A stretch of 64,000 nucleotides of DNA from positions 219,610 to 283,609 of the forward strand of contig KN832573.1 of assembly GCA_000827205.1 (NCBI GenBank), written 5' to 3'. Of this stretch, positions 1 to 64,000 are shown one piece after another (position 1 is the stretch's first letter; each line of letters begins with the position of its first letter). Origin of the DNA: Plicaturopsis crispa FD-325 SS-3. Taxonomy: Eukaryota; Basidiomycota; Agaricomycetes; Amylocorticiales; Amylocorticiaceae. Under the pieces are notes generated by a model, which ran no database searches, had not been told where the DNA came from, and saw only the letters and a program-made list of their open reading frames with translations. A program made the translations under genes and the position numbers.

Positions 1-64
1 TTTGTATGTCCCAATGGCCCGATAAATATAATCCTTCCATTTCCTGACGATCTTCCTTCGGCAG

Positions 65-1251
65 GTTACATTGTTCCCGCTCGGCGGGCACAAATGGATT
101 GCCATGGATTACGGTGGACCTGAAGTCGAGGACGAAGAAATCCGAGAGGAACTACGTCTAAAGCAGAAGGCCATTCTGAACTGGCCGATGAAGTTTATTC
201 GACGTACCCGCCACCGTTCACAGGGTAAAGAATTCCCAGAACCCAAGGACATCGAAACTCCCATCCGCGATGAAAAATCGGGGAACTCGAGTGACGGCGC
301 CGGCATGTGCCAGAGCTCAGCAATGTGCTACGAGGCGTCGTCCCCCCTGCCCTCCCCTGCCCAGTTTGCCATGAACGGGCGGAAACACGTCTCCTTCTAC
401 GCCGACGGCGCAACCACCGCTGTCCCCACAGAAGTCATGCACTCCCAGGTCTGCTCCCCCGCTGCTACCGACGTCGCCGCCTCCCGCATGGTCTCCCCCA
501 CCGCCTCCGTAACCCATGTCGGTGACACCCTCCCACAAACCACTCTTCTCGCGTTGCACACCGTGTCCTCCCCGGCACCGCTGTCCCCGGCGCCGCGCAC
601 GCGCCTGGGCAGCGCGCTCGCGCTGCTGCGGACGTTCGTCGTGTCCCTCGTGCAGCCCGCGTCGAGCTCTATCATCCTCGCGTTCCCGATCGCGCTCGTG
701 CCGACGCTGAAGGCGTTATTCGTCGCGGACGTGCCGGGCACGCACATCCCGAACGCGCCGGACGGGCAGCCGCCGCTCGCGTTCGTCATGGACACGACGC
801 AGTTCATCGGCGCGGCGTCCGTCCCGCTGGGGCTCGTACTCCTCGGTTCGGCGCTCGCGCGCCTGAACGTCCCGCGAAACCAGTGGGGCTCGCTGCCGCT
901 CGGCGCGATCTCGGCGCTTGCCGTCGGGAAGACACTGATCATGCCGGTATTGGGTGTGCTCATCTGCGAGGGCCTGGTCAAGGTTGGGGTGATTGATGTG
1001 GAGGATAAAGTGCTGCGTTTCGTGTGCATGTGGGTGCTTTCACCGGGTGTCTCGGAATGTGCTCGCTAACGTTCTTTCACGGTAGATTTTTCTCGTGCTT
1101 GCCAACTGCCACCACACAGGTCTTCCTGACGCAGGTGTACTCGGGCACTGGCAGCGCCGAGCACCTTTCCGCCTTCCTCATCCCGCAGTATATCCTCATG
1201 TTTATCTCCATGGTCGCGTTGACAGCGTACACCCTTCAGTTGTTATTCTAG
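65..1251 (+). CDS. Auxin-efflux-carrier-like membrane transport protein (3' part)
   Basis: This is the C-terminal part of a membrane transporter of the auxin efflux carrier family (ECM3/PIN-like in fungi). The window opens inside an intron that ends at 64 (ttcggcag). The first visible exon runs 65-1029, then a 56-bp intron 1030-1085, then a last exon 1086-1251 ending in stop. After a low-complexity Ser/Pro/Thr cytosolic loop come hydrophobic segments typical of the C-terminal helical half, including SSSIILAFPIALVPTLKALF, a stretch around FIGAASVPLGLVLLGSALAR and a last helix around LIPQYILMFISMVALTAY. In this family the long middle loop separates two helical bundles of about five helices each. 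Family identity is by recognition of the C-terminal block; the transported substrate is unknown. The N-terminal half lies outside the window. Confidence 0.85.
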
Positions 1252-1475
1252 TTGTTCTCTGGGACTTTGGATGGAGGCCGCTAGTAACGATATTCACGAT
1301 CTCGACGACATTGATGTTGGACAGGTTCTTATTCAGTTTCATATACACTTACTTAGACGGCCATTTATAGTCGTACACATAGAATTCGTGCTAGGTCATA
1401 TTAGATCATAAGCCCTAGATATACATGCATGTCCCGCCGCCCTGCTCCCAATCGCGTATCCTGTCGTGTTCTTCA

Positions 1476-2483
1476 TTAACAATTTTCTTTGTCCCATTTC
1501 TCTGCGACGGCGTCGCCAGCCTCCGGGCCCAAAAGCTCAAGCGTCTTCATCCGGGAGGCCCAGCGCGCACGGCGGTCGATCTTCAGCGCGTCCGCGCACC
1601 CCATAACTGGACTGGCAGGCGGGCTGAACACATCCGCGACAGCAGCGGTCGCCTCCGGCCCCAAAATCTGCAGGGTCTTGCGCGCGCGCCGCTGGAGCCT
1701 GAGGTGCTCCGGCACCTCGGGGACGGGGCTGTGTGGCGTGGCGGGCTCTATCGGCGCGGGCGTCGGCAGCGGGGTGAGCGCGTCCTCGATGGCGGCGGTG
1801 GCCTCGGGCCCGAGCAGCTGCAGCGTCTTCATGCGGGAGGCGGCTTTCGTGCGGCGCAGACTCCGGGGCGAGGACGGGCTAAGCGGGCTGCCTGGCGGGC
1901 TGAAGGAGTCTGCGACGGCGATGGATGCCTCGGGCCCCAGGATCTGCAGCGTCTTGTTCTTCGATGCCTGTCTGTTGCGCGTCTGGCGGAGGTCTGACAT
2001 TGATTTGGTGGTGGTCGGGCTGGTCGGCTCCTCGAAGGTGACAGTGAACGTCGGGCTGGCCCCGGGCGCGCCGAATGGATCGGTGAACTCGACGCCGACC
2101 TCCTTGTCCAGTGCGTAGAACGCGACCTCGGGGTCGTCCCAGTGAATATCTTTCGCGTGCGCCGGGCCCTGGCGCGCGGTGTGCTGGCTGAAGCGGACGC
2201 TGGCGCGAACGAACTCGCGGAGGCGCTCCTGGTCGTTCTCGCTGTGCCGGCCCAGCAGTGCGGTGCGCTCCCCGTGCGGCGCCACTGCCTGGCGCCGGAG
2301 GAGCGGCTTGAAGAGGTTGCCGAAGAATTTCTTGGCGGCGTTGTCGGATGAGGTGGTCGCGTCGCTCGCGCGGTGGGGGAAGCCATCCTCCGGGCGCGGG
2401 CTCAGGTCCAGGAAGCTAGAAGACATGCCAGATGCCTCGTAGTCGGGGGAGTTTTCGATGCGCGGGGAGAGAGCAAGAGACAT
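1476..2483 (-). CDS. Uncharacterised protein with four KTLQ(I/L)LGPEA repeats
   Basis: Single-exon gene of 335 aa. I do not recognise a named family. The C-terminal half carries four spaced copies of a motif reading KTLQILGPEA, KTLQLLGPEA, KTLQILGPEA and KTLELLGPEA. Three are followed by an acidic/hydrophobic stretch and Ser-Pro steps (FSPPGSP, LTPLPTP, FSPPASP). The N-terminal half is charged and includes an FGNLFKPLLRRQ segment and a region with EFVRASVRFSQ. No signal peptide or membrane segment is visible. The start at 2483 (MSLALSP) is preferred over the longer frame to 2591 because a TATA-like box on the same strand at 2590-2597 would overlap that longer start. The repeats may be short linear binding motifs; this is inference. 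Its stop lies about 225 bp from the converging carrier gene. Confidence 0.7.
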   Translation of the reverse strand: MSLALSPRIENSPDYEASGMSSSFLDLSPRPEDGFPHRASDATTSSDNAAKKFFGNLFKPLLRRQAVAPHGERTALLGRHSENDQERLREFVRASVRFSQHTARQGPAHAKDIHWDDPEVAFYALDKEVGVEFTDPFGAPGASPTFTVTFEEPTSPTTTKSMSDLRQTRNRQASKNKTLQILGPEASIAVADSFSPPGSPLSPSSPRSLRRTKAASRMKTLQLLGPEATAAIEDALTPLPTPAPIEPATPHSPVPEVPEHLRLQRRARKTLQILGPEATAAVADVFSPPASPVMGCADALKIDRRARWASRMKTLELLGPEAGDAVAEKWDKENC

Positions 2484-2589
2484 TTTCTTCAGTTTTCTTG
2501 GGATTATTAGGTGGATGGGCGGGGGGTTTTGGTTGTACAGAGGATGTGGGGCGTGTGTCGATGTCTTGCCCCAGGTCATCGGAGGCTGC

Positions 2590-2597
2590 ATTTTATA
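2590..2597 (-). promoter_or_regulatory. TATA-like box of the LGPEA-repeat gene
   Basis: TATAAAAT on the minus strand about 107 bp upstream of the preferred start at 2483. It argues against use of the in-frame start at 2591. Confidence 0.45.
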
Positions 2598-4395
2598 GGC
2601 GACCGACGATGGTGCCCCGCGTTCGGTGGGTGGCCGCTCAGGGTCGCACTGTCACACAATTGCTAAAGGGTGGCCTGCGAATCGAGCCGCAATCCTATTG
2701 TCTATTGTTCATTAGCGCAACTTCGTGTGGACAGGACCTGCCTTTACGGCATTGTGTAGGATCTTGGCCTGGCGTTGGCCGGACGCATTGGCCAGCTGTT
2801 TTGGCAGTTGCTGAACGGCTGGCAGCCTTGATTCAAACCTACTCCCGATCCCATTAGCGTTTTCAATCTTTCTACCTATAATGCTTACCATGCCTACAGT
2901 CATAGCCGATGCTTCAATTGCACTGCTCGAGGCTAGCGTTCGAAGGACCACAAAAGTCGGGTGAAAGCAGGAAGCAAGTCACACAACGCTCTGCAGCACT
3001 ATAGCCGCCACATTTGCCGCCACAGGACACATCGTCCGGCAATCGTCCGGCGTCGGCCAACGTTGCATCGTACAACGACTTGAACTCGTACAACGCGCGC
3101 CCACTCTTCTTGTTCGGATATTCATCGATATCCCCATTTCTACTTGGAAGGGCACCGTTTCACTGCTAATAGACAGGTGGCCGGTATAACCACTTGTTCC
3201 TCAGCAAATCACGAGAATGGATCCTATAAGGTCGTGTCCGTGACCGGTACACTGCCCAACGTCGCACGTTATTGCGTGCTCGACTCGTTGACGTGTCCTC
3301 GTTTTTCTCAGCGAGCATTTGGTGAGCATAGTCATACGTCGTCTAGCCTACGTTCAGACGCGGGGGGCTTGTCGATAGGTCGATTTTCAATCGGAGCTTA
3401 AACCACTTGTAATCGAATCGTAATCAAATTGTGACTTGGCTACATCTGAGTTTGAATTATCACTAAATTTTTGAAGCCTTATCAACAAATTTTCACTGAT
3501 CTTCATTTACGCGTCAGTGCTGATACTGAGCGACGTTTTGTCGACGACGACGGACTTTACACACACTCTTCCTAAGTTTCTTGCCCTCGCCCTCCTCTGA
3601 GGCCGTCCTATCGATTTCCCACCAAGTCCGTCAACGTCTAGCCGCATCCTTTCGCCGTATGCTTGCATTACACGCCTTCGGGGCCCTCAATTTGGATATC
3701 TTCGCATTCCTCGCATAGGCGCGTTTACAGATCGTACGGCGTGAAGTGAGTAGATCACCTGCAGTTGTCCGCAGCGCCGTCGTTTGCTGAGCCGCTTTAC
3801 ACCAGTGCGTCGGGGCCGTCCAGCACAACATAACGGTACGATTATTCGGCTCATCTATTACAGATCAACATTAATCCTCTTTCCATGATGCCTTGTATTC
3901 TCATATAAAGCGCCCCACGAGTCTCGCAGACTCTTTTAAGGTCGTCTTTCTGGATACATGCTGTACATATACGCTGGCAGGAATTTTAAGTCAAGGTTAC
4001 AGAGGACAAAGCACGCATAGGCTGCTTTTCTGCTGCTAAAAGCGTACTAAATTGGGTATATCCATAGTAATGTTATTCTGTTTGTGCTCAGAGATGAATA
4101 CAATATGTTTTTGGCTGTGGAATGAGTGCTACAACACCGCGTAGAGAATTGCGACGAGGACGCGACGAGGACGCGTTCGGTATCGCACGTGATATGCCGA
4201 GCTTCGGCTGATGGACCTATTGACAAGACCCCCCTTATAGAAAGCAGACGTCAGACAAGAATATCCGAGCCCGTGAGGTTGAATGAATTGTCTCGTCTGC
4301 ACAGGGAGACTAACGTCGTCCGAGTCGGTGGAAGAAGCTAACGCCTTGTTTTAAGAGCGGAGGGACGAAATGACAGTCAGGTCACCACCGGCACC
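2598..4395. other. Intergenic region without a supportable gene
   Basis: About 1.8 kb between divergent genes. Open frames here are short (under 90 codons apart from one of 141 codons that overlaps the neighbouring gene's leader) and show no family resemblance or splice-linked continuation. A small direct repeat of an 11-base unit (cgacgaggacg, twice) lies near 4141-4165. It should hold the promoters of both neighbours. Confidence 0.5.
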
Positions 4396-6427
4396 ATGTC
4401 CTCGTCGACCTCAGCACAAGCGCTCCAGGACTGGCACCCTGGTGAAAAAGCCGTCCAAAGCATGATGAACCTCCCCAGTCACGTTCCTCTCGCTGCCGTC
4501 GTCAACAGGCTCCCTGAGCAGCACCGGGTTTTCCACACCTCGCGTTTGTATTTTCTGCCCGTGACTACTCTAGACGATCAAGGCAGGCCGTGGGCATCCC
4601 TGCTCGCCGCCCCAAATGGCGACCGGGGCTTTATCAATAGCCCCTCTGATAAAATCCTGGAGATCGAGGCGAGGGTGTGGGACGGAGACCCAATCGTCGA
4701 CAATCTACGCGGCTTCACGAGGCGAAAAAACGTGCTTGTGAGCGGTGTAGGTGTTGAAACTTCCACTCGCAGAAGAAATAAATTTGGCGGCCATGTTTCC
4801 GATGCATCGATACGCGGAAAACACCTCTCGCTGCAGTTGACCGTCAATCAGGCTTTAGGGTGAGCTTCCCGCTAGGCAAGAAATGCCTGCTCCGTCTCAT
4901 CGTTGCTTGCAGAAATTGCCCAAAATACATTAACGTTCGCACGCTCACACCCTTCCCTGAGACGTCGCCTCGTCTCATTCATCGCAACTTGGACATGTCT
5001 TCTGAACAACGACTACCAGACGACCTGATCGAATTCATACATGCAGCCGATACTGCATATCTCGCAACCTCATACGTAGCCCGACCAGAAGACGCGGTAA
5101 AATGCCCTTCTCATGTTGGCACCAATCATCGCGGCGGACGCCCCGGCTTCATACGCGTGCTCCCAACGGACGGCCGCACCCTCGTCATCCCCGATTATGC
5201 TGGTGCGACCTCAATTACCTGCAATTACAGTCCATTTCACTCACCGGTCGCGCAGGAAACAGGATCATGAGCTCCCTTGGGAACATCCATGTCACCCCTC
5301 TTGCGGGCCTCGTCTTCCCCTCGTTCACAACGGGCTCCATTTTGTATATCACTGGCACAGCTGAAACTCTCTTCGGGAGCGCAGCGCAGTCGCTAATGCC
5401 CTCCATGAACGTCGTAACAACCATCCGCGCCACAGGCTACGCATTCGTCTCCGCCGCGCTCCCCTTCCGCCAGGCCCCGCACACCGACGTAGAGCCGAGC
5501 CCGTACAGCCCGCCCGTGCACTTCCTCGCCGAAGAGTCGTCGCCTGCTGCATCCGGGGATGACAGCCCCGCGACGCTCGTCCGCGCGCAGATCCATGACG
5601 CGACGCTCGCGACGTACACATTCACCGCCTCCCGCGCCGTGGATGTGCGCCCGGGCCAGAGTGTCGTGCTGGACCTCGGCGAGCTCGTGCGTGTGCGCGC
5701 GCCCGCGCTCCTCGACTGGGCGCACCACACTAGCACGACGCGGGACGACTGCGTGCGGACGTGGACCGTCACCGTCAACCCCACCCGCGCGGACCCCCGC
5801 ACGTTCTCGATCACCACGCGCGTCGTCCGCACTGGGCTCGTCACGCCCCTCCTATACGGAATCGCCGCGTCCCACGCATCCTTCGACGGGAGGGCTGACC
5901 TGTCTGAGCTCGAACTCACCGTGAAGCTGCGTGGGATCGGCGGGGACATTCCTGCGCCGGAACCGATCGCGGCGTGTGACGGCGGGCGGCGGTTGCTGTG
6001 GATGGCGGGCGGGATCGGCGTGACGCCTTTCTTGAGCCTGACGCGCCACGTCGCGGGCCTCGCGGCGCGCACGTACGGCCTGTGGGACGTCGTGCTCGTG
6101 CTGTCGACGCGCGAGCCGGATGTCATGCTCGCGCTGGTCGCGGATGCCCTGCAGGCTGCGGGTGCATCCCCGTCTGGCCTCTCGTACGCCGTGCATCTGT
6201 TCACCCCTTGCGCGGTGTCTGTGCCCTCGCCGCTTCCTGCGTTCGTTGCGCTGCACGTGCATGAGGGGCGTCTGGATGCGCGGGGCGAGTTCTTCGAGAG
6301 GCTCGGTGCAAAGGACCGGGAGCTGCAGATTTGTGGACCGCTGCCATTCGTGCAGACCGCTATGGCGGCGTTGCAGGACGCTGGTGTAGATGCAGAGCAG
6401 GTCAAGAGGGAACGGTTCACTTTTTGA
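4396..6427 (+). CDS. Fused PNPOx-like / FNR-like flavoprotein oxidoreductase
   Basis: Three exons, 4396-4859, 4913-5202 and 5256-6427, with two 53-bp introns, give 641 aa. The N-terminal half matches the FMN-binding split-barrel (pyridoxamine-phosphate-oxidase-like) part of a fungal fusion family: the opening WHPGE, PWASLLAAPNGDRGFI, GNCPKYINVRTLTP across the first splice, and GTNHRGGRPGFIR. The C-terminal half looks like a ferredoxin-reductase-type FAD/NAD(P) module: LDLGELVRVRAPALLDW, the nucleotide-binding start RRLLWMAGGIGVTPFLSL, and a terminal CGPLPFVQTAMAAL block ending in ERFTF. Known relatives are annotated only as FAD-binding oxidoreductases; the physiological electron acceptor is not known. 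GC content rises sharply in the last exon. A 356-codon antisense frame over it is a shadow. Confidence 0.88.
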
Positions 6428-7015
6428 GCAGTGATGCTTTGCGTGTTAACGTTGAACCACGGGATATCCATCCTTCGTGTGTGCATCGTCCTCATACATA
6501 TAGGCAATGATACATTTCGAAACGGTTGAGAGTCTACTCTTCAATCTACATTAGACCGCACGGTATATATGTGACGCGCAACCACGGGGCCCGCTAGCTA
6601 TCCTGCGTACCGCAGCGATGCAGTCAACTGCAGAGGTGGTGGTCGCAAGGACTCACGATGTGCGCAAATGGGGAGATATGGTGGCGCGTTTTATAGCACA
6701 TACTGAGCCTACGGGGTCAATCTACGTCGGTAGATCAGCATTACCATGCAGACGCACCTCAGAATATGCACCGTTTGCACGAGTCACCGCTCATGCCCAC
6801 GACGGATCCTCCGACGGTCGTTCGCTTCGCCCTTCCTCTGTGCTGTATTTCGTCTGTGTTAAGCCACGGGATGACGGGTGGGGTACTACCACTCACTCGC
6901 CCGAGATTTTGTACTGCTGCGTGAACGTGGGGTCACTGCTGTCGCTATCTATCAGCCGCGGCGGTGTACGCGACTTCTGCATCTCGGCGCCTATTGGTTC
7001 AAACTGCGTGTCCAA
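6428..7015. other. Convergent 3' intergenic region
   Basis: Lies between the stop of the flavoprotein gene and the stop of the first DUF6534 gene. Only short unsupported open frames; no repeat or RNA gene seen. Confidence 0.5.
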
Positions 7016-8527
7016 TCAATATGTGGCTCTTGTATGAAAAAAGGCGGATGCGGACTGCACCATGGGGACGGAAGCCGACATGCGCGCGCTTCTCCTTGCT
7101 CGTGAGCGGTTGCCGGAGACCGTATGTTTTTCAATCTCACGAAGGTCAACGCGCGCGTTGAGCCTGGTGTAGCACGCGCTATCAGAACGGCACGACCTCG
7201 CGGGAAGAGAACGGTGTACTCACGAGGCGAGCAGCGAGTTCGAAAATACTGCGCATGTTATTAGATGATGTCCCCGATATTTGAGGGTGATGGCTCACTC
7301 CGAGATATGACAACGTAAAGCGCTATCCACGCATCTGTGGAGGACAGTTGACAGGTAAGTCTGCAGTCATGTCCGCTATGTGCTACAGCTGACCATTTGA
7401 CGCCATTGAGAGGTACTGAACAATGAGGTGTTAGTTATATAGTTGGCATACAGGCACGAGCACGTACACATATAAGCATCGCAAGAGTTGTCAAACTGCA
7501 TACAGATGACGTCGATTGTGGCATGCAGATGAGAATGAAAACCATACCATGTGAGGAGACTCGTTTCTATGTGGCTAGTAAGCTTGGGACATGAGTCACC
7601 GTGGTTTGGGACAAACTTACGGAGCGTCAGCGCGATCAGGCGGTCTATCAATACAACAGTGCTGTTGCACAAGGCGTTCACTTGGTAAGTTCCACCGTCT
7701 GTCCATAAGGCGAAAACGTACTCATTGAATGACTGTGATCTGTTTTTGAGCAGGAAATAGCATAACGAGCCCGAAATGACGATGTCGGCAGCTGCGCCGG
7801 TGGTCAACACCGTGACTATCAGCCACCCGTTTTTCTTCTCGTATGCAACCAGATCGTTCGAGATGATGCCCGTCGTGCTGAGGCCGATGATCGAGAGACA
7901 GCGTAGAAACAGCAGGAACCAGCATACGATAGCAATCCACAGCTTCCGGGATATCTGGTGTAGTCGGTGCGCAAAGAAGGCCTATATTTGAGGCGGGAGG
8001 TGCATAGTACGGTAAGATTTGAGTATTGACCTAGATTGGGGGAACATACTTGAACGACGGGCGTTATTATCCCGCTCAGCAGAGACGATGCAAAGAGGCT
8101 CTTGGGCGGGTAGGCTAGGTTCCGTGTGTTGCCGAAATCGGAGACTGTTATGATATAAAGAGTGTGGGCCACTGCTATGGAATGGCCAAGTTCGAGCGCC
8201 CTGGGAGAAATTCAGCACACAATCCATGTACTCGCACTTTCGAGGGAGTAGATGTACCATATAGATGCCACCTATGTCATCGTGCACAAATGCGTGGACA
8301 CAAGCGTTAGCGTGTTTCGGGGCTCCGTGAAGGACACCGCACCATGACCTTCATCCACCGGGGATCCTCCGCAAAATTGCGATAGTAGATATATGTCTGC
8401 ACGGTGACCATACCTGCGAAACGTCAATGATAGACGTGTTGTCACCAGGAACCACCGTACCGAACAGAAAGATAGATATTAGAATGCCAATCTCCAGAGC
8501 TCCAAGGCTCGCGTCGAAAGCGCCCAT
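7016..8527 (-). CDS. DUF6534-type seven-helix membrane protein, copy 1
   Basis: Multi-exon gene of a large basidiomycete-specific family of predicted seven-helix membrane proteins. Exon 1 is 8461-8527 (MGAFDASLGALEIGILIS), followed by a 47-bp intron 8414-8460. Further pieces read in family order: MVTVQTYIYYRNFAEDPRWM; ALELGHSIAVAHTLYIITV; SLFASSLLSGIITPVVQ; then FFAHRLHQISRKLWIAIVCW and TTGAAADIVISGSLCYFLL. A short exon holds DAWIALYVVISR, and the conserved end reads SNSLLASLNAR joined to VDLREIEKHTV and a basic tail, stop 7016-7018. About seven or eight introns are implied; those in the middle are placed approximately. All pieces stay in frame, so I treat it as a working gene. Function is unknown. 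The copy at 10.9-12.3 kb shares the same exon order. Confidence 0.72.
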
Positions 8528-9405
8528 TGCGAAGAAAAATCAGGGTAGGAACTGAGGTAGAGGATAGCGGAAAGGAATGGAAGAGAGCACTATGCCCCAA
8601 GCCTTACTATGAATGCTCGGGGCAGTGGTGAGAGTCGAAGCTCAGCTCGGAGACCGGACGTCACCATCGCGCCCGAGCCGGCGGCTGGATGGGCGGCATC
8701 CACCGTACTCAACTGGCGTTCGCAGCTTCCAAACGCCTCGTTCCTGATGGATGGTTACGTCGAGAGGCTCGACGCGGAGAAACGCAAAGTTCGAGGGTCG
8801 ATATTCCGCCGACGACCGCTGGACCGCACTAGTATGATGGCGTCCGACATATATACATCGCAAAAGTCTATAACGATAACAAAAGTGAATGTGAAGCGTC
8901 TCGTAGGGCCACTCCCAGTTCAAATACAGCAAGTGAGAGTGACCGAAATAACGCCTCCTGATTGAGAGCTCAATATTCCCTAGCATTAGCAACTCCTCGT
9001 GCGGTGGCAGCAGTCGAACGAGGAGTGAATAAACAGGGACAGTGCGTCGTTCAGACAGACCATTCAATTCAGTGGAGCAGTGCAGACTGAGGCCTGAGGC
9101 CTGAGGCCTGAGGGAGGACTCAGACGACGAGAAAACCAAACGAGTGGGAGATAAATCGATAAAAGTATCGAGATGTTGAAGACCTTGTACATGCAGTCGC
9201 AAGCCGCGTCCATATATACCATCAACTCCAAACAACACCAAACAAGCCCTCGACCTCAGAGGACCGACCTCTCCGACCTCCTACTCCTGTCCTAGTGTCC
9301 TCCTCCATCAGTTTTTGCTGAATTTCAGTGTTTGTTGTATTCCCTTCGCCATTGACATTGAACGCAGTCCCGGAATTTACTACTTCGTCTGCTGCCCACA
9401 TCAAC
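8528..9405. other. Intergenic region with a short tandem repeat
   Basis: Between the DUF6534 start and the GST stop. It holds just over three tandem copies of a 7-bp unit (aggcctg) near 9088-9111. A 199-codon minus-strand frame crosses it but shows no family signature and is not called. Confidence 0.45.
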
Positions 9406-10149
9406 TCATGGAGGTCTCGCGCCAGCAGATAATGTACCCGGGGTAGTTGCTTTGACAGCCTCCAAACCCTCCATCCTCGCCAGCCAGCCCCGCATCCTCT
9501 CGCTAAGTACCTCGCCCTCCGGTATTGCCTGCAGGTCCGCCAATAGCGGGAACAAATAGAAATCTGCCCAGCTCAGCTTCTCCCCGAAAACGTAGCCCTC
9601 GGGGGCCATGAGCGATTCCGCGACCGCCAGGAAATTCTTGAGCTCCGCCACCCCGTCCTGGATCTGCCCCCGTATCTCTGCGTCGGATAACACACCCTCA
9701 TCGGTCGCCGCGACGCGCTTTTTCACCACGCCCACTTCGACGGCCGGGAATCCTGCGTGACGCGCATTCCAGTCAGTACATCGTCACGGATGTTGGGAGC
9801 AAGATGGCACACCGAACGACGCCGTCAAACTAACAAACTCCCACATCTTCTCGGCGAGCGGCGCGCCCCCGTCCCCGTCCGCGATCTGTAGGCTGGGCTC
9901 CGGCGCGATCCTGTCGAGATAGCGCACGATCGCCTGCGTCTCGCACAGCGCCACGTCCCGCGCACCGTCACGGTGGACGATGAGGCTGGGCAGGAACCCG
10001 AACGGGTGGCCCGTGCGCGCGGCGTCCGTGTGGAATAGCGCGCGGGTCTGCTCGAAAGGCAGGTTCTTGTGGTGCATGCCCAGGGTGACGGTGCGCGTGA
10101 ACGTCGAGAACGGCGTTCCGATGATGGTGTACTTTGGGTGGGTGGACAT
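9406..10149 (-). CDS. Glutathione S-transferase-like protein
   Basis: Two exons, 9813-10149 and 9406-9752, split by a 60-bp intron, give 227 aa, the usual cytosolic GST length. The N-terminal thioredoxin-fold domain begins YTIIGTPFSTFTRTVTLGMH and ends with the glutathione-contact type motif CETQAIVRYLDRI. The C-terminal helical domain follows after residue ~110, with YVFGEKLSWADFYLFPLLAD, the conserved N-capping region of GST-C domains. It should conjugate glutathione to electrophiles or act as a peroxidase in the cytosol. The early TPFSTFTRT stretch may supply the catalytic Ser/Thr; this is inference. A TATA-like box sits 87 bp upstream. A MITE inserted about 385 bp upstream of the start. 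Confidence 0.88.
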
Positions 10150-10235
10150 CCTGGGCGGCGAGGTGCTGGGCGTGTGGGAGCAGGTCGTGCGTGCGTGCGA
10201 CCTGCGTTCTGAGTTTGCTTAGCGCTTTGACCGGA

Positions 10236-10243
10236 TACTTATA
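10236..10243 (-). promoter_or_regulatory. TATA-like box of the GST gene
   Basis: TATAAGTA on the minus strand, about 87 bp upstream of the GST start codon at 10149. Confidence 0.5.
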
Positions 10244-10533
10244 CCATCGCCTCAGTTTCCGAAGTCCTTGAGCGTCAGTGTCTGAATCAGCGTCTCATGA
10301 CCAGGGATTGTGACGTTGACACCTCCGTTTCGGTAGGTTTCCCCATTGCGACTTCGTCGACAATAGCTGTTCGACATGATTATCGTCCATGCTCGCATTG
10401 CTCACAGTATCTATATGCTTTCGAGATTTTCAAGCTGTGGCATGTAGTTTCACATTAAGTGGACCACTAGTACTGATGCGGACGATTCGTGGGTATGTAT
10501 ATACCGTAGTGAGCAGTCTGCATACCCACTGTA

Positions 10534-10789
10534 CTATCCCTTTGTGTATGGAAGCAACAGAGAATCTGGCGTGACACTTTTGAACGTCCAAGGTGTTAGC
10601 AACGACACCCCGATTAGTGCGTGACACTTACCATATATAGGCAGCCGAAGGCTGCCGGAGAGAGAAAATTGCTATATACAGCAATAGTCCGTTGAGAAAA
10701 ATGGCCCGTTACGCGTTACATTGGCGATTTTAGCAACACAACGGACCCCGCGTTATGCGTGACCGTTGCTTCCATACACAAAGGGATAG
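10534..10789. mobile_element. MITE with 25-bp perfect inverted repeats and TA target duplication
   Basis: The left end 10534-10558 (ctatccctttgtgtatggaa, then gcaac) is the exact reverse complement of the right end 10765-10789. The dinucleotide TA flanks both ends (10532-10533 and 10790-10791), as expected for Tc1/mariner-type transposition. The 256-bp element has no coding capacity. Inside, two related segments containing TTAGCAAC, a run of CCCCG and GCGTGAC hint at an old internal duplication. It lies between the GST promoter and the 3' end of the second DUF6534 gene. It is non-autonomous; no matching transposase is in the window. Confidence 0.85.
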
Positions 10790-10883
10790 TATGTGTCCCT
10801 CTCTTAACGTGACCCGGTCCCCGGATTCGTTAAGCCCGAAATCCTGGCAGTGAACACCGCGCGCAAGGACTGCGATACACCGC

Positions 10884-12347
10884 TCACAAAGCTTCAGTGG
10901 GATAGCGTGGCTCCTCTACCGCATGACACATGATGTCCGAGGGCGCCGCAGGGACTTGCGGGAAGCGGATCGACTCCATAGGCAAAGTACTTTCGAGGTC
11001 TTCGCGAAACGCCGCGCGGGCGTTGAGCCTGGAGTATGCATGTGAGATGGAACAGGCAGAAGCAACGACGTACGCACGAGGTTAGGAGCGAAATTGAGAA
11101 TACTGTTGACTCCACATGAGATTGGGATGAGGTCGAGAGGACTTTTGAGCTTACATCGGGGGAAACATATCAGGACGGCGAGCCACGCATCTGTGATGTG
11201 GGTTGAACGCGAATCTATAGCAAAGCAGGCACAACACATACAGTTGTCCGGAGCTGTGACGAGCTAAAAGAATAAGATTAGCATAGGCATCTGTTTTCGT
11301 GGGCAGAACTAAGTCGCGTACGAGGATCAGAATAGCCATGGAGGCAGAACTGTTGACGGTGGTATATGTCTCGTGGGCGTGGGGCAGCGTGTAACTTTGC
11401 CATCGCAAACGCGCCTTGTCATGACTCCCGTTTCTGGAATGGTGCGTAAGCGAAAGGATGTCAAAGACCGGCAGTCGAAAGTGGGCACTGACGAACGGTC
11501 CACACTATGAGTTTGTCGATCACGGCAGCCGTCCTGTCAAAATATCATAATCAGTCCTCGTTCATGCTCGAATCATACCATGGGCGCGCAATCGCTCACC
11601 GTGGGATGGCCCGCGAACGCTCCCTGCGGAAATAGTAGCAAAGGGATCCGGCGATAAGGACGTCCATCGCAGCGCTCACGCTCAGCACGGTAACGAACGT
11701 CCTGGTACCGGAGACCACGTAATCGCCCCAGTTTGGCGCTGTCCTGAAACTGGAGACGGCGGAGACGACAGATGAGACGAGGCGGAAGGCGGCCAGCACC
11801 CAGCACGCGAAAGTGATATAAGGTTTTCCGGACAATATCCAGATCCTGCGCGCGAAGAATACCTAACGCACGATGTCAGAAATTTTGCGAGAACGCCCCC
11901 GCGGTATATGGAGTGGCTGGGCTTGCGCAGCCATACCTGTGTGAGGATGCCTGTGATGCTACCGACGAGCATGCACATATACACGCTCGCTGGTATTCGG
12001 GCCGCCGCCGTCACCGATATCGCATGCATTGCGATCATCAAGAGAATCGTGTATGCGAGTTCACATATCCTATGCGTGTTCTCGTCAAACAAAGACAAGG
12101 GCGGGAGTGCGGTGTAACGATGTACGCACGAAATGGCACAAACCTGGCGATCAAAAGGGTCAGACACACTGGATGGGGGAAACTAGGACATAGGACTCAC
12201 AAAGATGCGCAGCCATACTGGATCGTTCGAGAACCTGCGGGCGTATGTGTAGACCTGAGCAACCACGATACCGGACAGGCCCATGGAGAGTAAGGCTCCG
12301 ATCTCGGATGCGCCGAGCGTACTGTACATGCTCCTGTCAGTAGACAT
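10884..12347 (-). CDS. DUF6534-type seven-helix membrane protein, copy 2
   Basis: Paralogue of the gene at 7.0-8.5 kb. Exon 1 starts at 12347 (MSTDRSMYSTLGASEIGALL ... VYTYARRFSNDPVWLRIF). Later exons read ENTHRICELAYTILLMIAM, then VYMCMLVGSITGILTQ, then FFARRIWILSGKPYITFACW, the hydrophobic AAMDVLIAGSLCYYFRRERS, a tail of TDKLIVWTV type, ETGVMT, AWLAVLICFPR, and STVFSISLLTS spliced to LNARAAFREDLESTLPMESI, stop at 10884-10886. The terminal exon junctions fall in the same phase as in copy 1. About eight exons; junctions near 12.1 kb and 11.2 kb are uncertain. Predicted plasma- or endomembrane protein of unknown function. Confidence 0.72.
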
Positions 12348-13706
12348 GCTAGAAGAGAGGGTTCTTCAGAGAAGTGTAGAAAAGGCGGTGGGCAAAGCAG
12401 AATACGACGTTGTGGACGAACGGAGCTGTATAAATGCGTTGTAGACGTGTCCCGATCGATACTTCATATTGATTGAAGGGACCAAATCGCGCACTGCCTG
12501 CAGTAGGTGACGTCCAGAGCTAGAAAAGTCGATAGTCGCGACGAAAGTGGATTCATACTACAAGAGCCAAGGTCCCACTGGCAGGACCACCACGATTGCC
12601 TGTTTATATTAAGATTGACGGGACGCCCGCGAGCAGTGCCTCAAGAGCAGTCAATCTCTAGTGCAGACTGTTTCGTGTAGTCTATCTGACTCTATCAGTA
12701 GGATATGTACAATATCAATCCTATGTGGTGAAGGCGCAGAGAGTGAATTTCAGATATACAGTAATAGATAATGGCGGTATACGCACGACGATAAATCCGG
12801 GACGCAAAGTGACTTCAGCGCCGAGCACTGAGCGCACTCATCTTGCTACCAGTATATGGTTTCTCTTGACCTAAGCTCACGCAGATGGCGGTAGGTTTCA
12901 GTCTGGCAGTCGAGCGTTGAACGTTGAGCTCTACTTATTTAACGATTGCAGATGGATCATGGTGGTAAAAACAGCTAGGAAACGTGCCGACTCCCGACCC
13001 GCACCAAAGAGTGGCGGCGGCAGCGTTTCTTCTCAGCTGAACTCTACCGCGGTCCACGTCCAAGCATGCTTCGTTACCATTCCATACGCTACTAGCACTC
13101 TCGTAGTTTGCGGGACGCTGTGCAGAAAGATGCTACATATGTACGCGATAATTGCTCTTGAAGCGAGTTCGAACTCTACGTGACGCCCGTTCTCGATTTC
13201 TTTTGGCCTCAGTTCGGCCCTCGTCCTCGGTGATGACCTATCCCGCGAAAACTGCGCCATGATTGGCTGAAGCACACCGTGTCCTCGATGGTACTTAGGC
13301 GCTCTGGTTATCATGGATGGCCTAGCGGCAAGGTAGCTTCGAGGGTACGCATACGTGTCTATCTCCGTTCCCCATCGGAGCATAGGTCACCTCCTTCGCA
13401 AACGCTCTCTGCTCTCTGGTTTTCATGTATCTCAGATCGTGCTTTTTCTGCGGTACATTTTGCCAATGTGACGCGACCGACGCAGCAAAATCAAGCGGGC
13501 GCGCAAACCCGTGCTCATTTATCTGTTCACTGGACCTCTTCACGCGGAGCAATTGCGGGGTATCATCTGACTGCCTTATGTCCTTCGCAGGTTAGCATTC
13601 TCCATCTTCTCACCCACGGGAACATCATTAATGATCGTCCGAAACTTCGAACCCCAATCCTATTCTAAACTTTAGAAGGACAAGGGCCCACCCATGTGTG
13701 CGGGAG
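12348..13706. other. Intergenic region between divergent genes
   Basis: About 1.4 kb separating the second DUF6534 gene from the acetate-type transporter. Only short frames without family resemblance; no repeat with clear ends was seen. Confidence 0.45.
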
Positions 13707-13714
13707 TATAAGTA
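13707..13714 (+). promoter_or_regulatory. TATA-like box of the YaaH-family transporter gene
   Basis: TATAAGTA about 95 bp upstream of the start codon at 13803, followed by a pyrimidine-rich stretch (cctctccctttctcccaccc) typical of fungal core promoters. Confidence 0.55.
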
Positions 13715-13802
13715 TCCTCGTCGCCCCATGTTTTACACTCGTGCCTCTCCCTTTCTCCCACCCACCACCGATTTACGCGCCAGTTCTACCTAATCGTGCA
13801 CA

Positions 13803-15055
13803 ATGTCGGACATGGAGAAAGGACAGTCCAGCCAGTCGGCGACGGTGAACGCCACACCGCCCGCCCAAGCTGCATACAACGGCCAGCACGGCTTCACGCC
13901 GATCAGCCACACACCGCGCCCTACCGGTATCGGCAACCCAGGTGCCCTGTACGCGCTCCTTTTCCTACAAGTCGCGTCGCGTCGCTGAGTCTATTGTTCA
14001 CAGCGGCCTGTTCTCTTTCGCGTCGACCACATTCATGCTCTCGCTCTACAACGTAGGCGCGCACGGTGTCTCGACGCCCAATGTCATCGTCGGCATGGCG
14101 CTCTTCACAGGAGGCCTCGCCCAGCTGCTCGCAGGTATGTGGGAGTTCCCGCGCGGCAACCAGTTTGGTGGAACTGGTGAGTGCCCCAATCTTTCTTGTT
14201 CTCAACATATCAACTGGCGTGGGGGAACCGCTCACCATCCAGGACACGGGCCTTGTGTGTTCCTGGATGGTGCTGTGGTGCTCCCTTTCTCCCATCTCTT
14301 CTGCCCAATCCGCGTCGGGGTCTTTTCTCGCACAATTGGTTGCGCGGAAATGGTGACGTAATGCGGGGAAATGCAAAAAATGGTCGGCGATCATCCTCTT
14401 GCGTTTTATCGTGCCTGTCTCGTGTTATGCGGCGCAGACTGGATACCCCATCTTGACATCGTAGACAGACGATATGCACTATCTTTCTCGTCAGTCCGAC
14501 TTGGCTTTGTTCATGTGCTAACCGTAGCTTTCCATTCTCGTAGCATTCGTATCTTACGGCGCTTTCTGGATGTCATACGCCACAATTCTGATCCCCTCGT
14601 CCGGGATCGCGACTGCCTACGCGACGAAGCAGGAGCTGGACAACGCGATCGGAATATACCTCGAGATCTGGTTCGTTTTCACGAGTCTGCTCCTGTGAGT
14701 CACTCCCTGCTCCCGCATCAGTGCAGTATTGACGCCCGTCGCTCCCGCCCCAACCAGAATTGGCGCGATCAGGCGGAACATCACGTTCATACTCCTGCTG
14801 TTCTTCCTTGCCCTCACGTTCCTCATCCTCGGCGTCGGATCGTTCACGGGGAGCGCCAGCGTCAACCGCGTACGTATATCCACGTTCCCATCACATGTAC
14901 GCACCAGGTGCTCACCTATCTCTCCGCAGGCTGGCGGCGCGCTGGGTATCATCACTGCCTGGATCGCGTACTACGCAGGCGTGAGCGAGCTGCTCGTGCG
15001 CGAGGAAAGCTACTGGATGCCACCCCTCGGCGCGCTCCCGCGCCGACTCGACTAA
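13803..15055 (+). CDS. GPR1/FUN34/YaaH (acetate transporter) family protein
   Basis: Five exons, 13803-13948, 14004-14176, 14544-14694, 14758-14869 and 14930-15055, give 235 aa. The family signature NPGALGLFSFASTTFMLSLY spans the first splice (the family motif is N-P-x-P-L-G-L), and six hydrophobic segments follow, including GMALFTGGLAQLLAGMWEF, AFVSYGAFWMSYATILIPS, ITFILLLFFLALTFLILGV and GGALGIITAWIAYYAG. Yeast Ady2/Ato relatives carry acetate or help export ammonium across the plasma membrane. The third intron-exon step is odd: intron 2 is 367 bp while all others are 55-63 bp. The N-terminal 45 residues are polar and cytosolic. A TATA box lies 95 bp upstream. Confidence 0.9.
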
Positions 15056-15506
15056 TTGCTTTCCATCGTGCTTTTCCCTCGCTGCCTGCTTTCAACTCTG
15101 CCTGCCTCCGAAACCTGCCTACCTCCGATAATCATCCCACAACGCCCTGCTGTCTCAAAACGGGGTGCTGCGGTATACCCGACTACTTCAACTTACGCAT
15201 TGCCCGCATATTAGTTACGCTCGCCATGTTTGCACGCTTTCGATGATGCCTGTACGCTGCACTTGTGGCTTTTACTTGTACTTGTGAATAACATACGTTA
15301 CCTTCGACGCACATCCGGCGGGAGAACCGCATGCATAGAAGAGAGAAGATTAGTTGACGCTTGGTCGAGGATGCTTATATTCACTTTGGAGACCGGGGCT
15401 TTCCTGTGACCCGTAAGGAAACCTGGAGAGGCTGCTGAGGCACTTATGCAGTCGAGGGACGGAATACAATGTCGAGATTTTTGGTTGTAGAGTACAACGT
15501 CACGAT
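15056..15506. other. Convergent 3' intergenic region
   Basis: Lies between the stops of the acetate-type transporter (+) and the first POT transporter (-). No gene or repeat seen. Confidence 0.5.
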
Positions 15507-17766
15507 CTACGCGGTGTGCGTATCCGAGTCCGGGTGCTTCAGCTCAGCGACGACCTTTTCCGTAGGCACCTCCTCCGCGATTTCCGCCCTAATAAACTCG
15601 TCGTTGTCCAGGTCGCGGTACATCCAGTAAAAGACCACCGCGAGCACAAAGCCCGCCACAGCCGGCGCCACGAACGGCCAAATCAGGTATGGGTCTTTGA
15701 GCGACGGCGTGCACGCCTCAGCGATCGCACTGCTGATCGCCGTCGTGAACAGGAACAGCGCGACCACCAGGCCGCGCATGCTCTGCGGCGAGCGCGCGTA
15801 CGCGAGCTCGTACGCGGTGACGTTGCAGAAGACCTCGGAGAGCGCGCCGAGGACGTTCAAAGGGACCTGCCACCAGATGGACACGGTGGATACGCCGTCG
15901 CCGATGGCGCAGTCGGTGGCGTAGTACCCGCATGGCGAGGTCTCGTAGACGCGCCACTGGAGGATCGCGCCAATGACGGAGGACAGGGCGGCGAGGACGA
16001 AGCCGAGAGTTATGCGGGAGATACGCCCGAACGGAATGCGGTACCGTCGCAGGAGTCTTGAGTGCGGAGCGCGTAAGTCATGGAAAGAAAATGAGGAGAT
16101 CAGGCGGACTTACGGGTAGACACCGTAGTTGAGAATGGGGATAGCTATGATGATGGTGAGAGGGTTGAAGTTTCCAAGCAGGTCATTCGGCGCCCCTGTT
16201 AGATAGATCGTGCATGAGAACACAATGGATTGCCATAAGTATGGACATTGCTCACCGTTCGTCACCATAGAAGCACCCTAGAAATTGTTCCTAGTGTTTA
16301 GTAGTTGCTGGACGCGCACGGAGCAGAAAAGGTGAGGCAAATTACCTGGGATGTCTGTATGTTTCCGATTCCACCATCGTTCAAGTTATACACAGGGAAG
16401 AAGAGGAAAATTTGGCATGCAACCAATGTGCGACGGACGTCCTCGACGAAGCCGTCACTCCACGGCACGCTAATACCCTTGGACGCAAGGCGCGAGGGTT
16501 TCGCGGCGTCGAGATTGAATTTTCTCTCCTTCAGAGATATGCCGATGACCCGGAAAGTATTGGCTAACTCACTTCCTTGTGGTGCAGTCTTGAGCGTGTG
16601 CTTATACGCCGCAACCAAGAGGACAGGCAAAAGGAAGTAAATGATACCCGGGATGAGGTATGCCAGCCAAAACCCTACGTCCTTTTCGGCGTATGTCGTA
16701 GCCAGGCCAAAGAATGCCCCTCTGCCCAAAAGGTAAACAATAAGTTTCCGCATCGTATACGAGGGAAATTGCTGGACAAACACGTTAATCAATGCGTAGA
16801 AGCTGCGACAGAAAGTGTGAGTTCCGCTGAGTACGAACAAAGTAAACACGCTATCATGGATACTGACGTGAGCATTATTCGCTGAACAGTTGTTTCGGGA
16901 TCGACGATAACGCGCTCCCCGGTCTTCAGGGTCTTGACGTATGGTCTTTGTTGCGTGTACTGGTCAATGACTACAGGCGCGATGTTGCTCTTGAACAGAC
17001 CTGAAAACGAAGCATCAACCAGATTTCTAGACGCCCTATCTAAAACTTGGACGCACCCGCCCCAAATGCGAGCACGATAAGGCTGACGACGAAGGGTGCC
17101 ATCCCATGTCCCGCCTTCAGAACAGTCGGCAATGCCCCGAATATCATAATGATATGCGCGACACCGCAGATAAACACGCCTATGCAGATCGTCGTATACC
17201 GTCCGAGTTTGACGTCGGCGATCCAACCGCCGAAAACGGGTACAGTGTACGCCAGGAACTTGAAAAGCAGCGTCAGTGCCGAGGACACCTGCAGGCCCTG
17301 GCCTAATGCGCCCGCAGTCTCCTGCGTGCCTCGAGGTGGTGCACCTGCGCCATTTCCACCCTTGGGGAGCGGGAATTGGATGAAATTGGAGAAGACCTTG
17401 GAGCAGCCGTAGTATGAGGCGCGCTCCGCGAATTCCACGACACAGAGGAGATATGCCGTCGCGGGAATGCTGCCTGACACCTTACGCAGGGTTGCTAGTT
17501 CTTCGTCGGTGGGGTGGACGAAGAGGGAGTCAGGACCATCGTTTTGTGCGGCAATCTCATGAACAGCATGGTCGTCTTGCGAGGACTTTTCGCCCAAATC
17601 TTGTGATCTGTACGTAGATTCGACACCCTCCGGCTTTACCGCTTTGTTTAGGGTAGGATCCACAGTGTGCGTGTCTGCAACTGAATTGTTGGCGGCAACA
17701 AGATGTGACAAAACAAATTGGTTAGACACGAGTGTAGGGAGGAATGAAGGTGAGGGACACACCCAT
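15507..17766 (-). CDS. POT/PTR2 family proton-coupled oligopeptide transporter, copy 1
   Basis: Eight exons: 17763-17766, 17057-17680, 16868-17000, 16782-16802, 16346-16721, 16256-16277, 16114-16195 and 15507-16056, total 603 aa, the normal length for fungal PTR2 proteins. Signatures seen: FAERASYYG near residue 105, GGWIADVKLGRYTTI (the POT family block), and many hydrophobic helices up to FVLAVVFYWMYRDLD before a charged C-terminal tail. The protein imports di- and tripeptides with protons at the plasma membrane. Three exons are tiny (4, 21 and 22 nt); the first contains only the ATG and one base. It is the paralogue of the gene at 45.7-47.8 kb, from which it differs by three or more intron positions. 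N-terminal 75 residues are polar and diverged. Confidence 0.92.
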
Positions 17767-18508
17767 GGCGAACCTCTTGACAGCTAGAAAGCCGGCGGTG
17801 AAGTCGATGTATGTAGGGCGTGGACTGCAGGGAGACCCGATTATCTTTTAAGATCGTTATGTACCTACTCTCTCGGGTGCCCGATTAACAGTTTAATGGT
17901 TGCCCCATGACATGCTCCGCCAGCGTTTGCAATGCCAAGCCTCCAGCCACTGCGCATTGCACAATACCTGAGGCGATTGCGTGCACTATGCAGTCTTCTT
18001 GTATTATATAGAGCCCGGTCATAGCCAGGCCTGACGTTGTTGTGACAGATTCTGCTGATCCACCAATCTGTCAATGTTCAACGTCGACCCTACTCAGTAT
18101 GTGCTTGGGATGACAGAGAGAAAAGTAGTACACGCCTATAATAACGCAGGGAGCTACGATCCCGTACTACTTTGTCGGCGAGTTGCATTGTGCCGAAACA
18201 ATCTCGGCGCGTATGATGGAAGATAGAAGTGCATGGCACCATAGCCGCCCTGAGAGATAAGTCGATAGTGTGCGAAAGCCAGTGGAAGCGTAATTCTGCC
18301 TGCCACAAGTACCCCAATTTTTAGTGCCGCAGGTTGAAAAAACATCAAGGACAATCAGCCTGAGAGTTCTGAGTCATAGACGGTCTCAGCCTTGGCGGAG
18401 GGCGGAGGCAAAATGAAGTTGCTGATGAAAGTCCAAATTGGGAGAGAAGCGTGTTTGCGAGGAGGAGTCCCGCCGGTCCCCCGGTTTCCGACGACTTGTA
18501 CTCAGATA
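17767..18508. other. Upstream intergenic region of POT copy 1
   Basis: About 740 bp between the POT start codon and the palindrome-rich element. Short frames only; nothing recognisable. Confidence 0.45.
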
Positions 18509-19755
18509 GACGGGAGTATGGGGGATATCCGCCGGATTCCGGGATTCCGCCGGATTTGCCGGATCGCTTAAGCGATTCTGCTTAAGCAGACGCGACGCGT
18601 ACGAGTGCTTAAGCAACGGTGGGCGGAAAAATTTGGTCAAAGTGCTTAAGCAGCGAGCTCGTCAACTGCTTAAGCATCTGTACGTACCGAGGCGGGCCAA
18701 TTTTGATGTTTGTACTTGAGGAAATGGCTTAAGCAGTGCAAAACTTGATGCTTAAGCAATGCCTCCGGAAACTACTGAAGCAAGCTGTTAGACAAATGCT
18801 TAAGCAAACTACCTTGGTACATGCATGCTTAAGCATTCCCTAGTACCGCTGAGCGCTGCGTAGGGTGCTTAAGCGAACGGTTCAAAGCTCGAGGAGAGGT
18901 CACGACCACCATTCTTCGCTGATTCGGAGGGACAAGTCTAGCCACATGCCCTGAGAATGTATGCCTCCGTAGCTTAGTCGTTACGATCAATTGTTTCTTG
19001 AATATTACTGGTACAGTCATCAACCGGCCACTGAGACACCACCGCCGAGTGATACACCTCAATTTCAACCACTTTTCTTTGCTCTTTCATCTTGAACATA
19101 TGTACATGCTGTGAGACTACCCTTTGGTCAATATTCTAGCATTTTTCTGCAAATTTTGGCTGCCCAAAAAATTGTCGAGAGCTGGTACAGTTTCCTGGTG
19201 GCTGTGCAGACAATGCTCAACTGGTCACTGATACACCCGTATTTGAGCAATATCTCGTTCAATTTTTGTTCTCTCCCTTGATCCTTCTGCACAGGCCCTC
19301 TAGAGGTGTATTGAATGGTATCTACAACAAAAAAATTGAGAGAAACAACTTCCCCGGTGTGCAATTGCGAAAACGAGTTTTCAGTGTATCACGGGCCGGT
19401 GGATAACTGTATGTTGTCCTCCAAAACCCCTGGGTTCGAGGCTCAGATGTGTCCTATTTTTTTACCGAATTTCCTCTGCTTAAGCAATCCTCGAATCACT
19501 TTGACGTTAAGGGCAGCGATTCCGCAATTGCTTAAGCCAACCACAACTAAAATGCTTAAACAAAATTGCTTGAGCACCATTGCATTGTATAGCTTAAGCA
19601 ATTGCTCTGGGGGAAACACTTAAGCATTTTTCCCTCCAAGACGTCATGCTTGTACATAGGCAAAGTGCCTCGTAGTATGAAAGGATTCGCTTAAGCATAG
19701 AATCCGCCGGAATCCGGTACGGAATTTCCGCCGGAATATCCCCCATAGTCCCGTC
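18509..19755. mobile_element. Non-autonomous DNA element with imperfect terminal inverted repeats and arrays of GCTTAAGC palindromes
   Basis: The left end reads gacgggagtatgggggatat followed by ccgccgga-rich sequence. The right end, reverse complemented, reads gacgggactatgggggatat followed by tccggcgga: one mismatch in the outer 20 bp, then a GC-rich ccggcgga-type inner part on both sides. Inside each end lies an array of the 8-bp palindrome GCTTAAGC. I count ten exact copies between about 18565 and 18873 and four between about 19478 and 19697, with near matches (cttaaac, cttgagc) among the latter. The middle (18.88-19.47 kb) has none and no coding frame. Arrays of one motif inside both ends are the usual form of transposase-binding subterminal repeats. 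Target-site duplication was not resolved, so superfamily is open. Confidence 0.7.
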
Positions 19756-20322
19756 ACTCTCCTTGGACTGGTCCACCACCCCGTCCCCTCAAAGCTTCAC
19801 GTTTTCTTCCCGTCGCTGTTGACCATGGCTTAGAGTCCGAGTGGACTCGAATATCTTGATGATCTATGAATCCCATTACATGGATGCTGTCTCTGGAATA
19901 TCCTCTGCGACTATGAATATGTGATCTGGAAACTCTTCGTGGCAGTGGCTCATCTATGTACTCTGGTTTTCTGCGGACCATCTGGTGACTGGTCCCTCCG
20001 TCGCTTCCTCGATGCATATTCTCCCCCCAATGATTAGCGCTGCACTTTCTTCTTGCTTTGTATCGGGCATGTTGGCTGCGGCTTGTTGAAAGCTTGTCCT
20101 CGAGTCTGGCGCAAGAAAAGCGAGACGATTCTACGCAGCACATCATGCAGCGAGCGTACAGCTAAAGCACAGAGACTCTAGTCTTCCGACCCTCATTCTC
20201 TCCAGTTTTACCGGTGTATAGCATGGCCCACTGGCACAATTACAGCGCATCCTTGATTTCCACTGGTAGTCGATCCCGAGTCCGAATCGGGTATATGCAT
20301 TCCAAACGGCTCTTGCGGCGAG
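19756..20322. other. Spacer between two DNA elements
   Basis: About 570 bp between the palindrome-rich element and the CACTA-type element. A 130-codon minus-strand frame here is not supported by any family signature. Confidence 0.45.
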
Positions 20323-20325
20323 TAT

Positions 20326-21834
20326 CACTATGAGACCCGGACAGAGCGACTTTAGCTAGGGCAGTCGCTCTGACATCGGGACACAGTAGCTATCCTACAG
20401 AGCCGAAGTGACTCAGACTCAAAAAAATCACTAGGCAAACAAGTGATTTCTCACTATGTGGGACAGAGCGGGTTTAGCTCCTTGAATGTCCGTTTTCACT
20501 CACTGTTTCCGTACGCTCCGCGCCGTCTTGTTAGCTATACTAGCTGGTGATTTCGAGTTCACTCTGTTTCTTAGTTGCTTGTGCCACGGCACTTAGCGAC
20601 TACCGCTGCTTGCATGCATTTAGATAGGGCAAAAATCAGATTAATTGATAATATAATAGTACATGGTACGACGACGCGGGGCCGAACACGGTCAAGGCGG
20701 ATCGATAACGCGAGCGCCCACGCACGATGCGCCGGTCAGCCAGATATATCGATTGGTGCACCTGCTCCGTCAGCTCATCCATCGCGGACCAGCTAGCACG
20801 TCGAGACCGCAGAAAACGGGGTTCGCGCCGAGAGCTCATGAGCGAGGAATTCATGCACCCGCTATGCACAGGCTCTCACCCTGTTCAATGTCGCCAACCT
20901 TGCGGCATCGCGGAGGGGCCAGAGGCGCAGATGTGAGGGAATGCACGCGTGCAGGCCGACGGCCTGTTGGACATGTGAATGCTCCGGGGAACCTGGTATT
21001 CCAAAAGTGACTCGTACCGTATATGACAATCCAATTGACCTGCGCATATGGAGAATTGCCTGGCATGTTCGGGACATGAGTAAGTAAGTCGACGAGGTAT
21101 GGAGAGCGTAATGAACGCACCTTCGGTCTAGACAATATTAGAGACTCACTAAAAAGTGTTACGTAGACTTGAGACAGCTAGAATCATTCGTGAGTAAAGC
21201 CAACAATGTCCGCACAGGCTGAGCTCGCGTACCTGCACCGTGACTTCACGACATCTTTCAGCCTCACACTGTCGTACCAATCTACGGCCGTAGTAACCAG
21301 GGGTGGGGGATGGCCGAGAATCATTTGACGACAGGTGAATGGAATAAAAATTTGTTGTTGCGCGCCAGCAGCCAGTCTTCGTCGTTCAAATCAACACCGC
21401 GCCTCTGAGAGCCCTGGGTCCAAAGCGCACTGGAGTGCACGCGGCCGCCGTAGTGAGACCTAGAAAGACAATGACGAGAGGGTTATGGATCTTGCGTATC
21501 CGAATGCCTGTTCCGAGGAGGATGTGCGAGGTGGTCGTGGTTGAGAGCAAGAACGCGGTCGCCAGGACGGTGCCGTGGTCGCGAGGTTGTGGTTGATCCT
21601 TGTTTGCGATGTGGCGCACAAGGAAACGCGCCTCGAATGGACTCAGCATTTCTCGCGGAAATGCTGTCGTAGCTATGGCAACTAGTAGCCCAATGTCAGA
21701 GTGAAAAAATTCACCCAGTTTTTCTTGGTCAAACCAGCTCTGTTTCGATTCACTAGGTATAGCTTGGTTTCCTAGTGATCTACGAACGTAGCTTTGTCGC
21801 ATAGCTACTCTCACCCAGTCTGGGTTCCATAGTG
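20326..21834. mobile_element. Non-autonomous CACTA (EnSpm)-type DNA transposon
   Basis: The left end is CACTATGAGACCCGGAC. The right end, reverse complemented, is CACTATGGAACCCAGAC. Both are flanked by the 3-bp duplication TAT (20323-20325 and 21835-21837), which is diagnostic for CACTA elements. Inverted similarity continues inward for about 150 bp on both sides: a CTCTGACATYGGG...TAGCTAT block, a CACTAGG(C/A)AA(A/C)CAAG block and an ACAGAGCKGGTTT block. A further internal copy of cactatgtgggacagagcgg sits near 20452. The 1509-bp element has no transposase. A minus-strand frame over 21386-21834 with hydrophobic stretches (TVLATAFLLSTTTTSHILL) might be a captured host membrane-protein fragment, but I cannot name it. 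The right end abuts the TATA box of the fasciclin gene. Confidence 0.8.
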
Positions 21835-21842
21835 TATATAAG
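21835..21842 (+). promoter_or_regulatory. TATA box of the fasciclin gene, overlapping a transposon target duplication
   Basis: TATATAAG lies 105 bp upstream of the start codon at 21947. Its first three bases are the right-hand target-site duplication of the CACTA-type element that ends at 21834. Confidence 0.6.
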
Positions 21843-21946
21843 CCTGTTTTTTTCCTGACCGTGTTCTTCCAGGTTCTTCCTCTCAACCACCACAACGACT
21901 TTCCCGCTTCACGACTTAATCCTTATTCTCCAATCGATCTAGAAAA

Positions 21947-23360
21947 ATGCGCACCGCCGTACTCGCGTCTCTCGCATTGGGCTTCGTGCCCACTGTTTAC
22001 TCAGCTGTGAATGACACCTACGTCGCCGCTCTCTCGAAGGCGCTCAGCTCTGCCGGGCTCACGCAGCTAGCCGCTGTCGCTGCCAAAGTCAACTCGACGA
22101 CGCTAGGCCAGGAACTCCTCGCCGCACTGCCCACTGGACAGTTTGCCGTGTTCGCGCCAAACGACGACGCCTGTACGTCCATTATCCTTTTCACGCGTTC
22201 TTTGGCCCGGAAGACGCGTTTCTTCAGCCATTTACGAGTCCTGATTTAAATTTTGTTTTTTTTAGTCAAAGGAGTGCCTGCCAACGTCTCGTCCAACGTC
22301 ACGGCGCTCGCTGAAATCCTTTCCTACCACATCCTCCCTGGAAACTTCGCGGCTGCCGCCGCTATGTCGCCTAGCGTGACTATCGGACGCACTATGCTCA
22401 ACGACTCGTCGCTCGTCATGCTTGAGGGTGGCAAAAGCCAGGTGCTCGTGTGGACATCTACCAACGGCACGACCTCTGTGCTTGGCCAGTCGTACGCCGC
22501 CTTTTTTCATGCCGTTGTATGCCCTCTTACGTGTATTATTCATCTCTGTGTAGGAACATAACCGTAGGAGAAAGCATGCCTTACGAAAACTTGACGCTTC
22601 ATGTTATCACGGGCGTTCTCGTTCCTCCGGCGCCCTTGGTAGACGTCCTGACTTCCAACAACCTTACCGCCGCCCTCGGCGTCGTCGGCAGCGTGTCCGG
22701 CCTTCCGCAGACGCTCGCAAGTACACATGGATACACGCTCTTCGCGCCGACGGACGCCGCTGTGATGGCAAGCCAAGACACGCTCAAGAGCATCATGTCG
22801 AACCAGACGCTCCTTCTGTCTGTGTTGCAAAACCATGTACGCATTCCTATGTGTTTAGCAGAGTGTTCTGCTGACAGTCATGCCTAGGTGATCAACGGGA
22901 CCTCTGCGTACTCTCCGATTCTCATGCAAGGGCACAACTATACTACGGCAGCTGGCGAACCGCTCACGACGACTTTCAATTCCTCGGGCGCTTATGTTAT
23001 GAGCGGGACCGCTATGGCCAAGATCGTTCGAACGGATATCCTTGCCAGCAACGGAGTTGTCCATGTCATCGACGCTGTTCTGGCGGATTTGGAGAGCAAC
23101 GCCGGCGCCGCTAGTTCCGCGTAAGCCTCTCCCAGTGTCTCAGTGACGATACGGGCACTCATCTGTTCGCGGGCAGATATATGTCGGCTTCGTCTGCAGC
23201 CACCGTTGCCAGTACTCAGACTGGTCCCCTCGGCGCGTCGGCGATTGCCACTGCCGCCAGTTCAGGAAAGAAGAACTCTGCTGGCATGGCGGTTCATTTC
23301 CAGCCGGCGGCGCTGGTGCTGGCGTTGGCTGTCGGTTTTGGAGCTGTCGTTCTGGTTTGA
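21947..23360 (+). CDS. Secreted fasciclin (FAS1) domain protein, two domains, probable GPI anchor
   Basis: Five exons, 21947-22172, 22266-22491, 22554-22836, 22888-23120 and 23177-23360, give 383 aa. The order is: signal peptide (MRTAVLASLALGFVPTVYSA); first FAS1 domain with FAVFAPNDDAF and ILSYHILPGNF; second FAS1 domain with YTLFAPTDAAV, LLLSVLQNHVINGT and GVVHVIDAVL; a Ser/Ala/Thr-rich linker; and a hydrophobic C-terminus (PAALVLALAVGFGAVVLV) that fits a GPI-anchor signal. Many N-glycosylation sequons (NVS, NSS, NTS-type) are present. FAS1 proteins of fungi sit at the cell surface and act in adhesion or cell-wall organisation. A CACTA-type element is inserted directly upstream of the TATA box, so the upstream promoter is element sequence. 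Confidence 0.93.
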
Positions 23361-24046
23361 GGACGCGTGCTCGGACAGATATGGACGCTTTGAAGTGTTG
23401 TTTTGTGTTCGCCTTGTTTGTGACTGTACCTCTGTAAAGCTATGTTTTCTTTTACAAAAGTAATCAATAATACCGTTGTACGATGAAACTTTGCAGTGCC
23501 TGGCCGCTGCCACCAAACGCCACGACCTGACACGAGGATCCGGAAATTGGTCGGACTTCGGAAGGCGCGTACTGCGTCGATTCTTTGCTCTCGAGGTCGC
23601 CGTCTTCGATGTTGAATGAAACAGCTGCTATTTTATTGCGATTATCTTCTTTTTCTCTGCTGGTCGTCTGGACATGACCGGGAACTCGTCGACGCTCGCG
23701 AACTGGGACGGTAGCCTCTCGGGCGGGACTCCAACGGGCCAGCACATGAAGAAACCCATTTCCGATCGCCCTTCTATCTCTGGCCCCATACCCCCGCCCT
23801 CTGTACATATTGCACATCATTTTCTTGGACACGATACGCATTATAACGCGAAAACGCACGGAGCGGTGGTGGGAGCGCAGATATCGGCGGAATCTACGCA
23901 GCGCGGGGAGGCTCCTGTTTCTGGCTCTGACTCTGAGGTGCGCGCGTTTTTCGCTCGGTCGAGTCACGCATGGGTACTGACGACGGCTCGTTTCACGGTA
24001 GCGCGGTGGACGCGCGCCTGGGACTAATTTCTTGGATTATACTGTA
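23361..24046. other. Intergenic region
   Basis: About 690 bp between the fasciclin stop and the start of the zinc-finger gene. A 167-codon antisense frame (23464-23967) is Arg-rich and unsupported. Confidence 0.45.
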
Positions 24047-27000
24047 ATGCCCAACCTTAATGTCGCGACTTTGGCGCCCGCAGCGCGCGGGGCGCACGAA
24101 CATGTGAGCAGGGATGAGGACAGAGACGGGCTTGTTCGACGCTGACAATTTGCCAGATATCGACACCCACACAACTTACAACTCAGTCGCCAGCGATACC
24201 GCCCATACCCGGGTCATCGACGCGCCCATCGACAGCTGACGCGTTACCAGACGCGACACCCCGCAGCATACACGGCTCAAGCGTCTCCAGCAAACCGTCG
24301 CACGTTGACGCATCGTCTCCTCGACAAGAACAAGTCACGGCCACGGCACTTCCATCACTCTACCTTTCATGCGAACCCGACGTAGAGATGACCGCGGAGA
24401 GTGCCCGGGACGTGTATGGCCCTTCCAATGATGCCACGGGCCACAGTGCAGACCTCGACGACGCAATTGACGCGAAAAATGTCGCCGATCTTTTATCTGT
24501 GCGAGCATTTCTCTCTGCAATTAGCATGGATACTCACGATGCCTTTGCTAATTTCCTTGTATCTGGCAGGATGTGCCAGAAGATGCACTGGACAACCGCT
24601 ATCCGAACAAAGTTTGCGATGAAGACGACTTAGGCTCGATGGCAGACGCAGAAGGCGAAATCGTTGACGAGGAGACTTTACAAGCTGGGGCTTTTGCTAA
24701 CGATGTCGCCCACGACGGCTTTAGCGTGGCTGATGCCCGCGGAGAACTGATCGACAAAGGCACTTTGCGAGCGGACACATTTCAGGTTTGTCCTATGATT
24801 TTCTCTATGGCTAAAAGCCCTTGAATTTAAACGACTACCAGGCCAAAACCTTTAGGACTTCATCAGCTTCCCCACAGGCCCGGCTTTCACTATTGGTAAG
24901 ATTCATTGGTACAGTTACCTCTGAAGCATCTGATTCTATGATTTTTTCAGGACCGTGCTGTGCCTCCCCGCTCTTCGTCTCTCCAGTCGTCATGCTTAGG
25001 GTCGAATGACCCTCTCTTCAGCGCACCGCCTACCCCCGTTAAACAGGATCGACGAGTGAAAGCGCATGCAAGTTTTTCTTTCTCCCTCGGTTTTGCTTGA
25101 TTAGGCGCTGACATTGATACCAGCTTCAGACTGAACTTCACGAACATCCCCAGGGTTTTCCTGCTTTGTCCATACCAATCGACCCTTCACCGATAGTAAG
25201 ATATGCTGCCGAAAATCATCCACAAAGCCTAATCTGGCATCAGCATCTACCACAGGACAATGCAACGTCTTCCGTGCCTTCCCGTTCCCCGTCATCTCAG
25301 TCATCACCCTTGGGCTCTAGCGACTCTCTCTTCGGCACGCCGCCTATCCCCGAATCTACCTCGCCCCCGTCGTCCGTCCCCGTGCGACCGCCGCGCCATC
25401 GTATGTATGTTCAAGTACCTCCACTCCCCTATGGCAATCGGCGGTCGTCCTACGCTCCCATGAAACCATTTCCGCGTCTAACACCTCCGCCCGGTTCCGA
25501 GATGGAAGAGTTCGTAGCCCCACGCCCGCCTCGCCCAGAAGTGAGAGTCTCCCGGCCTCGGCCTCGTTCGCCGTCCGTGGAGATCATTGAGCAAACACCT
25601 TTGAAGCGACACAAAGCCACGCCCTCGAGGTCCACGGCCACGCATGCCTCCTCCATCAGCGATGCTCTCAATGCGGCGGCACTACAGAATAACGGGTCGG
25701 CGTCGGTGAAACGGAAACGCACGAAAATGCGGTCTCCGGATGGTGATGACTGGGAGCGCTCACATGCGAGTAAGCGGCCACGGAAAAAGGGCAATTCGCT
25801 TGCCCAGTCGACCGCGCTGCTCGCGGAGATGCTTTTCGATATCGGGCCGCCATATGCCACATCGCGCGCAGTCCTGCTCAGGAATACTCGGCATATACGT
25901 AGTGTCTTACCGCCGCCGACGGGCGACAGGAAAGGGAAAGGAAAGGCGCATTATTTCAAGCGGCCTCCGCCAAAATGCATATTCCAGCCTTACCACGAAA
26001 TACCCGGTCCTTCACATAGCTCATTGGGAGCTCCTCCTTCAGCAAGTGGCGTTCCCTCGTCGTTGCCTGGGAGTATGCGACCTCAGTCGCCTCGCGGGAG
26101 TGGGTATCACGATGCAATTGAGGTCGACTCCTCCTCTTCGTGTGGCCGTGAAGACAGCTCTGTTCGGTCACGGAATGCTTCGGTGGCCCTTGGGGAGCCA
26201 GGGCCGTCGCGCTTACACCATACCGCGGCGCCGACCCGTCATGTCTCCCGGGACGAAGAAATGGAAATGGATCAGTACATGGTATACCCCGGGACCGCCA
26301 TGGGCAGTGCTCAAGAATCCGAGTACAACGAAATTACAGACAGTATTTCGGCGCACAACATGCACGACCCAAATACCGGACTAGGGAGCCAGCACCACTC
26401 GCCCTTTCGAGAGTCTTCCTTATTCCCGATGGATGATCACGGTCGGCACGATACGCCTTTTCAAAGACACTCCGACCACGCGATGTATCCATTCCACGAC
26501 GACCAGGACGGACCTTTCTTCGGTGGAAGAGGTGCTGACGCAGATGCACTCCACGATGATGACTATATGCGGTCTTGGCCACCAGGCGATTCCCTGGGTG
26601 CTGATGACGGTGAACCAATGGCATACGGCGGTACCATTGACCCAACATTATTAGGTGGTGGGAATGCGCCGGGCCCCCTAGCGCATTCCCCGACACCGTC
26701 CCCCTCTCCTCCCCCGCATACCCTTTCTGATAACGATGCGTCGACCTCCAAGACTGGGCGTCGTATCGGAGGCACTTCCCACCCACCGCGTCGTACTGTT
26801 CGTGTGTCGCACCCTATCATCTCCACCTCGCCCATGGCTACTTCGGATTCTGAAAACGAGGGCATCACCGCGGCATTAGCTAGGGGTCTACTTGTCATCT
26901 CCGACAAACGGAAAACGACCAGGCCGCGGGTTCTTACCGCGAAGGCTGCGGCCTCACTGGATAATGCCGTCTCGAATATCGCAAGCACGTCGACGAAACT

Positions 27001-28234
27001 TGGTGTGAAGGCTAAGTCTACTATGGCACCTGCCGGCAAACAAGCGGCTCGCGGGCGCATGGTCTTTCCTCGATGGGGCGTCATCGAATGGTGCCATCAC
27101 TGTCGCAGCCAGAACGAATACCTCAAGATGAGCTGCAGCAACATCAAGGCCGACGGCACTATCTGCGACAGGAAGTTTTGTGTACGGTGTGTCTTGAAGA
27201 GGTGATTTTTTGGCTTTCGTTTTCGCCGTCTGTTTGAACAGGACTAATCCACAAACCACCTACCTCCTTGTATTAGATATCCGGATGTCAGATTCAACAG
27301 ACATGCGGAGGACTTTGTTTGTCCAGTTTGTCGAGACGATTGCAACTGCTCCTCGTGCGCAGGCAAGCGCGGAGAAACATACGTTCGCGAGATCGAGGGT
27401 GGTTGGCGCCAAGCGCATGGCTACGAGCCGTTGGGCGACATCGAAAGTCATCTGAACGACGCGGCGTCTGCTGCCTCTAGCCCCCCTGCGTTCGATATGC
27501 AGCCGGAACCGGCGCGGACGTTCATCCCGGCTACTGCGGATCCGGAAACCAGCGGTGCTGGCGTGTACTTCAGTACGGTATATGGCATGGATGGCGAGCC
27601 CATGGGAGTGCTAGGAGACATTGCGGCAGACTCGTCGAGTATCTTCAGCCACCCTCAGCGAGCCCAGCCCATTAGTCCTATAGCTGGGCCATCGCGGAGT
27701 GTATCTAGTCATCCTCCGCAAGCTCCGCCCACACATTCTCATGCGAAACCACGACGACGCGTCTGGGTTGGCCAAGTGCAACGAGGTTGGGGACTTCCTG
27801 CGGGCGCTCGTGGAAAGCAGTTCTATGCTCCCGGTCAGGAGCACCAGGCGAAGAAAAGAAAGGGCAAGGGCAAGGAGAAGATGGATCCCTCGCAGATATC
27901 TACCGTTCGCAGCTACATCGGACGGAAGCCGCCAAAAATCAAGCCTCCCACTCATGATGATGACTCCAGCGCGTCGGAGGCGTTGTCTGTGTCTTCTTGC
28001 CTTACCCCCCTTCCGGAAGGCTACCGCGATTCCCCCGCCCCCGACTACCCGGAACCTGCGCCCGATACAGGTGCCCTCACGCCGTGGCCCAATGCTACAC
28101 TCCCAGAAAATGGTCTTCCCAATGACGTGCCTGTCCGGGGGGCAAGCGAGGCGTCCTCGCACATCTCCCTCGAGACGACTGAGAAGGGCCTGCAGGCCCT
28201 CGCCGCGGAGGGCGTCTACGGTGTCACTTTATAA
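24047..28234 (+). CDS. Large nuclear-type protein with zf-4CXXC_R1 zinc-finger domain
   Basis: Seven exons, 24047-24103, 24157-24480, 24570-24785, 24842-24895, 24951-25055, 25124-27201 and 27277-28234, give 1263 aa in one frame. Most of the protein is Ser/Pro-rich and probably disordered, with basic patches such as KRKRTKM and KRPRKK that could be nuclear localisation signals. From about residue 930 comes a cysteine-rich domain: WCHHC, C-x9-C, FCVRC, then across the last splice VCPVC and CNCSSC. This matches zf-4CXXC_R1, the domain of CDCA7/R1-type DNA-binding proteins. A basic stretch KKRKGKGKEK follows, then an acidic tail. Two pairs of N-terminal segments are internal duplicates (see findings). 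Expected role: chromatin or DNA binding. The first exons are less certain than the zinc-finger part. Confidence 0.85.
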
Positions 28235-28426
28235 TCACCATCATCTACCAATTCTTGTACGCGTGGCCAGTGCGGGTCTGCTTTGTCGTGAATTGCAGCA
28301 TATATTTCAGTTGGCGTTCTTCCTTGTCGACATATTTCCTGAGCATGGAACTCCCCCGGCTGGTGCGCGTCGTACTAATTGATGCAGTACTGACCATTGA
28401 TACCTACAGCGGCTCATCATTCAGCT

Positions 28427-29647
28427 TCATAGCTTTGCCATCTTCGCCCAATTCGCATTAGCACCCTTCCCATCCTCGGCATTCTTGAGAACGCTCGGAT
28501 CTAGACGTCCTTTCCATCCATTCTCGACCTCCTTTCTGAAGAACGCCTCCACCGTCAGTGACCCCGGGTGGACGCTGCGGATCCACTCCATGTCGACGGG
28601 CCACAGCTTCGACGAATCGCGCCACCAATGCCACCAGCATGTAAAGTTCTGCACCCAACTGACGTCGCCCGGGCCATCCAGCTCCGCCCGCTCGTTTGCG
28701 AGGGGTTTATCGTGATTCGTGAAGTAGCTGAACCATTCGTCGATCGATAATGGCTTGTAAATAGCAGGGAGGCCTGTGGCTCGGGTGAATATCTCGGGGA
28801 GCGTGTGGTAAGATACCCAGTCCGACGCGATCTGAAAATCTTTTCCGGACGAGAGGGCGCGGTTGTCGAGGGAGTAGCGGACCCAGAAGCCGAGGTCCTC
28901 CAGCGCGATTACTGCGATGGGACCTTCGTTGAGCGGGTTGGCGAAGACGCGTGTACCGTCGGCGCGGACGTTCATGGGGCCGATCATATACTGCGTGAGT
29001 GAGAATCCAGCTTTATTTGCGGGTGAAATATATCTCAAAACTCACGAGCTTGAGCATGTCCATGTAGATGCCCATACTGAGCGACGTCCACGCCAGCCCA
29101 TGCTCTTCAGAGGGCTGCGACTTCAGCCACGCAGTGACCCGCGCCTTCGAGTCGTTGTGTGCCGCATTATACATGGGGTCGTATCCGCCGAGCGCGGTCG
29201 AGTACGGCGTGCTGCTCCATATGAAATGCTTCAGCACACCTTTCTGCCTCGCTGCGTGTTTCGCCATCTCGAAGATGCGCATCCCTGCGTAGGTCTCTTT
29301 GGCGTCGCCGACGGTGAAGCCGTCTGTGCACGCGAACACGCCGTAGACGCCGTCGAGCGCCGCGAGGACGGTGGCGAAGTCCATGAAGGATCCTAGGGAG
29401 GGATGGGAGGCATGTGATAAGCGTACGTTCGCGTGCGTAGACCGCTTTGCGGCACACCTTCGTACAACTCGGCGCCCTTCGCAGCGAGCCCCTCTGCGCG
29501 CTTCCCTTTGGCGTTGCGCGTGAATGCCCGGACTGTGTACGGGGACGGGGATCCATTCGCGGCGAGCTGCAGGAGACTATCAACGACATGCGAGCCTTGT
29601 GCGCCCGTGGCACCGATAACGAGGATCAATTTCTTGGGCGCGGTCAT
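28427..29647 (-). CDS. NmrA-like family NAD(P)-binding protein
   Basis: Three exons, 29458-29647, 29046-29392 and 28427-28990, give 366 aa. The N-terminus is a Rossmann nucleotide-binding loop, KLILVIGATGAQGSHVVDSL, with the GxxGxxG spacing of atypical short-chain dehydrogenases, followed by YTVRAFTRNAKGKRA and, after the first splice, DGVYGVFACTDG. Relatives range from the regulator NmrA, which senses NAD(P), to isoflavone-reductase-like enzymes; which applies here cannot be told. No signal peptide or membrane segment. The C-terminal half (SDWVSYHTLPEIFTRATGLP, WWHWWRD) is the substrate-binding region of the family. Probably cytosolic. Confidence 0.88.
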
Positions 29648-31582
29648 ATTGATGCAGGATACTTATGGGAATGCGGCTCGCCGTATAAACGGCTGTACAT
29701 ATAGTAGAAAGGGCTCGGGCATACGAAGTCCGTATGGTACATCCCCGAGTGCCCGAACAGCTCATCTTGATCGAGGACCTCGGCGCAGCAATCGTAGTGG
29801 TACACAATCCATGGATCTGTGTATCCATGCAAGGCAATCCACGGTGAACGGCCCTATGTACATTGCACTTTCAAGTTTCGAACGAGTTCTTTTCGCTTCT
29901 CTATCGAACGGACATAGTTCAAGTGGGATTCCAGCGGATATCGTGAGAGACGGGGGTACGGTGATATGTGGGTATGACTGATAGCAATGTGTGCTTAGGA
30001 GAGGATCCGTGGACATCGAAAAGTACTAGACAAGCGTCGACATCGAAGAGCTCGGCTCGCTATTGAGTAGAGACCGGTTATAGGTTTGACTGAAAAGACG
30101 CGTACATCGTCCAGGGTTGTGACAGATTTGTACATGGATCATCGACTTTCCGTTCCAGTGCTGTCCGTGGGAGTCCGCGGGGTACCAGCCGCGGGAGGCG
30201 TTATCGCAAAGACAGCAGGGATAATCGGTTGAAGAGATGGCGCCATCGAGGGGACTCGGGGCATAAAGGACGAGTAGGATACACCGCAGATCGCGCACCT
30301 CAGCGCTCACAAGATAGGCCATAGCGGAGAACGCACCGACGACATGACAGGGTAGTCGCCGAGCTCGCCGGACATTGGCATACGCGGCGCGTACGTCGCA
30401 GAGCTGTATACACATCGTAAAATATTATGCCCTGATCAAGGTCGAGGCTGCCATTTGCCAGAAGTTGCTCAACGATGAATGAAAGGCTGATGGTCTCCTG
30501 AGTACAATCAACGTGAGCGCATTGTATTCATAAATGCAAGCTCTCCGAAATGAGGGAGAATGCGCACCTATTGCCAACTCGTACATACACAAGATTACAA
30601 CCCGGTTAGGCTTCAAGCCTAGGATGCACTGTGCCCGAAAGCGATAACGACCCACCAGACAGACCGCAGATCTAGGAGAAGAGTGCTCACTGGATGAAGT
30701 TCGAATCACGACGAAATGGCGATTTGGGGCCATTGCTATTGGTGTTGTGGCACTGATAGGGGTCGTCATGCGCGGAAGACATGTTGCATCCGCTACCAAT
30801 GCCATGTCAATTGACTAGTTATGTCACAGTGCACGGTACATATTTTCGCGAGAAACACGCACTCTAATCACTGCAGGACGAGGACGTCCTCCTGTCCTAT
30901 TCGTAAGGAGATGTTACGCGTCGATCGAGGCCTTGCAGGACAAGGGACGCGATGCGTCGATTGTGCACGGCAGAGACCTGTCGAGGCACCAGGAAGCACC
31001 AGAAAGCACTGGACATGGCCCGCGAAATCAACCACGTCCATGTTTGTGCATTGAATGAAAACACGAGGCCCACACGCATGATGCTGCTCGTGCTTAAAAC
31101 CTTCGACGAAGCTGAAGGTCGGTGCGTGCCTTGTGAAGATGGGGAAAACAGCGTACACAGGGACCCATAGAGTGCATGCGATTGTACGCTGGATAGCGCA
31201 CCTGATGCTTCGCGCACTTCATAAGAGCTGTGTTTCGGTTCTATGAAAGGAAGGGTGATAACGATGAACCGCTGAGCTCAACGGCGTGGCGCCGCTGAAT
31301 CCAGCTCTCCTTTGCCTAGCTCTGACCAGACCGTAAGTACAAATTGTACAACTGGGTCTACGCACGGGTATTTTGGGTACAAGTGTTTGTTCACGGTGTA
31401 CGGTGCCGACAACGGCGCCATTGTTCGACGAGGAGGACAATGTCGGATTTTTGCGAGCGGAGGAGCGGAGTTTGAAAACAGCCCGGAGACAATTGTTTAA
31501 TTTTCTTTGTACGCGCCTCGTCCTCGAGGACAATGGCATCGTTCGCCGCATCATGTTCACGGTAAGTCCAGCTTCGTTTCGC
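29648..31582. other. Long intergenic region, possible gene remnants
   Basis: About 1.9 kb with only short frames. Minus-strand pieces between 30026 and 30805 have alternating hydrophobic stretches vaguely like degraded seven-helix family genes, but I could not chain them in frame and do not call a gene. Confidence 0.35.
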
Positions 31583-31588
31583 TATAAA
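31583..31588 (+). promoter_or_regulatory. TATA box of the AA9 gene
   Basis: TATAAA 190 bp upstream of the AA9 start codon, followed by a long pyrimidine-rich leader. Confidence 0.45.
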
Positions 31589-31778
31589 GCCTGGCAAAGG
31601 CGCGCTCTATCTCCTCATCATTCTCCACTTTTTCCTCGCCTTTTCCTCGTGTGTCCCGGATCTCTCTACTGTGTTCGCAGCGCGACTCGCACCGATCGAC
31701 TCTCTCTGCCTTCGCGTCTATTCTTACTTTTTCTACTTATTAGACGATCCAGTTCTCATCTAAACACTCACGCTCGAC

Positions 31779-33034
31779 ATGAAGGTCCCATCCAGCATCC
31801 TCCTACCCCTCCTCGTCATCCCCGCCGTTGCGGGTCACGGCTATGTCGCTGATGTCACCATCAACGGCAAGAGCTTCAAGGGCAACGCCCCGAACGCAGA
31901 CACCGACCCGAGCATCGTTCGCCAGATATCCACGACGTCACCCGTCAAGGGCGCCAACAACCCGTTCGTGAACTGCGGGCAGAATGCACAACTTGCCTCG
32001 CTGAACGGGCCTGCGAACCCGGGCGACGCGCTTACCTTCAACTGGCGAGCGTCAGTCGACGAAAACGTGAGTTTCTACTTGCTGTTTGCACTGCTTTGAC
32101 TGTGTCTGACTCGTGTCATCACTAGTGGCCGCACAACACAGGCCCCATGCTCACCTATCTCGCCTCGTGTGGAAGCGAAACCTGCGACAAGTTCAACTCG
32201 TCCAGCGCCAAGTGGTTCAAGGTGAGTTCTCTCAGCTGCGGGTCACCTGATCTCCACTAATCTTCTTCGTTCGTAAGATCGATCAAGTTGCAAAGATGCA
32301 GAATGACAATTCTACATGGCTGCAGCAGATCCTCAGTATGTTCAGTGTAGCTCTCTCTGTCGCCCACGCTAAACATTGTAACAATAGTGAACGGCGGAGT
32401 CGCCAATGTGACACTGCCCAAGAACATCGCCCCCGGAAACTACATCATCCGGCACGAGATCATCGCCCTCCACCTCGCCAACTCCAAGGGTGGTGCAGAG
32501 TTCTACCCCTCGTGCAGCCAGCTCACCATCGGTGGGAGCGGCACGGACGCCCCCAGCGATGACGAACTCGTGAGCTTGCCTGGAGCTTACAGCGACCTCG
32601 ACCCTGGCATCTTCGTCCCCAACGTAAGCAACATCCTCATTTCTCACTTCATCGAACCCTCTTGCTCATTGTCATCAAATTCATAGGTGTTCGACCCCGA
32701 CAATGTGTACATCTTCCCCGGCCCTCTTGTCGCTTCCATGGCTGCATCCACCGCAAGCAAGGCCTTCGGTGCCTCTGCGAACACGACCGTCACCTCCACC
32801 GGCGGCACCACGACCGGCAGCTCCAGTGGCTCCAGCGGTGTCAGTGGCAGTGGCAGCTCCAGCGGCAACGGCACCGCCGGCACCTCGTCCCCGCAGTCCA
32901 CCGGCGGCAGCGCGGGCAAGACCTGCCGCCTGAAGTCGGGCTCCTCTGCATCTGCCAACGCTCGTCGCGCCCTCCGTGCACGGCCACACACCCTCAGCCG
33001 CATCATGCGCCACCTCACCCCCTCCCTATCATGA
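31779..33034 (+). CDS. AA9 lytic polysaccharide monooxygenase (former GH61)
   Basis: Five exons, 31779-32066, 32126-32221, 32278-32335, 32388-32623 and 32687-33034, give 341 aa. The signal peptide MKVPSSILLPLLVIPAVAG is followed directly by HGYVADVTI, so mature residue 1 is the copper-binding histidine of the histidine brace. The second brace histidine is in WPHNTGPMLTYLASCG, and the axial Tyr lies in AEFYPSCSQLTIGG. IIRHEIIALHLA is the conserved core strand. The enzyme oxidatively cleaves cellulose or related glucans outside the cell with copper, reductant and peroxide or oxygen. The catalytic domain ends near residue 235; a Gly/Ser/Thr-rich tail of about 100 residues follows and ends basic. 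No CBM1 is present. Confidence 0.95.
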
Positions 33035-33905
33035 TCCTGCGTAACGCCTGCCCTCGCTATTTACGACCGCCTCTATTACGAATTTGTGCACGAGCGCGAC
33101 GCCGACTGTATTTTGGGCTATCTTATGGTGTGTTTTTAGGATCGATTATGTTATCTGTAGTATTATCTTTCCGTTCTTTGTAGACCGAAGGAACGTCATA
33201 AATGAAGCTATATATCTGTATGTTTTCACCAATCAATATACTGGCTGCGTAGTTATTGAAGTGTATTGTGCCAGTGTTTTAGTGCTGAGAGTGCTGTGAG
33301 GTGACTCTTGTCCATGACTTTGAGTCGCCGCCCGCGACACGGACCTCACAAATTGAGCCGACGAAGACTCGAAATACATTTCGACGAATACCCACAGCCA
33401 ACTCCGAGCACCAGTACTCTTTGTAACAGGCCAGCGTTCAACCTTCAACGTCAACCAGCAATCGACATCGACGTCAGTTCTATTGATTACGTAACGCTAT
33501 ACGAAGACTTCATTGCCGCTGCGGAAGCAAATGTCTCAAAACTCTCCGAGAGGGGTCAGAACTTTGCGTCTGGCATCAAGTTGCAGAGCTGAAGACCCTC
33601 AGTCAACTCGAGCGCTAATTTCGCGATTACAGTGCACGGTTTCAACCGTAAGTTTTTTTTTTCTTATCCGCAAACGACGTGCCTCACTTTTTGCCATTCA
33701 GTTTTGCGGTTGAAGCCAGGCTGAAGCCAGACCGATGCTTGTCCATGCCGGCGGACTGATCGGGCAGGGCCACTCGATTCGGTATGTTGGGCTGTATTAA
33801 GCGTGCGCCCCCGGCTCGGGTCCATGTCTCGGGTATCTCGTTCGAGTACTTAGCGGCGTACTCTGTGCGTTTAGAGGTCCACCTCTCTCTAACTCCTGCT
33901 CTATC
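33035..33905. other. Intergenic region
   Basis: About 0.9 kb between the AA9 stop and the Zn2Cys6 gene promoter. Short frames only; nothing recognisable. Confidence 0.45.
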
Positions 33906-33913
33906 TATAAAAT
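33906..33913 (+). promoter_or_regulatory. TATA box of the Zn2Cys6 gene
   Basis: TATAAAAT 68 bp upstream of the start codon at 33974. Confidence 0.5.
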
Positions 33914-33973
33914 ACTCACCTTATAAACCAGTTACGCCGTTAACAACCCCCCCTCCTCTACGCACTATTTATT

Positions 33974-35710
33974 ATGCACCCCGAACAACTTCAACACCCG
34001 TCCGGTTACGAGGACTTGCAGTCTACGCCGACATTTACCCCGCACCAGGAGGCGACAATGTTCTCCACGCAGCAGACAGCGCAAGGGGACCACCTCTTAC
34101 CGCCGACCTTCGCTCCCCACGGTGTCGATGCGGACTCCCAATTAATATTCCCCTCGCAAGAGTTCTCCGACACTCATGACCCCTTACACTCACAGTCCCC
34201 CCACTCATCCGGCCATGCCACTCCTCACCATCACCAGCTTGAAGGCTGGCCCTACTACAGCGATGGTCAGGAGGCTTACAGCGATGGCACCGAGCCATAT
34301 TCTTCGGATGGCCAAGCAGGCTTCCCATCTGCCTATGGAGGGCCATCCTACACCCAGATATCTCAGCAGGCAGAGGGGCCTGACGGCGAGGACCTGACCC
34401 CGCGCGACACGGTTGCTGGGTCCCTCGACCCGTCGACGGGAATTTTCTACCGCACACCACAGCACCCCCGCCTGCGTACAGCCCAGGCGTGCGAAAAGTG
34501 CCGCGTCCGGAAGGCCAAGGTATGATTTCAATCTCGACCGCCGTCGCTCAGTAGTCCGGATTCTAACGCTCCGTGTCGTCCGCAGTGCACCGGCGAGCAC
34601 CCATGCAAGCGCTGCGTCGCGCGGGGTCTCACCTGCGAGTACGCCGCCGAGGGCCGTATGCGTGGGCCCAACAAGCCCAAGATGCGCGACGCTAACGGCA
34701 ACATCATCGAGAACAAGCCGCGCCCGCGCAAGGCGTCAAAGCCCGTCGACCGGAGCGCACCGGCGTCCCCGCAGAAGGTTTCCGTCGCCCGCGCCAGGGC
34801 GGCCACGAAGGGGGAGATGCCCAACATGTCTTTGTCGTTCGCCGAGCACCGTCGCAACTCGATGAAGCCGCGCTCGTTCGCGGAGCGCCATCTGGACCGG
34901 CCGTCGCTCCCGGCGTTGCGCATGGACCTCAGCTCCGCCAAGTTCGGTGTACCTCTGGCCTCCACTGCGCCGCACACTCCGCTCCATCTGCAGGGCCACG
35001 ACACCCAGATGACCCCCTCGTCGGTGCAGCCCCGCGCGGCGCTCCCGAGCTACAACGAGCTCTCCCCGCTGTACGGCATCGCGCACCGCGCGTCGGTGCA
35101 CGGCATGTCGGAGGTGTCGAGCATCATGGCGATGAACTACGCCACCACGCCCGACAGGCTCTACCCGAACATCCACATGACCTCGCCGACCGTGGAGCAG
35201 ACTAGGTTTGCGATGGACAGTTTACTCCAGCCGTACCTCGAACGCGGACGGCGGGACAGCTATGCCAGCCAGTCCTCGGGCGAGATGTATTCGAGCGACA
35301 TGTCGATGGAAGAGTATGTTCTTTCCGCTTCCTCTACTTATCTCAACGTGCTAACCGTCGCTTTTAGTAACAGCGAGCACTCCAGCCTCTACAGGGAGTT
35401 CGGCTCCGAGTCCACAGGGTCGCTAGCTCTCCCCGCATACCAGCACGACTCGGGCGGTTCGTCTTCGCCGTCGCCGGGCTCAGCTTTCGAGCAGGACGTC
35501 GGGCTGGTTTATCACCCCGAGCCCACCGTGCCGTTCACCGCCAGCCAGATCGACGCATGGACTTGGAACGATCAAGGCCTACACGGCTTCGACAACAGGT
35601 TCGGACGCTCGCCGACGATGATCCAGACGGTGATGGACCAAAAGCCTTGGGACGGTCTGCAACGACCTTCCCTGGCATCCGACTTCCACTCCATGGAAGT
35701 CGAGGAATAG
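33974..35710 (+). CDS. Zn2Cys6 fungal transcription factor
   Basis: Three exons, 33974-34519, 34586-35313 and 35368-35710, give 538 aa. The binuclear zinc cluster spans the first splice near residues 173-200: ACEKCRVRKAK joined to CTGEHPCKRCVARGLTCEY, spacing C-x2-C-x6-C-x5-C-x2-C-x6-C, as in Gal4-type DNA-binding domains. A long acidic and Tyr/Ser-rich N-terminus (YSDGQEAYSDGTEPYSSDG) precedes it, and a basic linker (NKPRPRKASK) follows. No fungal middle-homology domain is visible. The second intron is 54 bp with no stop, so its retention would only add 18 residues. It may regulate neighbours such as the AA9 gene, but that is only suggested by proximity. Confidence 0.93.
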
Positions 35711-36189
35711 TTTCTTCCAAGTTTCTTCTCATTTCTCTCTTGTATATCATCTCGCGTCGCTCTCTAGGATCTATCCTGTACTTACTACTTACATCTCTGT
35801 GGACTTGCTAATCATCCAAGTACCGTCCTCGTCATCTTTTTCTCTGGGCTCTGGGCGTCTTTACATCTCGGACTTCATCATCTATCTGTATCACTACATT
35901 GTAACCCCTATATACATTGACAACTAGATTATTGGACTTTCCCTTCATTGCATCTTGCATAGAGTCGAACAACGCTAAGACCACAGGCACACGTACTTGG
36001 CGCAAGCCTGGTGTGATTACTCGAGACCACGAAGGCGAGATCGTGTATTTTGCAGCGCGCAAATCGCTGTTTAGGCCACGTGTTTCGCCCAGTCGGGCCT
36101 CCAGCAACAGGCATCCATTCAGTAGATGAAATCTCTGCGCGGATGCAAATCCAGTATGTCGTGCTCCTTTGGCCGTATCGAGAGTGAAC
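35711..36189. other. Intergenic region downstream of the Zn2Cys6 gene
   Basis: About 480 bp of 3' flank. No gene or repeat identified. Confidence 0.4.
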
Positions 36190-37190
36190 GCGTTTCCCCG
36201 GCACTCCAAATGCCGTCGCAGGAAAGAGCGAGTCGTACGGATCGTCGGGGTCGTCGGTGGACATGCACCACTGCAATTTTTCTGGGGGGTTGGAGTGCGT
36301 CGGCAAAAACTCGACGCTGACGAGGATAAGGAGGCTTGTACAACAGACTCACGTGTCGTGCACCGCTACCGCGCCCACTCTGTTGCGCATTGTTCGTATC
36401 ATGAGGCATGAATTTCCCCGCAAAATGTGGGGAGGGGGCACTAGGCCTTGACTGGACCAGGCGAGGGGAGAGAATGAATAGAGTTTTAGTGCCGCGGAGT
36501 CTGCTCGGGCAGAAAAAAGGTCGCACGCAGTCCTTGGTCCAGATCTCAACGATCTTGAAAGAAAGCACGCTGCCGGCGGTCAAGATTACGCCGCACTGGC
36601 GAGATAGCAATTCGACATCTTGTGCTGCGCCTGGTCCAAACGTCGCGTCTGCTTGGCAGGGCTTGAAAGTATTGTAGCACTCCAGGTACCGGGAACTCCA
36701 GTCTCCGGCACGATTGAAGTCCTCGGGCTCGTCGGTGTGCTGATACGACTACAATTTTTTGGGGGGATGGAGTGCATTAGCGAAAAATGGACGCAGACGA
36801 TGACGAGGCAAGAATAACTTCGAAAAGAGCAATAGAGCATGTCAGTCACACTAAGAATCGATGTTTTGCGAGCCCTACCACGGGGCATGAACCACCTGCA
36901 GAACGTGGGGACTCGGAGGGCACTAGGCCCTTGGAGTGACCAGGCAATGGGATAGAGTTACAGTGCCGCGGGGTGTGCTAGGGTGTGCTCGAGCCGATAA
37001 AGAGGGTCGCAATCGTTGGACCTCATCTTTGCGATCCTCACGTATCCAGCGGTCTGGAACGCGCCGCAATGGCGAAATCGGTGGATTTGTAACGTTCTCG
37101 ACATCTCATGTCGTGCGTCGCGATGCGAATGAAGCCGTCCTAGCCTCTGGGCCTGGAAGGGCTTGGAAATGGCGCTGTAGTTTTGCAGTC
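36190..37190. repeat. Diverged tandem duplication, two units of about 480-500 bp
   Basis: Unit 1 (about 36190-36680) and unit 2 (about 36680-37190) share ordered blocks offset by 480-490 bp: GCACTCCARRTRCC at 36198 and 36678; caatttttctggggggttgg near 36270 against caattttttggggggatgg near 36753; gggcactaggcc near 36437 against 36918; AGTGCCGCGG near 36488 and 36969; and TTAC or GCGCCGCA(C/A)TGGCGA near 36588 and 37064. On the minus strand a frame of about 73 codons crosses the unit junction (about 36748-36529; includes SRQCGVILTAGSVLSFKIVE), suggesting the unit came from coding sequence. I do not recognise the family and call no gene. Confidence 0.6.
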
Positions 37191-38101
37191 GTGAGATCAA
37201 GACATGTGTTCGAGCGCACTCATGGGAAATCCCCATGTTCTAGATGAGTCAGGCGTGATCGCGTTATATCGTGCATACAGCGAGTGCAGTGGTCTTGCTG
37301 CACCACTTACTTCTTTCTATGGCAGTGGATGCTCGCCTCTGTAGACGCTTTTTCCGAGAGAGAGAGATCATCTAGTGTGCGCGATTAGCAGGCCGTCAAA
37401 CGGTGTTGGAACTAGGGCAAAATTGAACCTACTTGGACTCGAAATGAATAGGGGCCTGTTCGTAGTGTTACGTAAGTGCATAGCCTCTTATTCCATTACC
37501 CCAAATTAGCCCCAAACACAGAAACTTAGCTTCCACAACGAGCATGCTACTTACCACAGAACGATCTTCAATCTTCAAGAATGGGCCTGTGCTTTTCCGT
37601 TCGAGAGAATCGTTGACCCTCCTAACGGTACAAGCGCAGACAAGTGCACATGTGTAACTCATCATCTCGGCAAAATCACGCATGCTTTGTGCAGGTAGGC
37701 CAGTTTTCGCCGTACGCATCAGTGAACGTTGAACACCTGACATGACACCAAACTCGACGCTGCACGTCAACTGCACCTTGAATCCTCGAGTTTTATTCCC
37801 TCGGGCCTACATATGCCAAGGCACCGCCCGTGCGTCATTATAATTATGGAGGAATCCAGTACTTTGCGGGGATGCGGGGGCAGTGCTGCTGACACCCTGT
37901 CGGCCATCATCCGGACGCACATGGCCGCAATGATATTCGTATATCATATCGTGCGTTTGCCAACGCCGGCCCCAACTAGCCTTGAAACCTGCCAAAAAGC
38001 TCTGCAAGCTGTCCATATTAGCAATTTTCACGTTCCTGCCGGGATCGCTGGAGCGGGTTTATAACGATTTTCCCTCCATCAATATCCTACTAGATCCTCC
38101 C
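37191..38101. other. Intergenic region upstream of the GMC oxidase gene
   Basis: About 0.9 kb with short frames only. A weak TATA-like tataac lies about 40 bp before the GMC start. Confidence 0.4.
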
Positions 38102-40526
38102 ATGTTCTCTGCCATCCCCTTGGTGGCTCTTGGCCTCGCCGCGCAAACCGTCGCAGGCCCATCGAAACGTGCTACTACGTATGGTGTCACGTCGACCACC
38201 TCTGCGGCCGCGTCCCAGACATTCGACTATATTGTCGTAGGCGGAGGACTTGCCGGAACGACCGTCGCGTCGCGGCTCTCGGAGAACTCTAATGTTACTG
38301 TACTACTCGTAGAAGCCGGGAACGACGACAGGACCGACGAGAGAGTATACGACATTTACCAGTACAGCGCAGCATTCGGGACATCGCTTGACTGGGCTTG
38401 GAGTGCAGAGCAGGGAAAAATCATCCACGGGTAAGCATTTCCACCCATGCTTGCCGAAATATTATGTTGATACCCACTTCTGTAGCGGTAAGACGTTAGG
38501 AGGGTCTTCTTCCATTAACGGAGGACACTGGACGCGCGGTCTCAATGCACAGTACGATGCGTTGACGTCCCTATTGGAGTCATCGGATGCCGACGCCGGG
38601 TGGGATTGGAATGGCCTCTTCACGTACATGAAAAAGGTCCGTGCATTTTCTGTACATGTGCCGACCCCGCTTAGTGATCGGATATTTCTCTAGTCTGAAG
38701 GATTCTCGGCTCCCAACGACGGACAGGCTGCCAAAGGCGCGCAGTCGATCGCATCGTACCATGGAACCGATGGGCCCGTACAAGTCACATATCCTGACGC
38801 AATGTACGGCGGCCCGGAGCAGCCTGATTTCGTGGACACGATTGTGAACTTGACTGGTATCAAACACTACAAGGACCTTAACGGTGGAACTCCCAATTGC
38901 GTCTCGATAACGCCCTTGGTATGTTTCGCCCCTTACTTTTATCGAACCCCCGTTAAGTATCTGCAGAGTCTGAATTGGCACGATTCGGACCATCGCTCCT
39001 CTTCCGCCGAGGCCTATCTGACACCAAAGGAAAGCACGGCTGAAAACTGGTTGACGCTGGTTGGCCATATGGTCAGTGCCTTTCATGCCGGTGTTGTCGG
39101 ATGCGTTTTGACAGTGCATTCAGGTCAACAAGTTGACGTGGTCCAATGGTACTGGAACTCTCACAGCTAGCGGCATCCAATTTAGTCCCGCGGATACCCC
39201 AGGATCGACCTACACCGCGGAAGCTCGCAAGGAGGTCATCATTGCAGCAGGAGCAATCCAGGTATTTTCCAAACCAAAGCAGCACTTACCGTTTCTCATC
39301 TTTCGAGCTATAGACGCCGGCTCTCTTGCAGCTGTCTGGTATCGGTGACCCTGCACTGCTCAACAAGCTCGGTATCACGACCCGCGTGAATTTGACAACC
39401 GTAGGAAAGAACCTTCAGGAGCAGGTGGGTTTATATCCGCAGAGGCTGTGTCTTGTTATTCATATTTCTCGTAGACCATGAACTCTCTTGGAGCCGGTGG
39501 AAACGGCTTCGACAAAGGCGGCGATGGACCATCGGACGCGATCGCCTACCCCAATTTGTACCAGCTGTTCGGGAGTGAGGCGAATGCCACCGCACAAAAG
39601 ATCCAGTCCTCGCTCTCCTCGTGGGCTTCCTCTCAGGCTGGCTCGGCGCTTTCTGCATCAGCGCTCGAGGAGATCTACCAGACCCAGGCGGACTTGATCA
39701 TCAACAAGAACGGTAAGGATCATCTACACATATTCCGTGGGGCGTCAAAGCTGACCTCTGCTCTTAGCCCCCGTTGTCGAGCTCTTTTACGACACTGGTT
39801 ACCCCGAGTGAGTTGAGAGACGTTTATCTTGCGCTCACCTGGCTAATGACCACTTCAGTGCGCTTGGTATCGATATGTGGCAACTTCTTCCCTTCAGCAG
39901 AGGAAGTGTTCAGATTACGGTAAGCTGTCTTGGGACCCTTGATGTTCCATTATTTACAACTCCGGAATATGTAGAGCACGGACCCGAGAACCAAGCCGTC
40001 TATCCAGGTCAACTACTTCGGCGTAGACTACGATCTCTCCGTTCAAATCGCAGGCGCCCGCCTGTCGAGGAAGATCCTCAGTAGCCCGCCCCTGAGGTAA
40101 GCGATGTCTTCGCATCTCCGATTTTCCATCGTCTTACCGGGCTTCTTCGTAGCTCGCTTTCGACTGGCGAGACACAGCCCGGGCTGGACGTTGTCCCCAA
40201 TAACAGCGATGGCGGATCCGATGCTGACTGGAAAGCGTGGATCCTTGACCCCGACGCTGGCTTCTCGTCCGTTGCGCATCCCATTGGAACGGTCAGTGAT
40301 CATGTCTTTGCACTTTTCCCATCATACTAACGGTTATGGTGTCCAGGCTGCGATGATGAAACGGAGCCTGGGCGGCGTCGTCGACGCACAATTGAAAGTT
40401 TACGACACTGCAAACGTTCGCGTCGTCGACGCTTCCGTTCTACCGCTCCAGATGTCTGCCCATCTCTCGAGCACGCTCTATGGTATCGCCGAGAAAGCTG
40501 CCGACATAATCAAGGCGGCGCAGTAA
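38102..40526 (+). CDS. Secreted GMC oxidoreductase (AA3 family, glucose-oxidase-like)
   Basis: Twelve exons (38102-38430, 38486-38636, 38694-38918, 38967-39071, 39124-39261, 39314-39424, 39475-39712, 39768-39807, 39859-39919, 39975-40096, 40153-40291, 40347-40526) give 612 aa. The order is: signal peptide MFSAIPLVALGLAAQTVAG; FAD dinucleotide-binding motif YIVVGGGLAGTTVASRLSE; GMC signature GKTLGGSSSINGGHWTRG; second signature in GAIQTPALLQLSGIGDP; and the C-terminal block AHPIGTAAMMKRSLGGVVDA ... VVDASVLPLQMSAHLSSTLY with the expected catalytic His. GMC oxidases of this group oxidise sugars or alcohols and may give H2O2 that feeds LPMOs and peroxidases. Substrate cannot be read from sequence. 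All exon phases close, so the gene looks intact. Confidence 0.93.
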
Positions 40527-40750
40527 TCCGGGCATAGCTCGATTCCAAAACACTATCTGGATTTAGGATTGGATGGACTACCACAGTATATACAGATCAT
40601 CTATCACGGACTTGCGTCTTACTACTCGCGCTGACGGCTTGCCCTTCTTTACGGACTTCACTAACTGCCCCTTCGTTGCATTTACCATGTTACAATTACA
40701 AAAATAATATTCGTCGTTGACCATCACGTCCATCAGCATTCAGTAAGCAT

Positions 40751-41766
40751 TCAGTGGCCTTTGGGCCAATGCTTTCCTTGCCATTGCTCTACTAGTTTGG
40801 CCAGCTCCACGAGCGAGCCGCTAGGTATCATAACGTCCACCTCCCCACCCTCCTTCTTCGTCTTTACTAGGGCCGTCACCTCGGGTTTATCCTCGGTAGG
40901 GCGGGGGATGTAGATCGACTTCAGTCCCGCACGCATAGCACCGCGGAGGTCGCCAATGTGCGCCGCGACCATGGCGACCTGGTGTGGCTGGAGGGAGAGA
41001 TACGATGCGGCGCCTTGATACGTTTTCGGGTGTCTGTCGACCGGACTGTCAATAACATCCCTGCATTCGCGACAGGGTGGGTAGCGTACGGCTTATAAAT
41101 CCCGAAGATCTCTCCGGAGAATATGACATCCCAGTCGAGATCTGCGTTTTTAGCCTGGAAAAATCAGTGAGTTTTGTTGCTATCTCTGAGCATAGTGAGC
41201 GCAGACCATGTCCGCTAACAATCGAACGTTTCCGTTCGAAAGTACGGCAGTGATGAAGTGTTTGTTCAGCAGGCGGATCCCCTCGGATACATCTGGCCAT
41301 CCTATACAACGCAGTCCAGTCAGCTGTCTTCCTCTTGACATTGCTTGAGGTACGCTAGCTTGAGCTTGCCTGGGAGACGGTGCCAAATTAAATTTAGGTC
41401 CTGGAGTGCAGCTTCGTCCCACAACGGCTTCAAATGGGACCAACGTGGGCTAGCAAGCATCTCGTCTAGAAGCTACGTGCCTTCTGCGTCAATTTCGAGT
41501 CTCTAAGAGTGTCCTGGCACAATTACCTGCCTATGCAGAACATCGACTACGAGGGGCCCTTCGCCGCCACCAGCGATGTGCGCAACCACTCGATAGTAAC
41601 CTTGCCGCCATTCGTCGGCGAAAGCATACGCATCCTCCTCCGAAATATGGTCTGGCGCGATGCGTCGGAGTTCCAAGGCAACACCCTCGCGGTAGTTCAC
41701 GATCGTGCCAAAGACATCGAATGCAAGGGCTTGCACTCCGTCAAGTGGGTTATCAGTGTCGGCCAT
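40751..41766 (-). CDS. Type II haloacid dehalogenase-like hydrolase
   Basis: Five exons, 41527-41766, 41370-41472, 41207-41301, 41090-41154 and 40751-41045, give 265 aa. HAD motif I is ALAFDVFGTIVNYREG with the nucleophilic Asp near residue 17. Motif II sits in TAVLSNGNVRLLADM, the downstream Lys lies near IFGIYKP, and the last motif is VAMVAAHIGDLRGAMRAGLK with the acidic metal ligand. This pattern fits the 2-haloacid dehalogenase group; the natural substrate in fungi is unknown. The second intron (41302-41369) begins with GC rather than GT (gcaagctc), a known minor donor class. The fourth intron is only 44 bp. A TATA-like box lies about 45 bp upstream. Confidence 0.9.
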
Positions 41767-41808
41767 TGTGAGGACGGTGGTTTCTGGGGATTGAAAAGGG
41801 ACAGTGGG

Positions 41809-41816
41809 TTTTATAT
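41809..41816 (-). promoter_or_regulatory. TATA-like box of the HAD gene
   Basis: ATATAAAA on the minus strand about 45 bp upstream of the start codon at 41766. Confidence 0.45.
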
Positions 41817-42168
41817 CTGCTGGGGTCTACCCTGAGAGCTCCTGAGAGCCCGATACAGAATTACTTTGTTGAGAGCGTTGCACCGCGAGTCTCGGCGTGC
41901 AAAACCACGTCCTTGACAAAGAAAAACGGTGAGAAGTGGACTCTTCTTGACGTTGTAGAGTACAGTAGGGCGCGTCGACGTTAGTCCGTTCCAGATAGAT
42001 GGTAATATTCCTGTAGGAAATCCGTATGTTCGCGAGTTGTGTGACTCGGACGAGCTGGAGACGAAAGCTCGGACCGGGATATGAATGTCGGAAATCAGGT
42101 GCAAGTCGCGTTGGATCACACGTGCGTTTTTGACGGTTAAAGTTGCACTTTGCATACTGGACTTCAAG
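41817..42168. other. Short intergenic region before tRNA-Gly
   Basis: About 350 bp with no recognisable gene; should carry the upstream regions of the HAD gene and the tRNA. Confidence 0.4.
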
Positions 42169-42254
42169 ACACCTATGGTGAAGTGGTTATCATGCTTGCC
42201 TTCCATGGATTTGTCCATAAAGCAAGCGGCACGGGTTCAATTCCCGTTGGGTGT
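42169..42254 (+). tRNA. tRNA-Gly (anticodon TCC) with a 15-nt intron
   Basis: Reads as a full cloverleaf. Acceptor ACACCTA pairs with TGGGTGT. The D stem is GTGA/TCAT around AGTGGTTA. The anticodon stem is CTTGC/GCAAG around the loop CTTCCA-A with anticodon TCC. The T arm is ACGGG-TTCAATT-CCCGT. A 15-nt intron (tggatttgtccataa) interrupts the loop one base 3' of the anticodon, the canonical nuclear position. A T-rich Pol III terminator-like run (atttatttt) follows directly. The segment ATGGTGAAGTGGTTATCA is typical of fungal tRNA-Gly(TCC). Confidence 0.9.
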
Positions 42255-42539
42255 ATTTATTTTGTCCAGCATTAATATGGGTTTTAATGCCTTTTTACCG
42301 TCGAACGTTGAAAGGAGGGGAGGGTGGAGGGCATGATGCATAATTTGGAAGGAAATCATCTAAAATAATACTTAATATCTTTTTTAGCCTTGGTGTAGGT
42401 CGGAGAGTAAAGGGAACAAGCTAAATCATATTCAAAGTGTATTGATTTACTATGTATGGACGTATTGTGTTCACTCGCCCATACACCAAGTCGACAAGAG
42501 GAACGCGTCGACAGCAAGGTAGTAAGTAGTAGCAAAATA

Positions 42540-44847
42540 TTACGAGGCATTGCGCGGTGTCAAAGAGACGAGGAGAGGACCCTTTATCGTGAGAAAACAG
42601 TCGCGCAAGTCCTCCTCCCATTTCTCCGGCACGAATCCGTCCGCGAAGCGCATGTCAAACTGCTGGAGGAGCCAGCATAGTACGAGCCGCATCTCCTGGT
42701 AGGCCAGTGTCTTCCCGGCACAAATCGCCGGGCCAAATGAGAATGGGACGAACGCCGAGGTGTCGTGGCGCACATCTCCCTTGTAGTCGGGCGAGTGGAG
42801 CGAGCCGGGCTGGTCTGCGGGCAACCACCTCTCCGGGATGAAGGCATCCGGCATCGGCGAGAAGTACTCGGGGCGTCGGTGTATAGAGTAGAAATGAACA
42901 AATGCAACGGTGCCTTCCGGAAGCACGCTGTCGTGTCGTTGAGGTCAATAGCCTTTCGCTTCTAAAGTGGGAAGTGGCTTACTGTGGCCCGATTGCCTTC
43001 GCGCCTGCTCCTTGTGGCACCGCGCGCTGGCTTCCGCCGAGGACTGGGGGAAATAGCCGAAGAGCCTCATTTCTGGAGAATCCAAAAGATTAATATAGTC
43101 GCCGTATTGAATCTTGGCACAGCGTACATCACCGCGTTGAGGTAGGACATGCCTGCCTGGCGCGTCGTGTTTGTAGGCTCCTCGCCAGGTGGGAAGTTCG
43201 CGTCAATCTCGGCCTGCAGGCGAGTGTACGCCGCACGGTTCTGCAGCAGATACCAGATGACCGTAGCGATAGCAGTAGCCGTAGTATCGCTTCCTGTTCT
43301 CGAACAGATTGTTAGTACCTATTGGAAGCGCGGACGCTAGAGCATACCGGCCACGATAGCTAGAGCTCCATCAGACACTCCCTCGTGCATTGGCGGCGGT
43401 GTTGCTTCGGCCCCGTCTTCGTTAAACTGCCGGTGCAAGGTGGGTCAAGCTGTACGCCACGCTGTAGTCGGAGAAAAGTACTTACCAAATAGTGGAAGAG
43501 ATCTTTCTGCATCGACCCTTCCGCTTTCCGGATCTGTGCCCGCGCAACCGCAAATGCTTGGAATCGTTTGCGGTTTTTCCCCAAACCGGGAAGCATCCTG
43601 TAGTACGTAGTTACCCAAGGAACGTGGCCGAGGGGAAGCACATCCCTAAATTCATGAGAGGTCAGGGAAGTGCGTCGCTGAGCTGGACTGAAAGAAACCA
43701 TACGCAAGTCCATTTTCGAGCATGTGCCATAGACCACCGGTATCACCTGAGCTCATCATCTCAGAGCCCCCGCCGAAACTGTTGAAAACGGTCAGCATCA
43801 AGAAGCATTGTTGAAATCGTGCCGAGTACTCACGCCATGTCGCTCATGAAGTCATATCTAAAAGTATCAAGGGATGAGTCCCTGTGAAGAAAAGCGCATA
43901 ACCTCGACGGAGCACGTACGCAAAGAAACTGATCCACTGTGTCATGTCAACAGCTCCCTTCTGCGCAGCTAGAGCCGACACCAACTGCGACGTGCGGCGC
44001 TCGATGATGATCTCATAGTCCTTCAGTGCAGTCGAGTTCAGGCCTCTGAGCCATGGTTTCCGGCGACGCGCATGGTCCTTTGCGTCGGTCAATGCGATCA
44101 AAGTTTTGGTCTTCTGCTTTGAGAGCCTACGCCCTTCCCAGACTGGATGAGATCATTATGTGAGCCCACTGGACGGATGAAAGAGGCGAAGAGTAATTAC
44201 TGGGACCCTTGGGCAGACCGTTGGGGCCCATCAGCGGAGCAATTACACTCGCGTCACAGAACGAGAGCTCATTGGGACCTGGCCGTGTCAGAAGCATTAG
44301 TCGTCTTCAAGCTTGACGGTATGCGAAAGGACACATACCAGTCCGTACGACCGGGCCATACTTGTTGTGTAATTCCTCATAGTAGATATGCTGCTTGCCG
44401 GATAGACATTTATACGCGAGCCACAACTTGGAGAGCTTGCACAGAATGGGCCCGGGGTACCTTGCGAGTGGGTGGAACGGGGAGAGACGATAAACGACGA
44501 GGGATGTTACGAGACTGGCGAGGTATATTCCAAATGTGAGGACAAAGGCTTGTCCACGGTGCTCGAAGCTTTCTTCAAGAATGAGAGAGAGTACGAAGGG
44601 TGCAACGAGCAGCAGAACTGCATGGGCCAGTGGACGGCGAGGCTCCATGGACTTGAAAGCGAAGTGACAAGCCTAGTAATCATGATCGACACCAAAGTCA
44701 CTTCAGTCAAGACTTTCTCAATTGATGATATGACTAGACATGACTTACCAGTCCAGCACCTGCGGCAAAGATAACAGCGTCCTGACGGGACAGCCCGAGA
44801 GAAAGACTCGGGATCATAAACGTAGCTGAGTCGCTGACGGGAGACAT
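42540..44847 (-). CDS. Cytochrome P450 monooxygenase
   Basis: Multi-exon gene (about ten introns) read from 44847 down to the stop at 42540. The N-terminus has several hydrophobic helices (DAVIFAAGAGL, then after a splice PLAHAVLLLVAPFVLSLIL and VLTFGIYLASLVTSLVVYRL) before the proline hinge HPLARYPGPILCKLSKLW, a layout common in basidiomycete P450s. The I helix reads LAIVAGSDTTATAIATVIW, the K-helix ExxR is EALR in MNEALRLFPP, the PERF-type motif is FIPERWLP, and the heme loop is PFSFGPAICAGKTLAYQEMR with the Cys ligand. It should be an ER-anchored monooxygenase of xenobiotics or secondary metabolites. Family number is not assigned. Start choice rests on the in-frame splice to ACHFAFKSMEPRR. 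Confidence 0.9.
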
Positions 44848-45664
44848 GTCAGTTGCGGTAGCTTGTACGATGAGTGCTTTCAAAGTAGTATACGCACCTT
44901 TATATATGTACCGCGAATTCGAAAGAACCGCTGTCCGCATAAAGGACAATTACACACCGTTTGCAGTTGGCTTCTTCTCCGTATCATCATCGGCCGGCCA
45001 CCGTGCACTGGTGTATACATGCGTAAATGGCGTTAGTAAAGCACGGAGCTCCAACGGATATTCGAGTGTCGATACCAGCATACTCGCTCCATTCGCCAAA
45101 TTCTGCGCCGATGTTTGCACGGTTAGTAAGTATGTATGTATCCCAAAGCCGTTTGCCAGCGGACTTAGTACACGGACGTCCGCTACAGGCCTGTCCGTCA
45201 GCAAACGGTAAGTAGCTGTTGGTGACCTCAAACGTCAACGCGTCAACCGTAATATGCAGTGCGCGGTGCAATCAAGGTGCAATTGGGAATAACTCAGCAT
45301 GAGGACTAGCCGACGATTTGCGCCCCTACGTGACGATACTGAGTACTGAGTAGCTTGGACGAGTGTGGAGTGGCCAGCGTGGTCGCCGTCGCCATCGGGT
45401 CGTGGTGGTTATTAGCAAGGCTTAGCAGTTCGCTATCGCCGTTAACGCTGCATGTTGAACCAGCCGAATAGGATTTGAATTTATACACAAACACACACCG
45501 TAGTGCTCATAAGATGCCATAGCTAGTCTCAAAAACGTCGACGAGAGTCGGAACACTGTACAATGAAATTGACGAAGAAAGAGTATGATTACAGCGCCCA
45601 TAATAACGAGACACTCCCAAGTCCTCCCACTAGATCCCGATAGAAACTGATACAGAATTATACT
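44848..45664. other. Intergenic region between P450 start and POT copy 2 stop
   Basis: About 0.8 kb with overlapping short frames on both strands, none with family resemblance. Confidence 0.45.
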
Positions 45665-47831
45665 CTACACAGCGTGCTTCTCCGGCTTGAGCTCCTCAAT
45701 GAGCTTTTCGGTCGGGATCTCCTCAGCATTCTCCTCCCGAATGAACTCGTCGTGGTCCAGGTCCCTGTACATCCAGTAGAAGATGGCCGCGAAGACGAAT
45801 CCAGCCACCGCCGTGCCGACGAAGGGCCAGATGAGGTGTGGGTCTGCAAGTGCGGGCGTGCACGCCTCAGCGATGGCGCTGCTGATGGCCGTCGTGAAGA
45901 GACACAGCGCCATGACGAGCCCCTTCATGTTCTTGGGGGCACGGGCGTAGGCAAGCTCGTACGAGGTGACGTTGGCGAACACCTCGGAAAGCGCGCCGAG
46001 GACGTACAGCGGGATCTGCCACCATATAGATACGGTGGAGACGCCGTCACCGATGTCGCACTCCGTGGCGTAGTAGCCGCACGGCGAGGTCGAATAAACG
46101 CGCCACTGCAGAATTGCGCCGATGACGGAGGACAGCGCAGCGAGAACAAAGCCGAAGGTTATGCGGGAAATTCTGCCAAATTTGATGTTGTAGCGACGGA
46201 GGAGGGGATATACACCGTACGACATGATAGGAATTGCGATGATGATGGTGAGCGGGTTGAAGTTGCTCAGAAGATCGTTGGGAGCGCCTAATGAGTCATA
46301 CATCCGTCAGCGTACGACCTCAAAAATTACCATCAATTTTTACTCACCGTTCGTGACCATGGAAGCACCCTGAAAGAGATTGACGAAGTTCAATGTCTAT
46401 CCATGCAGGAGGGTAGCCGAGACTCACCTGGGATGTCTGGATGTTGCCGATTCCACCGTCGTTGAGGTTGTAGATGGGGAAGAAGAGGAATATCTGGCAA
46501 GCCACCAACGTGCGGCGGACATCCTCGACGAAGCCGTCATTCCAAGCCACCGAGATACCCTTCGAGGCAAGGCGAGAGGGTTTCGCAGCATCAAGGTCAA
46601 ATTTGTGCCATCCGTTCTCCTTGATCGCGTGGCCAATGACTTTGAATACATTGGTCAATTCACTACCCTGGGGCGGCTTCTTGAGAGTACGCTTGTATGC
46701 GAAGACGAGGAGGATCGGGAGGAGGAAATAGAGGATGCCAGGGATCAAGTACGCGAGCCAATAGCCGATGTCTTTCTCGGCGTAAGCAGTCGCCAATCCG
46801 AAGAAGGCTCCGCTGCACGAAGAGGGCGTTAGTAAGAGGTCTTGCAAAAAAAAGATAGATCTGGCCGTACACGTTGATCATGCCGTAGAATGTCAGCATA
46901 ATCCTTTGCACGGTGGTTTCAGGGTCAACGATCACTCGCTCTCCCGACTTGAGGGTCTTAACGTAGGGCTTCTGTTGTGTGTACTGATCCACAACGGTCG
47001 GTGCAATGTTACTCTTGAACATGCCTGAGTACGGACTTCAGTTTCCAAAACCATCGAGACAGATATGAAACATTCGTACCACTTCCAAAGGCCAAGACGA
47101 TGAGACTGACAACGAAGGGGCCCATGCCGTGACCGGCTTGCAAGACACTTGGCAGAGCACCTGAAAAATGGGTGTTTCAACATCGGCGTACATCGAATGC
47201 ACTACAAACTCACCGAAGATCATGATAATATGGGCGATACCGGCGATAGCAACACCGAGGCAGATAGTCTTGTACCGTCCCAGTTTAACATCGGCAATCC
47301 ATCCGCCAAGGATCGGTATTGTGTACGCCAAGAAGGTGAATAGCAGTGTGAGCGCCGAAGAGACCTGGAGTCCCTGTCCCAATGCACCAGCCGTCTCCTG
47401 GGTTCCAGCCGGGGGAGCGCCAGCACCATTGCCACCTTCAGGAAGGGGGAATTGAATGAAATTGGAGAAGACCTGCGAGCAGCCGTAGTACGACGCCCGC
47501 TCGGCGAACTCTACGATACAAAGAAGATAAGCGGTAGCGGGGACCTTTCCGGGGACCTTGCGGAGAGTGGCGAGCTCCTCATCGGTGGGATGGACGAAGA
47601 GGACACCGGCGTCATCGTGAAATTCCGGTTGGCCAACGGCGCTTTCGTCCTCGAGCGACCCTTTCTCATTGATCGACGGTGCGATCGCGACCACCTGCTC
47701 GGTCTCGGGGGCGACAACAACGTCAGTGTCTGCAGTGACGATGTCTGCGACAGGGTGAGCGGGGGAAGCTACAACAGGTTAGGCATGTTAGCGCCTTAAC
47801 CTCGGAGAAGGGCAAGACTGTACGCACCCAT
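45665..47831 (-). CDS. POT/PTR2 family proton-coupled oligopeptide transporter, copy 2
   Basis: Seven exons: 47828-47831, 47214-47768, 47080-47160, 46871-47024, 46428-46812, 46348-46369 and 45665-46287, total 607 aa. It shares the POT blocks FAERASYYG and GGWIADVKLGRYKTI and is highly similar to copy 1 over nearly the whole length, for example LFKSNIAPVV against MFKSNIAPTV and the near-identical NLDAAKPSRLASKGIS type loop. Like copy 1, the start codon sits in a 4-nt first exon. Copy 2 has an additional intron after IIMIFG but lacks two introns that copy 1 has (after IMLT and after GVYP). It should import di/tripeptides at the plasma membrane. Confidence 0.92.
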
Positions 47832-49306
47832 GCTAGAGGAGGGACGTGAGTTTGCTCGACGTGTAGAGCAGAAGCAAAGAGCTCCCTCCCTTAAGTATAC
47901 CTCGTCTTCTGCGGATCATGTATACGGCCTGGAGTCTATTTCGAGTACATGTGCTGCTGCCACAACTTGAGAAAGAGCGAGTTAGAAGTGATGTGATTGG
48001 TGGAGATTGCGTACTATCAGGCCTAAGGGTACGGTACTTCGCAAACGCCATATATCGACACCGAGTGTCAAACGCAGATGAAAGTAGCCGAGTGATACTG
48101 CCTGGTCCAGAATGCAGATGGTCTCCGAAGGAGACCATGAGTTTACTCTGCGGTCGCACGAGTGAGCATCGTACATTGATGTCAAGCAGCTGCACATTAC
48201 GGGCGATACGGGCTAGTAGATACTCCATCCCGCCCAAAACATTAGTTAGTCGTCTGGCGTCGTTTAGTTGCATTCTATCACGGTATATACCTTATCAATG
48301 ACAATGCATCATGATGAGCGTGCCCGTGGGACCATATGGAGGGCCAGAGTTGGGACACTTACAACGGGCAGCTACAGGTCGCGCTAGCCCTCCGTGCGAA
48401 AGATTTTGGGGAGCAATTGGGGAGCAAGGCAAAGATGCGGAAGAACGGTACGTCCATGTCCGCGCCGAGTATGATGTGAACGCCGATAAGCCTCAACACT
48501 CTGCGCTCTCCATATTGATCTAGTGCTTTCAGTTGCATCATAGCCACCTTGTAGCCACCATTGCAAAACCTCCTTGCTCAGGGCCACAGGCACATGACGG
48601 AAGACGGGAATATCCTTGTGCAGGGGCAGAACGTGATATTTTTGGTGCACTACATGAAACGACGATGAGCGCTAAGCCACCTCAGTCGTGCGCAACTTGT
48701 GTACAGTACTCACCGGATATCCGGGACATAGTTACTGGCACACAAGTCGAGGACAAGGGAGTCCGACATCTACGGCATTTCTGTTGATACAGCACTGCTG
48801 CCAAGCTCAGGCCGTTCAGCAGATCAATCAACAGACATGTGGACCGACCCACATAAGTAATATCCGGGCAAACATCCGCCTGCACGCTCCTGGTCTAGAT
48901 ACCACCAGCGCTGCGAGGCGATGGTGTCAAATAGATGACGAGAGGTAGGGTCACCTTTTGACAGTGCTAACATTCCAACGTTGTAGTTGAGCGAAGAAAG
49001 TTGCAAAGCACCAGAATATTCGTTAACAGAATCTAGAGCGAGATTGGCCGGAAGCATATCTAGTAAATTGGGGGTGAATGCGATTGAACATATTGCGGCA
49101 TTAAGAGTGTGGAGTGCGTGGTAGCTGTCAAGTGTATTGTATGTTTTTCTGCGCTCGGCGCGCCCGGTCAAGACCGTCGAGGCATAAGGGCACGCCCTGT
49201 CTCCTGCGCAAACTGAGACAAAAGCTTGGTTGAACATTAGAGATCGACCGCAAACATGGCAACGTGGCGTACCCGTCGCAATTGCCAATGGCAGCATGGC
49301 AGCACC
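47832..49306. other. Intergenic region, no supportable gene
   Basis: About 1.5 kb. The longest frame (157 codons, minus, 48824-49297) shows no family signature. No repeat with clear ends seen. Confidence 0.4.
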
Positions 49307-49546
49307 TCATGCCGGAACCATCAAGTCGCCCCATCTCCTCGCCACAAAGATCCCACCCACAAATACGCTGACAGCCGTTGCTATTTGGATGTTCCCCGGC
49401 AGCTTCTCGGGTGCCCAAAGCTGCTCGCGCAGGAATCGTGAAAACGCGCTCTCGTTGGGGTCATTCAGCTGCCGCCGACCGCCGTGCGCATGATGAGGCG
49501 CGAGATATGCGGGGCCAGAGTTGGGTGGTGCAGAACGGCGGGCCAT
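49307..49546 (-). CDS. Small Tom6-like mitochondrial outer-membrane protein
   Basis: Single-exon frame of 79 aa starting MARRSAPPNSGPAYLAPHHA. The C-terminal half, FLREQLWAPEKLPGNIQIAT then AVSVFVGGIFVARRWGDLMV and PA-stop, has the form of small TOM-complex subunits of the Tom6 type: a polar N-terminus in the cytosol, an LPGN-type turn, and one C-terminal membrane helix ending in (D/E)LLxP. Tom6 stabilises the TOM import channel. The longer frame upstream to 49663 is not used because it lacks conserved character. The assignment rests on general resemblance of the C-terminal helix and on size. Confidence 0.6.
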   Translation of the reverse strand: MARRSAPPNSGPAYLAPHHAHGGRRQLNDPNESAFSRFLREQLWAPEKLPGNIQIATAVSVFVGGIFVARRWGDLMVPA

Positions 49547-49937
49547 TATGGAATGATTGGGTTGTGCGTTGGCGGTGAGAGAACAAGAGGCGTGCGGAAT
49601 ATTTTCTCGGCCTGCAACACGCGGCGGGTGGCGTTGTTTGGCTTCTCTCAGGGAACCAAACAACCGCTCGAGATATTACCACTTTCGGTCGGTGGCGGGC
49701 GCCGCGGCGACAAGGAACCAGAGAACAAAAATACTGGGAGCAACATACCACTTATCATTATTATTCGAATCGTTAATATATTTGAAGGTTTAGCGATATG
49801 AGTTATGCGTGAACTGGGAATAGTAGAGTAAGGAACGAGAAACTATGTACTAGTGCAACGTGTTCCAGTGTGGACGAGTGAATGTGTATAGCTACATAAA
49901 GTTGGATCCTGTTCTCTGTTTCACAGAAGCAATGACC
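49547..49937. other. Short intergenic region
   Basis: About 390 bp between the Tom6-like start and the F-box-like gene stop; no feature recognised. Confidence 0.4.
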
Positions 49938-50927
49938 CTACACCAGTAGAGAATTAGCCCCTGCACAGTGACGCGAGAAAAGAGGCACATACCACGGCGA
50001 AGAACAGATGCGAGATGTCTCTTCCCACTGTCGTGTCTGTCTCTCGGCTCTCTGCCATACGCTCTCCCCACCATCTACCTCCTCCTCCCAATCAGCCTGG
50101 AGCCTCCGCGGCTCGTGATACACGAGGTGCACCCTGGAGTCTATCTTCCGCATATTTTCAACCCACGAGAACGCGGGTGCATCAAAACCACTCCAGTCAA
50201 TGAGGATGGTATAGAACTCGAGGTAGGGACAGAGTGATCTATCAAGTGGCTCGTGGAAGACAGATAGTATGTTGGTGTCGAAACGCGAATGGTGCTTGCG
50301 GCGAGGCCAGGGGATTGCCAAGTGCGTCAAGCTGACAAAGCGGCGGAGGTCAAGAGACCGATGGTCCTTGAGTTGTAGGTGTGTCACGGTCTCAAACACA
50401 GCTAAGTGTTCCGGAGTGAGCTCGGCATTGGCATTCGTGATGCTGTCTGCAGGACATGTCGTTGTGAGCGTGATACGCCTGCCGCGTCGTGTCGCGTCCG
50501 AGCTGTTGCCGTCTCTGAAAGTCGCGGATATCCTGCTCCACGAGAGCATGCACTCGTAGCTCAGCGCGATATTGACCAGATGGTCAAGCTTAGGCAAGAT
50601 GACTGAGGGCGTGTGTAGTCCTGCTTCGGGTGAAAGCCACAAGCTGTGCACATGCCTCGACAGAGCGCGGCCAGTGAAGTGGGGGGAGTGGCACAGGAGC
50701 TGTTTGAATCTATGGATACGACCGACGTCACGCTTGAGAATGACAGTAGACACGAGGAATGGTGTCACGAAACACCGGCTCCAGATAGAGACGAGACAGA
50801 GCGTGAGGCAGCAGCTCGTAGAGAACTTGGCGGCAAGCTCAAATATGCGTAGTATCAGCTCACTAGGAAGACATTCGCCTGGAGAAGCAGCTGCGTTTGC
50901 ATTGCTGGAGACGATGAAAGATGGCAT
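49938..50927 (-). CDS. F-box-like protein of a basidiomycete expanded family
   Basis: Single-exon gene of about 329 aa from MPSFIVSSNANAAASPGECL. The segment CLPSELILRIFELAAKF near residues 19-36 is the F-box-like start (LPxELxxxIF), after which come loosely repeated hydrophobic blocks (HVHSLWLSPEAG, FETVTHLQLKDHRSLDLRR, LTHLAIPWPRRKH) as in the many F-box-like proteins of agaricomycetes. Such proteins would recruit substrates to an SCF ubiquitin ligase. An alternative in-frame start at 50996 adds 23 mostly hydrophobic residues and cannot be excluded. No partner gene nearby. Confidence 0.65.
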   Translation of the reverse strand: MPSFIVSSNANAAASPGECLPSELILRIFELAAKFSTSCCLTLCLVSIWSRCFVTPFLVSTVILKRDVGRIHRFKQLLCHSPHFTGRALSRHVHSLWLSPEAGLHTPSVILPKLDHLVNIALSYECMLSWSRISATFRDGNSSDATRRGRRITLTTTCPADSITNANAELTPEHLAVFETVTHLQLKDHRSLDLRRFVSLTHLAIPWPRRKHHSRFDTNILSVFHEPLDRSLCPYLEFYTILIDWSGFDAPAFSWVENMRKIDSRVHLVYHEPRRLQADWEEEVDGGESVWQRAERQTRQWEETSRICSSPWYVPLFSRHCAGANSLLV

Positions 50928-51056
50928 AGTACTAGTGGCAAAGGAAATGAGAATGAAATGAAGGTAAAGATGTAGTCTGGATGTAGTTGAGAGCAAGTCG
51001 CGCCGCGCCGCGCGCTGACAGAATTTGACCTATTCTGTATAAAGGATAAAAGGCAT

Positions 51057-51128
51057 GCACTGGCCGGGAATCGAACGCGAGACCTTTAGCACACATGGCA
51101 ACGCTCTAACCAACTGAGCTACCAGTCC
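51057..51128 (-). repeat. tRNA-like segment within left LTR
   Basis: The minus strand has an A-box-like TAGCTCAGTTGGTTAGAGCG and a B-box-like GTTCGATTCC at tRNA spacing, with acceptor-like ends GGACTGG and CCAGTGC. The anticodon arm does not form a normal stem, so I do not call a tRNA gene. It is part of the LTR. Confidence 0.6.
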
Positions 51129-51350
51129 GTGTATTAGACTGGTGTTAGCTAGCATCAGGTACAAGTGATGGAACTTGTATTTCTGACACCCCCACTCAAG
51201 TGAATACTTGTACCGGTGTGGAACCTAACAGCATCCTTGCAGAGGTACGGGGACCCCCACTGAACCTGGAGCGGATCCGGTTGTACGGAAGCACTGTTAG
51301 ACCGGAGCGTGGGCAATGATTACCAATGCAGAGGCCTCTTAAATCCTTAG

Positions 51351-51730
51351 NNNNNNNNNNNNNNNNNNNNNNNNNNNNNNNNNNNNNNNNNNNNNNNNNN
51401 NNNNNNNNNNNNNNNNNNNNNNNNNNNNNNNNNNNNNNNNNNNNNNNNNNNNNNNNNNNNNNNNNNNNNNNNNNNNNNNNNNNNNNNNNNNNNNNNNNNN
51501 NNNNNNNNNNNNNNNNNNNNNNNNNNNNNNNNNNNNNNNNNNNNNNNNNNNNNNNNNNNNNNNNNNNNNNNNNNNNNNNNNNNNNNNNNNNNNNNNNNNN
51601 NNNNNNNNNNNNNNNNNNNNNNNNNNNNNNNNNNNNNNNNNNNNNNNNNNNNNNNNNNNNNNNNNNNNNNNNNNNNNNNNNNNNNNNNNNNNNNNNNNNN
51701 NNNNNNNNNNNNNNNNNNNNNNNNNNNNNN
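51351..51730. other. Assembly gap of 380 N, probably an unmerged contig overlap
   Basis: The 90 bases before the gap (51261-51350, tgaacctggagcggatccgg ... aaatccttag) are identical to the 90 bases after it (51731-51820). This pattern fits two contig ends that overlap and were not merged. Confidence 0.75.
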
Positions 51731-51867
51731 TGAACCTGGAGCGGATCCGGTTGTACGGAAGCACTGTTAGACCGGAGCGTGGGCAATGATTACCAATGCA
51801 GAGGCCTCTTAAATCCTTAGTGGGAGTGACAGAATTTGACCTATTCTGTATAAAGGATAAAAGGCAT

Positions 51868-51939
51868 GCACTGGCCGGGAATCGAACCCGAGACCTTTAG
51901 CACACATGGCAACGCTCTAACCAACTGAGCTACCAGTCC
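51868..51939 (-). repeat. tRNA-like segment within right LTR
   Basis: Same segment as at 51057-51128, in the second LTR, with the same A-box and B-box spacing. Confidence 0.6.
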
Positions 51940-52038
51940 GTGTATTAGACTGGTGTTAGCTAGCATCAGGTACAAGTGATGGAACTTGTATTTCTGACAC
52001 GCGCCGCCTTGCCATAGTGGCTTTACGTAACTATAATA

Positions 52039-52525
52039 GGGGTCTTCAAAGTTGAGCGATGCTCCGATGCTCGATGCTGGTCGATGCTCGATGTCAATGT
52101 TCGGCAGCCTCGGCAGGAAACGGAAAAGTCCCACGCTTGATTGTTGCTTGATTGCCCTCCGAGTCGTGCCGTCGCCGCCGGGATGTAAAAATATGGTTTG
52201 ACCCCGAGTTAGGGTTACATTTTAGTGCACATTTTGACTTGGGCTTCCTCATTTCTACATCACCTTATGAGCAAAGAACGGACAAAAGATCACGGAATAT
52301 CTCTAAGAATGGGAACCAACAATGTGATGTGTGTGCTTTGACTGTGAGGATTGCCTCAACGAGCATAAACCCTAGCTTAGGTTTCTGAGTTTCTTTGGTC
52401 GCCGACGTGGCAACAAAGACGCAACCAAGCGTGGGACTTTTGCATTTCCTGCCGAGGCTGCCAAACATCGACATCGAGCATCGACCAGCATCGAGCATTG
52501 GAGCATCGCCAACTTTGAAGACCCC
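52039..52525. mobile_element. MITE with about 100-bp inverted repeats and TA target duplication
   Basis: The left arm 52039 to about 52143 begins GGGGTCTTCAAAGTTG and contains iterated GATGCTC/GATGTC units, then GGCAGCCTCGGCAGGAAA and AAAAGTCCCACGCTTG. The right arm, reverse complemented from 52525, repeats the same order with a few mismatches. TA flanks both ends (52037-52038 and 52526-52527), fitting a Tc1/mariner-type MITE. The 487-bp element has no coding capacity. It lies 34 bp from the LTR element's target duplication and 66 bp beyond the GH31 stop. Confidence 0.85.
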
Positions 52526-52591
52526 TAATGAACTATTCGGACCACTCCCACAAAGTCTCTATAGTATAAGGTCTACTATCAGCAGCCACAG

Positions 52592-55500
52592 TCAAACATC
52601 CGATTTCCAGACAATTGTCGCGTCCTCGTTCAAGTCCAGATTGATACCCTTCACCACCAATTTCTCCTGGGCCTCGATGTACTCCCAGCCATCCTTGCTC
52701 TCGCCGCCCATTTTGACGACAGTAGGCTTTTTCGTCCCCAGGACCGTGATAACTTGCAGCTTTTGCTTCACGTCAAACGCGCCATGAGCTGTGATCTTGA
52801 CTTGACCGGCAGTCACGGAGAAAGCCAGTGTCTTGCTCGGACCCGGCGGGCTACTGATGCCGTCGTCGATGTACGCAGTGCCGAACACATGTCCATCCGA
52901 TGTTTGTGAGACCAGCAGAGAATACGGGCCCTGGCGCGTCTCCTCAATGGTGTAGGCCGGCTCTGAGTGCGTAAGGATAACTGAACCGTCCCGGATGTGC
53001 ACATTGATGTGCCCGAGAGGCGCAGAGAGGGTCACATTGCCACCAGACGTGGTGTTTAGGACATTGTGCGTGTACCAGTCTCTCCAAGTCACGTTTCCTC
53101 GTCCGGGGAATACACCTGCTAATATGTTTGACCCTGCGTAGCAAACTCGCAAGATATCGAGGTAGAGCTCACCGTCAACTGTTGAAGCATTTGGCGTCAG
53201 AACAGGCGTGACTAGGATGTCACTGCCGATGAGAAACTGCTCCACGACGCTAAAAAGCTCAGGCTCATCAGGGAACTCGAAGAACAGTGGGCGAACAGGT
53301 GGCGTGCCCGAGGTTGATGAATTTGCGAACAGCGTATACTAAAGACGCGTCCAGGTCAGACTCATGGGCCTAGATGTTAGGATTAAACCTGAGGTACGTA
53401 CCCAGTAAGGAAGAAGAGAATATCGGATAGAGATTGCAGTTCGAGAAGCATTTGCAACGCTATCCCATCTATACGGTTCCTGTGAGATGGCACCCCTCTG
53501 ATTGTGATTGCGATAGAAGGGTGTAAATGCCGACAGCTGCATCCATCTGTTGCACAGCTCTTCGTCGGTGTTACCGACTGCGAGAACAAATGGGAGTTAG
53601 CCAATACTTAGTGACGACGGAAACGGGCACGTACTGAATCCGCAACTAGCACGGGAGAGAGAAAACGAGAATTAATGACGCACACGAGGCACAGAATGAC
53701 ATATACGTACGTATCAGCACCACTGCAACGAGGACACGTTAATTGAACCAATCGCGTGACACAAAACCGAGCGAAGACTCACACGAAAGGTATCTGGAAA
53801 ATCTGGAACTGCAAGATGCCCTGGATACTGAGCCGCATGTACTCCCATTTGCTGAAGTTATCCCCGAGCTTTCAAGTAGTGATCAACCAAGTGCAGAAAT
53901 GTAGCGGCACAGCTCCAAGAATGCCTACCCAGTGGCCAGTCCATTTTCCGGACGATGCAAAGGTCGACCGACTGATGATGAAGGGTCGCTTTCCCGGAAG
54001 GATATCTGACAGGGCCTTGTGCGTCGTCTTCTCCTCCATAAGCCCCCACATGTTGTGCACATCAAGCTCGGCGTACCCGCCGGCATGCGTCGCATTTGGC
54101 GCGATGGTGTGGATGGAAAGTCGCCCAAAACCTGTAACACGTTTCAATATAGATTGACAAATCGCCCGAGGCGTGGTAGACAGACCGTTGTGGATTGCGT
54201 AGGGTGGAGTGTTGAGATCCACACCCGACTGCTTGCCGGCACCAACTCCTCGCCTATTGAGTGGAGGCGCGACTTCGACAGCCCTGCGGACATAGGTGGA
54301 CGTCCCGTTCACGGTGATGTTTCCGCTGGGACCAGAAAGCGTCGAGTTGTAGCTGAGCAGAGCCAGGTCAATTCACGAGACGATGGAATGGAAAGTCATA
54401 TATGGTCATACCCTTCGGGATAATCAGTGATGAGGTCCCCAGGATCGCCGGGAAGGACCTGGGGAGGCGTGATGCTTAGATTCGCATTGGAGCCGCTGCA
54501 AGCCGCGACATAACATTCTCAGACCGCGGTACTCCCGGCATACACATCGCGGCCAGAACTCACCATGATCCGTCACAGAAGGAGCTGGCCTCGTTCATAT
54601 CCAGCCAGATGCCAGAGTACTCCACGCCGGAGTCGGACCAGTTTTTGAGACCTTGTGTCCACCACTGTTGCGTGTTGTTCGCAAACCAGTCGGGGAAGAC
54701 CTTTGATGCGGCGAGGAGGAATTCTTAGCGCATTTTGGGCACGCTCTTCGTCGAAGAACACGCACCGTGTAGCCCGGCCATACTTGCCCCACATATTCCG
54801 TACCATCGGGGTTTTCCATGAACACATCCCTATGTCATATCATCAGTATCGGAGTTGAATAAAGTTCGTAGAATAACCTACTGTTTGGCGCCTTCGATGT
54901 ACGGGTAGTACTATGTTGATTTTCCCAGTGAGTGACGAGCAGGAGGATATACATGTTCAAAGACTTACTAGATCGGTCGAGTTGACTTGCTTTGCGACAG
55001 CCGCGTCCAAGATCGGAATATCTAGCACTCGTTAAGTACGAAGTACATGAGCAGAGACCCGGACACGCACAATGCTGGTGATTTTTGGTCTGAAGGTGAT
55101 CAAAATGAGCATAGTAGTTTCAAAATCAGCGTCACAGGGTTTCAGGACGCACGAGATTTTGTATGAACACGCGCATCTCATCGCCTGGGAATGAGACAGG
55201 GTCGGACGTGAAATCACGGAGAGAGTGGAAGACGTCGATATCATTCCACATAACTGTATCGCGTTTCAAGTTTCATTCCTCCGCAGAGATGATGTTGGCG
55301 CACCTTCGAGAGGAATATTCGCAGCGCGCATGTTGTCGACTTGAGCCCTGGTCTCGTTGATATCGAGATACCCCCATCTTCGAGGTAGTTCAGCATTGCA
55401 ATGTTGATTACAGAGATGCGACATACCGGCAGAGATGAAATCCGAAGCCCCAAGCAGGTTGCCATGTCGGAAGCCCTATTAGTGCGCCATATTGCTCGAC

Positions 55501-56620
55501 GACACTCTTTGGGCTGGGGCCCGAGAACAAGTAAAAGTCCAGGATACCACCTAGCATACGGTACTGTACTAGCGATACATTGCTGCTAGGTGGAGTGCGC
55601 AGCAGAACATCGGCTCCCGAAGAACTATGGAAGCCTTCAAATTCAGTCTTTACCGAATGGTGAACAGAAGCAATTCAAACCTGAGCAAAAACACGCCATG
55701 AGATTGGCTCTTCTGAGTTGTCTGGTTATACCTATGCTCGAGGTAAATTGGGTGGGAACCATAGACCTGCAATACAACGATCAGCGCGCGCTATGATTGT
55801 ACACACTCCACTAACGTTCTCATCTAGAGGATCCTGAATATCACGCGCCCAGAACGTCTGAATAGTCCCGTTCTGTGACACATCGCGCCGAAGTCCACTG
55901 CTGGAAACGGCCTCGCCTAGTCCATAGACATTCGCATCCAAAGGCAGGGCAGACGTGAGCTGTAGGTACTGGTCTTCAAAGACGAGAGGGAAGCCGTCGA
56001 ACGCGGTTGAGTTATCTGTCGCATTATTCGGCGGGATCGGGGTCGACGGAAGTGACGCCAGACGCGTGTCGAAGAGCGGAAACGCGTCGGGCTCAGACCG
56101 GCGCGTAATCCAAAAGGCAAAGGGCAACGTGTCGTAGTGAAATTCGAGGTCTGAGCTGTTCCTAAGAGCACTGGTAGGTGCTTGAGGCCGGGATATGACA
56201 GACTCAGGGATTGAGAATTGCTGTTCGTCAGTGTCGTATATCTTAACGTGAAGTCTAAAAAATCGTTAGCCAAATGCCCATAATTAACCTATGCATATAT
56301 CTCGCCTCGTTATGGTCTCATAGGTGACCTCGATTGTCAAGTTGGTGATGTCGCGTCCGAACGCATTGCACGCCGGCCCCACAAGGCTCAGTGCAGCCGT
56401 GAGACCAGTATTAGTCTCTCTCAATGACTCGAGCGCGTAGCCTACACGGAAATTTAGCAGATGAGACAAAATGAAGGTGTCCAAATGCATTACCTGGACA
56501 ACTGGACACGTTCAGCGAGTGTGTGACATTTTCCACGTCTAGAGCGGCAGGAGGACTCGCAGGAGCAGCTGCCCCTAGTGCCAACAGGAAAGTACTGAGC
56601 GCAATGGACCTTCCGAGCAT
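52592..56620 (-). CDS. Secreted GH31 glycoside hydrolase (alpha-glucosidase-like)
   Basis: A long gene with many small introns, read from the start at 56620 (signal peptide [20 protein letters not shown]) to the stop at 52592. N-terminal domain pieces include [39 protein letters not shown] and [19 protein letters not shown]. The barrel has [20 protein letters not shown], the nucleophile motif [12 protein letters not shown] near 54.6 kb, the acid/base region [20 protein letters not shown] near 53.9 kb, then [20 protein letters not shown] near 53.5 kb. The C-terminal beta domain runs from [20 protein letters not shown]. The enzyme would release glucose from alpha-glucosides outside the cell. 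About fifteen exons; I did not fix every junction. No break was noticed in the pieces read. Confidence 0.9.
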
Positions 56621-58655
56621 GATGAGTGTGCTCTCTGCAAAGAGGCGTAGGGGTCAAAAATGTTGAGGATGGTTGTAGACGAGCCTTCGACTAAATAAAC
56701 GTTGAGCGTCTGTCACCTGTGAGGTCTCCATTACAAGTACTAGTCACGAGTAACCTTCTTGCCAGCCGCTGGCGCTGTGTAGCATACAAAGTTACGTCAA
56801 CATACTAGCATAGTAAAAGATGAGACCACTGTGAATCAGAGTGATGATCCCGACGTGCCAGAGAACAGGAGCAACCGAGCAACGATGCTCGGCTCTTGGT
56901 CGCGCAATAGCGCGAGCACTGTAGCCAGCAGCCTTGTATGATATCAACATTCCGGTGTAAGTAGTATGTAGCTGGCAGCGTGCAAAGTTCCACGAAATTT
57001 CAAGACGAACTCGGCATTCCCTTCGGGGCCGAAAGAAGACGTCGCCACGTGGTCATTATGGTTCGTTAGCGGTGGCACTCAAGTGCCGTCGAGTCGTCCA
57101 ATCTCGTCAGCTTTCCACAGGACGGTGACAGCAGCCAGCGCTCAGCCATTACTAAGATAGAACAGAAAATAATCCACAGAGCGCGCGTAGAATGACGCTA
57201 TTCGGCGGTTTCTCGGTTTTCCAAGGATCTTAGAAGATCGTCACAAAATAGTCAATCATCACGGTGAATCTTTCCAGTCTCATTTCCTCGAGTGTCGAGA
57301 GCGCTCATACTTCTGAACGTGCCAGGGTCCGGAGGCAGGAAGCAGCTCATGTTTTGGCAGATCTGGGGCTCCTCCAGAAGGCGCGTACACACATGGTCAT
57401 CGGTCACCTGTGAGTCCCCTTAGGGAAAGCCACAGCACCTCGTTAAACATGTCTCCTACGATTGGACGAAATGTCCCTCGCTTGGGTCTGCACGCTCTCG
57501 GAACCCTTCGTAGATCCTTTCGTTGGCTCAAAATGCCTAAATGCCACTCGCAATAACGCCGGATGTCTTCTCCTCCCCTCGATGTAGAGCTACCTGCGCG
57601 GGAAAATCACACAGCTCGCTTCTACAACTTCGCTACGGCGGGTGCTTCCCTGTCTTGTTTACAGTGCTCTTCTTTCCGGCATCACAGCATAGCGCCTTGT
57701 GAGTGTTTTGCTTTCCCTTTCATTCCGGGGTCAATCCCCCATTACCGCAGTGCGAAATATCGCAGCCGAGATGTTCTAGGGACAGAAATTGTTCTCGAAT
57801 GCGCCCACAGTCTCTCATTAGAGGTCCGATCCCTGCTTTTGAAAAGTTCTGTTCTAGATCTCATGTATAGGTCCGGCCACCACTCTCGAGAACCCCCAAG
57901 CCCTTACCGCAAAATACCGAGGAGCTTGCGTCTTGCCAAAAGGACGACGCGTCGATTGGTGTTCTCGTGTGTTCTCCCGCTCCTGTAGGGGGATAGGTCA
58001 GATGACCAAACGGCCAGTAAAGGTTGTGGCCTACGCCGGGCCTCTCAGTCTTCCAGGACGAGTGACATCAGGGAATTCGGGATATTTCTGCATAGCTTTG
58101 TATAGGCTTTATATAGTGCTGACAATGTAGAACATGTAAAATACTCCAAACCGGCGAGATAAAGCTATATAAGACGTCTCCCCATTCCCAGATGCCACAA
58201 TATTTGAGTCATTCAAAAATAGCATAAATATTCCTAGTCTTGCAAGGCCTTGCAGACCTATGCAGTAAGGACGCATCTTTGTAGCCTTTATGAATCGATA
58301 GAATCAATGTCCGTAACTACAGTGCCTTAGATATCCATACACAGAAGCGGAATAATGTATGGTTTCCTCAAGAACAGCATTGACTTTAGGGATCATATAG
58401 TCTTGTCAGGATACATAATCACTGAGCTGTATGCGCAACGGCAAACAAGATGGGAAGGCTTTGGCACCTTGAGACCTCAATTGCTGGAAAATGCTATGGC
58501 GGGACATATTTACTTCCTTTGCGCAGGTACCCTAATGATGTTATCAGATGCGCAGATGGGCAAACGAATGTAGATTTATTAAAACGTAGCATTACTAGCA
58601 TAGATTGTGGGAACGGAGAATGGATGTTAAATGAATGTAATGTACGCCGTGAGTT
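56621..58655. other. Long intergenic region
   Basis: About 2 kb upstream of the GH31 gene and downstream of the DUF6698 gene. One 141-codon frame (57563-57988, +) is not supported by family resemblance; no inverted-repeat element seen. Confidence 0.4.
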
Positions 58656-60287
58656 CTACTCTGCCACAGCTCCAGCCCGGGCCACCGCCACGAGCTCCTT
58701 TGCAGCTCGCTGCGCCGCGAGCTTCGAGACGGATGCAGACGCGTGGTTGCGCGCCTGCCCTGGCCGCCGCCTTGCGTTGACCGGCTTCAGGACCCTCCTG
58801 TCGAGGCTAGAGTAAGCAAAATCGCGGGATCATCATGACATAAGACTTACATTGTCCACCAATCGAGTAAGTCTTGGTTAGCAGCAGCAGTGACCGGGCC
58901 AGCAGGGACCTCGAAGTAATCTACGATGTTATTGTAGAAGTCGACGTAGTCGAAGTCCCCATCGCTATCCCGCCAGGACCCGACATTGGAGAGGGCGAAG
59001 CGCACCTGTCGCAAATGTTAGGCATCACAGCCGCATGCAGTTACAAGCAGACTTACCTGGACAGCGGTATATGCAAGGGCGCGTGGGGTCACTGCGTCAA
59101 GGCCGATGAGGACCGCGACGCTGCTGCGAGTTGTGGTCTTCTCCTTTTTGCGCTTCTTCTTAGGTGGCTCGTCCTCGTTTATTTGCTCGGGGTTACCCAC
59201 GTCGTCGTCTGCCACGATCTCACGGGCCGAAGACGGACAGTTGTAAATGGATGTGAAACCCTGGATCAGAATATCAGAACGACACCTCAAACACAGCCCC
59301 TAGAAACCTACCTTCAGCATCATCTTCCCTTTGAAAAGACCTTGATCAAGGTTCTCAGGGTCTATCTCGCTGATCTTCTCATACAAGAAAGATGGCCATC
59401 GATCGGCAGTGACCAGGAAGTCGGGATGCGCATTGCGGATCTTAGTGCGCACACTATATGTAACAGAGGTCAAATCAGGCAATGCGGGACCAGAGAATTG
59501 TGATAATATACCTTTCGTAGGTCCAATCAAATTCAGCCGGACAGAGGAGGGCACCCGTCGCATCATGGTCAAGGCCCCGCTCAAGCTTGCTGTCATGGTC
59601 GATAGGCGGGACTGGCACACAAAAAAGCTCCGCGATCCAACCGACAACAGAGGTTTTCAGCTTCCCGGCATCATCTCCTCGGGCAGCATTGCCACCCGCA
59701 GTGATCTGTAACGTCAAAGGAGATATGCGTTAACGAAACAATGATGAGCAGACTGTAAGTTGTAACTATACGCACATGCTTGTAGAAGTCGTGAAGCTTC
59801 TCCGATGTGAACTCGTCGTCGTTTAGCTTGTCGTTGACAACTGGAATGAACTTGGTGAGCGCTTTAAACCCACGGTGGAGCCGATCGTGCCTGTAAAAAT
59901 TCCCCTTTACTACGAAAAGGCTGTACAGTCGAAGGTTAAGGTGGGACGTACGACAGGTGGTCAAAACCCTCATCGTCGTCGGCGTCTTCCAGACCACCCT
60001 CGATGCGGGCGCGACGATCATCTTCGGCGACCAGATTCCTCGGGGAGTCGAAGAAGGAGACGACACGGCGCATAGCCCGTCCCATGTTCTTGTGGACAGC
60101 AGCTTCCCTGTGAAATCCATGTGAGTATTAATAGCAGGCTAGCCAGCGAGTGGACTTACGAGCGAGCCTTGACGGCTCCATGACGAGCGCGTTCCAAGTC
60201 GTCTTCGAGCTCGGCGATCCTTCGCTTTACACCAGCATGAGTGAGCTCTGGCGTGTCGTCGTCGTCATCGTCGTCGTCCACAGTCAT
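58656..60287 (-). CDS. DUF6698 domain protein
   Basis: Starts at 60287 (MTVDDDDDDDDTPELTHAGV, an acidic run) and ends at 58656, with about seven introns of 50-60 bp whose phases all close. In order: a coiled-coil-like KRRIAELEDDLERARHGAV; VHKNMGRAMRRVVSFFDSPR; RLHRGFKALTKFIPVVNDKL; ITAGGNAARGDDAGKLKTSV; LFKGKMMLK spliced to GFTSIYNCPSSA; a nuclear-localisation-like PPKKKRKKEK; the family block DAVTPRALAYTAVQ-VRFALS; FYNNIVDYFEVP; and a terminal LLDWWT before a basic tail. DUF6698 is a large basidiomycete family of unknown function, often present in many copies per genome. It sits next to a Plavaka transposase gene. Intact by all I can see. Confidence 0.8.
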
Positions 60288-62254
60288 CGGGTAAGCATAC
60301 GGGGGCATAGCCAGATAGATAGTTAGATAGGAAAAAAGAAAGTAAGCAGACTGAGGACGGTGAACATTTCTGCGACTGACTTTATAGGAGGGTGGGCAGT
60401 CAAAGCCACGCTTGGTTTACCGATACGGTTTCATACTGCCTGGACCTAGACACACAATACCCTCTACCCTGAATGTAAGCACCCGCTCATAGGATGGGCC
60501 ACGTACTTTTTTCACCCTGTGCTGCTGGCACGTTGCCAGCACCAATTACACACCTGGTCCATTGCAAGAGGTTTGCCCTTCCTAAATTGACTGATTTCCA
60601 GACAAGATAACAGCGAGAACGTTGCAGCTGGCTTGCAGACAATCAGCATTAAGCAGTAGAAGTCAAGTAAGAAGACATGAGGGAGGGAGGAGCTTCACTA
60701 AGTTTTTGACACGAGCAAATGTCGGACATGCAATCGGACCTCGGAGGACCCCACTTGGCTGACTCGGGGCCGGTGGTTAGGCCTGAAAACAATCCTGAAA
60801 CACTAGATAGTTCGTCCTGTAGTTCACATCGATTCTGTCTAGCCAAATCTAGGTAGCGTACGGAACTAGATAAGTAATACATACCGGGTCCTGCCCCCAC
60901 CATCCCGACACATACGGAAAATCATGGCTGGTGCCACCAATTTCCGGGACTAGCGGTATAACCCGCAGGTCTGCACGATACACGAGAGTACTCCAAGTCT
61001 GCAGACGTGCAGCTTAAAGGTCTGCGCTGGCCGGTTGTGCGTGTGGCAGTGCATCCGTATCGAGCGCCCGAGTTCGTGTTGGACGGGCGTGTTGGCGTCA
61101 GGGCATGGGAGTGTGCTGAGCGTGGGCATGCCGTGTGGAGTGTGCACTGACACGAACAAAAGCACACGGGGTGCACGCTGGGAGGGAGTCGGCGTGGATG
61201 ACCTAATGTCGAGCGCGCGACTGCGCGCTCGGAGGGAATGGTAGTGCATCTGAGATAAAAAGCAGGCCGGTCAGCCTCATATACAAAGAGAGGCATGTGA
61301 ACGGCGACAACGTGAGCATGCTTGGCGGCGCGATCTGCACCGGAGGTCGCCTGGCGATCAACGCCGCCAAGCGAGATGCTCCCGCTGTCGCATTGAAATG
61401 AGGACACGTACCGGTGGATGTTCCCGCCGTAAGTGTAGGCGGGCAGAGATTGCGCGCGCGTGCAGTGAATGGTGTGTGGAAGACGCGATTGCGCGATGAG
61501 GGCGATACCGTGACGAGTGCGCGGGAGTGAAGAACGAGGCAGGTTGATGCACCGAGCTTTATGACGCGCGCGAGCATCGGCTTGCTGGCAGCTGCACCAA
61601 CAGTAAATTCTGAGACAATATAGGCGAGTTAGCGATGCAAAGATGCACGCATACACGCGCACCGTTTATCACATTGGCACAGTGCCATCCAGCAAACTCC
61701 GCGGTCCAGGCTTGAACCGGCGGGTTTGTTGGCGGACTGCGCGTTTTGTGATGTAGGGTAGCGCGTATATGACTCTGCATCTGGGCAGGTCCGACTTCTG
61801 AGTAGAAACGATGCTTACCTGCCCTCCGAGACCCATCTTAATAAAAATGAAACCTGCGTAGTCTCTCTGTGGAGTCCGAATACTGAGTTCGAGTTTTCCT
61901 CTTGTAGGCATAGCCGCAGTGCATGTATTGCAAGATCTTGTGGTGTCTCTGATGGACAGTGCGCTCGTTGGGATGTTGTGAACAGCTGAGGGAGACAACG
62001 AATGTAAAAATTTTGAAGTTCGAGGGCGTGTTGCGTTGATTCCGAGTTCCGACGGCATCTGCTAATTCTGTGCCCTTCACACTTTCCAAGCGCGTACCAA
62101 CATGCACGATCAACGTGCCATCTCCTAGTTGCGGCCGACAAGCTGCAAAATCAATACTGTTTCCTTCATATTCGAGTCTGACTGAACTATACTGAGCTTC
62201 ATGAGGTGGCAGTCCCTCCTCCTCATTGCGTTTCTCTGGACGCTCTACGTCGGG
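60288..62254. other. Long intergenic region upstream of the transposase gene
   Basis: About 2 kb. A 246-codon minus-strand frame (60922-61662) is rich in Arg, Cys and Ser without family signature, and frames at 61.7-62.3 kb are similar. The left end of the Plavaka element should lie here, but I could not find its terminal repeat because the right end is outside the window. Confidence 0.4.
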
Positions 62255-63966
62255 ATGCGCAAGTACTCCTGCATCAAAACTTGCGGGCGCGAATTTACGG
62301 ACCAGCACTCGTTGAATCTCCACCAAAACCGCTGCGTAACCGCGAAGAATGCCGAAAATGTTTCGCGCCAGACGCAGATTGAGGCGCGGAAGAGCCGGAA
62401 GCGTCGAAAATTGGAGAAAGCAGAGGATGCAGCCAAGTTAATGTCTCAGGTACGTTCTGCCGCGCTACAGCGAAGATTTACTGTGCTTACTCAGGGCGAC
62501 ACTCTTTGGATAGGCTCTCCCTGACGGCTCCTCCTCCAGCGCAGTGGTACCAGATGTCGAGATGGGCTCGGTCTCCGATTCCGCTATGGATCTTGACCCT
62601 GATCCTGATGCCGCCGCTGCTACGACAGACGCCGCCGCCGCCGCCGCCGCTCGGCACCCCTCCCCTTCACCCCCTCTCACCGAATCTGGACGCCACACTA
62701 GAAAAACACGGATACCCGCCAGGTTTGCAGACAATCTACCTGCAGGACCAGTGCCGATTCCCAACCCTGTACTGCCTCCCGCCGAGTCAGGAGCAGGACG
62801 AGTCCTCCCCCGTGTTATACTCATTGTCCGTGACACAATTCGTACAGGCATGAATAAATTTGGTCTTTTCCGCGAATATCCCCACCGTCCATCCTATGAC
62901 CCGGACGCAGCTGTCATGACCAATGAGCTACTTCGTCCCAGTCACACGGCTGCCGCTGATCCATCACCTATCTCTACCGACTCACATTCTCCGCCCTGGC
63001 CCTTCGCGAACATGTCGATCTATCGACTCATGCAATGGTTTAACTCAGGCAGCTCACTGAAATCAGCCGGTGAGGTCACTCGTCTTGCCGCAGAAGTCAT
63101 TACTGCCAACGATTTCGATCCCTTGGAGCTGAAGGGCTTCGATGCTCAGCGTGAAAATGCCCGTTTCGATCGCGCGCAAGCACTTGAAGCAGATGATCTC
63201 CCTGGAGATGGTTGGGTCAAGGATGACCTCGTAATTGAAGTACCCACTGGGGCCCGTGGCGACGTGGCAGGGACCGAACACTTCGTCATCCCCGATTTTT
63301 TTCATCGGGATATTGTCGAGATGATCAAGTCAACATTCTCTGGAGCTGCAGCACGCCAGTTTCACCTGACGCCCTTCAAGCGACTGTGGAAGCCGTCTGC
63401 TAGTGGTCCGGAGGAACGGGTACACGACGAGCTCTATGCATCCGATGCCTGGATTGATGCGCATGAGAAACTACAACGCCAGCAACGCGAGCCGGGCTGT
63501 GATCTCGAGCGTGTTATTGCAGGACTAATGTTCTGGTCGGACGCTACTCATCTCACAAGCTTCGGTACTGCGAAAGCATGGCCGATCTATCTGTTCTTTG
63601 GTAACCAGTCAAAATACGACCGCGCAAAACCGTCATCGGGAGCGTGCCATCATCTCGCATATGTTCCCTCGGTAAGTCAGTCTCATCTTATCAACCGTGA
63701 ACCACACTGAACTCACGACTCGAACAGATACCCGACAAGATACAAAGTGTATTTGCAAGGCTCGCAGGAGGTTTATTTTCACGCAAACGAAAGGATAGCC
63801 TCCTGACACATTGCCGACGTGAACTGATGCAGGCGGCTTGGAGTAAGCTCCTGACACCGGAATTCCTCAAAGCATATTACCACGGAATAGTCATCAGATG
63901 CGCAGACGGCATTATCCGTCGAGTATTCCCCCGCATCTTCACATACTCTGCCGACTACCCGGAAAA
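62255..63966 (+). mobile_element. Plavaka-type (CACTA superfamily) transposase gene, 5' part
   Basis: Exons visible: 62255-62449, 62514-63671 and 63728-63966; the gene continues past the window. The N-terminus is a C2H2-like finger, YSCIKTCGREFTDQHSLNLH then QNRC, followed by a basic region. A disordered Ala/Pro/Ser region comes next. The Plavaka core then reads LFREYPHRPSYDPDAAV, WPFANMSIYRLMQWFNSGS, FHLTPFKRLWKP, LMFWSDATHLTSFGTAKAWP, IYLFFGNQSKYDRAKPSSGA, CHHLAYVPS-IPD and GIIRRVFPRIFTYSADYPEK. The WSD...HLTxFG.A..WP block is the recognisable signature; in this family it belongs to the transposase catalytic region. A start at 62201 would add 18 residues. No disabling change was seen in the visible part. 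Confidence 0.88.
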
Positions 63967-64000
63967 GTGCGTCTGTCTAACTAATCTCCTGATCTCAAAG

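Follow-up and report, generated by a model that had tools for sequence, protein, structure and literature searches.

Structure of the locus

The window analysed in this work is a 64,000-nucleotide stretch of the Plicaturopsis crispa FD-325 SS-3 genome (contig KN832573.1; G000:C20:219610-283609 in our numbering), and the searches of its own genome covered 33.2 Mb in 49 contigs. The window carries two direct repeats of 173 bp each, LTR1 (51016-51188) and LTR2 (51827-51999), which start with TG, end with CA and are identical at 172 of 173 positions, with a single difference. The pair is flanked on each side by the pentamer CGCGC (51011-51015 and 52000-52004), as the first-pass annotation of this region had stated. 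When two 55-bp flanks are compared, 11 of 2,601 5-mer pairs match, which puts the chance of a boundary match at about 0.4%; because the left flank is CG-rich, this target-site duplication is weaker evidence than usual, and the window copy is the one locus of the family at which a 5-bp duplication was observed. In the orientation preferred here, the minus strand, LTR2 is the 5' LTR and LTR1 is the 3' LTR.

In the assembly, the repeats are separated by 638 bp, which include a 162-bp part of the interior in the left contig (51189-51350), an assembly gap of 380 N inside the element (51351-51730) and a 96-bp part in the right contig (51731-51826), both parts being read on the minus strand. The contig ends flanking the gap overlap: the 90 bp of 51261-51350 recur without change at 51731-51820. 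A genome search for other copies of the 173-bp repeat, which had been proposed as a check, recovered one further copy, on contig C9, in which the same LTR (C9:530011-530184, 174 query bases) is followed by a continuous 168-bp interior. Beyond this interior, the C9 copy shows 15 bases of the start of another LTR and then breaks off in a gap of 7,239 N (C9:522590-529828), within which its other end falls. The search returned at least three LTR places and at least three interior places, all of them from the window and C9 copies. The left and right interior pieces of the window differ from the C9 interior at 1 of 162 and 0 of 96 bases, respectively. Because the C9 copy contains the 90-bp overlap stretch once in an unbroken interior, the true interior is most likely 168 bp, as opposed to 638 bp between the window repeats, and the whole element most likely measures about 514 bp (173 + 168 + 173). 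The C9 interior is too short for gag or pol, and the longest stop-free stretch is 52 codons. The earlier description of a non-coding internal part does not extend to the 380 N, which are unreadable as non-coding sequence. The suggestion of recent movement is compatible with the LTR identity, but just two copies were seen.

tRNA-like segments in the LTRs

ARAGORN predicts a tRNA-Thr(TGT) on the minus strand of both LTRs, at 51056-51128 in LTR1 and at 51867-51939 in LTR2. Both segments are also matched by the Rfam tRNA model in a scan of the whole window, with 42.5 bits (E 1.1e-5) for LTR2 and 32.2 bits (E 0.0079) for LTR1. In LTR2, box A TAGCTCAGTTGG (51921-51932) and box B GGTTCGATTCC (51878-51888) are followed by TTTT, resembling a Pol III terminator, at 51859-51862 on the minus strand; the same TTTT is found in LTR1 at 51048-51051. 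Box B is exact in LTR2 and in the C9 LTR. In LTR1 its first G is changed (GGTTC to CGTTC), and the strict box B pattern is met in the window by LTR2 only. The A-box/B-box pair that had been ascribed to each LTR is therefore present as such in LTR2, but its box B is mutated in LTR1.

The tRNA-like block is probably not a working tRNA, because the Rfam alignment of the window block skips the anticodon arm, its lowest-energy fold lacks the cloverleaf shape, and its closest match among native tRNAs at the fetched loci is Ile-AAT (79% over 58 nt), whereas the predicted anticodon is that of Thr; a working tRNA gene was rejected as an explanation on these grounds. The block was probably retained as a promoter. 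A plasmid search returned two short bacterial matches with coordinates within the tRNA-like parts. tRNA annotation will list LTRs of this type among tRNA-Thr genes, which is what happened with the tools used here. Elsewhere in the window, an apparently ordinary, probably intron-bearing tRNA-Gly lies at 42169-42255, which ARAGORN calls SeC in another mode; introns are predicted in many tRNAs of this genome.

The tRNA calls in both repeats, together with the gap and the overlapping contig ends between them, could be expected if a tRNA-Thr gene had been duplicated in tandem with its flanks, or if misassembly had repeated one tRNA locus. On C9, however, the LTR and interior recur in an unrelated position and run into another LTR start, and the repeat pair of the window is flanked by CGCGC. 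A search with the 25 bases at the start of the tRNA-like block, allowing up to three mismatches, gave four places only, which are the three LTRs and one further site on contig C26, and hence revealed no native gene of this sequence. We consider a duplicated or misassembled tRNA locus very improbable and reject it on the C9 copy, provided that C9 is not itself misassembled.

A second tRNA-bearing LTR in the genome

The site on C26 represents a second tRNA-bearing LTR in the same genome, which is an addition of this analysis. Among 53 tRNA matches (63 of 681 candidates were scored), it was the one that resembles the LTR block. A 401-bp region around it matches contig C17 on both sides, without a match in the middle, and the alignment places an insertion in C26. 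Delimited by its LTR-like ends, TGTTGG...CCTACA, the insertion is 214 bp long and is flanked by ACAGA on both sides, where the related empty site on C17 reads ACGGA. It was read as a solo LTR since no paired repeat of at least 60 bp was found within the 1.6 kb fetched around it (L071), and a genome search with the 401-bp region found no further copies of the insertion. Similarity between the C26 LTR and the window LTR is confined to the stretch between the tRNA start and the TTTT (74% over 82 nt). The C26 block scores 40.2 bits in Rfam, with the anticodon arm aligned, and matches neither of the strict patterns, for box A and box B, that were applied to the window. The presence of the tRNA block and TTTT in two LTRs that are otherwise unlike fits a Pol III block captured as a module by unlike LTRs and possibly served by Copia elements.

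A tRNA-derived SINE, or SINEs inserted near each other, would likewise show a tRNA-like head, Pol III boxes and a TTTT. In the window, however, the tRNA-like segment sits in the middle of a TG...CA repeat and not at a 5' end, the paired 173-bp repeats surround one interior with a 5-bp duplication, and no A-rich tail is present at the right end; on C26, the tRNA-like segment is part of another, different LTR-like insertion, which has Copia-type ends and a related empty site. A SINE, with a tRNA head at its 5' end and no LTRs, was rejected, the block being placed inside paired LTRs, and appears to us scarcely credible. According to the first-pass annotation, its reading would be overturned if the repeat proved to be a SINE or a tRNA flank duplicated by misassembly; the recurrence of the LTR with its interior at an unrelated site on C9 supports neither.

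Orientation of the element

A polypurine-tract (PPT)-like sequence with one T, GAGTGGGGG, adjoins LTR1 on the minus strand at 51189-51197. The PPT/LTR junction in this orientation, TTGAGTGGGGG/TGTCAGAAATAC (the slash marks the boundary), gave five places when up to three mismatches were allowed: both copies of the element and three relatives, identical to one another, on C5, C6 and C9. A junction search at the other interior end returned nothing beyond the two copies. Over 23 positions in minus orientation, the junction matches the LTR-like family represented on C5 at 20 and the end of a truncated Copia element on C6 at 18, values that none of 20,000 random window pieces reached; in plus orientation, 16 positions match in each comparison. 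The window junction matches the Copia elements at C6:1637134 and on C14 at 13-14 of 23 positions. The better match to Copia relatives favours the minus orientation, with the tRNA in sense, although the assignment is not certain because PPT-like purine runs stand at both interior ends.

Alternatively, this miniature LTR element could be of the Pol II type, either carrying the tRNA-like block as a passenger or being read on the plus strand from a TATA-like promoter. TATAAA does occur at position 23 of the plus-strand LTR, and AGTGGGAG precedes LTR2 on the plus strand. Against a Pol II-type element stand the junction counts given above and the sharing of the tRNA block and TTTT by two otherwise unlike LTRs, which suggests that the block is used; the latter argument is weakened by the failure of the C26 block to fit either strict box pattern. 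On balance we regard a Pol II-type element as unlikely, and the minus-strand reading is retained below.

As a separate observation, the interior ends at 51189-51200 and 51815-51826, CTCCCACT...AGTGGGGG, form an inverted repeat that matches at 9 of 12 positions by hand count. Owing to this inversion, the RNA could pair end to end. A Helenus-like element that has no tRNA primer site, and whose RNA self-primes or is picked up by a Copia lineage via its paired end, is a variant to which we assign a low probability.

Primer-binding site and Copia relatives

No pairing of at least 8 bases that starts within the first 12 interior bases, in either orientation, was found with an incomplete set of 52 predicted tRNAs, which lacks an iMet prediction and with which the C6 Copia site, used as a control, was also blank, making for a weak test. 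The set counts the window tRNA-Gly twice, includes the C26 block and depends on intron calls that are uncertain. Chance pairing of this length is common, being reached with the same tRNAs by 96 of 300 random stretches.

The genome holds Copia elements, some with long open frames, and other integrase-bearing elements. The Copias of C6 and C14, the two with resolved LTR ends (the C27 Copia was left out for its boundaries), have 5-bp duplications, as does the window element, and LTRs of 320 bp and about 301 bp, respectively. After the repeated stretch of the 5' LTR they carry GGTTAT-type sites, GGTTATTGAGCCCC and GTTATGAGCACCC, which we take to resemble sites for the iMet anticodon loop; the window element has no GGTTAT-type sequence at the corresponding place. 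These Copias further differ from the window element in being coding and in having LTRs with TGTTG starts and no tRNA match, and the similarity of the window and C26 LTRs to their LTRs is no better than that of shuffled sequences. In the fetched Copia loci, no tRNA was matched by Rfam even at E 5, and a piece resembling box B, read on the reverse strand of the LTR in the truncated Copia, was discarded for the same reason.

The Copia at C6:1733563, apparently truncated at its 5' side, has a frame that ends over the same kind of junction as the window element, GAGTGGG.G/TGTCA. This similarity, with that to the C5 family, makes a Copia-type element the favoured candidate for a helper, with some doubt left by the purine runs at both interior ends. 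The C5 relative (L099:57-222, within C5:681250-681620) is an LTR-like stretch of 166 bp, TGTCAGAAATAG...TTCTGACA, with a similar PPT; no tRNA was called in it, this being the one place checked among the C5, C6 and C9 relatives. At C23:259821 (L085), a fragment of the same Copia 3' end with an LTR-like stretch lies beside an integrase frame and is nested or chimeric.

Class assignment and proposed mechanism

The first-pass annotation had interpreted the element as TRIM-like, with a tRNA-like Pol III promoter segment in its LTRs, and the paired LTRs, the 168-bp interior and the Rfam and ARAGORN calls support this. It had also presented a fungal TRIM of this type as an independent analogue of Cassandra; any claim that it would be unrecorded is superseded by the literature. 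Helenus, a kind of TRIM with tRNA-like LTRs, was named by Kojima in 2024 (PMC10886601), with 113 families from rust fungi; further families come from three Agaricomycetes, from animals and from a lycophyte. According to that paper, Helenus elements have a total length of 311-1263 bp, those of fungi make 5-bp duplications and are proposed, with evidence, to be mobilised by Copia elements, the primer-binding site of most fungal families is said to pair with the tRNA anticodon loop, and a working Pol III promoter is not proven. Cassandra, in the portion of PMC10886601 that describes it, likewise has the Pol III promoter of a small-RNA gene inside TRIM LTRs, but carries 5S rRNA instead of tRNA and occurs in plants.

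Compared with published families by description, the window element looks like a member of the Helenus kind, which is already known, and not a new kind of element. It shares with Helenus the TRIM organisation of two LTRs and a short interior, a length within the published range, tRNA-derived sequence with box A and box B in the LTRs, occurrence in a fungus, a PPT adjoining the 3' LTR and the lack of coding capacity; the 5-bp duplication is likewise shared, as CGCGC in the window and ACAGA at the C26 LTR. Signs of a Copia connection, discord between the predicted anticodon and the nearest tRNA, and solo LTRs are further features that the elements of this genome have in common with Helenus. The differences are that only two copies of the window family were seen and that its primer-binding site was not recognised by pairing with the 52-tRNA set. 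The element adds a tRNA-LTR family that may be unlisted.

We consider it highly probable that the locus holds a non-autonomous minus-strand LTR retrotransposon of about 514 bp, of the Helenus kind, which we infer to work through Pol III and a Copia-type helper. Pol III would bind the tRNA-like boxes of the 5' LTR (LTR2) and start just upstream, read through the weak TTTT of LTR2, cross the interior and end at the TTTT of the 3' LTR (LTR1). This course is modelled on Cassandra, which PMC10886601 describes as being transcribed from the 5' LTR through to the 3' LTR. The tRNA-like block would thereby be repeated at both ends of the RNA and could serve as the R region for strand transfer. Proteins of a Copia-type element would then copy the RNA, with GAGTGGGGG as the second-strand primer, and integrate the copy with a 5-bp duplication.

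Other mobile sequences in the window

A MITE-like element occupies 52037-52531, beginning about 37 bp to the right of the TRIM; its inverted arms measure about 120 bp each (90%). Further MITE-like copies are located at C2:1824935-1825363 (92%) and C27:87565-88047 (85%), with fragments elsewhere on C2. In the frame at 62544-63707, Pfam identifies a Plavaka transposase (E 3.3e-15), the sole match over the cut-off among eight other window frames submitted. Plavaka is a mark of basidiomycetes.
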